Source: Candidatus Moraniibacteriota bacterium (lineage in GTDB: Bacteria; Patescibacteriota; Minisyncoccia; Moranbacterales; UBA11712). From it: a stretch of DNA of 46,508 nucleotides. Below the pieces are notes generated by a model. The model saw nothing but the letters and a program-made list of their open reading frames with translations. It was not told where the DNA came from and did not search any database. Below, piece by piece: positions 1 through 46,508 of this stretch; position 1 is the first letter of the stretch; each line of letters starts with the position of its first letter. Location of the stretch: assembly GCA_028716005.1 (NCBI GenBank), contig JAQUQQ010000003.1, forward strand, positions 1-46,508, in the 5' to 3' direction. The translations under genes and the position numbers were made by a program.

Positions 1-144
1 GAAAATATAAACCAGAGCAGGAAGGACAATCCGGCTATGGCCGCTAAGGACAAAGACAGTTTGAAAAAAGTTTTGAGTGATTTCGTCAATCTTCTCAATT
101 ATTTTGCTCTCGAAAATTTTTCTTCCGAACAAAAAAAACACTAG
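1..144 (+). CDS. C-terminal end of an unidentified protein (5' truncated by window)
   Basis: Frame 1 open from base 1: ENINQSRKDNPAMAAKDKDSLKKVLSDFVNLLNYFALENFSSEQKKH*. Confidence 0.55.
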   Translation, partial: ENINQSRKDNPAMAAKDKDSLKKVLSDFVNLLNYFALENFSSEQKKH

Positions 145-298
145 AACTTTGGGCAAAACTCTTCGCAGGGAGTCTGGGAACGCAGCGGCCTTGGCGTTTT
201 CATGCTGTTGAAAAAGGCTCAAAAATTAGAGTTGATTGAAAAATCGAAGAAAAATTAATCTTTTATAGGATTGAACTTCAGCAAGAGCTGTTTTTTAT

Positions 299-327
299 TT
301 GCAAAAAGCCCAAAATTTGGCTAGAAT
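299..327 (+). promoter_or_regulatory. Sigma70-like promoter of lepA: TTGCAA-17-TAGAAT
   Basis: -10 ends 7 nt before the lepA ATG at 335. Confidence 0.6.
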
Positions 328-334
328 AGGCAAC

Positions 335-2161
335 ATGAATGACCAAAAAAACATCCGAAATTTTTGCATAATTGCCCATATAGATCACGGCAAGTCGACT
401 CTGGCCGACCGGATGATTGAAATCACAAAGACTGTTGAACAACGGAAGATGAAGGAGCAGCTTTTGGACAGCATGGATCTGGAACGGGAGCGCGGAATCA
501 CGATCAAGCTTCAACCTGTCAGGATGATTTATCATCTAAAAAATTCAAATACCAGATACCAGATACCAAATACCAAATACACACTTAACTTAATCGATAC
601 TCCCGGGCATGTTGATTTCGGCTACGAAGTTTCCCGGTCTCTGGCCGCCGTCGAGGGCGCGGTGCTTCTTGTCGACGCGTCCAAGGGCGTTCAGGCGCAG
701 ACAGTTGCCAACTTATACCAGGCCATTGAGCAAAACCTTGAGATAATCCCCGTTGTCAACAAAATCGACCTTCCGAACGCTGAAGTCGAAAAAACAAAAA
801 AAGAAATTGTGCATCTTCTGGGGTGCGAAAAAGAGGAGATTCTCGAGGCGAGCGGAAAAACAGGCGCGGGTGTTCCCGAAATTCTGGAAAAAATAGTGGA
901 AAAAATTCCGCCCCCAAAGGGCGAAAAGGGAAAACCGCTTCGGGCGCTCATTTTTGATTCAAAATACGATACGTATAAAGGGGTTCTCGCCTATGTGAGA
1001 ATAATCGACGGAGAAGTGAAAGCCGAGAATAAAATTGTGGCGATGGCGACCAAACAGGAAAGTTTGGTGATTGAAGTGGGACATTTTTCCCCGGACCTCG
1101 TGAAAACCGGCGCGTTGTCCCCCGGAGATATCGGCTACATCGCCACTGGTTTCAAAACTGTCGAAGATTGCCGGGTGGGCGATACGATCACAATCTCAAA
1201 TCTCAAATCCCAAATCCCAAGTCTGCCTGGTTACAAAGAAATAAAACCGGTGGTCTACGCCAGTTTTTATCCAAAAGAAGGCGACGACTACAATTTCATG
1301 CGCGACGCGCTGGGAAAATTGAAGCTGAATGACGCCGCTTTTGCCTTTGAGCCGGAATCGAATCTGGCGCTCGGCCGCGGTTTCCGGTGCGGATTTTTGG
1401 GGCTTCTTCACATGGAAATCATCCAAGAGCGCCTCAAGCGAGAGTTCGAAATTGATCCGGTCATCACAACTCCGAGCGTGGTTTATGAAGTGAAGACAAA
1501 AGGGCGGGAAGGAAAACTGCAAATTTTTTCTCCGCTTGAAATGCCTGACCCTTCGGTCATTGAATCGATTGAGGAGCCTTATGTGAAACTGGATATCATT
1601 TCCCCGTCAAAATATCTGGGCTCGATTATGGAGCTGATGCGAAATACGCGGGCTGAATACAAAAACACGGAATATATCGACGCCGAGCGCCTTATCCTCA
1701 CTTTCAATTCTCCTCTCACGGATGTGATCATTGATCTCCATGACAAGCTGAAAAGCGCTTCGTCCGGGTTTGCCTCAATGAACTACGAATTCACGGGATA
1801 CCGACCGAATGACCTTGTGAAACTTGACGTTCTCGTCGCCGGCGAGAAAGTGGACGCCTTTTCGCGCATCATTCCGCGCCAAAATTCGTTCGGCGAGGGA
1901 AAAGCGGTCGTGGAAAAACTGAAAGATTCAATTCCCCGGCAAAATTTTCAGGTGGCCATACAGGCGGCCATCGGCGGAAAAATCATCGCCCGCGAGACTT
2001 TGAAAGCCTTCCGAAAAGACGTGACGGCCAAACTCTATGGCGGAGACGTCACCCGAAAACGGAAACTTCTTGAAAAACAGAAAAAAGGCAAAAAAAAGAT
2101 GACCCAGTCTGGAAGAGTCGAGATCCCGAGCTCGGCCTTTTTGGCGGTTTTGAGAAAATAG
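335..2161 (+). CDS. lepA: Elongation factor 4 (LepA) GTPase
   Basis: AHIDHGKSTLADR, DSMDLERERGITIK, DTPGHVDFGYEVSRSL, NKIDLP, typical C-terminus; ATG at 335 preferred over TTG at 299. Confidence 0.97.
   Translation: MNDQKNIRNFCIIAHIDHGKSTLADRMIEITKTVEQRKMKEQLLDSMDLERERGITIKLQPVRMIYHLKNSNTRYQIPNTKYTLNLIDTPGHVDFGYEVSRSLAAVEGAVLLVDASKGVQAQTVANLYQAIEQNLEIIPVVNKIDLPNAEVEKTKKEIVHLLGCEKEEILEASGKTGAGVPEILEKIVEKIPPPKGEKGKPLRALIFDSKYDTYKGVLAYVRIIDGEVKAENKIVAMATKQESLVIEVGHFSPDLVKTGALSPGDIGYIATGFKTVEDCRVGDTITISNLKSQIPSLPGYKEIKPVVYASFYPKEGDDYNFMRDALGKLKLNDAAFAFEPESNLALGRGFRCGFLGLLHMEIIQERLKREFEIDPVITTPSVVYEVKTKGREGKLQIFSPLEMPDPSVIESIEEPYVKLDIISPSKYLGSIMELMRNTRAEYKNTEYIDAERLILTFNSPLTDVIIDLHDKLKSASSGFASMNYEFTGYRPNDLVKLDVLVAGEKVDAFSRIIPRQNSFGEGKAVVEKLKDSIPRQNFQVAIQAAIGGKIIARETLKAFRKDVTAKLYGGDVTRKRKLLEKQKKGKKKMTQSGRVEIPSSAFLAVLRK
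547..581 (+). repeat. Tandem heptamer array (AAATACC/AGATACC)x5 inside lepA
   Basis: AAATACC AGATACC AGATACC AAATACC AAATACA. Confidence 0.9.
1192..1219 (+). repeat. Tandem heptamer array (AATCTCA/AATCCCA)x4 inside lepA
   Basis: AATCTCA AATCTCA AATCCCA AATCCCA. Confidence 0.9.
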
Positions 2162-2177
2162 CCTTTTGTGGTAATAT

Positions 2178-2294
2178 ATGCTCATGCAAAGAAGACATCG
2201 GAAGAAGATAAGAATAATTTGGATAGTAATCACAGTTCTTGCCGTGCTGTCGATGGTGGCTTTCACGGTTGCCCCACTTATAAACAATTTCTAG
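2178..2294 (+). CDS. 38-aa single-TM microprotein (not in supplied ORF track)
   Basis: MLMQRRHRKKIRIIWIVITVLAVLSMVAFTVAPLINNF*; basic N-terminus plus one TM; ends 1 nt before the next ATG. Confidence 0.6.
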   Translation: MLMQRRHRKKIRIIWIVITVLAVLSMVAFTVAPLINNF

Positions 2295-2295
2295 G

Positions 2296-2724
2296 ATGGT
2301 TCAAAGGAGAAAAAAATCGGAACAAAACAGAAAGAGCGTCAAATTTTTTTCCGGGCTTTTTTTTCTCGCCGGGCTTGCGGTTTTGGTGATAATAGGCATT
2401 TCCCTCGGAAAAGAAACCTACCGCAAAAGGCAAATCCAGAAGGAAATTGAAAATCTTCAAGGCGATATCCAAAAAGTCGGCCAGGAAAACAGCGATTTGA
2501 ACAATTTGATTTCCTATCTCTCAAGCCAGGAATTTCAGGAAAAAGAAGCGAGAGAAAAGCTGAATCTGCAAAAAGACGATGAAAAAATGATAGTCCTGCG
2601 GAAAGACGTTGCGCCTCAAAATGGCCAGCAAGCGAATGAAAACGCGAAAAGTGCCGAGACAACGGAAGACAATACTCCCAACTGGAAAAAATGGCTCGGA
2701 TTATTTTTTTCCAAAGAAAATTAA
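2296..2724 (+). CDS. Septum formation initiator family protein (FtsB/DivIC-like)
   Basis: N-terminal TM followed by a coiled coil, then EAREKLNLQKDDEKMIVL. Confidence 0.75.
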   Translation: MVQRRKKSEQNRKSVKFFSGLFFLAGLAVLVIIGISLGKETYRKRQIQKEIENLQGDIQKVGQENSDLNNLISYLSSQEFQEKEAREKLNLQKDDEKMIVLRKDVAPQNGQQANENAKSAETTEDNTPNWKKWLGLFFSKEN

Positions 2725-2746
2725 TGATCCATAAACCAAAATTGCC

Positions 2747-3802
2747 ATGACAAAAAAAAATCAGCATCAAAAAACAAAGCATCTCGCGGTTTGGGTTGTT
2801 CTCGCCGCGGTGTTCATTTTCGTGGCTCTGGCCGGACTTGTCTTCGGGGTTTATCGTTTCAACTCAAACAATCGTTTTCTGACTGCGGCGGAAAAGGCCA
2901 TCCCTTTCCCGGCTTTATACATAAAGGGAACGGGATTTGTGAGCATCGGCGAAATAAAAGAAGACAACCGGGCGATCAAAAAATTCTATGAATCCCAGGA
3001 TTTCGACAAAGTCGGGATGCGCGTTGATTTTGGCACCGAGCAGGGCGAAAAAAGACTCAAAGTGACGGAAAAGGGGATTATCAACAAACTAGTTGAGAAC
3101 AAAGTTGTAGTCGCTCTGGCAGAAAAACGGGGCATCAGGATAAGCGACGCGATGGTGGACCAGCAGGTCAACGCAAGCATAGACCAATTTGGCAACCGCC
3201 AAAATTTGATGAGCGATCTGGCGCGTCTCTATGGCTGGAGCCTTGATGATTTCAAGCAAAAAGTTGTGAAACCGGAACTTTATGCCGATAAGCTCGCGGA
3301 AGTTTATGCGAGTGAAATTGATGTTTCAAAGCAAGAAGAAAAAATAAATTCGGTGTTGAGCAGAGTAGCCACGAAAAAAGAAGATTTTGCGAAAGTGGCC
3401 GCCGAAGTTTCTGAAGGAGAGAGCGCCAAAAACGGCGGGGATCTCGGCTGGTCGACTGAAAGCCAGCTTGTTCCTGAAATTTCCGAAAAAGCTTTTGCCA
3501 TGCTAGTCGGGGAGGTCAGCCCGGTGATCAAAAGCTCACTTGGTTTTCATATTATAAAATTGGAAGAGAAAAAAGCTGAAGACGGCGAAAATATGGTCCA
3601 TATTCGCCAAATCTTCGTGAAGACTGTCACTTTCGGCGATTGGCTTCTGGAGCAGATGAAAAAATATAGTGTAGCTGTTTTTCTTCAAGATTATCAGTGG
3701 AACGCGAATACCGCCAGAGTTGAATTCCGGGACAAAGCCATGCAGGATTTTGAAAACAATCTTGACGTGAATTCCCAGGGTGATCCGTCCGTGTTTTTCT
3801 AG
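2747..3802 (+). CDS. Membrane-anchored PPIC/parvulin-type peptidyl-prolyl isomerase (SurA/PrsA-like)
   Basis: N-terminal TM; GGDLGWSTESQLVPEISEKAFAMLVGEVSPVIKSSLGFHIIKLEEK. Confidence 0.85.
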   Translation: MTKKNQHQKTKHLAVWVVLAAVFIFVALAGLVFGVYRFNSNNRFLTAAEKAIPFPALYIKGTGFVSIGEIKEDNRAIKKFYESQDFDKVGMRVDFGTEQGEKRLKVTEKGIINKLVENKVVVALAEKRGIRISDAMVDQQVNASIDQFGNRQNLMSDLARLYGWSLDDFKQKVVKPELYADKLAEVYASEIDVSKQEEKINSVLSRVATKKEDFAKVAAEVSEGESAKNGGDLGWSTESQLVPEISEKAFAMLVGEVSPVIKSSLGFHIIKLEEKKAEDGENMVHIRQIFVKTVTFGDWLLEQMKKYSVAVFLQDYQWNANTARVEFRDKAMQDFENNLDVNSQGDPSVFF

Positions 3803-3818
3803 AATAAAAAGACGAATC

Positions 3819-3848
3819 AAAAAATCGGCTTTGCAGCCGATTTTTTTT
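3819..3848 (+). terminator. Intrinsic terminator
   Basis: AATCGGCT-TTGC-AGCCGATT followed by T-run. Confidence 0.8.
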
Positions 3849-3871
3849 GAGCCGATGGCCGGGATCGCCCT

Positions 3872-3893
3872 CCTCCGCCAACGCTTCGGCGGG
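3872..3893. repeat. REP-like GC palindrome
   Basis: TCCGCCAACGCTTCGGCGGG. Confidence 0.6.
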
Positions 3894-3925
3894 TAAAAAC
3901 CGTTGATAAAATAATCTTATACAAG

Positions 3926-3998
3926 AGCCGCCTCCGAGATTCGAACTCGGGACCTTCACTTTACGAAAGTGCTGCTCTACCAGCTGAGCTAAGGCGGC
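3926..3998 (-). tRNA. tRNA-Thr(CGT)
   Basis: GCCGCCTTAGCTCAGCTGGTAGAGCAGCACTTTCGTAAAGTGAAGGTCCCGAGTTCGAATCTCGGAGGCGGC; anticodon CGT; no encoded CCA. Confidence 0.93.
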
Positions 3999-4022
3999 GG
4001 TTAAATATCTACCAACTGCTTG

Positions 4023-4049
4023 CCCGCCAAAGCTTTAGCGTCGGCGGGA
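4023..4049. repeat. REP-like GC palindrome between tRNA genes
   Basis: CCCGCCAAAGCTTTAGCGTCGGCGGG. Confidence 0.65.
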
Positions 4050-4075
4050 GCTACATCGGCTTGTGTAAAATTTTG

Positions 4076-4146
4076 AGCGAGTGATGGGAATCGAACCCAC
4101 GACTCAACCTTGGGAAGGTCGTGTATTACCATTATACTACACTCGC
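4076..4146 (-). tRNA. tRNA-Gly(CCC)
   Basis: GCGAGTGTAGTATAATGGTAATACACGACCTTCCCAAGGTTGAGTCGTGGGTTCGATTCCCATCACTCGC; anticodon CCC; no encoded CCA. Confidence 0.93.
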
Positions 4147-4150
4147 ATAT

Positions 4151-4221
4151 CAACCTTGCTCGTCCGCCAAAGCGTAGCGTCGGCGGAGGAAGGTTGTGTT
4201 CTACTGCTGAACTAATCCCGT
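4151..4221 (-). pseudogene. Broken tRNA-Gly-like gene interrupted in the anticodon loop by a REP-like palindrome; T-arm and 3' acceptor missing
   Basis: ACGGGATTAGTTCAGCAGTAGAACACAACCTTCC|TCCGCCGACGCTACGCTTTGGCGGACGAG|CAAGGTTG. Confidence 0.6.
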
Positions 4222-4291
4222 AAGCACAAACAAATTATACCAACTTTTCCGATTATGGCAATATACGCGAGATTATGTTAAAATAAAATCG

Positions 4292-5369
4292 ATGCAGGAA
4301 ATCATTTCCAAAATCGAAGATTTGAAAAATAAGATCACCCTCGTGGGTGACCGTCTTTGACTTGCCGGAAAAGGGGAAAAGAATAAAGCATCTTGAAAAA
4401 GAAACGGAGCGGGAAAATTTTTGGCAGGACGCCGAATCGGCCAAAAAGATAATGCAGGAACTTGAGACTCTCCGCGGTGAAATTCGCGAGGCAAGCGAAC
4501 TGGAAACGGAAATAGCGAATCTCGCCGAAATGGTCCAGATCGCCGGCAATGACGAGGAACTCAAAAAAGAAATTGCGAAAAAATTGGCGGAAATTGAAAA
4601 AAGATCGGAAAAACTTGAATTTGAAACATTGTTTCAGGGAAAATATGACCGCCGCAATGCCATCCTTTCCATTCACAGCGGAACAGGGGGAACAGACGCC
4701 CAAGACTGGGCGGAAATGCTTCTCCGGATGTATCTGCGCTACGCCGAGCGGAAGAAATGGAAAGCCAAGATTATTTCCGAGACGCGGGGCCAGGAAGCCG
4801 GGATAAAAAGCGCGACACTGGAAATTGACGGCCCGCTGGCCTATGGACACCTCAAAGCGGAAGCGGGTGTGCACCGCTTGGTGCGCCTTTCGCCGTTCAA
4901 CTCGAATAATCTCCGGCAAACATCATTCGCTTTGGTTGAAATTTTACCCGAAATTGATAAAATAGAAGAAGTTGAAATAAATCCGGCTGATTTGAGAATT
5001 GACACCTTCCGGGCGGGAGGCGCCGGAGGCCAGCACGTGAACAAAACTTCGAGTGCGGCGCGCATAACCCACATCCCGACCGGACTCTCTGCCAGCTCCC
5101 AAAGCGAACGCAGCCAGCTTCAAAACAAAGAGCAAGCAATGAAAATTCTGAAAGCCAAACTGAACCAGAGATATCTCAAAGAACAGGAAGAAAAAGAAAA
5201 AAAACTGAAAGGCAAACACATTGAAGTCCAGTGGGGAAGCCAGATTCGTTCCTATGTTCTGCACCCCTACAAACTCGTCAAAGACCATCGCACCAAGTTC
5301 GAGTCCAAAAATCCGGAAGAAGTTCTGGACGGAAAGATTGATGAATTCATTGAGGCGTATTTGAAATAA
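4292..5369 (+). CDS. prfB: Peptide chain release factor 2 with programmed +1 frameshift at CTT TGA C (4355-4361)
   Basis: Frame 0 MQEIISKIEDLKNKITLVGDRL-TGA, then +1 frame DLPEKGKRIKHLEKE...; RF signature RAGGAGGQHVNKTSSAARITH. Confidence 0.93.
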
Positions 5370-5379
5370 AAATAAAAAA

Positions 5380-5400
5380 TTTCGCGTTGCGCCTTGCGCG
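5380..5400. repeat. Short degenerate heptamer array (TTTCGCG TTGCGCC TTGCGCG) upstream of ftsE
   Basis: Three 7-nt units. Confidence 0.45.
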
Positions 5401-5417
5401 TTTTGGTTATACAATCC

Positions 5418-6107
5418 ATGATTGAATTCAAAAACGTAAAAAAAATATACACCGGCGGCATAATGAACACTATCGCGCTAGACGACGTGAGTTTTTTGAT
5501 TGAAGAGAAAGAGTTTGTTTCATTTGTCGGGCACAGCGGAGCGGGGAAATCAACAATTCTGAAACTGATTTATGCCGAAGAAAAGCCGACCTCGGGCGAA
5601 GTCCTTTTCAATGGAGAAGATATTGCCAATATAAAACCGAAAGACATGCCCCTCCACCGCCGCCGCATCGGGACCGTTTTTCAAGATTTCAAACTGCTTC
5701 AAAAGAAAACGGTTTTTGAAAATGTCGCTTTTGCGCTTGAAGTTTCGGGCTATCCCAACAGCGAAATTCAAAAAAGCGTTCCTCAAATCATTGAGATAGT
5801 GGGTCTTTCCAACAAAGCCGAAAATTATCCTCATGAAATTTCCGGAGGTGAAAAACAGCGGGTGGCCATCGCTCGGGCGCTGGTCCACCGTCCGGCGCTG
5901 ATCATCGCCGACGAGCCGACCGGAAACCTCGATCCCATCAGCGCGTGGGGAATCATCCAGTTGCTTCTCAAAATCAACAAACTCGGAACAACCGTGATTC
6001 TGGCGACTCACGACAAGGAAGTCGTCAACAACATCAAAAGACGCGTCATCACCCTTGATCAAGGAAGAATAATAAGAGATCATAGCAAAGGACGCTACGC
6101 CATATGA
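5418..6107 (+). CDS. ftsE: Cell division ATP-binding protein FtsE
   Basis: Walker [43 protein letters not shown]. Confidence 0.93.
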
Positions 6108-7015
6108 TAATCCTCACCCTCACCAGAACTTTCAAGGCCGGTTTTCAAAATTTCTTTCGAAATGGGTCTTTGACCGTGGCCGCCGTCAGCATTCTGACTT
6201 TGGCGCTTCTCATCATCAGCGTCATTCTGGTGATTTCGATCAGCGCCAATATGGGACTCAAATATGTCCAGGACAAAATTGATATCCGTGTCTATTTCAA
6301 AAGTGATGTCGCGGAGCAGGACGTGATGTCTTTCCGCTCCGAAGTGCAAAAATACAAAGAAGTCAAAGCCGCCGAATATATTTCCAAAAACAAAGCTCTC
6401 GATGATTTCAAGGCGGCCAATGCCGGAAAACCGGACATTCTGAAAGCCGTTGAGGCGGTTGAAGAAAATCCGCTTCTGGCCTCGGTCAACATCAAAGCCG
6501 CCAATCCGGAGCAGTATGACGTCATTGCCAAATCAATTGAAAATTCGAGCTATCGAAACGACATCGCCAGCATCAACTATCAGCAATACAAGCTCGTTAT
6601 CGATCGTTTCAACTCAACCATCAAAACAATCCGGAAGACCGGGGCGTTTCTTTTCATTTTGTTTTCTCTTATCGCGATTCTCATCACTTTCAACGTCATC
6701 CGGATGACGATCTTCAACCACGGCACGGAAATTGAAATAATGCGCCTCGTGGGCGCTTCAAACAATTTCATCCGCCTGCCGTTTGTTTTTGAAGGCGTGA
6801 TTTATGGCATTTTCGCGGCGGTGATCTCGATTATTCTTCTTTTCCCGATCATGAAAATTGTCACTCCGTATGTGGTCGGATCAGCTTATATCCAGATCAT
6901 TCAGACTGATTTCACGCGGTATTTCGTTTTGATTTTTCTCGCCCAGCTTGTCGTGGGCGTTCTTCTCGGAATCGTCTCGAGCATCCTCGCGATCAGAAGA
7001 TATTTGAAGGTATAA
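6104..7015 (+). CDS. ftsX: Cell division protein FtsX (permease)
   Basis: 4-nt ATGA overlap with ftsE; four-TM FtsX architecture, TEIEIMRLVGASNNFIRLPFVFEG. Confidence 0.92.
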   Translation: MIILTLTRTFKAGFQNFFRNGSLTVAAVSILTLALLIISVILVISISANMGLKYVQDKIDIRVYFKSDVAEQDVMSFRSEVQKYKEVKAAEYISKNKALDDFKAANAGKPDILKAVEAVEENPLLASVNIKAANPEQYDVIAKSIENSSYRNDIASINYQQYKLVIDRFNSTIKTIRKTGAFLFILFSLIAILITFNVIRMTIFNHGTEIEIMRLVGASNNFIRLPFVFEGVIYGIFAAVISIILLFPIMKIVTPYVVGSAYIQIIQTDFTRYFVLIFLAQLVVGVLLGIVSSILAIRRYLKV

Positions 7016-7034
7016 ATTTATTCTTCTGCCATGC

Positions 7035-7066
7035 AAAAAATTACGTAACCGGTTACGTAATTTTTT
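7035..7066. terminator. 32-nt perfect loopless palindrome, probable bidirectional terminator after ftsX
   Basis: AAAAAATTACGTAACC/GGTTACGTAATTTTTT. Confidence 0.7.
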
Positions 7067-7087
7067 ATAGCTGAGGTTATGCGAAAA

Positions 7088-7116
7088 TTTGCCCCAACAT
7101 TGAATGTTGGGGCAAA
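7088..7116. repeat. Perfect palindrome, 14-bp arms
   Basis: TTTGCCCCAACATT-G-AATGTTGGGGCAAA. Confidence 0.85.
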
Positions 7117-7188
7117 ATAAAACCCTCGCAGACAGGTCGGCGAGGGAGTGTTGAGTTGACGTTGTCAGATGACGTTGTGCCGCCATAC

Positions 7189-7725
7189 TCATTTATTTAA
7201 GCTGACGGGCAAGTCATTCATGGGCAGCTGAACATCCGATGGCCAATCTCGCTCATTGCAAGTAATAATTGCATAGAGCACATTGTTGTCAATCAGTTTT
7301 TGAATGGACGTTTCATTGTGAAACCTGGTGAAGCCGCCGGATTTTAGGATAAATCGTATCGTCGGCACAACTTCCCGAGAATTCGGAACGGGATTTACCC
7401 GTATCCGGTTCCAAGCGAGACGATTCGGAGAAAAACTGCCATCGTTTGTCTTCCAGTAGAAATGAATGAAAAAATCCGTCTTTGTTGATCCTTCGCCGAC
7501 AATGGCTCCGGCTATCATAAAATACGCGCCACCGATCGACCATTTCGAGTCAGAACTGGAAAAGTTTAGCATTTTTCGGAGAGTTCTTTCCCCTCCAAAT
7601 ATATTTTCCAGAGACTTTTTTGAGTCGTTGTCAGTTTTTATTGCTTGCATGTAGCCAAGGATTAAAAAACCGACAAAACCAAAGATCAACAACCAAATAA
7701 CCCAATGCAATTTTTTAGGTGCCAT
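7189..7725 (-). CDS. Hypothetical protein with N-terminal TM
   Basis: 178-aa ORF, MAPKKLHWVIWLLIFGFVGFLILGYMQ... Confidence 0.65.
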   Translation of the reverse strand: MAPKKLHWVIWLLIFGFVGFLILGYMQAIKTDNDSKKSLENIFGGERTLRKMLNFSSSDSKWSIGGAYFMIAGAIVGEGSTKTDFFIHFYWKTNDGSFSPNRLAWNRIRVNPVPNSREVVPTIRFILKSGGFTRFHNETSIQKLIDNNVLYAIITCNERDWPSDVQLPMNDLPVSLNK

Positions 7726-7922
7726 TCCTGACCTCCAATTGTTTTATTTAGATTTGCACGCAGTCCTGTGAAAAGAACTAAAGCGTTATCGAAACAATGT
7801 TTAACAATGTTTCATGATAACTATATATTATAAACAAAAAAATATGATTTTGTCAAGCTTAGTCTCAAAATTTGCCTTTCTTAAGGCCTTTTCGCTTATT
7901 CACGCCGCGAAAAATCTTTTAC

Positions 7923-7941
7923 CCTAACATTAAATGTTAGG
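7923..7941. repeat. Palindrome related to 7088-7116
   Basis: CCTAACATT-A-AATGTTAGG. Confidence 0.8.
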
Positions 7942-8008
7942 CTAGAATAAAAATACGTATGTAAATACGTAATTTTTTAAAGCTGCGGTTGTGGAAAAAA
8001 CTTCGAGT

Positions 8009-8326
8009 CTATTCAGCGCGATCCTCGCGACTCCATTGTCTCTTTATTGATTGATCCCAAAGGTCAGATCTTTTCCACCAACCTTGCATAATTATTTCTT
8101 CGCCTTTCTCAATGTGATGTTCAAGATCAAAAATTTGACCTTGCAAAGTTTCCATTCTTATTTCATCTTCGGAAGCTTCAGCGATTTTGAGCTCAATATT
8201 CAGTTGCTCGAGAAGCTTTTTCAGATGTTCAATTTCCAACTCCATTCGCTCTTGAAGTTTTGAAACATCTTCTTCTTTTTGGTCTATCCCGCGTTCGATG
8301 GGTATTGTTTTTTCTTTATCGATCAT
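8009..8326 (-). CDS. Hypothetical coiled-coil protein
   Basis: 105 aa, rich in E/K/L heptads. Confidence 0.6.
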   Translation of the reverse strand: MIDKEKTIPIERGIDQKEEDVSKLQERMELEIEHLKKLLEQLNIELKIAEASEDEIRMETLQGQIFDLEHHIEKGEEIIMQGWWKRSDLWDQSIKRQWSREDRAE

Positions 8327-8388
8327 AAGTATAAATTTAATTTGCTGCGAATATGGGATGATGATTGAACTTATTTTAACGTTTAATA

Positions 8389-9093
8389 TTATTTTTTATT
8401 ATTGTTTTCTTTGAATTTTAGATAATCTTTTATGCTTTTATCAAAGGATTCAGCTAAATCAAGCTTGAGTGCTTCTTTGGGAGAAAACCACCCATATTCT
8501 GTCAGTTCATCGTTGTCCAGTTTTACTTTGGAATTAGCAGTTTTGCAATATGCATCAAAATAGATAAAATGAGACGGACGATGAAAATCCTTGGAATTAA
8601 TGAGTTCTCCGAATGAAACAATACCGACTGGCTGAATATTTCTGATTCCTGTTTCTTCTTTTGCCTCCCTAGCTAACGCTTCTTCTATTTTTTCTCCAGG
8701 TTCAATATGTCCGCCAGGAAAAGTCCATTTGTTTGACCATTTAGGAGCTTTCGCCATAAATATTTTTCCTTCGGAATTTTCTATTATTACGCCACCGACA
8801 ATTTCCACTCCTTTGGGGAATTCAACTTTGGGCTCTATTTGTATAATCTGAAAACCATATTTATCAATGTCTTCCTGCGGCCAAAATTCAGTATCTTTGG
8901 TTTTTATAGTATAGGTCGCTGCAGTCTCAATTTTTCTTCCAGTATATTCTTTTTTGTCCTTGTCCCACTCTTCCAGAATTAGAGTGTCTTTCTTACCAAC
9001 TTCAAAATCGGCAAGACGAAGTTCAAATTTCTTTTTTCCAGAAACAATTTCCTCAAAATATTCCTTCCAAACTTTTTTGTGAATTATCGCCAT
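8389..9093 (-). CDS. Fusion of an ASCH/DUF3850-like domain and a Nudix hydrolase
   Basis: N-term HKKVWKEYFEEIVSGKKKFELRLADFEVGKKDTLILEEW; Nudix box GGHIEPGEKIEEALAREAKEETGI. Confidence 0.8.
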   Translation of the reverse strand: MAIIHKKVWKEYFEEIVSGKKKFELRLADFEVGKKDTLILEEWDKDKKEYTGRKIETAATYTIKTKDTEFWPQEDIDKYGFQIIQIEPKVEFPKGVEIVGGVIIENSEGKIFMAKAPKWSNKWTFPGGHIEPGEKIEEALAREAKEETGIRNIQPVGIVSFGELINSKDFHRPSHFIYFDAYCKTANSKVKLDNDELTEYGWFSPKEALKLDLAESFDKSIKDYLKFKENNNKK

Positions 9094-9159
9094 AATTTTA
9101 CAAATATTTTATCTCGCATATATTTTGTCGGGCCGTGAGACGATGTGTCAACCATTATT

Positions 9160-10278
9160 TCACAAGTAGCTGTGTCTCTTGCTAATTTTTGTGTTCCAAA
9201 ACAATATTACCGGGTATAAAAACATCACAAAGCCTAAAATAAAAAAGACATTATGAGGTATTTTTTCCAGTGAAAAGCTGATAAAGGCGATGAGCAGTCC
9301 TACAATTCTCCCAGAGGCCAGCATATATTCTCTGCCTGGCATAGCCAACCTCAAATTGGGATGTGAGTCAACAACCATAGCGGTGGAGATATTCCAAAAC
9401 AGGGGAAGCAGAAATTGCAGCAGCCCTGTCAAGACGAACCATATAAATATATTTCCAACCGCGAAAACAAAAAGAAAAGTCAAAATGGCTATGCTGATTG
9501 TCAAAGGATACAAAAAAATGGCTCTCTTTTGAATTTTATCAGTGAACCTTCCCAGAAGCAAATTGGCCAACACAGCCATCAGCGCGAGATAGGCCAAATA
9601 CCCGCCGTATTCCAAAGGCTCCTTAATGAAGAAAAGACTGAAGATCGGAATGATGCCAAAAATCGTGGCTTCCCAGATCCCTTGGTCAAAAATGAACCAA
9701 CGGGTTGATTTTATTTCTCTCAACGCCGATTTCAGGGTATAAGCGACGTTAAAATTTTCTTGACGCTTTGTGAAATAAAAAGCGAACAAGAAGAATACCC
9801 CGGAAAATATCCATAAATATGTGATATTTTTACTGGCGAGAAATCCAGAAGCGAGTGGAGCAAAAATGCCAATCAGCGGGCCTATACTGAACATCAGCGC
9901 GGAGCTATACCCCCTTTTTTCCTGAGGAGTGTTTTCGAAGTGAGCGATGTTATAAAAAATATAAAAGAAAAATAAGGCGAAACCCGATAAAATGTTGGCT
10001 AAATAAAATTGAGTAGGGTTCAGTATTCTAATCGAGAGCAAGATATATCCGAAATTCAATATCAATGCCAAACGCCAAGCTTTTTTTGATTTGAAAGCAG
10101 TAAAAAATAATAGCAAGATTATTTGGCCTGAAAATAAAAATAATTTCCCCAGCATCATTTGCTTGAAATCCAAGCCCTGCTTCAAAAAGTGAGTCGGCAA
10201 AATAGACCCACTAAACGAAGTGAACCAAATATAAGCGGAGTATAAAACAAAGAGATTTATAAATTTTTTATTTCGCAT
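9160..10278 (-). CDS. MFS-type transporter
   Basis: About 12 hydrophobic segments; start at MRNKKFINLF, because the longer ORF runs into the tRNA. Confidence 0.8.
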   Translation of the reverse strand: MRNKKFINLFVLYSAYIWFTSFSGSILPTHFLKQGLDFKQMMLGKLFLFSGQIILLLFFTAFKSKKAWRLALILNFGYILLSIRILNPTQFYLANILSGFALFFFYIFYNIAHFENTPQEKRGYSSALMFSIGPLIGIFAPLASGFLASKNITYLWIFSGVFFLFAFYFTKRQENFNVAYTLKSALREIKSTRWFIFDQGIWEATIFGIIPIFSLFFIKEPLEYGGYLAYLALMAVLANLLLGRFTDKIQKRAIFLYPLTISIAILTFLFVFAVGNIFIWFVLTGLLQFLLPLFWNISTAMVVDSHPNLRLAMPGREYMLASGRIVGLLIAFISFSLEKIPHNVFFILGFVMFLYPVILFWNTKISKRHSYL

Positions 10279-10286
10279 CGATTCAG

Positions 10287-10357
10287 CTGGGGAGGAGGGA
10301 TTCGAACCCCCGATGGTGGATCCAGAGTCCACTGCCTTACCGCTTGGCTACTCCCCA
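10287..10357 (-). tRNA. tRNA-Gln(CTG)
   Basis: TGGGGAGTAGCCAAGCGGTAAGGCAGTGGACTCTGGATCCACCATCGGGGGTTCGAATCCCTCCTCCCCAG; anticodon CTG; U1-A72 and G73 typical of Gln. Confidence 0.93.
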
Positions 10358-10460
10358 ATGCATCACTAACCCCCGTATATTACATAAAATCGCCCGAAAT
10401 TTCAAGGGTTGAAAAAAATCAGGGAATTTGCTAGTATAAGAATACATTAACCACAAATAT

Positions 10461-10718
10461 ATGGCCGATCAAGAAATCGGAAAAGTGGTTCACTATTTTG
10501 ACAAGGCGATGGTGGCCGTCGTCAAACTGTCGAAGGGCGTGAAAGCCGGGGAAGCGCTCAAATTCGTCAAGGGGGAAAACGAATTCGAGCTCACGGCGGA
10601 TTCCATGCAGCTCGATCACGAACCGATCAGCAAAGGGAAAAAAGGGGAAGAAATTGCCATTAAGGTGCCGAGCCCGACGAAAGAAGGCGCGACCGTTTTC
10701 AAGGTCAAAGAAGCCTGA
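10461..10718 (+). CDS. Translation elongation factor-like small protein (EF-Tu domain 2-like beta barrel)
   Basis: IGKVVHYFDKAMVAVVKLSKGVKAGEALKF...ELTADSMQLDHEPISKGKKGEEIAIKV. Confidence 0.7.
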   Translation: MADQEIGKVVHYFDKAMVAVVKLSKGVKAGEALKFVKGENEFELTADSMQLDHEPISKGKKGEEIAIKVPSPTKEGATVFKVKEA

Positions 10719-10782
10719 AGTGAGCCTGGAAAAAGATCGTCCGGGGTGCTCCAAAATATAACCCCATTCTTTTTTTGCTTTT

Positions 10783-11034
10783 ATGAATATAAATTCAATA
10801 CTCAACAATTTTTGGATTTTGCTTCCGCTCATCGTCTGGACTCTTTTTTGGAAAGGAATGGCTCTCTGGAAATCGGCGCGGCGCGGCGAAATGATTTGGT
10901 TCATCGTCCTTTTGATCCTCAACACTCTCGGAATCCTGGAGATAATTTATATTTTTATTGTCGCCAGAAAAAGAACAACCCAAACAGAACCCGACGCGAA
11001 AATAGAGGATTCGAAAAAGAAGAAAATAATCTGA
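10783..11034 (+). CDS. Small membrane protein, DUF5652-like
   Basis: Two TM; LIVWTLFWKGMALWKSARRGEMIWFIVLLILNTLGILEIIYIF. Confidence 0.7.
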   Translation: MNINSILNNFWILLPLIVWTLFWKGMALWKSARRGEMIWFIVLLILNTLGILEIIYIFIVARKRTTQTEPDAKIEDSKKKKII

Positions 11035-11074
11035 GTTCAATTTTCAAACCAGTTAATCATAATTTTTCAAAATC

Positions 11075-11350
11075 ATGGCAAAAAAACCCAATATTGAACC
11101 TCTCGGAGAAAATGTTCTCATCGAGCCCGCGAAATCCGATGCCGTGACCGCCTCCGGAATCGTTCTTCCCGACACCAGCGAAGAAAAGCCGCAAGAAGGG
11201 TTGGTCGTTGCCGTCGGTGCTGACAAAAAAATCAAGGTGAAACCCGGGCAAAAGGTGATTTATTCAAAATATTCCGGAAATGAAATCAAGGTGGGTGAAG
11301 CGGAATATCTCTTGGTGAAAAACGATGATATTCTGGCGATCGTGAAATAA
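11075..11350 (+). CDS. groS: Co-chaperonin GroES
   Basis: IEPLGENVLIEPAK...ASGIVLPDTSEEKPQEGLVVAVG...EYLLVKNDDILAIVK. Confidence 0.92.
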   Translation: MAKKPNIEPLGENVLIEPAKSDAVTASGIVLPDTSEEKPQEGLVVAVGADKKIKVKPGQKVIYSKYSGNEIKVGEAEYLLVKNDDILAIVK

Positions 11351-11363
11351 ATTTTTGGAATTC

Positions 11364-11394
11364 AAAAAAAGACGTCCGCAAGGGCGTCTTTTTC
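11364..11394. terminator. Bidirectional terminator between groS and the rhodanese gene
   Basis: AAAAAAAGACGTCC-GCAA-GGGCGTCTTTTT. Confidence 0.85.
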
Positions 11395-11405
11395 GCTGGA
11401 TCCTT

Positions 11406-12221
11406 TTATTCAATTTTCCCGTCTGCTTTTTTCCAGGCGTCAAGGCCTCCATCCAAAACATAAACATTGAAAAAATTCAAATCAAAAAGAATCACGGCCG
11501 CTTTATTCGCTTCGTCCTCATTTCCGCCATAAACTATCACTTCCTTGGCCGGAGAAATCGCTTTTTGGTCTTTTTCGATGACCGAAAGGGGGAGATTGAC
11601 GGCTTTCGGTATATGGCCGGAGCCGAATTGTTCATTTTCCCTCACGTCAATAAATTGAATGAGACCATCTCCTCCCGAAAGATCGCTCGCGATCTTTTCG
11701 ACGGTAATCTTTTTTATTTTATTTTGGTCGCCCGGCGATTTTCCCTCAGAAACCAGGGTATAGCCGGCGTTTCGCCAGTCGGCTAACCCGCCCCGCAGAT
11801 ACTTCGCGTTCACAAAGCCGGCGGCAATGACCTCGTTTGCTGCTTTGGCGGTTTGAAAAACATCAGTGCCCTCATTCATGATGATCACATTGGCTGTTTT
11901 TTCCGCGCCGGTTTTTCCGATTTGACTCGCCAAATTTGTTCCGGATGGAAAGTTCACTGATCCAGCCAAATGCCCGGCGGAAAATTCGCCGGGACTCCGA
12001 AGGTCAATGAGAAAAATATTTTCCCCAGTTTTCATTTTTTTTGAAAAATCATCCAAAGTGATGGATGGCGCTTTGAGAATTTCCTCGTTTACATTGGCAT
12101 CCGGATTTTCTTTTTGAGAACTCTTGAAAAAAAGTGGCCGGGCCAGGGACCAAACAACCACTGCCAGAATCAAAACGAATCCCAATATGAACACTTTGTT
12201 TTGGTTTTTTTGCTGAAACAT
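11406..12221 (-). CDS. Membrane-anchored tandem rhodanese-domain protein lacking catalytic Cys
   Basis: N-terminal TM; two rhodanese domains (IDLRSPGEFSAGHLAGSVN; IDVRENEQFGSGHIPKAVN); no Cys in the protein. Confidence 0.85.
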   Translation of the reverse strand: MFQQKNQNKVFILGFVLILAVVVWSLARPLFFKSSQKENPDANVNEEILKAPSITLDDFSKKMKTGENIFLIDLRSPGEFSAGHLAGSVNFPSGTNLASQIGKTGAEKTANVIIMNEGTDVFQTAKAANEVIAAGFVNAKYLRGGLADWRNAGYTLVSEGKSPGDQNKIKKITVEKIASDLSGGDGLIQFIDVRENEQFGSGHIPKAVNLPLSVIEKDQKAISPAKEVIVYGGNEDEANKAAVILFDLNFFNVYVLDGGLDAWKKADGKIE

Positions 12222-12246
12222 TGGTTTATTTTTTATAATTTTTATG

Positions 12247-13203
12247 TCAGGCCAAAACGCTGCCCAGAAAATCTTTGTGTCCCTTGGAAAAATCATCCGC
12301 GCTCATCGTTTTTTTTCCTTCGAGCTGAATTTTTTTCAAAACTATTAGCCCTTTTTTTGTTTGAACGGCTATCTTGTCTTTGTATTTTAACACTTTTCCA
12401 ATCGATTCTCCAATGTCTCTTTTTTCTTTGGCTTCTATTTCCACCAACTTTAGCCTCTTTTTTCCCTTTTCCAAGGAAAAGAAAGTAAAAATGCCCGGCC
12501 AGGGATGATAGGCTTTCCATTTTTTGAAAATTGTTTCCGCCGGTTCGCTCCAGTCTATTTTTCCGTCTCCTTTTTCGATTGTCCGGCAATAGGTAGCTTC
12601 TTTTTCGTTTTGGGGGATCGCTTTGATTGCTCCGCTGATCCATAAAGGCAGAGTTTCAATCAAAATTTTTCCCGAAGCCTCGGCCAGTTTTTCGGTGAGA
12701 GTTAGAGTATTGTCATTTTTTCCAATCGCGATTTCTTCCTGGTTTATAATTTCGCCAGCGTCCAATTTTTCATTCATCAGCATCAAAGTGAGCCCGGTTT
12801 TTTCTTCGCCCGAAAGTATGGCTTCCTGAATAGGGGAAGCGCCGCGGAATTTTGGGAGGAGAGAAGCGTGGATGTTTATCGCTCCAAATTTCGGAATTTC
12901 GAGAATATCTTTGGGAAGGATTTTTCCGTAAGCAGCGACAATAATGACGTCCGGCTGCAATTTGGCAATATCTTCTTTCGCGTTTCCTTTTCCCAAATTC
13001 TGGGGCTCAAAAACAGGAATGGAATGTTTTTCGGCCAGTTCTTTGACGGCTGATTTTTTTGTTTCCCGATTCCGGCCGACTTTTTTGTCCGATTGCGTGA
13101 AAACAGCGGCGATATTGTAGCCAGCTGCGATCAAATCTTTCAGTATCTTCTCCGCAAAATGCGGAGTTCCGAAAAAGATAATTTTAATTTTATCGTTTTC
13201 CAT
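12247..13203 (-). CDS. fmt: Methionyl-tRNA formyltransferase
   Basis: FFGTPHFAEKIL, INIHASLLPKFRGASPIQEAIL, TGLTLMLMNEKLDAGEI. Confidence 0.95.
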   Translation of the reverse strand: MENDKIKIIFFGTPHFAEKILKDLIAAGYNIAAVFTQSDKKVGRNRETKKSAVKELAEKHSIPVFEPQNLGKGNAKEDIAKLQPDVIIVAAYGKILPKDILEIPKFGAINIHASLLPKFRGASPIQEAILSGEEKTGLTLMLMNEKLDAGEIINQEEIAIGKNDNTLTLTEKLAEASGKILIETLPLWISGAIKAIPQNEKEATYCRTIEKGDGKIDWSEPAETIFKKWKAYHPWPGIFTFFSLEKGKKRLKLVEIEAKEKRDIGESIGKVLKYKDKIAVQTKKGLIVLKKIQLEGKKTMSADDFSKGHKDFLGSVLA

Positions 13204-13211
13204 TATTTTTA

Positions 13212-13273
13212 CCCTGTTAAATGCCCTCGATAAAGTCGGGGCAATCCCGCCAGAGCGGGATTATTTAACAGGG
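13212..13273. repeat. Y-shaped (three-way junction) composite palindrome filling the def-fmt gap
   Basis: Outer CCCTGTTAAAT/ATTTAACAGGG; inner GCCC...GGGC and AATCCCGC-CAGA-GCGGGATT. Confidence 0.8.
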
Positions 13274-13722
13274 CGAACCGCCCGATCGATTATCAAAATT
13301 CCGTCGAGGTGGTCAATTTCATGCTGAAACACTCGCGCCAAAAGTCCTTCGGCTTTGATTTTCAATTTTTTTCCGCCCGGGTCTTTTGCTCTTATTTTCA
13401 CCTTCACGGGCCGTTCAATTGGAAAAAATTTTCCCGGGAAACTCAAACACCCCTCCTCGAAGATTTCTTTTTTTCTTGAATATGATTTGATTTTGGGATT
13501 GATCAAGGCATAAACCGTGTCGTCGACCCGGACAACGCAAATCCGCAAATTCGAACCGACTTGCGGAGCGGCCAGCCCGATTCCTTTTTCGGCTTCCATC
13601 GTTTTCACCATATCAGAAACCAGTTTCAAGAGCTCGGGGTCTTTGAAATCTTTGATTTCCTCCGTTTTCTTTCGAAGAAAATCATTAGGATACTTTATAA
13701 TTTTTAGATTTTTATCAGTCAT
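13261..13722 (-). CDS. def: Peptide deformylase
   Basis: GIGLAAPQVGSNLRICVV, EGCLSFPG, FQHEIDHLDGILIIDR. Confidence 0.95.
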   Translation of the reverse strand: MTDKNLKIIKYPNDFLRKKTEEIKDFKDPELLKLVSDMVKTMEAEKGIGLAAPQVGSNLRICVVRVDDTVYALINPKIKSYSRKKEIFEEGCLSFPGKFFPIERPVKVKIRAKDPGGKKLKIKAEGLLARVFQHEIDHLDGILIIDRAVRPVK

Positions 13723-13749
13723 AAAAATAATATATATTCGACTCTAAAA

Positions 13750-13791
13750 AATACTCAATACCAAATACTAGATACTAGATACTAAATACTA
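13750..13791. repeat. Tandem heptamer array (AATACTA/GATACTA)x6 overlapping the priA stop codon
   Basis: AATACTC AATACCA AATACTA GATACTA GATACTA AATACTA. Confidence 0.92.
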
Positions 13792-15726
13792 AATCGTACT
13801 CATCGGGTCGACATCCACCGCCCAGCCTTTTTTGAGTCCGCCCAGAACCGGGAAAACAGGTGATTTTCTTGCGTTAGTTTCCGGCCCAAACTTAATCAAT
13901 ATATTTTTGAGATAATAACCCCTCTTTTTTGCCGCAAACGGCTCGAAGGGCTCGCTTGTATCAATATTACTATCCGCGAGCGTTTGAAGCAAGCTGAACG
14001 TCTTTTTGGCTTCTGTTTCGACTTTTTTTTTGTTTCTGTCGCGATAAAAAAGCTTGATGATCCGCGAAAACGGGGGATTGTCTGTCTTTTTTCTCTCGTT
14101 CAGTTCTTTTTCAAAAAATTCCGCTGTTTTTTGATTTCGGAAAGAGTCCAGCAAAAAACTGTCCGGATAAGTTGTTTGAATCAACAAAATCCCTTTTTTT
14201 CTCGTGAGGCCTTCCGCCTGGCCAAGCATCGCGAAAATCAGCTCTCTCGTGTTGAAGTCGGGAATGCTTCCCAAGTCGTCAAAACTGGGAAAGGCAACCA
14301 AGTCAAATTCTTGGAGACTGCCGATCTTGAGAGCAATCTGCGTCCCGATGAGCACATCAAAATTGCCGCTTGCCAAATCTTCCAAAATTTTTCCGCTGTT
14401 CTTTTTTGATTTTGAAGCGTCCGTGTCAAGGCGCAAAATCCGTGCTGACGGGAAAAGCCTTTTGATTTTTCTCTCAACGAGCTGGATTCCCACTCCCTGG
14501 TGTGAAAACTGGCTGGCTCCGCAAGTTGGGCAGGAGCTCAAAAGATTCATAACGTGGCTGCAGTGGAGGCACTGGTATTTTTCTTTTTCCTCGAAATAGA
14601 CCAGCGCCCGGTTGCAATCCGGGCAGCGCAAAACTGTTTTGCAGCTTCGACAGACCGAATAGCTTGAAAAGCCCTTGCGGTTGACGACCAGAAGCGCCTT
14701 TTCTTTTTTGTCCAAAAGGCTTGACAATGATTTGTGCAGTTCCTTTCCAATCGGGAAATCAGCGCTCTTTTTTTCCTCGAAAACGTTGGTGATTTTGATT
14801 TCGCACCGGCTTGGATTGTCTGCTCCCAAGTCTATTATGCGGATATCTTTTTCATTTTTTTTCTTCCATATTTCTGATGAAAAAACAGAGTTTGAGTATA
14901 TTATTTTTGCGTCGTGGGTGTCGGCCAGCATCTGGGCGGATCGCGCCGCGTTGTATCTTGGATTCATATCCCATTGCTTATGAGAAATATCGCCCGATTC
15001 CTCGACTGCGATAGTATCCAGTTCTCGAAAGGGGAGGAAAAGTCCTGTTTTTGTGGCGACAATTATTTTCACTTTGCCATCCCTGATTCTTTCCCAGGCT
15101 TCGAAAAATTCTCCTTTTGAAATCGAACCATGGACCAAAGCGATTTCGTTTGCCGGAAAATATTTTTTGAGCTTTTCAAAAAAAGCGGCGGCCGGAAAAA
15201 TTTCAGAGGCGATATAAAGAAACTGTTTGTTTTTTTCGGCAGCTTTATGCATGGCTGAAAAAATAATTTCGTCCCTTTCTTTTTTGGGGCCGATCAGCGC
15301 GATTTCTTTGTTTTTCGCCCCAAATATTTCTTTGGCCCGGTTATGGATTTTTATGATTTCCAATTTTGCAGAATTTGTTTTTTTCTCATTTCTTGTTTTC
15401 ACTATTTTCGGAACCATGATTTTCAAGACTATTCCGAGGGGAGAAAGATAAAAATCCGCCATTTTTTTTGCAAATTCAATCTGTTTTTCGGAAAGCATTT
15501 CTTCCGCCGCAATTCTTTTCACGCGTTTCAGCTCAAAATTTCCTTTTCGGGGAAAATCATCCCGGCTGTCCATCACAATTCCCAAAATCACGCGGTTATA
15601 AAAAGGAATTTCCACCAGGCTTCCGCGTTTTATCGGCTCCTGAAACAAATACGAAAAAACCTGCGTTCTCGCGATTGGCAGGCGAATGAGCGGAGCAACT
15701 TGTATGATATTTTTCTTATTGTTCAT
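13789..15726 (-). CDS. priA: Primosomal protein N' (PriA)-like with degenerate helicase motifs
   Basis: PriA N-terminus; zinc-binding CRSCKTVLRCPDCN...CLHCSHVMNLLSSCPTCGA; IGTQIALK; start at MNNKKNIIQVAP. Confidence 0.85.
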   Translation of the reverse strand: MNNKKNIIQVAPLIRLPIARTQVFSYLFQEPIKRGSLVEIPFYNRVILGIVMDSRDDFPRKGNFELKRVKRIAAEEMLSEKQIEFAKKMADFYLSPLGIVLKIMVPKIVKTRNEKKTNSAKLEIIKIHNRAKEIFGAKNKEIALIGPKKERDEIIFSAMHKAAEKNKQFLYIASEIFPAAAFFEKLKKYFPANEIALVHGSISKGEFFEAWERIRDGKVKIIVATKTGLFLPFRELDTIAVEESGDISHKQWDMNPRYNAARSAQMLADTHDAKIIYSNSVFSSEIWKKKNEKDIRIIDLGADNPSRCEIKITNVFEEKKSADFPIGKELHKSLSSLLDKKEKALLVVNRKGFSSYSVCRSCKTVLRCPDCNRALVYFEEKEKYQCLHCSHVMNLLSSCPTCGASQFSHQGVGIQLVERKIKRLFPSARILRLDTDASKSKKNSGKILEDLASGNFDVLIGTQIALKIGSLQEFDLVAFPSFDDLGSIPDFNTRELIFAMLGQAEGLTRKKGILLIQTTYPDSFLLDSFRNQKTAEFFEKELNERKKTDNPPFSRIIKLFYRDRNKKKVETEAKKTFSLLQTLADSNIDTSEPFEPFAAKKRGYYLKNILIKFGPETNARKSPVFPVLGGLKKGWAVDVDPMSTI

Positions 15727-16276
15727 ATTTTTCCACCGTGAAACGATATATCTCCTCATTTTTATCAATATCTGGATTTATCCCGCCTTTTTGACTGGCA
15801 ATCGAGAGTTGTTGGTCAACGGAATCAATTCCATCGAGATCGGGGAGAAGAAGTCCCGCGCGGCCATCCGGACATTTCACAATAACACCGTATTTTTTCG
15901 GATCAAGCTCATCGAGGCGAGAAATTTTTTCCGGCTTGCTCAAAAGGCTGGCTTCGATAGACAAACCGGAAAGTTCTTCTTCTTTTATTGGGAAAAAGCG
16001 ATTATCCCGCGAGCCAGCGGCAATAGCGTTCAAAATAATCTCTTCAGCCAGATTTTTGTGGGCCGGCAGATATGTCCCAATGCATCCCCTCAATTCCTTT
16101 CTTTGGTGAATACTCACAAACACCCCGCCTTTTTTTTCATAAAATTCCGGCGGCAAATTTTCGGGAATATCAATGATTTTCCTGTGTTTAACATACTCTT
16201 CGATAGCAGATTTAGCTAATTGGACGTAATGATTCATAAAGTTGACAAACATCGCGGAGGAAGGCGGGCGGGCCAA
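15716..16276 (-). CDS. AMMECR1 domain protein (AmmeMemoRadiSam system protein A)
   Basis: GVFVSIHQRKELRGCIGTYLPAHKNLAEEIILNAIAAGSRDNRFFPI; may start at an internal Met. Confidence 0.9.
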   Translation of the reverse strand: MARPPSSAMFVNFMNHYVQLAKSAIEEYVKHRKIIDIPENLPPEFYEKKGGVFVSIHQRKELRGCIGTYLPAHKNLAEEIILNAIAAGSRDNRFFPIKEEELSGLSIEASLLSKPEKISRLDELDPKKYGVIVKCPDGRAGLLLPDLDGIDSVDQQLSIASQKGGINPDIDKNEEIYRFTVEKYEQ

Positions 16277-16304
16277 AACTTTACACTTTAAACTATTTAA
16301 TATT
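16277..16304. repeat. Degenerate heptamer array overlapping the Memo stop codon
   Basis: AACTTTA CACTTTA AACTATT TAATATT. Confidence 0.5.
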
Positions 16305-17090
16305 TATGCTCGCTACCATATATCCCACCCCGAACGGCGCTTCGTAGCTCAATGATTTCACTTCCCACCTCAAGTTTTTCAAGGCTCCGAGAAGCATGAT
16401 GATTGACCGCAAACCGCATTCTCCGGCTTCTTCGATGAGATACGGATCGAGGTTGAGAACTCCTTTGGTGTTTTCTCGCTGGATAAGTTCCGCGAGAGTT
16501 TTGTCGAAAATCCTTCCCTGGGGAGAATATCCGGCCGGAGCGTCGGGAGTGACGCGATGCGACAAATCGCCGCTCGCAATAAAGGAAATCAATTTTGAAC
16601 TGCCCTGCAAGACGCGTCCTAAAACCTCCCCCAAACGAAAATGGTAATCAAGGGGCAGCATTGAAAAAGACATGTGAACGAGTTTCGGGTTGTAGTTCAG
16701 ATCTTTTTCGTTTATCAGATAATAAAGAGGAACCAAGGCGCCGTGATCAAGTTCAAGCTCTCTCGCGAGACCAACTGGAAGACGAGCCAAACGGCTGCTT
16801 TCCATGATTTCGTCAATGAGTTCCCGGTCATTTTCAAAAATAAATCGCCGATGGTCTCCAAAAGAAGAAAGATCGCCGCGCAGAGTGGGGGAATAGTTTA
16901 TTATGAACTTGTCATACTGCACCGGTCCATGAGGAGAAATCAACATAATCGTGTCTGCTTTCACGCTGCGGAATTTTTCTCCCGCCGTTTTCATCGCGTT
17001 CACGGTTTTTCGGCACAAATTCAAATTGCTCCGTCCGATATTCGGAATGATGATAGGCGGATGGGGAGTTATGGCGGCAAATCTAATCAT
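16293..17090 (-). CDS. Memo-family / LigB-like protein (AmmeMemoRadiSam system protein B)
   Basis: ITPHPPIIIPNIG, LISPHGPV, SGDLSHRVTPDAPAGYSPQG, EEAGECGLRSIIMLLGAL. Confidence 0.9.
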   Translation of the reverse strand: MIRFAAITPHPPIIIPNIGRSNLNLCRKTVNAMKTAGEKFRSVKADTIMLISPHGPVQYDKFIINYSPTLRGDLSSFGDHRRFIFENDRELIDEIMESSRLARLPVGLARELELDHGALVPLYYLINEKDLNYNPKLVHMSFSMLPLDYHFRLGEVLGRVLQGSSKLISFIASGDLSHRVTPDAPAGYSPQGRIFDKTLAELIQRENTKGVLNLDPYLIEEAGECGLRSIIMLLGALKNLRWEVKSLSYEAPFGVGYMVASINIK

Positions 17091-17101
17091 GAACTTCTCT
17101 A

Positions 17102-17149
17102 CGAATTATCCCGCCTTAGCGGGACCCCGCCGAGGCGGTGGCGAATTAT
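17102..17149. repeat. Double-hairpin palindromic element flanked by 8-bp direct repeats CGAATTAT
   Basis: CGAATTAT-[CCCGCCTTAGCGGGACCCCGCCGAGGCGGTGG]-CGAATTAT. Confidence 0.8.
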
Positions 17150-17184
17150 TACGAATATACAAATGTTTTTAAATTATGTACTTT

Positions 17185-18081
17185 TTATATATTTCCGGCA
17201 TAAACATTTTTTAGGCCGATTTTCTTCCCAATTTCAACGGCTTTTTCCACTTTGGCAATTGGTGTTTCAGGAAGACCCTGTAGTTTCCATGAAATCGCGC
17301 CTGAAAAAGCGCTCACGTGCCAGGGAACGGAATCTCCCAATTCATTTTTGATGAAACGGGCGATTTTTTCAAGCATTTTTTCATCATCCGACAATGTCGG
17401 GATCAGGAGTGTCGTCGTTTCGAGCCAAATTTTGTTTTTTACCACTTCTTTGCAGTTCTCGAGAACCGGCGTGAGTCGCGCTCCGCAATTTTCCCGATAG
17501 AATTTATCATCAAATGATTTGATATCAATATTTATCGCGTCGAGATAGGGCATCGCCAGCTTCAAGGCATCTTTGCTCATAAAGCCGTTCGAGACCCAGA
17601 TATTTTTCAGCCCCGCTTCCCGGGCCAGCTTCATCGTGTCGAGCGCGTATTCGAGAAAAATTGTCGGCTCGGTGTATGTATATGAAATGCTCGGACAACC
17701 AAATTTTTTCGCGAGCCCGACTATTTCCTCCGGGGGCAAACTTTCTCCGCTTTTTTCAATCATTTCTCGGGTTGTCATGGCGCTTTTCGGAAATTGGGAA
17801 ATTTGCCAGTTCTGGCAGTTTCCGCAGAGCAAATTGCAGCCAACCGTAGCGATGGAAAATGTTGAAGTGCCGGGCAAAAAATGATACAAGGGTTTTTTCT
17901 CAACCGGATCAATGTTCGCCGCGATTGCCCGGCCATAGGCCAAAAAAAACAGTTTTCCGCCGATATTTTCCCGCACCCCGCAAATCCCGCGCTTTCCCGG
18001 CGCAATCACGCAAAAATGACTGCAGGTTTTGCATTGGACGTTTTCATTTTCCAATTTTTGGTAGAGAAAAGACTCTTTCAT
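17185..18081 (-). CDS. AmmeMemoRadiSam system radical SAM enzyme
   Basis: CX3CX2C in GCNLLCGNCQNWQIS; N-terminal CKTCSHFCVIAPGKRGICGVREN. Confidence 0.92.
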   Translation of the reverse strand: MKESFLYQKLENENVQCKTCSHFCVIAPGKRGICGVRENIGGKLFFLAYGRAIAANIDPVEKKPLYHFLPGTSTFSIATVGCNLLCGNCQNWQISQFPKSAMTTREMIEKSGESLPPEEIVGLAKKFGCPSISYTYTEPTIFLEYALDTMKLAREAGLKNIWVSNGFMSKDALKLAMPYLDAINIDIKSFDDKFYRENCGARLTPVLENCKEVVKNKIWLETTTLLIPTLSDDEKMLEKIARFIKNELGDSVPWHVSAFSGAISWKLQGLPETPIAKVEKAVEIGKKIGLKNVYAGNI

Positions 18082-18159
18082 AATTTGCCTAAACGGAGAA
18101 TATCTAATACAATCTTATCATAATCAACCTTTAGTTTCAAAGAACACTTATTGAAATTT

Positions 18160-18537
18160 ATGAATAGGACAGAAGCAGGAAAAATAATCGAGTTGGCCCC
18201 GGTTCGAAGGCATAGGGAATATGAAAAACGAATGTCTGAAATCCAAAAAATTGTGGAGTTCGGCAGCGTTGCGCGAGTCGTCGAAATGATCGAAAGCGGA
18301 GAAATCAAACAAAAAATGCTTTCCAAGCGCAAAAATTCAACTGAAACGGAATTGTTCTTGTTGGAAAAAATGTGCGAATTGATGAGGCAAATAGACATTG
18401 ATGCGCGAGCCCTCGACCGATCTGAGGCAGAAATTGCGCTTCTGAGAGATGAACGAAGCGATCTCACAAGACAATTAGCAAAGGCAAAACAAATAATCGA
18501 AAGATTGGCTTTAGGAGGAAAAAATGATACGAAATAG
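18160..18537 (+). CDS. Hypothetical coiled-coil protein
   Basis: ORF MNRTEAGKIIELAPVRRHREYEKRMSE... Confidence 0.6.
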   Translation: MNRTEAGKIIELAPVRRHREYEKRMSEIQKIVEFGSVARVVEMIESGEIKQKMLSKRKNSTETELFLLEKMCELMRQIDIDARALDRSEAEIALLRDERSDLTRQLAKAKQIIERLALGGKNDTK

Positions 18538-18604
18538 CACGATCAATCTTACAGACACACATTTACGGAACTAATATAAATAATTTCTCAATATCCAGCG
18601 GCTG

Positions 18605-19468
18605 ATGGCTCTTCTCGACGGCAAAAAATTGGCCCAAAAAATTTTGAAAGAGCTCAAAAAACAGGTTTCTCGTATGAAAAAGAAGCCTGTTTTGGCAATG
18701 GTTCTGGTCGGAGATGATCCGGCGTCATCAATTTATGTCCGGCGGAAAGGATTTTTTTGCGCCGAGACGGGAATCGTGTCAAAGACTCTGAAGCTTCCCG
18801 CCGACGTTTCAGAAAAAAAACTTTTGAAGGTTATAAGCCAACTAAATAAAGACAAAAATATTTCTGCCATAATGGTCCAGCTTCCGCTCCCAAAGCATAT
18901 AAACAAAATAAAAATCATCGAAGCGATCGACCCCGGAAAGGACGCCGATTGCCTTCACCCCGAGAACTACGGCAAATTCGCGCAAGTGGATGAAAGTTAT
19001 TCCGTTGTCGCTCCCGCCACGCCCTTTGGAATCGTGAGACTGCTTGAAGAATACAAAATAAAAATCGAAGGGAAGCATGCCGTTGTCGTGGGACGTTCCA
19101 ATATCGTCGGGAAACCAGCCGCCCAACTCTTGCTGAATCGCGGCGCGACCGTCACTGTTTGCCACCGCCATACCAAAAACCTGCCCGCTTTCACGCGCCA
19201 GGCGGATATTCTTGTGGTGGCCGTCGGAAAAAAGAATTTGATAAAAGCTGAGATGGTGAAAAAGGGAGCGGTTGTCGTCGATGTTGGCGTGAACCGCGTC
19301 GGAAAGAAAATTTTTGGTGATGTTGATTTTGACAACGTAAGCAAAAAAGCTTCGTTTATCACTCCAGTTCCGGGTGGAGTGGGACCCACCACAATCGCAA
19401 CACTCCTCTGGAACACGGTTCAGCTTGCTCGCCTCGCTAAAGCTACGGCGAAGCGGGCAAAAAAATAA
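18605..19468 (+). CDS. folD: Methylenetetrahydrofolate dehydrogenase/cyclohydrolase
   Basis: DDPASSIYVRRK, VQLPLPKHI, VVVGRSNIVGKPAAQLLLNRGATVTVCHRHT, TPVPGGVGPTTIATLL. Confidence 0.96.
   Translation: MALLDGKKLAQKILKELKKQVSRMKKKPVLAMVLVGDDPASSIYVRRKGFFCAETGIVSKTLKLPADVSEKKLLKVISQLNKDKNISAIMVQLPLPKHINKIKIIEAIDPGKDADCLHPENYGKFAQVDESYSVVAPATPFGIVRLLEEYKIKIEGKHAVVVGRSNIVGKPAAQLLLNRGATVTVCHRHTKNLPAFTRQADILVVAVGKKNLIKAEMVKKGAVVVDVGVNRVGKKIFGDVDFDNVSKKASFITPVPGGVGPTTIATLLWNTVQLARLAKATAKRAKK
19425..19460. repeat. REP-like palindrome forming the folD 3' end
   Basis: TTGCTCGCCTCGCTAAAGCTACGGCGAAGCGGGCAA; encodes LARLAKATAKRAK. Confidence 0.65.
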
Positions 19469-19487
19469 TCAAACAATCTCTTCTTCT

Positions 19488-19512
19488 GGCTCCTCTCGGG
19501 GAGCTTTTTTAT
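19488..19512 (+). terminator. Intrinsic terminator after folD
   Basis: GGCTCC-TCTC-GGGGAGCTTTTTT. Confidence 0.8.
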
Positions 19513-19540
19513 TGTCGAACGAAGCGAGAGAAATGGAAAT

Positions 19541-21046
19541 TTATTTTCCGTCAATAAATTCCGTCTCTTCAACTTCTTCCCGTTTGGTTTTTTTGCGAGA
19601 AAGCAGTTCCTTGACCAAAACCAGATCACCGGAGCCGATTTCGCGGAGAATCCAAAGCGCGGCAAGGTAAATCACAAAAAGAATAATTGACCAAAAAAAG
19701 AAATAATAATTATTTCGCGGGAAGACGAAGGCCAGAGCCGACATCACGGCCGATGCCAAAATTATTTTGAAAAAGCTGGATGCTCGAAACAGATAGCCAA
19801 ACTCGCGATGAGTATAATACAGTCCCACCAGCATCACCACAAGCGCCATCAAAGCCGTTCCAGCCGCCGCGCCCATAATCCCAAAGTTTTTGATCAAGAA
19901 ATACGTCAGTACCGAATTCATGAAAAATCCGATGATTGCCGTCACCATCGGCAATTTCACTTTTCCGGCGCCATTCAGGATGAAAGTGAGAACATAAAAG
20001 ACGGTCAAAAACCCCTCCGCGATTACATAGACCGACATCACCGGCGCGGCCAGCGCGTATTTTGAGGAAAAAAATATTTTGATGATCGGCAAAGAAAAGT
20101 AGGACATCAAGAGGCATACTGGCGAAAGAAACATCACTAAAAATCGCAGAGACTGACTCACGATTTTTTTTATCTCGTCTGAATTGTTCGCCGAGGTCGA
20201 TTTCGAAATTGAAGGCAGAAGTATGATCGTGAGGGCATAAAAAAGATTGTAGGGGATTGTGCCGACGGTATAGGCGGCATTATAGAGTCCTGTCTGGAAA
20301 TCCGAGCGCAAGATTCCCTTCACAAGATAGAGGTCGATTGTGTTGAGAAGCTGATAGGCGATGAGAAAAACAGTCACCGGCCAGGCAAAAACAGCCAATT
20401 TTTTCCAATCAAATGTTCCAACGGCTTTTGTTTTTTTATACGGATCAAGCGCAAAAGCTTCGAAGAAAATAGAAAGGGGTGCCACCACATAGCCGAGAAT
20501 GGCTCCCTCAAGCGCCAAGCCGCGTGATTTCAAAAGAAGCGCGAGACCAATTATAAAAACGATGCGCAAAATGCCGCGATTTGTCTTGAGAAATGCTTGA
20601 ATTTTGAACTTGTGGATGCCAGTATAGTAATAGAAATAAAAAGAGGCCAAGGCGAAGGCGGGAATCACAAGCGAAGACAAGCGAAAAAGGTTGGTGAGCG
20701 TGGGATCATTGAGAATTCTCGCAATCACCGGCGAGAGGAGAAAGAAAATCACAGTCACCGATCCGATGATCACACTCTGGATTTTGATCGTCTGCCATTT
20801 GATAACCGGAATCAATCCCTTTTCTTTTTCGAATATTTCGCTCAAATATTTCGACATCGCCGTCGGCACGCTTTGGCCGATCAAAACAACCGTCATCGTC
20901 GTGAGCGTGACAATGATTCCAAACCGTCCGTAATCGGCCGGACCAAGCATGCGTCCCATCACGGCGTGGATAACATAAGCGGAGAGATTGTATATCACTT
21001 CGCTTATCGTCACCCAAAAAAACGATTTTACCAGGAATTTAGACAT
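19541..21046 (-). CDS. Polysaccharide biosynthesis flippase (Wzx/MATE-like)
   Basis: Many TM; YVIHAVMGRMLGPADYGRFGIIVTLTTM. Confidence 0.88.
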   Translation of the reverse strand: MSKFLVKSFFWVTISEVIYNLSAYVIHAVMGRMLGPADYGRFGIIVTLTTMTVVLIGQSVPTAMSKYLSEIFEKEKGLIPVIKWQTIKIQSVIIGSVTVIFFLLSPVIARILNDPTLTNLFRLSSLVIPAFALASFYFYYYTGIHKFKIQAFLKTNRGILRIVFIIGLALLLKSRGLALEGAILGYVVAPLSIFFEAFALDPYKKTKAVGTFDWKKLAVFAWPVTVFLIAYQLLNTIDLYLVKGILRSDFQTGLYNAAYTVGTIPYNLFYALTIILLPSISKSTSANNSDEIKKIVSQSLRFLVMFLSPVCLLMSYFSLPIIKIFFSSKYALAAPVMSVYVIAEGFLTVFYVLTFILNGAGKVKLPMVTAIIGFFMNSVLTYFLIKNFGIMGAAAGTALMALVVMLVGLYYTHREFGYLFRASSFFKIILASAVMSALAFVFPRNNYYFFFWSIILFVIYLAALWILREIGSGDLVLVKELLSRKKTKREEVEETEFIDGK

Positions 21047-21611
21047 CGATTCTTGATTTTATTTCGCTGAAAATTTCTTCTTTACCCTTCTCTCCATTTA
21101 TAATAATCATATCCCAATCCTTTATTTTTTCAGAAAATATTTTTTCCTTCGCCACCAGATATTCCATTCCCTGATCCGGTTTTCGATCGCGTTGCATAAT
21201 AATCTCTGGCTTAACATTGATAAAAAACGCAAAATCGGGTTTTTGGATATATTTTTCAGCACATAGCTTCTTCTTGTTTCCCGAAAGAAAATTTATATTC
21301 ACCACACTGTCAAAAAAATACCGGTCGGAGATGATACAATCAACTTTCAATTTCTTCGCCAATCGATTAAACCTGCAAATATCAATCAAAATCGCAATTT
21401 TACGTAATTGTATTTGCAACCAATTAGCTTTTATAACACTTTTTTCAGTCGTAGGTGTCGGACACCTACGATTTAATACGTTTCCGACTGAAAATTCCAC
21501 CGCATGGAAATAGAAAAAAGTCTTATCTTGGGACTTGAGATAATTCTTCAATAATTCGATTTGCGTTGATTTTCCCGAGCCATCAAGCCCGGAAATAGTG
21601 ATTAGTTTCAA
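21039..21611 (-). CDS. dTMP kinase-like P-loop kinase
   Basis: ISGLDGSGKSTQ, ISDRYFFDSVV, FINVKPEIIMQRDRKPDQG. Confidence 0.85.
   Translation of the reverse strand: MKLITISGLDGSGKSTQIELLKNYLKSQDKTFFYFHAVEFSVGNVLNRRCPTPTTEKSVIKANWLQIQLRKIAILIDICRFNRLAKKLKVDCIISDRYFFDSVVNINFLSGNKKKLCAEKYIQKPDFAFFINVKPEIIMQRDRKPDQGMEYLVAKEKIFSEKIKDWDMIIINGEKGKEEIFSEIKSRIDV
21450..21470. repeat. 21-nt perfect palindrome inside the dTMP kinase-like gene
   Basis: CGTAGGTGTC-G-GACACCTACG; reads in frame as RRCPTPT. Confidence 0.9.
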
Positions 21612-21615
21612 TTTT

Positions 21616-23103
21616 TTAATACATTAAGACTGCGACGGGTTCCATTTTTGCCACGGTTTTCACGATTTTATTTTCTTCCATTCCCCCGATCACTTCTTCA
21701 ACATCCTTATAGTAACTTGCATCCTGAAAAATCACCCCTTTTGATTTGGCGTTGAAGAGTTTCGCTTTTCTTTTCCGCATTTTCGCGAATAATTCTTCTT
21801 TCGTCGCCGCTTTGTCATTTTCCGGATTCTTGCGCCGGCCGGTTCCATGAGCCGCGGAAAAAAATGTCGATTCATTTTCGTCCGTTCCGACAGCGAGATA
21901 GGCGGGAGTTGACATGGAAGACGGAATGAAAACCGGTTCGCCGGTCTGGGAAAATAGCGGATGATTTTTCATGCGCGCCGGCCCGAAAGCCCGCGAAGCG
22001 TTGTTGCGATGAACCCAAACATCCTCGCCAAAATGATTTTCTCTCTCGACATATACATGCGGCATGTCATAGAGCAAATCCAGCTCGGGATCTTTACCCA
22101 AAACTTTTTCGATGGTCTGATCCAGATTGCGAGTGAGGATAGTCCGATTGGCAAAGCCATGATTGGCGGCCGCTCGATGAGCAGTGATAAACATTTTTCC
22201 TTCCGAACTGTCTTCGTGATAGGCGATATATTCCGGCTTGTTCTTGAATTCTGAGATTTTTTCATTGAGCTCATCAAACGCTTTTTTGTTTTCGGGACGA
22301 AATGTCAACTTTCCCAATTCCAAAATCACTTTCTGGCTGAAATGTTCTTTCTCTTTCGGGGTATAGAGATATGACGCGTATTGCCCAAAAAGACCGGAGC
22401 CGGTATGCATGAGAAATATATATTGCCCCTTTTTCACTCCCAGTTTTTCAGCCAGCCCTTCGTCTTCGATGTCCGTTATCTTCATGAGATCCAGAAAATG
22501 ATTTCCGGCCGCGCCCAGAATCCCCAGCCTGTATTTTCCGATCCAAAAAAATAGTTTCGGAATGGCATTCAAAATATCTCTTTCAGAAATTCCATCTTCC
22601 GAAAGATTGCCGTTTTTGAAAGTATTTTCAATTTCGTTTTTGATTCGCGTTCCGAAATATTTTGCCACCGGTTCCGTCCCTTTTCGGCATATGTCCATAA
22701 CAAGCGAATAGGGAATCGGGGTGCCGACATAGGCTTTCGTCGGAATGGGTTTCAAAAGCGCGTTGAAAAGTTTGTCTATATTTTCCTCGGTCATATCGGC
22801 ATCCTTCAGACTTGTCTTCAAGAACCGCATTCCGCAGTTGGGCGCCGTGTCGTTGATTTGAGGAAGGAAGTATTCTTTCGTAGGAACGACTGTTCCGGCC
22901 GGATTTTTCCGGCCTTTTTTGCTGTGCACATCGCTCATAGCGGCAAAATGATGAAAAACATATCCTGAAGCGGCAGTTTGCTCAATTTCTTTCAATGTAT
23001 CAATATTGGGCATCAAATCCTCCGAAACATGCAAAACCGCCGGAACTTTCATCTTGTCCGTCTGGAATTGCTTTTTGTGATTTGACAGAGATTCAATATT
23101 CAT
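21616..23103 (-). CDS. Atypical RtcB-family RNA ligase homologue
   Basis: PNCGMRFLKT, GAAGNHFLDL, MHTGSGLFGQ, AAANHGFANR, HRNNASRAFGPA, FFSAAHGTGR. Confidence 0.85.
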   Translation of the reverse strand: MNIESLSNHKKQFQTDKMKVPAVLHVSEDLMPNIDTLKEIEQTAASGYVFHHFAAMSDVHSKKGRKNPAGTVVPTKEYFLPQINDTAPNCGMRFLKTSLKDADMTEENIDKLFNALLKPIPTKAYVGTPIPYSLVMDICRKGTEPVAKYFGTRIKNEIENTFKNGNLSEDGISERDILNAIPKLFFWIGKYRLGILGAAGNHFLDLMKITDIEDEGLAEKLGVKKGQYIFLMHTGSGLFGQYASYLYTPKEKEHFSQKVILELGKLTFRPENKKAFDELNEKISEFKNKPEYIAYHEDSSEGKMFITAHRAAANHGFANRTILTRNLDQTIEKVLGKDPELDLLYDMPHVYVERENHFGEDVWVHRNNASRAFGPARMKNHPLFSQTGEPVFIPSSMSTPAYLAVGTDENESTFFSAAHGTGRRKNPENDKAATKEELFAKMRKRKAKLFNAKSKGVIFQDASYYKDVEEVIGGMEENKIVKTVAKMEPVAVLMY

Positions 23104-24251
23104 AAGCTTTCGTATACTTTTTCGTATTCCTTCACTATTTTCAGTATATCAAAATTTTCCCTCGCGAATCGCATTCCTTTTTCGCCAAGCTCGCGCCGCG
23201 CTTCCGGATTTGAATAGAGGTATAAAATATTGTCGCGGAGGGATTCTTGATCGCCTGGATTTATCAATATGCTATTCTCTTCGTTCAAAAAATATTTGAG
23301 CCTTTCCAGATTGCTCGCAATCACCGGCTTTCCGCAAGCCATCGCTTCCGGAACAACCAGCGGAATATCGAATTTCCCGGCCATCGTTTGCGCGGGAAAA
23401 ATGGAAACGTCGCACAAATTGAATATATCCTCCATGACGTAGCTCCCGTCGTCAATAAACGCTACCCGATCAAAAATGCCTTCCTTCTCAAATTTCTCTC
23501 CCACTTCTTCTTTCTTTTTCGCGTCTTTTTCGTTCTTCACCCGGACGGCGAGATGCAATTTGAAATTTTTATTAACTTTGGCAAGATCGGAAAAAACCGA
23601 AACAACGTCGTCCATATCTCCAAGCCGCACGTATTCGCCGGTGTAGTTTATCACAAAATCGTCTTCTTTCGTTTCAAATTTTCGCATCAGCTCCATTTTT
23701 TTGGGAGCGGGGGAAAACAAATTGATGTCAATTCCGGGATAAATTCTCTGAACATTTCCAAATCCAATTTTTTTGAGCTTCTCTTTGGCATAATCTGAAT
23801 AGGTGATGATGAGATCGGCGTGAATAATTTTCTTAATATGCTCATCGCTATAAATGTCGTCTCTCAAAGTCGCCAGTGTCTGAATTGTTTTCAGCTTCTT
23901 ATTCCGCAAACATATTTTCAACGCAAAAACATTCAGTTTTGTCGGTGTAAAAAAAGAATGAAGAATATCATAATCTTTCCCGCCTTTTATTAGAAATTCT
24001 TTTATAAGAAAAATATACGCCCTGGCTTTTTGCTCAAAATTCCACTCAGAGAACGTATATATATCGTGACAAACAATATTTCCTCCATTCCTAAAGCTCG
24101 GCTTTTGGAATGGCGACTTTTTGCAAGTTAGCAGGTGAATTTCAAAATCACTCGCATATTTGGCAAGAGTATAGGCGAAATCTTTTGATCCCTCGTCCCA
24201 CGGCGGGCAAATCGGGCGAGTGAGAAGCAAAATGCTTTTTTTATCAGTCAT
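23100..24251 (-). CDS. Family 4 glycosyltransferase
   Basis: VPEAMACGKPVIASNLERLKYFL...NSILINPGDQESLRDNI. Confidence 0.85.
   Translation of the reverse strand: MTDKKSILLLTRPICPPWDEGSKDFAYTLAKYASDFEIHLLTCKKSPFQKPSFRNGGNIVCHDIYTFSEWNFEQKARAYIFLIKEFLIKGGKDYDILHSFFTPTKLNVFALKICLRNKKLKTIQTLATLRDDIYSDEHIKKIIHADLIITYSDYAKEKLKKIGFGNVQRIYPGIDINLFSPAPKKMELMRKFETKEDDFVINYTGEYVRLGDMDDVVSVFSDLAKVNKNFKLHLAVRVKNEKDAKKKEEVGEKFEKEGIFDRVAFIDDGSYVMEDIFNLCDVSIFPAQTMAGKFDIPLVVPEAMACGKPVIASNLERLKYFLNEENSILINPGDQESLRDNILYLYSNPEARRELGEKGMRFARENFDILKIVKEYEKVYESL
24085..24113. repeat. 29-nt palindrome inside a GT4 gene
   Basis: CCATTCCTAAAGC-TCG-GCTTTTGGAATGG; reads PFQKPSFRNG in frame. Confidence 0.85.
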
Positions 24252-24298
24252 AATTTAGCTTATATAAGGTAATATTTAGATTCTTATAATTGCAACTA

Positions 24299-24448
24299 TT
24301 GACAAATTGCCAGATTCTACTATAATGCTCACAATACGAATCAGGAGGAAGCCCATGTAGACAATAGCCCCAATTACACTCAAGCCCCGAAAAAGCTGAG
24401 CTGAAAGAGATTAATCTCAATCAGCAATACTGCCAGGGGCTTTTTTAT
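24299..24448 (+). ncRNA. Candidate free-standing small RNA (promoter 24299-24326, RNA from about 24333)
   Basis: TTGACA-16-TATAAT; AGGAGG-6-ATG-TAG; nested stems GCCCC..GGGGC, GCTGA..TCAGC, GAGATTAATCTC; then TTTTTT. Confidence 0.6.
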
Positions 24449-24816
24449 TTCCCCAAATTCTTATAAATCTTATACTTCAAATCATCCGCGCTTACTTCTA
24501 TGGAAACACTGACGCCGTTGCTTGTGTCCAAATCCAGAACAGGAACAATTCTCTGCTCGGCGCCTTTTTCGATTTCGACTTTGTTGCCGGAAACCTTTTT
24601 CCCATCAATAAAAATATTATAATCATATGCCATTTTTTTGCCCTCATGATTTTCAATCGCGAAATTGAGCGAATCATCGCGCGGATTTTCAAAATAGACC
24701 ACACTCCATGCTTTTTTGTAATCGTAGTTATGATTCTTCGCTTCAACGACAAAAAGCACCGAAAAACTCACGATGAGCAAAATTATGGTGGCGATGATGA
24801 TTATTTTGCTGGACAT
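24445..24816 (-). CDS. Hypothetical small TM-anchored protein
   Basis: MSSKIIIIATIILLIVSFSVLFVVEAKN...; extracellular beta-type tail. Confidence 0.65.
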   Translation of the reverse strand: MSSKIIIIATIILLIVSFSVLFVVEAKNHNYDYKKAWSVVYFENPRDDSLNFAIENHEGKKMAYDYNIFIDGKKVSGNKVEIEKGAEQRIVPVLDLDTSNGVSVSIEVSADDLKYKIYKNLGK

Positions 24817-24824
24817 AATTTTCC

Positions 24825-24864
24825 AAAGCTCGGCTTTTTCCTCCCGCCTCTCGCGAGAGGCGGG
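24825..24864. repeat. Composite palindromic element (AAAGCTCGGCTTTT plus perfect CCCGCCTCTCGCGAGAGGCGGG)
   Basis: 14-mer identical to the core at 24093-24106; 22-nt perfect palindrome at 24843-24864. Confidence 0.85.
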
Positions 24865-24885
24865 ATTCCTCAAAGCCAAGCCTTT

Positions 24886-26745
24886 TTAATTTCTTTTGAA
24901 TACAGCTATATAATTTGAACTGTATATCTTCGAAAAATCCGGATATTTTTCGAAACTGTTTCCTTCAAGCTGGACATTGAGCGCGATATAATTCACGCCA
25001 GTTTCCGAAAAACAAGCCTGCCCTTCCGGCGATTCCGGATTCGAAATCATGTCCCGCGTGCAGGTTTCGCGAGGCTTGGTCGAGTCAATATAGCGAAACA
25101 ACATACCTCGGCTCAAAGGATAATTATAGTCTTTCATGAAAAACAACTTATACCAAGAATCGCCGGATATGTTCACGTGGTCTTTGAGCAAAATATCTTG
25201 CGATGTATCCAGCTTCTCCGCCAGATATTTGGCCGAGTGGAATGTTTCCATCACTTCCTGAAATTGCGGCCGGACTTTGAAGGCGTCGGCGCTGTCCGAG
25301 AGCCCATCCGTAATCACAAAAAACAGCAAGACAAAAAGAAAGGCGGTCGAGAGAAAAATTGTCGAAGATTTTCGGAAAAGTCTCATGAGCTCCACCAAAC
25401 TGAATGCCGCCAGCAAAGAAAAGGGTAGATACAGATAATTCCCGATCCGGTCGCTCGGAATATTGACATAAAGCCACCCCGGCTTCCAACTCATAATCAT
25501 CAAAACGAGCGCCCAGGCAAAAGCAAAACTAAATTTGTAATCTTTTCTTTTGAAGGACAGAAAGAGAAGGGCAAATCCCAGAGCGCCCAGAATCAATCGC
25601 GCGCTTCCCGCGTTCGCTTCCAACTGGCCAAGGTTCAGCCCGATTCTTGTGATTTTGGTCGGCTCGCCGGTTGCTTGAGCGACTGCCGCGGGATTGAAAT
25701 AGGAGGGCGTGAATATAAATAAAAAGTAAAAAGCCAAAAGTAAAAAGATGGCTATCGGGAAGGGTTTCAAAAATATTTTCAGCCAATCGCCGATGATTTT
25801 GAAAATCCGTTCGAAATTCAGCGCGAGATACGCCAAAACAACCGCCGCAATCGAATAAAGCAGAATAAAAGCGGACAAATGATGGGTATAAAGAAGCCCG
25901 GCCGCCGAAAAAAGAAAAAGTCCCGCGAAACTGGAATCTTTTTCAGAAAACGCCCGATACAAAAAATACAAAGCGACCGGAATCAGCATGTTGCCGATGA
26001 TATTTCCAACCACTCCGCCGCTCACGTATTTCCCCTGGGGGGCATTGATGGCGTAAAGAACGCCGGAAACGAAAAAAATCATGGCCGCTGTCTTTGGACT
26101 TTGGAATATCCTCCCGGCCAATATTGACAAAGTGAAAATTCCAACGATATTCAAAAAAAGCAGAACAAGAACCGGCATGGCGCTCATGATACTCGCGCCG
26201 CTCACGAGATTCACTACCGCGAAAACAATATGTTCGCCGATGATAAAGTCCGGCATTCCATAATCAGGGAGGCTCCCCGTGTCAACAATTTTCTGGACCC
26301 AGAACATATGGTGGCCAAGGTCCGTTGAAGAGGGGATAATCGTGTCAGAAAGATATGTCGTCCGCATGAAAACCGCCAAAAAAATCGAAATCAAAATGAA
26401 AATAGCCTGCCAGTAGGAAAATTCAAAATAATTGCGCGATATTTCTTCTTCCTGCTTTTTCTTTGTTTTTTTTCGGAATCGCAATTGAAAAACAATATAG
26501 CAGAGCAACGAGAAAGCAATGATCACTCCAATCAGCACCATCCCGTTCAAAAAAATATGCAGCCGGTTGAGCGCCAGAACCAAAAGATCCACCGAAATGA
26601 GACTCATCGGAACGACTAAAACCGCTTTTTCAAAAAAAGAAATTTTTTCATTCTTCCAACCAAAAACAGCAAGGAGCAGAAAAAAACCCGGGAGGACAAA
26701 AATGAAGGGAAAAGTCAGAACAAGTTTTATTAGACTAAAAATCAT
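24886..26745 (-). CDS. Large polytopic membrane protein, possible GT-C-like/envelope protein
   Basis: 619 aa, many TM, large C-terminal soluble segment. Confidence 0.6.
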   Translation of the reverse strand: MIFSLIKLVLTFPFIFVLPGFFLLLAVFGWKNEKISFFEKAVLVVPMSLISVDLLVLALNRLHIFLNGMVLIGVIIAFSLLCYIVFQLRFRKKTKKKQEEEISRNYFEFSYWQAIFILISIFLAVFMRTTYLSDTIIPSSTDLGHHMFWVQKIVDTGSLPDYGMPDFIIGEHIVFAVVNLVSGASIMSAMPVLVLLFLNIVGIFTLSILAGRIFQSPKTAAMIFFVSGVLYAINAPQGKYVSGGVVGNIIGNMLIPVALYFLYRAFSEKDSSFAGLFLFSAAGLLYTHHLSAFILLYSIAAVVLAYLALNFERIFKIIGDWLKIFLKPFPIAIFLLLAFYFLFIFTPSYFNPAAVAQATGEPTKITRIGLNLGQLEANAGSARLILGALGFALLFLSFKRKDYKFSFAFAWALVLMIMSWKPGWLYVNIPSDRIGNYLYLPFSLLAAFSLVELMRLFRKSSTIFLSTAFLFVLLFFVITDGLSDSADAFKVRPQFQEVMETFHSAKYLAEKLDTSQDILLKDHVNISGDSWYKLFFMKDYNYPLSRGMLFRYIDSTKPRETCTRDMISNPESPEGQACFSETGVNYIALNVQLEGNSFEKYPDFSKIYSSNYIAVFKRN

Positions 26746-26783
26746 AAAATAGCTGTTTCCTAATCTACAAGATTAGGAAAGGG

Positions 26784-26818
26784 TAATCCAAATTACGAAT
26801 TACGAATTACCAATTACC
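26784..26818. repeat. Tandem heptamer array (AATTACG/AATTACC) overlapping a GT4 stop codon
   Basis: TAATCCA AATTACG AATTACG AATTACC AATTACC. Confidence 0.88.
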
Positions 26819-27906
26819 TCGAGATATTTTTTGGCTATTTTTTCCCAGCTATAATTCTCAATCGTAAATTTCTTCGCCTTCTTTCCAAACTCCCGGCGAA
26901 AATCATCATCAGAAATAAAATCGTTGATTTTCTTCACGTAGCCCGGCGCGTCTCCCGGCTCGACCAAAAATCCGTTCTCTCCGTCCTTGATTGCGTCTTT
27001 CAGCCCCTCAAGATTTGAGGCAACCACAACCCTTCCGCACGCGCCGGCTTCAATCACGTTTATGCCGAAACCTTCCATAGTGCCTTCAATTCTTATATTC
27101 GGGGAAACGACAATGTCCGCGGTGTTGAGCAGGGTGATTTTTTGCTCCTCGGGGATCGAAGGAACAAGCCAGACTCTTTTTTCAAGGTTGTTTTCTTTGA
27201 CGGCTTTTTCGCAAGCCGGAAAATCGTCTTTGTCTCCGGCTGTGTTTTTCCCCACCCGGGCTCCGGCCGCGACCATTATGATGTTTTCTGGCAAACGGGG
27301 CATCACTTGGCCGATGAACCAGCTTGTCCCCTTGTGCGGGACGAATCTTCCCAACCGTAAAATCACCTTTTTATCCGAAATATCAGTCCCCAGAATTTCG
27401 GAAATGCCATTTCTCTCGCTTTCCTTTGAAAGTTCGCCCACATTCACTCCATTGGGGATAAAGACGCAAAGATTCCTGTTGATGCCGGCTTTTTCCGCTT
27501 CTTCTATGGTTGAATTTCCAACCATCAGTAGCTTGTCGAGTTTCTTGAGGGAAACAATATTGATGCTTTTGTATATTTTCGAAAGGATTCCTTTTTTGTT
27601 CGCAAAAGTGATGTCCAGCCCATGAACGACGCAAAAGAATTTTTTTCGGGAATGGAACATTTTCACTCCTTCTCCGAGCGGTGCCAAAACTCCGTTTCCC
27701 AAGAGACACGCGTCATAGCGCCCCATCAAAAAAAGCATCTTGAAAAAAGCCGCGGGCAAAAAAATCGGCAACCAGGCTTTTCCTTTGCTGTTGGCGATCA
27801 CTTTTACTTCGGCGATTTTTTTGAGGCTTTCCGCAAGATTGAAATTCTGGCTTTCGACCCCTCCCCGGATTGGCGGATAAGAGTGAGAAACAAAGAGTAT
27901 TTTCAT
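26800..27906 (-). CDS. Family 4 glycosyltransferase
   Basis: HSYPPIRGGVESQNFNLAESL; LRLGRFVPHKGTSWFIG; EGFGINVIEAGACGRVVVASNLEG. Confidence 0.9.
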   Translation of the reverse strand: MKILFVSHSYPPIRGGVESQNFNLAESLKKIAEVKVIANSKGKAWLPIFLPAAFFKMLFLMGRYDACLLGNGVLAPLGEGVKMFHSRKKFFCVVHGLDITFANKKGILSKIYKSINIVSLKKLDKLLMVGNSTIEEAEKAGINRNLCVFIPNGVNVGELSKESERNGISEILGTDISDKKVILRLGRFVPHKGTSWFIGQVMPRLPENIIMVAAGARVGKNTAGDKDDFPACEKAVKENNLEKRVWLVPSIPEEQKITLLNTADIVVSPNIRIEGTMEGFGINVIEAGACGRVVVASNLEGLKDAIKDGENGFLVEPGDAPGYVKKINDFISDDDFRREFGKKAKKFTIENYSWEKIAKKYLEVIGNS

Positions 27907-27999
27907 AAAATAGCCACAAAAACACTATACCACAACCGGCGGAAAAAATCGAGCTTTTGGTTTGCTTCGAAGCTATTTTTATCGTATGATAATGATAAC

Positions 28000-29160
28000 A
28001 TGAAAATCGGGATAAACGCTTCATTTTTGAGGAAAATTGACACGGGCATCGGTCAGGTGACGCATGGGTTTGTCCGAGAGCTCGCAAAATCACACTCGAA
28101 AAAAAACGAGTATTTTTTGTATTTGGAAAAGGATATTGATTTCAAGCTTCCAAAAAATTTCGAAAAACGCGTTTTTTTGCCGCTGCTTTGGCGGCGCGAC
28201 GATTTGGTCCGAAAAATCTGGTGGGAAAAATTTTTGCTGCCGCGGCGCGCAAAAAAAGACGGGTGCGATGCTTTTGTTTCCCTCTATCAATGCCCGACGT
28301 TTTTTTCCAAAAAATCGCCTCGTCGGCGATCCACCGGAGAGGCGGATATCCGACACAAAATGCTCGTCCACGACCTTATCCCGAAAGTTTTTCCGGAATA
28401 TCTTGACAACTGGCGCAAGAAATTCTATTTCTATCTTTCGAACCAGGCAGTTCGAGACGCTGACAAAGTTTTCACTGTTTCCGAATGGTCGAAGAAAGAT
28501 ATCCACAAATACCTTGGAATTCCTGAAAAAAAAATAGGAGTAGTTCACCCAAACGTCAGCGAAGATTTTTTTCAGACCGGAAACAATGACGAAGACAACA
28601 AAATTCTTGAAAAATACGGAATATTTGGGCGCTATATTTTCTATGTTGGCGGATTCGATTTTCGGAAAAATGTTTCCGGCCTTCTGAGAGCATACCGAAA
28701 ATTGACGGAAAGATACGAAGTAAATGACGTGAATCTGGTGCTGGGAGGAGAAGACAAATCAAAATATAGCCCGCTTTTCACCAATATAAAAAAGGAAATT
28801 GAAGATTTGGGACTGGAAAATGACGTGAAACTGGCCGGCTTCATTGAGCAAAAAGATCTGCCGGCGCTGTATCGCCAATGCGAACTTTTTGTCCTACCGA
28901 CTTTATACGAAGGTTTTGGGCTTATGGCGCTTGAAGCGATGGCTTCGGGCACGCCGGCAGCCGTTTCCAAAACCTCATCGCTTCCGGAAATTGGAGGCGA
29001 CGCGGTTCTCTATTTCAATCCCTATGACGAGGATGAGATGGCCCGGGTGATGGGAAAAATTCTCCAAAACACAAAACTCAAACACCATCTCGCGGATAAA
29101 GGGAAAGAGAGAGCCAAAAAATTCAGCTGGAAAAAGTTTGTGGATATAATTTTGAAATAA
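28000..29160 (+). CDS. Family 4 glycosyltransferase
   Basis: MKIGINASFLRKIDTGIGQVTHGFVREL; YVGGFDFRKNVSGLLRAY; LPTLYEGFGLMALEAMASGTPAAVSKTSSLPEIGGDA. Confidence 0.92.
   Translation: MKIGINASFLRKIDTGIGQVTHGFVRELAKSHSKKNEYFLYLEKDIDFKLPKNFEKRVFLPLLWRRDDLVRKIWWEKFLLPRRAKKDGCDAFVSLYQCPTFFSKKSPRRRSTGEADIRHKMLVHDLIPKVFPEYLDNWRKKFYFYLSNQAVRDADKVFTVSEWSKKDIHKYLGIPEKKIGVVHPNVSEDFFQTGNNDEDNKILEKYGIFGRYIFYVGGFDFRKNVSGLLRAYRKLTERYEVNDVNLVLGGEDKSKYSPLFTNIKKEIEDLGLENDVKLAGFIEQKDLPALYRQCELFVLPTLYEGFGLMALEAMASGTPAAVSKTSSLPEIGGDAVLYFNPYDEDEMARVMGKILQNTKLKHHLADKGKERAKKFSWKKFVDIILK
28312..28350. repeat. REP-like palindromic element in frame inside a GT4 gene
   Basis: AATCGCCTCGTCGGCGATCCACCGGAGAGGCGGATATC; encodes SPRRRSTGEADI. 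Confidence 0.75.
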
Positions 29161-30818
29161 TGCCCGGCTATAATAATCTGGTGAAAATCACAAAGGATAT
29201 TTTCAAAAGGGAACTCGCTTGGGTTTGGATTTTTGGTTTTGTTTTGAGCCTGGTTGCCGTGGTTCTTTCCGCAAAAGGTAAACTCTCTCTCGGAAAAGGG
29301 GATTTTGTTTTTTTGTCTTTGGTGACACTCCTTGTCGCGCTTTATCGCCCGCGTTGGATATTTTTCCTTTTCGTGGGCAGTATTTCTCTCGAAAATATAA
29401 TTTTGACCGGCAGTTTCCTCCCGGTCCAGTTGCGGCCCTATCAGTTTTTGGGAGGAATATTGATTCTGGCTTTGGCTATTTTGTTCGCTTCCAAACGGCT
29501 TCGTTTCAAACTGTTGAAACCAACTTGGATTGATTGGCTTGTTTTTTCTTTGATTCCTTTCAGTTTTCTGGCTTTGGCGGGCGCATCCAGCAAGGCTATC
29601 AGTCTCAAAAATAACCTCGTCCTGATTTCTTTTGTTGCTTTATATTATTTGGCGCGTTCTTTCCTGAGAAGCCGGGAGGATTTCGCAAAAACGGCCGCCT
29701 TTTTCACGGTTTCCTTTTTGACAACAACTTTGTTCGGCTTCTGGCAGGTTTTCGCCGACAAATTCGGCCTAAAATCCTTTGAAGTGATGTTTGGAAGGCC
29801 AAATTCCACTTTCACGGAGCCCGACTGGCTGGGAATATATCTTTGCTTCGCGTTGGCAGTTTTTCTCGCGCTGATATTTTATTCTCTCCGGACAAAGAAA
29901 AAGATATTTTTTTCAAAAAAGTATACTGCTTTGTTTCTGGATATTTTTGTTTTTCTTGACGTGGCGCTTATCATCCTGACACTCTCGCGCTCGGCTTGGG
30001 TTGGAGCCGCTGCCGTCTTCGCTCTTTATTTCCTCGCGCTTGTGCCATCGCAAAAATATATTTCCTCCAGGAAATATGCCGCGGGCTGGAGAGGATTTTT
30101 GAGAGAAGCGGCGATTATGTTTTCGATTGTCGTTGTTTCTTTGGCGGCGATTCATTTCGGAAAACTTTCGAAGTTTGATATCTTTGACCGGGCGCGCTCG
30201 GCTGCCACGAGCGAACAAAAAATCACTATCGCCTGTGAAAACGGTTCGAATGTCCCGCAGACAATTTCCAGCGCGGACGAACTGGCAAAATTCAATTGCC
30301 GGCATATCAATCTTGAGGAAATTGATCTCTACAAATCGCAGGGAAAAGTTGTCACCGAAATTTTCCGGAAAGACCCGAACGTGATGACTCGTAGCGCGAT
30401 TTATCAAAAAAGCTGGGAGATTCTCAAAATTCATCCGCTCACGGGAATCGGCTTCGGAACAATCACGCAAAATCTGGGAACTGACGAGCGGGGAGCGGGA
30501 CTCAATGAAAGCAACATTTTTTTGCAAATCTGGGCAGGGAGCGGAATCTTGGGGTTGATAGTATTTTTCACCGCCTTGGGATATTTGTTTGTTTATTCTT
30601 TACGCCGAATCTCACCTGTTTGCCCAATGAATCGCCTTTTCGGCTGTCCGGTTTTGAATGATAATTTTGAAAAAGCTGCCAACATCTTCACGGTCTTGGG
30701 AATCGCCGCTTTGATGATTCCGAATCTTTTCAACGCAGGGCTATTCATGGGAATATTTTGGCTTGGATTAGCAACAATTATAAGTATAAAAGAAAATATC
30801 CGCTTTAATCCGCAATAA
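29160..30818 (+). CDS. O-antigen ligase/polymerase-like (Wzy/WaaL) membrane protein
   Basis: About 10-12 TM; IHPLTGIGFGTITQNLG...LNESNIFLQIWAGSGILGLIVF; overlaps the previous stop (TAATG). Confidence 0.85.
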   Translation: MPGYNNLVKITKDIFKRELAWVWIFGFVLSLVAVVLSAKGKLSLGKGDFVFLSLVTLLVALYRPRWIFFLFVGSISLENIILTGSFLPVQLRPYQFLGGILILALAILFASKRLRFKLLKPTWIDWLVFSLIPFSFLALAGASSKAISLKNNLVLISFVALYYLARSFLRSREDFAKTAAFFTVSFLTTTLFGFWQVFADKFGLKSFEVMFGRPNSTFTEPDWLGIYLCFALAVFLALIFYSLRTKKKIFFSKKYTALFLDIFVFLDVALIILTLSRSAWVGAAAVFALYFLALVPSQKYISSRKYAAGWRGFLREAAIMFSIVVVSLAAIHFGKLSKFDIFDRARSAATSEQKITIACENGSNVPQTISSADELAKFNCRHINLEEIDLYKSQGKVVTEIFRKDPNVMTRSAIYQKSWEILKIHPLTGIGFGTITQNLGTDERGAGLNESNIFLQIWAGSGILGLIVFFTALGYLFVYSLRRISPVCPMNRLFGCPVLNDNFEKAANIFTVLGIAALMIPNLFNAGLFMGIFWLGLATIISIKENIRFNPQ

Positions 30819-30832
30819 TCCGCTTATTCCGC
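30798..30832. repeat. About 10-nt period array of WTCCGC motifs overlapping a stop codon
   Basis: ATCCGCTTTA ATCCGCAATA ATCCGCTTA TTCCGC. Confidence 0.7.
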
Positions 30833-30838
30833 AACATT

Positions 30839-31966
30839 ATGAAAGTAGGCATTGATATCAGATTAATAGGCAAAAATCAAACCGGCAGCGAGGTATATTT
30901 TTTCAATTTAGCGAAAAATCTGGCGACGATTGACCGAGAAAATGAATACTATTTTTACACTGACCGCGATCCTGAAAAAGATCATGTCCTGAAAGAAGAA
31001 GTCCGAAAGCTAAAATTGGGCGACAATATCAAGATTGTTTATATAAAATCTCCGAACCGTTTTTGGTGGAATTTTTGGGCATTGCGGAATCATCTCAAAA
31101 AAAATCCGGTCGATGTTTTTCATACCCAATACATCGCGCCCTTTTGGCTGCCGAAAAATATCAAGCTCGTTCTCACGGTTCATGACGTTTCTTTCAATTT
31201 CTTTCCGCAGTATATCAAAAGAAGCGATTTGTTTTTCCTGAAAACGCTCCTCCCGCGAAGTATCCGCCGGGCGGACAAAATCATCACCGTTTCCGAAAGT
31301 GAGAGAAAAAATATCCTGGATTTTTATAAAATCCCCCCGGAAAAAATCGAATTTACCTATAATGGAGTTGATTTCGAAAAATTCAGCCAAAACTGCTCTC
31401 CAGAAGAAATAAAAAAAATACATACCAAATACCAAATACCAGATACTAGATACGCTTTATACATCGGCACCCTCCAGCCAAGAAAAAACATTCCGGTGAT
31501 TATTGAAGCGATGAAAACGCTGGGCATCAAACTGGTTCTTGCCGGAAACAGAAACGCGCACAATTTCGACAAAAAAATCGACGAAGCAATCGAGAAAAAT
31601 AATCTCAAAGACAAAGTGATTTTCCCCGGCTGGATTGGTGAAGACGACAAGTCCGCTTTGCTGCAATCAGCCGAATGTTTCGTTTTTCCTTCGCTCTATG
31701 AGGGCTTTGGCATTCCCGTCATTGAAGCCATGGCCGCCGGCACGCCGGTTGCTTGCTCCAATATTCCCGTCCTCCGGGAGATAGGCGGAGATGCGGCACT
31801 CTTTTGCGATCCAAAAAACAGCCATGAATTTGCCGAAAATATTTCAAAAATCCTGGACGACGAAAACTTGCGGAAAAACTTGATCAAAATAGGCCAAGAA
31901 ACCGCCCAAAAATTCACTTGGCGAAAAACAGCCGAAAAAACGCTTGAAATATATAAAAACTTGTAA
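30839..31966 (+). CDS. Family 4 glycosyltransferase
   Basis: YIGTLQPRKNIPVIIEAMK; FPSLYEGFGIPVIEAMAAGTPVACSNIPVLREIGGDAALF. Confidence 0.93.
   Translation: MKVGIDIRLIGKNQTGSEVYFFNLAKNLATIDRENEYYFYTDRDPEKDHVLKEEVRKLKLGDNIKIVYIKSPNRFWWNFWALRNHLKKNPVDVFHTQYIAPFWLPKNIKLVLTVHDVSFNFFPQYIKRSDLFFLKTLLPRSIRRADKIITVSESERKNILDFYKIPPEKIEFTYNGVDFEKFSQNCSPEEIKKIHTKYQIPDTRYALYIGTLQPRKNIPVIIEAMKTLGIKLVLAGNRNAHNFDKKIDEAIEKNNLKDKVIFPGWIGEDDKSALLQSAECFVFPSLYEGFGIPVIEAMAAGTPVACSNIPVLREIGGDAALFCDPKNSHEFAENISKILDDENLRKNLIKIGQETAQKFTWRKTAEKTLEIYKNL
31421..31453 (+). repeat. Tandem heptamer array in frame inside a GT4 gene
   Basis: CATACCA AATACCA AATACCA GATACTA GATAC; encodes HTKYQIPDTRY. Confidence 0.9.
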
Positions 31967-31993
31967 TTTTTCCGAAAATAATATAGATTTTGC

Positions 31994-32018
31994 AAAGAGC
32001 AGGAGGGTGCTCTTTTTT
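31994..32018 (+). terminator. Intrinsic terminator
   Basis: AAGAGCA-GGAGGG-TGCTCTTTTTT. Confidence 0.75.
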
Positions 32019-32064
32019 GTATCCCTAGCTCATTAAAAAATCCATAAAAAAGGTGGTGATCCCC

Positions 32065-33582
32065 TTGACTCAAGACCTCCTCGACAATCATGAAGAACTT
32101 CCTTTTGAAGAATTGGGGATCTCCGTGATCGAAGAAAAAGAAGGGGTTTTTTTTGAAGAAGAACCCGCTCAAACTGAAGAAACAAAAGCCGCCGGAGCGG
32201 AAAATGATCTTTTGAAAAGATACATTGAAGAAATCCGTCGGATTCCGCGGCTAACTCGAGAAGAAGAAACGGCTCTCACTTACGCCGCAAAAATCGGTGA
32301 TGGAGAGATTTCTAAAAAAGCTCGCAAGAGACTGATAACCAGCAATCTTCGACTGGTCGTAAAAATTTCCCGAGACTTTGACAGATATTGGTCACGAAAT
32401 TTACTCGATCTAATCCAGGAAGGAAACATGGGCCTAATGCGCTCTATCCAGAAATTTGATCCCTACCGCGGCATAAAACTGTCTTACTATGCCTCATTCT
32501 GGATTAAGGCTTATATCCTCAAATTCATTATGGATAACTGGAAGCTGGTGAAAATCGGCACAACCCAAGCCCAGCGAAAGCTATTCTACAACCTAAAACG
32601 CGAGAAAGATCAATTGTTTTCGAATGGTTTCGAGGCAAGCCCGCAGCTCCTCGCCGACGTAATGAACGTGACTGAACAGGAAGTTATCGAAATGGAGCAG
32701 CGGATGCAAAGCTGGGATTTGTCGCTTGAAACTCCCATAGGATATGATTCCGACGAATCACACAAAGATTTTCTTCCTGACAATGCCTTGTTGCCCGAAG
32801 AGCTTGTCGCACAGGCAAATCTATTGGCCTGGTTGAGAGAAAATCTTTCTGTTTTCCGCGAGAAAATCGGCAAACGGGAAATTTTTATTCTGGACCAGCG
32901 GATACTTTCAGATTCTCCGTTGACCCTGGAAGAAATTGGATCTCGTTACAATATCAGCCGAGAAAGAGTCCGACAAATCGAAAAAAATCTTCTCCAGAAA
33001 TTAAAAAAGTTCATAAAGGAGATCGATCCGATGAAACAAGGTGAGGGATTGACCAGAATAATGGGCGTCACTTCCGCGCAGGTGATTCGTGAACTCGGCA
33101 TTGAAACAATATCGCAACTAATCTCCCTGACCAGCGATGAATTTGTTCAAAAACTCGCTGGCAGAAAAAGCCATGCAGTGACCGTGAGAGCAATCGCGAA
33201 TGGCATGGTCAGCAACAATAAATTTTTTGGCGATGGCAAAGAGGTGGAGGCAACCAAACAATTGATGAATTATCACCCGAGCACGTATAAGCCGCCTGCC
33301 GAAACCCCGACATCTGCTCCGCCGCCTCCTGCACCGCCCGGAGAGGCTGGCACGAGCCCTCCCGCCGCAGAACAAATCACCGCGAAGACTTCTGCTGAAG
33401 CCCCAACTGGCGAAAAATCTCTTCGCCCAACGCTATTGAGATTTTCGGCCGCCTTTGATTTTCTGACTGCGAATGGAGGCAACCCGGAGAAAATTGAGGG
33501 CTACGAAGAAGGATTCTTCGCCCAAAACGGGCAAGAATATCTCCTTTCGATCAGCATAAGGAGAAAAAATAATCCTGTCTGA
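32065..33582 (+). CDS. Sigma-70 family RNA polymerase sigma factor (RpoH-like core) with about 180-aa C-terminal extension
   Basis: LLDLIQEGNMGLMRSIQKFDPYRGIKLSYYASFWIKAYIL...NWKLVKIGTTQAQRKLFYNLK; TLEEIGSRYNISRERVRQIEKNLLQKLKKF; TTG start preferred over the GTG at 32053. Confidence 0.9.
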   Translation: MTQDLLDNHEELPFEELGISVIEEKEGVFFEEEPAQTEETKAAGAENDLLKRYIEEIRRIPRLTREEETALTYAAKIGDGEISKKARKRLITSNLRLVVKISRDFDRYWSRNLLDLIQEGNMGLMRSIQKFDPYRGIKLSYYASFWIKAYILKFIMDNWKLVKIGTTQAQRKLFYNLKREKDQLFSNGFEASPQLLADVMNVTEQEVIEMEQRMQSWDLSLETPIGYDSDESHKDFLPDNALLPEELVAQANLLAWLRENLSVFREKIGKREIFILDQRILSDSPLTLEEIGSRYNISRERVRQIEKNLLQKLKKFIKEIDPMKQGEGLTRIMGVTSAQVIRELGIETISQLISLTSDEFVQKLAGRKSHAVTVRAIANGMVSNNKFFGDGKEVEATKQLMNYHPSTYKPPAETPTSAPPPPAPPGEAGTSPPAAEQITAKTSAEAPTGEKSLRPTLLRFSAAFDFLTANGGNPEKIEGYEEGFFAQNGQEYLLSISIRRKNNPV

Positions 33583-33602
33583 TTCAATGCGAAACATTCA
33601 AT

Positions 33603-33639
33603 CGGCGCCCGGGAATAGCTCCTTGGTGCCGTTTTTTTT
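33603..33639 (+). terminator. Intrinsic terminator after the sigma factor
   Basis: CGGCGCC...GGTGCCGTTTTTTTT. Confidence 0.8.
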
Positions 33640-33651
33640 GGCAAATTCCGT

Positions 33652-33680
33652 TTGCATTGCCATAAATATTATTTTATAAT
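33652..33680 (+). promoter_or_regulatory. Promoter TTGCAT-17-TATAAT upstream of the LCP gene
   Basis: Hexamers at 33652-33657 and 33675-33680. Confidence 0.65.
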
Positions 33681-33751
33681 ATACTCATTGGTAATGCCTT
33701 AGAAGCAAGTTATTTTTTATTTTGAGCGTAAACTAACAGAGAGCCAACAAT

Positions 33752-34810
33752 ATGGGACTTTTTTCACGAAGCTACAAAGACGAAAACACGAAACCAAGAA
33801 AGAAAAGATTTTGGAAAAAAAGATGGTTCAGAGTCCTGGCGGTCATTCTTTTTCTTTTGGTCGCGACCGGCGGATACGCGATGTATAGGACTGGAACAAC
33901 TCTCAGCAAAATTTCAACCAAAGACGGGTTTATAAAGTCTCTCTGGAAATCAATTCCAGGGGTTGGTTCCGATCAGCTTCAGGGCGAAAATGAGGGGCAA
34001 ATCAATGTGCTTCTGCTTGGCATGCGCGGAAATAATATGCCGGGCGGAGGGCTTTTGGCTGACACGATCATGATCGCAATGGTCCGGCCCAAAGAAAACA
34101 AGGTGGCGCTGGTTTCCATTCCCCGCGATCTCTGGGTGAACTATCCCGGGACATCGAACCAGGGAAAAATCAACTCTGTTCACGCTCTTTATGAAGAGAA
34201 AGGAGAGGGGAAAGGAATGGATGCCATGAAACAAATTGTCGGCGACATAACGGGTCTCCCGATTCACTACGCCGTCACGCTTGATTTCAAGGGGTTTACT
34301 GAGCTGATTGACGCGGTTGGAGGAGTGGATGTTTATCTCGATAAGCCTTTCTCCGAACCAACCCAGTTTGAAGGCGAAAGTGCCGCCAATTTTTCGCTTC
34401 CGGCCGGAAAAAACCATATCGACGGCGCAAAAGGACTTTTCTTTGTCCGCGCCCGTTATGCTTCTTCCGACTTTGAGCGAGCCAAACGGCAGCAACAGGT
34501 TTTGATTGCCCTCAAAGACAAACTTATGAGCCTTGGAACTCTCACTGATTTCGGAAAAGTGAACAACATTCTCAACGTGCTGGGAGATGATGTCCGTACG
34601 GATATGGACATATCCGAAATGAAGAAATTTTTCAATCTGGCAAATTCTATGCAAAATCCTCAAATAAAGCAGAAAGTGTTTGACACATCCGAAGGAGGAC
34701 TGCTCTATTCGACAAAAGCCGACACGCCGGAAGGAAAGACATACGTGCTGCTGCCAAACGGCGGGAATTATGATAAAATCAGGGAAGCGTGCCGAAATAT
34801 TTTCCAATAA
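33752..34810 (+). CDS. LytR-CpsA-Psr (LCP) family protein
   Basis: N-terminal TM; NVLLLGMRG, ADTIMIAMVRPKENKVALVSIPRDLWVNYPG, GFTELIDAVGGVDVYL. Confidence 0.93.
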   Translation: MGLFSRSYKDENTKPRKKRFWKKRWFRVLAVILFLLVATGGYAMYRTGTTLSKISTKDGFIKSLWKSIPGVGSDQLQGENEGQINVLLLGMRGNNMPGGGLLADTIMIAMVRPKENKVALVSIPRDLWVNYPGTSNQGKINSVHALYEEKGEGKGMDAMKQIVGDITGLPIHYAVTLDFKGFTELIDAVGGVDVYLDKPFSEPTQFEGESAANFSLPAGKNHIDGAKGLFFVRARYASSDFERAKRQQQVLIALKDKLMSLGTLTDFGKVNNILNVLGDDVRTDMDISEMKKFFNLANSMQNPQIKQKVFDTSEGGLLYSTKADTPEGKTYVLLPNGGNYDKIREACRNIFQ

Positions 34811-34829
34811 CACAGATCCGACGAGAAAA

Positions 34830-35654
34830 ATGAATAAGGAATTATCAATCATCGTCACGAGCTACAAAAACCCTTCGGTTCTTCGGCTTTGCCTGGAATC
34901 TCTGAAAAAAAACGTTCTCAACGAAAATTTCGAAATCCTTGTTTTCGACAGCGCGACGGAAGAAGACACGGAGATGATGATGCGAGAAGATTTTCCGGAT
35001 ATACTTTTTTTTCCATTCAAGGACAATTTGGGCTTTTCAAGGCTTGTAAACAACGGCTTGAGAAAAGCGAAAGGCCATTTTATCCTCATCCTCAACGCGG
35101 ATATAATAATCGAAAGAAAATCGGCTGACATACTCCTTCAGGAGCTGAAAAAAAATCCCGGAATCGGGATTATCGGTCCAAAACTCATGAATTTTGACGG
35201 GAAAGTGCAGTCATCGTGTTTCCGTTTTTATACCCCTCCTATCATCGTTTATCGCCGCACACATCTGGGAAGATTTCTGTTTGCCAAAAGAAAAATCGAC
35301 AAATTTTTGTATAAAGACAAGGATCTCAAAAAACCGCAAGAGGTTGACTGGCTGATGGGCTCTGCTATGATGACGAGCAGAAAAGCCTTCGAAAAAGTGG
35401 GCTTTATGGAAGAAAACTTTGGCTTTATGTATTTTGAAGATGTCGACTGGTGCCGCCGGTTTTGGGAAAAAGGATTCAAAGTCGTATACTTTCCACTCAC
35501 AAAAATGTTCCACTATCACGGCAAAGGATCGGCGAGCCAAAGCGCCCTTCGGGCAGTATTTTTGAACAAACTCACGCGAGAACATATCAAAAGCGCTTTC
35601 AAATATTTTCGCAAGTATTTTCGAAAACAAAATCCTCACAGGGAAAAACACTAG
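34830..35654 (+). CDS. Family 2 glycosyltransferase (rhamnosyltransferase-like)
   Basis: LSIIVTSYKNPSVLRLCLESL, FKDNLGFSRLVNNGLRKAKGHFILILNADI, YFEDVDWCRRFWEKGF. Confidence 0.92.
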   Translation: MNKELSIIVTSYKNPSVLRLCLESLKKNVLNENFEILVFDSATEEDTEMMMREDFPDILFFPFKDNLGFSRLVNNGLRKAKGHFILILNADIIIERKSADILLQELKKNPGIGIIGPKLMNFDGKVQSSCFRFYTPPIIVYRRTHLGRFLFAKRKIDKFLYKDKDLKKPQEVDWLMGSAMMTSRKAFEKVGFMEENFGFMYFEDVDWCRRFWEKGFKVVYFPLTKMFHYHGKGSASQSALRAVFLNKLTREHIKSAFKYFRKYFRKQNPHREKH

Positions 35655-35684
35655 ACCCAAAGCGCTAAATTCCGAATAAATTCT

Positions 35685-35713
35685 CAGCCAGAGGCTGGTC
35701 CGCCTTTGGCGGA
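35685..35713. repeat. Twin hairpin palindrome after the GT2 gene
   Basis: CAGCC-AGA-GGCTG and TCCGCC-TTT-GGCGGA. Confidence 0.7.
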
Positions 35714-35797
35714 AAATTTTCAAAACGTTTTCGATTTTAGCAATTTTTATTTTGATATTGTTTAGGATTTATAGTTTTGAATTTTGAAATTGATACA

Positions 35798-37054
35798 ATG
35801 GACATTGAGAATAACAACCGAAAAAGTAGCAAATTCCGGCAACATTTCAATTATTTTATTGTAGTTGTCCTTGTCTGCGCCAGTTTTTATGGCGGAGTTT
35901 TTTATTCCCAATACAAAGCCGCCAAAAACAATAAAACCGACATAATCCAGAATCTCGTCCTTGAAAACCACAACAAGAGCCAGCCGAAAGACGTGAACGC
36001 CGATCTTTTTTGGGAAGCTTGGAACCTTATCACGGAAAAATACGTTGATCCCTCAAAGGTTGACAAAAACAAGATGCTTTATGGCGCCATTTCAGGAATG
36101 GTGAAATCGCTTGGCGATCCATTTTCAAGTTTCATGAATCCGGAAGAAAGCCAGCAGTTTTCAAGTGACATGCAGGGAACATTTGAGGGAATTGGAACAG
36201 AAATCGGCCTCAAGAACGATATCCTGACCGTGATTGCCCCAATTGACGGAACACCGGCTGACCAGGCTGGACTCAAGGCTGGGGACATGATATTGAAAAT
36301 TGATGATGCCGTGACAACCGATTTGTCTGTTGACGAGGCGGTTGCGAAAATTCGCGGGCCGAAAGGAACACAAGTGAAACTCACGATTCTGCGGGACAAA
36401 AATGGAAGTCCGAAAGAAATAACCATCACTCGCGACACGATCAACGTCAAAAGTGTCAAGATTGAATTCAAGGAAAACAATATCGCGGTTATCAAGATTT
36501 CAAAATTCGGCGATGACACGAATCTCGAATTCAACAAAGCCGCCAACGAGGCTGTCAGCCGCAAAGCTTCGGGGATAATCCTCGATCTCAGAAACAATCC
36601 TGGCGGATATCTGGAAACAGCCGTTGAAGCCGCTTCCAAGTTCGTCCCGAAAGATGTTCTGGTCGTTGCCGAAGAAAACCGGGGAGGCCAAAGAAACGAG
36701 TATAAAGCCGAGGGAGGGGATATTCTCAAGGGCATTCCGGTGGTTGTTCTCGTGAACGGCGGCAGCGCCAGCGCTTCGGAAATATTGTCGGGAGCCTTGA
36801 GAGACGATTTGGGAGCCAAACTGGTCGGTAGCAAAACCTTCGGAAAAGGATCCGTCCAGCAGCTCGAAAAAATGACCGGTGGATCAAATTTGCGCATCAC
36901 CATTGCCCGCTGGCTCACTCCAAACGGGGATTATATAATGGAAAAGGGAATTGAACCAGACGTGAAGGTCGACCTCACCGATGATGATTACAACAACAGC
37001 CGCGACCCCCAGATGGACAAGGCGCTTGAAATATTGAAAGGAGAAATAAAATAA
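35798..37054 (+). CDS. S41 family carboxy-terminal processing protease
   Basis: PDZ domain; VNGGSASASEILSGALRDDLGAKLVGSKTFGKGSVQ. Confidence 0.94.
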   Translation: MDIENNNRKSSKFRQHFNYFIVVVLVCASFYGGVFYSQYKAAKNNKTDIIQNLVLENHNKSQPKDVNADLFWEAWNLITEKYVDPSKVDKNKMLYGAISGMVKSLGDPFSSFMNPEESQQFSSDMQGTFEGIGTEIGLKNDILTVIAPIDGTPADQAGLKAGDMILKIDDAVTTDLSVDEAVAKIRGPKGTQVKLTILRDKNGSPKEITITRDTINVKSVKIEFKENNIAVIKISKFGDDTNLEFNKAANEAVSRKASGIILDLRNNPGGYLETAVEAASKFVPKDVLVVAEENRGGQRNEYKAEGGDILKGIPVVVLVNGGSASASEILSGALRDDLGAKLVGSKTFGKGSVQQLEKMTGGSNLRITIARWLTPNGDYIMEKGIEPDVKVDLTDDDYNNSRDPQMDKALEILKGEIK

Positions 37055-37076
37055 TATTCCTGCCTCTTGGCAACCG

Positions 37077-37105
37077 TCAAGTTTTTCTATATAATCATTG
37101 CAAGG
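37077..37105 (+). promoter_or_regulatory. Promoter TTGGCA-17-TATAAT upstream of rplI
   Basis: SD AAGGGG between the promoter and the ATG. Confidence 0.65.
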
Positions 37106-37117
37106 GGACAGAAAAAT

Positions 37118-37570
37118 ATGAAAGTTATTCTGACAAAAGATGTCGAGAGTCTCGGCAAGGAGGGAGAAGTGAAAGAAGTCGCGGACGGATTCGCGAGAAA
37201 CTTTTTGTTTCCAAAAAATATGGCGGAGCCGGCAACGGACGCGGCCATGCAAAACGCCGAAGTGAAGAAGAAAAAACAAGCCGAAAACGCGAAACTCGAG
37301 CTTGAGGATTCCCAGAAACTCGCCGAGCAGCTGGAAGGACGCGAGCTCTATATCAAAGTCAAGGAAGAGGAGGGAAAGCTTTTCGGCTCTGTCAATGAAA
37401 AAACCGTTGCCAAGACTTTCAAGGATGAGGGAATTTCCATCAGCCCGGAAAACATCAAACTAGCCGAACCAATAAAAGAAATTGGGGAATACGACGCGCA
37501 GATCAATCTGGACCACGGGCTTGAAGCGAACATAAAGATAATTTTAGTCAGCGAAAGCGAGGAAAAATAA
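37118..37570 (+). CDS. rplI: 50S ribosomal protein L9
   Basis: MKVILTKDVESLGKEGEVKEVADGFARNFLFPKNMAEPAT. Confidence 0.96.
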   Translation: MKVILTKDVESLGKEGEVKEVADGFARNFLFPKNMAEPATDAAMQNAEVKKKKQAENAKLELEDSQKLAEQLEGRELYIKVKEEEGKLFGSVNEKTVAKTFKDEGISISPENIKLAEPIKEIGEYDAQINLDHGLEANIKIILVSESEEK

Positions 37571-37600
37571 TCCTTTGCCGCGCATTTTGATAATTTAGAC

Positions 37601-37627
37601 AGGGGTGAGTTTATCACCCTTATTTTC
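37601..37627 (+). terminator. Probable terminator after rplI
   Basis: GGGTGA-GTTTA-TCACCC followed by a T-rich tract. Confidence 0.6.
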
Positions 37628-37720
37628 TTTAATAAAACACGAACAGATCGAATATTTCACGAAAATAACAAAGTTTTTCGTTTTACTCGTTAGGTATCCG
37701 TTGAATTCGTGTTGATTCAT

Positions 37721-39349
37721 ATGAAACCGAAATACATTTTTGTTGTGGGGGGAGTGATGAGCGGAGTCGGAAAAGGGATCGCCACCTCTTCGATTGGAAA
37801 CATTTTGCATTCGAAAGGTTTCCGGGTGACGGTCATGAAAATCGACCCGTATCTCAATGTTGACGCGGGGACAATGAACCCGACCGAACATGGAGAGGTT
37901 TTTGTTTTGGATGACGGACTCGAAACGGACCAGGATATGGGACACTATGAGCGATTCTTGAACCTCACGCTCTCGGGGGAAAACTATATGACCAACGGAA
38001 TGGTTTATAAAACGATCATTGACCGCGAGCGTTCAATGGGATACGGCGGCCGGTGTGTCGATGTCGTGCCGGATGTTCCGAAAGAAATCATCCGCCGCAT
38101 CCAAAAAGCGCAAAAAAAATCAAAAGCTGAAATCATGCTCATCGAAATCGGCGGAACTCTCGGAGAATATCAAGGGCTTTTGTTTCTCGAAGCGGGAAGA
38201 ATGCTTCGTCTTCAAAACCGCGGCGATGTTCTTTTTGTTCTTGTGAGTTATCTCCCTGTTCCGAATAAAATCGGAGAGATGAAAACAAAACCGACCCAAT
38301 ACGCCGTCCGGTCTTTGAACGCCGCCGGGATTCAGCCAGATTTGATCATCGCTCGTTCAGAAATCGCGCTCGACAAAAAACGCAAGGAAAAATTGGCTGA
38401 TCATTGCAACCTTCAGGAAGAAGACGTCATCAGCGCGCCGGACATTGAATCTGTCTACGAAGTGCCGGTCAATTTCGAAAAAGACGGGCTTAGCAAAACG
38501 ATTCTCAAAAAATTGGGGCTGCAAGCAAAGAAAAAAGATTTGGTGAAATGGCGGGGTATGATTCAAAATATCAAAAATTCCAAAAAACCCCTGCGAATCG
38601 GCATTGTCGGAAAATATTTTGGAACAGGCGATTTTGTTCTTTCTGATGCTTATATTTCTGTTATAGAAGCCATAAAACACGCCTGCTATTCTCATAAGCG
38701 AAAACCGAAAATTGACTGGCTCAATTCGGAAGAATACGAAAAAAATCCGTCTAAAGTCCGGGAACTCAAGCAATATGCCGGCATTATCGTCCCCGGCGGG
38801 TTTGGAGAGCGGGGAGTGGAAGGAAAAATAAAAGCCATTGAATTTTGCCGAAAAAATAAAATCCCTTATTTCGGGCTTTGCTATGGAATGCAGCTTCTTG
38901 TCATTGAATTTGCCAGAAATGTTTTGGGTCTCAAGGGAGCGAACACGACTGAAATAAACCGCAACACCAAGTTTCCCGTGATTGACATCATGCCCGAGCA
39001 GAAAAAAAATATAGCCGACAAAAATTATGGCGCGACGATGCGGCTGGGGGCTTATCCGGCGACGCTCAAGAAAAACACTATTGCCTTCGACGCTTATAAA
39101 AATCAAACTATTTCTGAACGCCACCGTCATCGATGGGAAGTCAATCCCGAGTATATCAACGAGTTTGAAGCCAAAGGCCTTGTTTTCTCCGGAACTTCTC
39201 CAGACGGACGCCTCATGGAAATCGCGGAGCTACCGAAAAAATCGCATCCTTTCTTTTTGGGAACCCAGTTTCATCCAGAATTCAAATCTTCGCCTCTGAA
39301 GCCTCATCCGTTATTTCTTGAATTTATAAGAGCAGCTATAAAAAAATAG
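37721..39349 (+). CDS. pyrG: CTP synthase
   Basis: KYIFVVGGVMSGVGKGIATSSIGNIL, KIDPYLNVDAGTMNPTEHGEVFVLDDGLETDQDMGHYERF, FGLCYGMQ. Confidence 0.97.
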   Translation: MKPKYIFVVGGVMSGVGKGIATSSIGNILHSKGFRVTVMKIDPYLNVDAGTMNPTEHGEVFVLDDGLETDQDMGHYERFLNLTLSGENYMTNGMVYKTIIDRERSMGYGGRCVDVVPDVPKEIIRRIQKAQKKSKAEIMLIEIGGTLGEYQGLLFLEAGRMLRLQNRGDVLFVLVSYLPVPNKIGEMKTKPTQYAVRSLNAAGIQPDLIIARSEIALDKKRKEKLADHCNLQEEDVISAPDIESVYEVPVNFEKDGLSKTILKKLGLQAKKKDLVKWRGMIQNIKNSKKPLRIGIVGKYFGTGDFVLSDAYISVIEAIKHACYSHKRKPKIDWLNSEEYEKNPSKVRELKQYAGIIVPGGFGERGVEGKIKAIEFCRKNKIPYFGLCYGMQLLVIEFARNVLGLKGANTTEINRNTKFPVIDIMPEQKKNIADKNYGATMRLGAYPATLKKNTIAFDAYKNQTISERHRHRWEVNPEYINEFEAKGLVFSGTSPDGRLMEIAELPKKSHPFFLGTQFHPEFKSSPLKPHPLFLEFIRAAIKK

Positions 39350-39369
39350 CTCCAGGCCGAGGCCTGGAG
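39350..39369. repeat. Perfect palindrome directly abutting the pyrG stop
   Basis: CTCCAGGCC-GA-GGCCTGGAG. Confidence 0.85.
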
Positions 39370-39397
39370 GCGGAAATGGTAGAGTTATTTTAGAATT

Positions 39398-39814
39398 TTA
39401 TATAAAGACTTTGACTTCATCTTCGCCATTTTTCGGTGAGAGGACTTGTGCTCTAAAATAGTAGTAGAGCTTTTCCAAGTCAACGTACTCAACCTGATGA
39501 TCAAAAAGGAGCTGGTCTGGATTTCCGTCAAATTCGTAAGCCCAAACCCAACACCCCATTCTTGGATCAAGGTTAGGCCCCATCTTCCATCTGGCCTTCA
39601 TTAGCTCCGTACCCAGAATTCCTTCCACCTCCTTACAATGGCATTTGCAGAAATTATATTGGTTTTTTTCCAATACTACTCGCCCTTTCCGCATTTTGAT
39701 AATTTCTGGATGCACAGCAAAAGTCAGCAGCATGCTTCCGTTTGTTGTATTAATTGGCCACATTTCGGAACAGCCTGGCCAGTCACATTTATAGAACTTA
39801 ACATCTACCTCCAT
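39398..39814 (-). CDS. Hypothetical Cys-rich protein
   Basis: 138 aa; CDWPGC and CKCHC motifs. Confidence 0.6.
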   Translation of the reverse strand: MEVDVKFYKCDWPGCSEMWPINTTNGSMLLTFAVHPEIIKMRKGRVVLEKNQYNFCKCHCKEVEGILGTELMKARWKMGPNLDPRMGCWVWAYEFDGNPDQLLFDHQVEYVDLEKLYYYFRAQVLSPKNGEDEVKVFI

Positions 39815-39863
39815 CTCTTAACCCTCCCGAGAGAAATATAGAAATTTTTTTCTAAAAAAGTTA

Positions 39864-40136
39864 TTACTCCACGTTCACAAACTGCGCTCTTTCAAGTTTT
39901 CCGGTAAATTTTCTAATCTTCTTTGCAGTAAATTTAACAACGCCGTCAGCCATCGCGAAAAGAGTGTCGTCGCTTCCGCGCTTCACGTTTTTTCCCGCCC
40001 GGAATTTTGTTCCGCGCTGGCGGATAATGATGTTTCCGATCTTCACTTTTTCTCCGCCGAATTTTTTGACGCCGAGGCGCTTCGAGATTGAATCGCGCCC
40101 CAATTGAGTCGAACCGCCGGCTTTTCTATGTGCCAT
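39864..40136 (-). CDS. rpmA: 50S ribosomal protein L27
   Basis: [48 protein letters not shown]. Confidence 0.97.
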
Positions 40137-40213
40137 AAAATAAGTTTAAAGTTAAAAATGAGAAGTGAAGAGTTTTGGAATCCACTATAGAATGATAATA
40201 AAAAAACAAATTT

Positions 40214-40720
40214 ATGTCAACATTTGACTCATTCGAGGTCGAAGTTGAAAGTGAAGAAAAAGGCTTATACAAGCTTAATTTAGGAAAGAAAGATACTTCA
40301 CACAAACAGAAACTTTTGTCAGGCTGGAATAAATACGGCGATAAAATCATTCTAGTGATTGGAATTATATTGATTGCCGCCGTTTCCTTTGAAGGCGGAT
40401 TTTTGAAAGGTCAGAAAAATCAAAAAGGGCTGGTGATGGTGAATCAGGCCGCCTGCGCGCCCTGTCCAAAAGATGAAAAAAACAACAACGCTTCGAGCGC
40501 CAATAATCCCGCGCTTAACGCTCTTCAAAACCAATCTGAAAATCAGCCCAACACCGAAAATCAAAAATGCGACTTTGCCGCCAGCAAAAATTCAAACAAA
40601 TATCATCTTGCATCCTGCCAATGGGCGCAAAAAATAAAACCAGAAAACAAAATCTGTTTTTCTTCGAAAGAAGAAGCTGAAAGCAGGGGCTATCAAGGCG
40701 CGAAGTGCTGCATAAAGTGA
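40214..40720 (+). CDS. Single-TM protein with C-terminal Ada-like Cys/His domain
   Basis: SNKYHLASCQWAQKIKPENKICFSSKEEAESRGYQGAKCC. Confidence 0.65.
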   Translation: MSTFDSFEVEVESEEKGLYKLNLGKKDTSHKQKLLSGWNKYGDKIILVIGIILIAAVSFEGGFLKGQKNQKGLVMVNQAACAPCPKDEKNNNASSANNPALNALQNQSENQPNTENQKCDFAASKNSNKYHLASCQWAQKIKPENKICFSSKEEAESRGYQGAKCCIK

Positions 40721-40727
40721 CTTTTTT

Positions 40728-41216
40728 CTATACTTTCATTTTATCCTTTGTCAGAATATGCTCTTTTTCATTGATTTTCCTTCTTCGGATAAGCAAATAC
40801 AAAAGCCCGAAATACAAAGCGGCCGCGATTGCTCCAGCCACCACGGCGTATCCGACTATGACGGGCAAAGCCACGTCGCGCAAAATGTTCCAGCTGAAAA
40901 AATACTGCCACCCCAGACTGAAAACTTCATGGGAATCATTTGAAAGCCTCTGCGGATCAATGTGAAAAATAAACCCCCCGACAGTCGCGGCGACAGGCAG
41001 CACCAGAACTGTTGTCCACATATTCACCGCGAGGACTCCGGCCAGCGCAGCGAGACGGTTGAGTCTGAAAATATACGCGAAAAAAAGCGTGACGAGAACC
41101 CCTTCACCTGGCGTAATTCCCATGAAAACCCCAAGCGCCGCTCCTCCGGCCACCTTGTGCGGGGTGTCGTCAATGAGGAAAAATTGCTTTATGTAATCTC
41201 TGATTCTTTTCTTCAT
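40728..41216 (-). CDS. DUF2062 domain membrane protein
   Basis: DDTPHKVAGGAALGVFMGITPGEGVLVTLFFAYIFRLNRLAALAGV. Confidence 0.85.
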   Translation of the reverse strand: MKKRIRDYIKQFFLIDDTPHKVAGGAALGVFMGITPGEGVLVTLFFAYIFRLNRLAALAGVLAVNMWTTVLVLPVAATVGGFIFHIDPQRLSNDSHEVFSLGWQYFFSWNILRDVALPVIVGYAVVAGAIAAALYFGLLYLLIRRRKINEKEHILTKDKMKV

Positions 41217-41275
41217 TACTGCTGGTTCACAATTTATGCAAAGGCAAAAGTTGAGGTTTTGAGGATATCGCGTCA

Positions 41276-41296
41276 GCCGGCAGTTCCACTGCCGGC
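41276..41296. repeat. 21-nt palindrome
   Basis: GCCGGCAGT-TCC-ACTGCCGGC. Confidence 0.85.
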
Positions 41297-41338
41297 CAGC
41301 CTACTCGAAAAATCCCATTCTTTGCCGAACAAAAAAAT

Positions 41339-42496
41339 TTAGCCCTTTTTGACCACAAAACTTTTCGACTCTTTTTCCACTGTTTTTGCTTTTTCCGCAA
41401 CTCTGCGCGCGTCGAGCGGCAAAACACCAAGAATATTTTTTAGCGCGACGCCGTCAACTTTGAGAACATCCTCCCACTTATCGAGCGGCTCCAAAACCGC
41501 ACGGAGCTTTTCTTTGTCGTATTTATAAGTCTTTCGAAGCGTTCGAAGGATCCTCCCCGCGTCCGAAAAAACTTGGTCCACTTTTTCCTGGTCCATGTAT
41601 CCGGAAAGTATTTCCTGAAGCTCGCCGATGCGGTCCGATTTGGATTTCACTTCATCTTTGAGTAAAATATATTCTTCGATGATTTTCGCCGTGTCGATAT
41701 CCTTTTGCCCCTTTTCCTTGAATTTATGGCTCCACATCGGGCAGATGTTTTGGTATCCGCACCAGTCGCAAAGGCCCGAAATTGTCGGTTCGAACTTTGA
41801 CCGGCCTATCTGGCCAATGAGGTCAAGCATCAATTCCTCGCTTTGCTTCACCTGCTCGAGCGACCGACGCGAAGTGAGTTTCACGCCATGCTTCAGGTAG
41901 TATAGACTCACTTTTATTTTATCCAGATTATCAACTTCTTTCGGATAGCGCTTCAAAAATCCGGCAAGATATATCGAAAGCTGGAGATCATTGTCCACTT
42001 TTTCCTGGCTCGGCAATTTGCGGGTGGTTTTATAATCAATGATTTCATATCCGTCCTCGGTTTTGTCAATCCGATCGATTATTCCGGAAACTATGTGTTT
42101 ATCATTGCTTGCCCCGTGATCCGGTTTACCGGATTTTTCGGGGTCTTTTCCAATCTCAACCTGAAAACGGGATTCAAGATCAATGATGTTTATTTTTGCC
42201 GGGTCGTTTTTTTTATAATAATCCTGAAGCATGGAAACTCCCTGCGCGAACGCCGAGCGTTCTTCCGTTTCGTCTGAAAAAACCTCGGCGTTCCAATTTT
42301 TTGAATAAAAATCGAGCGCCTGTTCCAGGGTGGGGGAGAGAATGCCCGGAGTGTGAACGACTTTCAAAGTGCTGTGAATAAGAGTCCCGAAAAACTGCTC
42401 CTTGGATTTGGGAGTTTTGATCTTGTCGATTATCTGATATTTGTATTTTCGGGGACACGTCAGAAACGTATCGAGAGCGGAGTAAGAGGTATTCAT
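41339..42496 (-). CDS. PD-(D/E)XK (RecB/Cas4-like) nuclease with Cys cluster
   Basis: YSALDTFLTCPRKYKYQ, GTLIHSTLK, GIIDRIDKTEDGYEIIDYKTTR, CDWCGYQNICPMW. Confidence 0.88.
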   Translation of the reverse strand: MNTSYSALDTFLTCPRKYKYQIIDKIKTPKSKEQFFGTLIHSTLKVVHTPGILSPTLEQALDFYSKNWNAEVFSDETEERSAFAQGVSMLQDYYKKNDPAKINIIDLESRFQVEIGKDPEKSGKPDHGASNDKHIVSGIIDRIDKTEDGYEIIDYKTTRKLPSQEKVDNDLQLSIYLAGFLKRYPKEVDNLDKIKVSLYYLKHGVKLTSRRSLEQVKQSEELMLDLIGQIGRSKFEPTISGLCDWCGYQNICPMWSHKFKEKGQKDIDTAKIIEEYILLKDEVKSKSDRIGELQEILSGYMDQEKVDQVFSDAGRILRTLRKTYKYDKEKLRAVLEPLDKWEDVLKVDGVALKNILGVLPLDARRVAEKAKTVEKESKSFVVKKG

Positions 42497-42549
42497 ATTT
42501 TTCGCAAAACGTATAACGCGCAAAGCAAAACTTGAAATATTTTTCGGGA

Positions 42550-42577
42550 TTACATGTTATATGTTACATGTTACATC
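42550..42577. repeat. Tandem heptamer array upstream of nifS
   Basis: TTACATG TTATATG TTACATG TTACATC. Confidence 0.85.
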
Positions 42578-42583
42578 CCGACC

Positions 42584-42612
42584 TTGCAAGAAATCTCTTT
42601 CAAGATTAGTAT
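42584..42612 (+). promoter_or_regulatory. Promoter TTGCAA-17-TAGTAT of the cysteine desulfurase gene
   Basis: -10 ends 8 nt before the ATG. Confidence 0.6.
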
Positions 42613-42620
42613 TTATACAT

Positions 42621-43826
42621 ATGGCTTCAAAACACGTTTATCTTGATTATGCTTCAACCACCCCGCTTGATCCGCGGGTTTTTGCAGTGATGAAGCATTT
42701 TTTTTCGCAAAAATTCGGGAATCCGATGTCCCTTCATTCCTTCGGGAAAGAGGCGAGAGAGGCGGTCGAAAAATCACGAAAACTGGCGGCTGATTTTTTT
42801 GGATGCGAACCAGGTGAGATTGTTTTCACGTCAGGAGCGACAGAAAGCAATAATCTGGCCGTCAAAGGAACTGCCATCGCTTTTGCTTCTCATTCGAACA
42901 AAAAATCAAAACCTCATTTGATTACTACGCAATTTGAGCATTCCTGCGTTCTCGAGGCTTCAAAAAAGCTTGAAGAGCAGGGGATGGCTGATGTTTCCTA
43001 TGTCTCGGTCGGAAAAGACGGGCTTGTCACGATAGACGCCATAAAAAAAGAAATTCGAGACAACACAATTCTTGTTTCAGTGATGTATGTGAACAATGAA
43101 ATCGGAACGATCCAGCCCATAAAAGAAATTGGGAAGCTTATAAAAAAAATTAACGCGGAAAGAGAAATGAAAAGCCTTCCAAAAATCATTTTTCACACCG
43201 ATGCTGTGCAAGCCGTGAACTATCTCGATTGCCACGTGGATAACCTTGGCGTTGATCTTCTCACGGCTTCAGGCCACAAGATATACGGCCCGAAGGGAGT
43301 CGGGATCCTCTTTGTCCGCAAAAATACGCCCATTCGGCGCATTCAGGATGGCGGCGGGCACGAAATGGGCCTCCGGGCGGGAACCTTGAATGTTCCTGGA
43401 ATCGTGGGCTTTGGAGCGGCTCTTGAGCTCGTTGAAAATGAAAGAAAGAGAAATTACAAAATAGTTGAAAAAATGCAGGGCTATTTGATCTCAAGACTCT
43501 TGAAAGAAATAAAAGGAGTGAAACTCAACGGATCGAAAATAAAAAGAATTCCGAACAACATCAACCTTACCGTAAAAGACGTCGAAGGAGAGGGCATGCT
43601 TTTAGGACTCGACATGAAAGGCATCGCTGTTTCAACCGGGAGTGCTTGCTCTGCCGGAGACCTTCGCCCATCGCACGTTCTCACGGCCATTGGGATTGGT
43701 GAGGAGGAAAGCCACGGGAGCCTTCGGGTGACGCTGGGAAAATACACGACCAAACAAGAGGCTGATTATTTTTTAAACTCGTTCAAAGAAGTTGTCGCAA
43801 GGCTCCGCAAAATAGCGGGGAAATAA
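42621..43826 (+). CDS. Cysteine desulfurase (NifS/IscS family)
   Basis: VYLDYASTTPLDPRV, TSGATESNN, HTDAVQAVNYLD, SGHKIYGPKGVG, STGSACSAGDLRPSHVL. Confidence 0.95.
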   Translation: MASKHVYLDYASTTPLDPRVFAVMKHFFSQKFGNPMSLHSFGKEAREAVEKSRKLAADFFGCEPGEIVFTSGATESNNLAVKGTAIAFASHSNKKSKPHLITTQFEHSCVLEASKKLEEQGMADVSYVSVGKDGLVTIDAIKKEIRDNTILVSVMYVNNEIGTIQPIKEIGKLIKKINAEREMKSLPKIIFHTDAVQAVNYLDCHVDNLGVDLLTASGHKIYGPKGVGILFVRKNTPIRRIQDGGGHEMGLRAGTLNVPGIVGFGAALELVENERKRNYKIVEKMQGYLISRLLKEIKGVKLNGSKIKRIPNNINLTVKDVEGEGMLLGLDMKGIAVSTGSACSAGDLRPSHVLTAIGIGEEESHGSLRVTLGKYTTKQEADYFLNSFKEVVARLRKIAGK

Positions 43827-43886
43827 ATTTGGTATCTGGTATTCAGTGTTTCGTTTTCTTTCGGGATTCGCTTCGGAATGATATGC

Positions 43887-43914
43887 CAAATAACAAATAC
43901 TAACTACTAACTGC
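43887..43914. repeat. Tandem heptamer array upstream of iscU
   Basis: CAAATAA CAAATAC TAACTAC TAACTGC. Confidence 0.75.
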
Positions 43915-43920
43915 TAAAAT

Positions 43921-44349
43921 ATGTATTCCAATCTCGTTCTCAAACATTTCACAAATCCAAAAAATCAGGGCCGGCTCAAAAATCCGGACGGTGTTGGCAT
44001 GGTCGGAAATCCGGCTTGCGGAGATATCATGACGGTTTATATAAAAGTGAAGCATTCAAAAGAAAAAGATGTCATCTCTGACATCAAGTTTGAGACCCTG
44101 GGATGCGCTGCCGCGATCGCAACGTCGTCTATGGTGACTCAGATGGCCAAGGGCAAGAATTTGCATGACGCGGAAAGAATCTCACGCGGCGATATCGCTG
44201 ACAGCCTTGAGGGCCTTCCACCGGCCAAAATGCATTGCTCAAACCTGGCCGCGGACGCGTTGAAACGAGCCATCGAGGATTTTAGATCCAAGAGCTCGAA
44301 GAAAACCAGGAGACCGGCCGGGACAAAGAAAAGGACCCGCCGCCGCTAA
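43921..44349 (+). CDS. iscU: Iron-sulfur cluster scaffold IscU/NifU-like
   Basis: NPACGDIM, ETLGCAAAIATSSM, PPAKMHCSNLAADAL. Confidence 0.93.
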   Translation: MYSNLVLKHFTNPKNQGRLKNPDGVGMVGNPACGDIMTVYIKVKHSKEKDVISDIKFETLGCAAAIATSSMVTQMAKGKNLHDAERISRGDIADSLEGLPPAKMHCSNLAADALKRAIEDFRSKSSKKTRRPAGTKKRTRRR

Positions 44350-44402
44350 AGCTTTTTCGGGCAAGAAAAATAATTTTTATATATACTGGTTCTATACAAG
44401 AC

Positions 44403-44431
44403 AACCCCCGCGGGATAGAGCGGGGGTTTTG
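44403..44431 (+). terminator. Intrinsic terminator after iscU
   Basis: AACCCCCGC...GCGGGGGTTTT. Confidence 0.85.
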
Positions 44432-44594
44432 TTATATAAGAATATGCTGTTTTTCTAATCTATTTGTTTTTTCAATAAAACAATGGGGAAGTATGGGCTG
44501 GGGTTGATATATGATGTCGCACAATGTCCGTTATGCGACATATATAATATATTCTATTGTTTGTCCTGCAAGGAAAAAGATTTTTGAGTTTTCG

Positions 44595-45950
44595 CTAATG
44601 ATATATTATCATCTGGTCAACCGTCACCCCGCTGCCATACAACGCGCCTACATAAGCTTTCGTCGAACTGAGGAATATATTCGAACCCCAATAAGGGTCG
44701 TGGACGACATACTCTCCGTTTTTATCTTTGTCATGAATCACCACATAGTGCCCCGCTCCCCTTTTGGTGGCTTTCACAAAAACGATGACGGGATTTTTGT
44801 TTTTGAGTTCCTGGTCGACAACATCCCAATCGATATTCCCATGCCCATTCGACGAAACTAGATTCACGCCTTTCCAGGATTGCGGCCAGACAATAAGATC
44901 GTGATAAAAAATCGGCTGTTGGGCGAGTGTGCCCGGATCAATATCAATTCCGTGGTAGCGGAAAACCATCGCTACCGCTGTCACTGCGCATCCGTAGCTC
45001 TTCATGAGAGTGTTCGAGAAACCAATATGCTGATCGCCCCAACGCGAATCGCGCTGCGAAAAATACCAGCTCGTTGAGGCCAGCCCGGACTTTGGTTTTT
45101 CGAGTGTCGCTTCGATAGCCGCCAACTCCGAACTTTTTTCCGCCGAGAGCTCCGAAATATCCCCGAGAAGTTCCTGCTTTTGCTGTTCGACTCTTGCAAG
45201 AAGATCTTGATACTTTTGTTCCTCTCCCTGTGTTTGGCCCAAGAGGTCTTCCTTCGAAGTTTGCTCGCCGTCCAGGCTGCGCTTTTTTTCCATTATCTTG
45301 CCTTGCCTTTCCTTTTGATCGTCATTCTTTTTTTGAAGTTCTTTTCTGTCTTTATCCAAGTCATCCCTCGCGTTGGTTACGGCTGTCAGAACTTCGTCGA
45401 CTTTCACGCTCGTCTGGCCCGCGTAGTCCGACTGGCTCAAAAAATCAGAAAGGTTCGTGTTCCGCAAAAAAAACTCGACCAAAGAATCCTGGTTTGTTTC
45501 ATAATACGACTGGATAACCCCAGCCAATATTTTCTTTTTATTTTCAATATCTATTTCTTTTTCTTCGATTTGAAGCGAAAGATTGCTAATCTCGCCCCCA
45601 GTTTTGTCGATATCCTGCTGGAGCTTGGCTATATCGTTCGTGAGGCTTGCTATTTGGCCCTCCATGAGATCAATTTGGTTTTGAAGGGTCTGGGCCTTAT
45701 TCTGCTTCATTTCAATCATCTGGCGATAGCTTTCAGCCTTCTTTTGGAGATCCTCGATCTGCTGCTGCTTTTCCTGGATCTGCTGCTGGTTGGTATTGTC
45801 CGTGCTGCTTGGTATCGTGCTTTGGGCAAATACATTCTTGAAACAATAATTTGCCAATATCAATATTAAAACAATATAAAAAACATTTGTCGCGGAGCGA
45901 CTCAATAATTTTGAATTTTGAATTTTGAATTTTGAATTTTTTGTTTTCAA
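44595..45950 (-). CDS. Secreted coiled-coil protein with C-terminal C39-like papain-fold peptidase domain
   Basis: Signal/TM segment; long coiled coil; SYGCAVTAVAMVFRYHG...GHYVVIHDKDKNGEYVVHDPYWG. Confidence 0.82.
   Translation of the reverse strand: MKTKNSKFKIQNSKLLSRSATNVFYIVLILILANYCFKNVFAQSTIPSSTDNTNQQQIQEKQQQIEDLQKKAESYRQMIEMKQNKAQTLQNQIDLMEGQIASLTNDIAKLQQDIDKTGGEISNLSLQIEEKEIDIENKKKILAGVIQSYYETNQDSLVEFFLRNTNLSDFLSQSDYAGQTSVKVDEVLTAVTNARDDLDKDRKELQKKNDDQKERQGKIMEKKRSLDGEQTSKEDLLGQTQGEEQKYQDLLARVEQQKQELLGDISELSAEKSSELAAIEATLEKPKSGLASTSWYFSQRDSRWGDQHIGFSNTLMKSYGCAVTAVAMVFRYHGIDIDPGTLAQQPIFYHDLIVWPQSWKGVNLVSSNGHGNIDWDVVDQELKNKNPVIVFVKATKRGAGHYVVIHDKDKNGEYVVHDPYWGSNIFLSSTKAYVGALYGSGVTVDQMIIYH
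45907..45934. repeat. Tandem heptamer array (AATTTTG)x4 encoding the N-terminus of the C39-like protein
   Basis: AATTTTG x4; reads KFKIQNSK on the minus strand. Confidence 0.92.
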
Positions 45951-45955
45951 TACTT

Positions 45956-46507
45956 TTATACTACTAACTTTGTAGCCTTATTAATTCTCCTAATACTTTC
46001 TTCTTTCCCAATCACCCATGCCACCTCCCACGGCGAAGGGCTTTTTTCTTTTCCCGTGAGAGCTACTCGGAGCGGCCAGAGAAGCGCTCCTCTGTTTTTT
46101 GGATCCGCCGCGCCCATCAACTTGTTTTTCAGATTTTCCAGTTCCCATTCCTTTTCTCCGATCTCCCCCACCACCTCCAAAGATTTTTGCAGCGAAGCTA
46201 AAATTTCTTTTTTGTCCGTTTTTTTCCAAGCCAACAACTTGCTCTCGTATTTCGGAGTTTCAAAATATATTTCCGCCCCATTTGCGACATCAGAAAGCTT
46301 GCGCATTCTCTCCCGCTCGACTGTCACGATTTTCTCGAGATATTTATTCGACAATTTGTCTTTATATTTTTCAAGGTACGCGCGGCACAGTTCGGCAAGC
46401 TCGCTGCTGTTTTTTTTGCGGATATACAACCCGTTCATCCAATCCAGTTTTTCCGTGTCGAAAATTGCCCCGGACTTGTTGAGTTTTGATATATCAAATT
46501 CTTCGAT
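45956..46507 (-). CDS. gltX: Glutamyl-tRNA synthetase, C-terminal part (5' truncated by window)
   Basis: IEEFDISKLNKSGAIFDTEKLDWMNGLYIRK...MGAADPKNRGALLWPLRVALTGKEKSPSPWEVAWVIGKE. Confidence 0.9.
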   Translation of the reverse strand: MEEFDISKLNKSGAIFDTEKLDWMNGLYIRKKNSSELAELCRAYLEKYKDKLSNKYLEKIVTVERERMRKLSDVANGAEIYFETPKYESKLLAWKKTDKKEILASLQKSLEVVGEIGEKEWELENLKNKLMGAADPKNRGALLWPLRVALTGKEKSPSPWEVAWVIGKEESIRRINKATKLVV

Positions 46508-46508
46508 C

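Follow-up and report, generated by a model that had tools for sequence, protein, structure and literature searches.

An orphan, lineage-specific candidate transcription unit with an ATG-TAG pair between two glycosyltransferase-operon genes of a genome related to Candidatus Moranbacteria

The operon and the parts of the unit

The window, i.e., the whole stretch of 46,508 nucleotides that was analysed, comes from a genome assembly of 1,058,858 bases in 116 contigs (~1.06 Mb, 86% complete) related to Candidatus Moranbacteria. Its minus strand carries an operon which includes a glycosyltransferase gene (26800-27906), a gene for a DUF6541 protein (24886-26745), a hypothetical gene (24445-24822), a further glycosyltransferase gene (23100-24251; Pfam Glycos_transf_1, 2e-17), and the genes for RtcB (21616-23103), a thymidylate-kinase-like protein (21039-21611) and a polysaccharide flippase (19541-21046). 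The hypothetical protein had no Pfam match and is conserved in 8/8 family genomes; its two relatives in genome_contigs are both Candidatus Moranbacteria. The gene for the RtcB-type RNA ligase stands directly between the glycosyltransferase and the thymidylate-kinase-like genes, and a gene of this type was also seen after the glycosyltransferase gene in two Moranbacteria records.

The unit studied here lies on the plus strand and occupies a gap of 193 bp separating the hypothetical gene, upstream in the operon, from the glycosyltransferase gene downstream of it. The initial annotation had described a promoter, a Shine-Dalgarno (SD) sequence, an ATG-TAG pair, paired stems and a T tract in this gap, and all of them were recovered where it had placed them. 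The promoter, TTGACA-N16-TATAAT (24299-24326; -35 at 24299-24304, -10 at 24321-24326), matches the consensus in 12 of 12 positions. The RNA is predicted to start around 24333, 7 nt past the -10 element, and its end was placed in the T tract at 24441-24446, giving a predicted transcript of ~114 nt (24333-24446); the independent transcript of about 110 nt proposed earlier is thus supported by these two sequence signals, promoter and terminator. The SD sequence AGGAGG (24343-24348) is followed, at a canonical spacing of six nucleotides (AAGCCC), by the ATG (24355-24357) and directly by the TAG (24358-24360). A motif scan placed the first GCCCC at 24367-24371. The intrinsic terminator (24382-24446) consists of an outer stem AAGCCCC/GGGGCTT, with GCCCC at 24384-24388 and GGGGC at 24436-24440, an inner stem in which GCTGA (24400-24404) and GAGAT (24407-24411) face ATCTC (24414-24418) and TCAGC (24421-24425), and six T. 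The hypothetical gene on the minus strand ends in a stop codon (24445-24447) that shares nucleotides with the T tract, so that the unit is tightly packed against this gene. In its own promoter and intrinsic terminator, with no coding frame between them, the unit has the composition of an independent sRNA gene. Both neighbours are on the minus strand and no plus-strand gene lies behind the unit, as had been stated earlier; a leader-peptide attenuator was rejected for this reason.

Searches for relatives and the case for an insertion

No Rfam family matched the unit at the gathering threshold, and a permissive search gave matches that were all on the opposite strand and far below threshold, so the unit remains novel with respect to Rfam. 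It was absent from 7/7 family relatives. Searches by DNA similarity found no copy in 132 genomes of the order or 387 genomes of the class, only short partial matches of at most 37 nt; three of these at class level had E values of ~8e-4 to 1e-3. Of the partial matches inspected, one (G058) lies within a coding frame and another (G002) has only terminator-like sequence in common with the unit. Phages and viral contigs gave no match, and plasmids a single one, of 31 nt within a helicase gene. No donor gene was found in these searches. The proposal of a novel small RNA, taken as a functional and conserved RNA, is not supported, given the absence of the unit from the family relatives and from all the larger collections, and the conservation of promoter and stems on which it was to be checked was found in none of the relatives tested; since these include no second genome of the species, a lineage-specific RNA is possible. 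The unit not being conserved at the distances tested, a selected RNA function has no argument in its favour.

In all seven family relatives and in two Moranbacteria records the two genes that flank the unit in the window overlap or lie no more than ~15 bp apart, and among the genomes compared the 193-bp gap occurs only in the window. A 10-bp direct repeat, ATTCTTATAA, is found at 24280-24289 and again at 24457-24466, the second copy falling within the 3' end of the hypothetical gene. The two copies are spaced by 177 bp, and the chance of such a repeat between the flanks was estimated at ~0.5% from the same spacing elsewhere in the window and at 1% from a Markov model. The insert would accordingly comprise ~170 bp (24290-24456), which are absent from relatives. 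When the flanks were joined at the repeat in silico, the hypothetical frame stayed open to a stop after KIYKNLNITLYKLNYD, ending over ATGACTGA of the glycosyltransferase start. The resulting overlap resembles the gene overlap of the relatives, whose junction sequences nonetheless differ from the joined flank; the joined frame supports an insertion at the repeat, short of proof. Taken together, the abutting gene pair in relatives, the direct repeat and the open joined frame point to what is probably a lineage-specific insertion rather than a conserved RNA family. On the minus strand across the insert (24290-24430) we also observed an open frame of 43 codons with many hydrophobic residues, lacking a convincing ribosome-binding site; it had no Pfam match.

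Promoter, start-stop pair and folding

The promoter at 24299-24326 is the sole 12/12 match within the 9 kb scanned. Perfect TTGACA-N15-18-TATAAT promoters occur at 19 sites in the genome, as compared to 0 for the reversed control, which makes the consensus meaningful in this genome and an independent transcript of ~114 nt likely. A simulation of 20 Mb with a first-order Markov model gave 5 perfect promoters (~0.25 per Mb per strand) and not a single combination of promoter, AGGAGG and ATG, which places the arrangement far beyond chance. Judging from these signals, the unit is very probably transcribed. By eye, some of the 19 perfect promoters appear to be followed by starts of housekeeping genes (clp behind a GCACTC inverted repeat, groEL, and EF-Tu).

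A genome of the same genus has a 16S rRNA with an intact, matching anti-SD CACCTCCTTT (sequence GGATCACCTCCTTTCT). The assembly under study, 86% complete, gave no 16S rRNA match. In genomes of the same family, 16S matches were long or split, e.g., 1894 bp in G001, suggestive of insertions inside the 16S gene.

Start signals of the form TATAAT-GGAGG-ATG were found five times in the genome. Four of them lead into open frames of 104-180 codons, and the unit, with its ATG at 24355, is the only one with an immediate stop; it thus resembles an mRNA start without its gene, and the ATG-TAG pair may be a leftover of a lost gene. Beyond the TAG the frame remains open as far as a TGA at 24397-24399. An SD followed by an ATG and directly by a stop is also what a regulatory start-stop site consists of. 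Within the taxonomic order, SD-ATG-TAG gave ~30 matches, fewer than the reversed control, and promoter-linked SD-ATG-TAR was found in three other genomes among the 387 of the class: in two of them (G365 and G373) inside long coding frames, and in the third (G254) between genes, in a short stretch that lacks an obvious -35. From its sequence, a start-stop regulatory RNA is possible, with no comparative support. Such an RNA could hold or titrate initiating ribosomes at the start-stop pair, or its unpaired GCCCC patches could act in trans. A strong promoter, a strong SD and a terminator, all intact, would suit this function, and a ribosome profiling paper (PMC11955535) reports start-stop sites of regulatory potential for E. 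coli and putative ones for Campylobacter. However, no part of the unit is conserved in family, order or class, SD-ATG-TAG does not rise above its control, and evidence for a target is lacking; we regard a functional regulatory RNA as unlikely, although it is the strongest of the alternatives.

The predicted transcript folds better than most of its shuffles (z = -2.2; 4/200 equally good). According to the initial annotation, the GCCCC at 24367 could compete for the GGGGC of the terminator and give two alternative folds. Competing folds do exist, but the strongest competitor is another one: in the minimum-energy fold of the full transcript (-27.5 kcal/mol), GAGGAAGCCC (24345-24354), which includes most of the SD, pairs with GGGCUUUUUU of the terminator, i.e., its 3' side and the U tract. 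Forcing the terminator hairpin gave -25.6 kcal/mol, and forcing the pairing of GCCCC 24367 gave -23.7 kcal/mol. As the RNA is being transcribed, the local hairpin of the terminator should be the first to form. Since a purine-rich SD pairs easily with a U tract, a competing fold alone is not evidence for a switch.

A long rod-shaped fold was observed elsewhere in the same genome, at about 1583-1745 of locus L082 (contig C94), behind another perfect promoter (C94:1623-1650). It covers ~163 nt with -65.4 kcal/mol and z = -6.1, no shuffle being as good, and its strand gave no Rfam match. On visual impression alone, the rod and its central opening are reminiscent of 6S RNA. This fold may be a better candidate for a non-coding RNA than the unit at 24299-24448.

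Interpretation and comparison with known systems

Sequence comparison establishes the signals of the unit and their absence from the relatives. The reading which we prefer, with a probability of roughly 0.6, is that of a lineage-specific, self-contained transcription unit, running antisense between genes of the glycosyltransferase operon and giving a terminated RNA of ~114 nt, which is either a relic or a young, "moron-like" insertion. An insertion of ~170 bp carrying a promoter, a ribosome-binding site, an immediate stop and a terminator would have landed between genes that abut in relatives. The RNA would be made and terminated, and a ribosome binding at AGGAGG-AUG would be released at once, so that no protein results. 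The insertion could be what remains of a small gene minus its coding part, or a young RNA unit without a settled function. If it acts at all, it most likely does so locally: its transcription would converge with that of the operon, and its RNA would be perfectly complementary to the intercistronic spacer in the operon mRNA. Against this reading it can be said that the insertion depends on a repeat with a 0.5-1% chance and on relatives of other species, that the spacer could have grown otherwise, and, for the relic origin, that neither a donor gene nor a second copy was found.

A local effect could also be the selected role of the unit. Transcription would then oppose the operon, and the RNA would pair with the intercistronic spacer, resulting in less glycosyltransferase, RtcB and products of the following genes. 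The position between two minus-strand operon genes, with the promoter aimed at the upstream gene and the T tract over its stop codon, agrees with such a cis-acting antisense unit. The same gene pair works in relatives without it, however, lack of conservation speaks against selected control, and any transcript from the opposite strand is complementary by necessity, so this role appears slightly less likely than a regulatory RNA of the start-stop or trans-acting kind. A miniature, MITE-like mobile element carrying promoter and terminator incidentally would explain the 10-bp direct repeat at both ends, similar to a target-site duplication, and the empty site in relatives; but the insert ends bear no clear terminal inverted repeats, none worthy of the name, and no second copy was found in the genome or any relative, and we consider this origin improbable. 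Still less probable is a chance assembly of promoter-, SD- and terminator-like sequence giving no transcript: conservation is absent, and in the region as a whole promoter-like and terminator-like sites are as numerous as in shuffles, but the joint motif failed to appear in the 20 Mb of simulated sequence and the excess of perfect promoters over the control speaks against it. The least probable proposal is that in a newly acquired RNA a ribosome on the start-stop pair would mask SD-AAGCCC, choosing between the terminator and the long-range fold and so regulating how much antisense transcription reads through into the operon gene next to the unit.

We classify the unit as a small orphan transcription unit specific to its lineage, relic or young. 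If it is transcribed, a compact operon in a Patescibacteria lineage with small genomes has newly gained an RNA transcription unit, which offers a clean natural test for any effect of an isolated AUG-stop. A limited search for literature on the Candidate Phyla Radiation found no paper on its small RNAs or on start-site mapping.

With independent intergenic sRNAs, the unit has in common its own promoter, the length of ~114 nt, a terminator hairpin and unpaired C-rich patches; it differs in having no conservation, known target or Rfam family, and in the full SD-ATG at its 5' end. In leader-peptide attenuators of the trp type, an SD and a short frame precede a terminator, and segments compete for one pairing partner. 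The unit resembles them in both respects, but has no structural gene downstream on its strand, and its frame is one codon long. The Campylobacter profiling paper, which cites work on start-stop sites by Meydan in 2019, gives 18 putative start-stop sites, cites regulatory potential in E. coli, and lists the sites of Campylobacter jejuni as internal, out-of-frame and 2-3 codons long (PMC11955535). The unit shares with the sites of both species the start codon followed by an immediate stop, and adds a strong SD; in contrast to the internal Campylobacter sites, its pair stands alone on its own short transcript, where initiation is predicted. Phage morons are compact promoter-to-terminator units inserted between genes that are adjacent in relatives. 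The present unit does not lie in a phage and has neither a coding frame nor a known donor, but it resembles the morons as a compact insert, from promoter to terminator, between two genes which are adjacent in its relatives.
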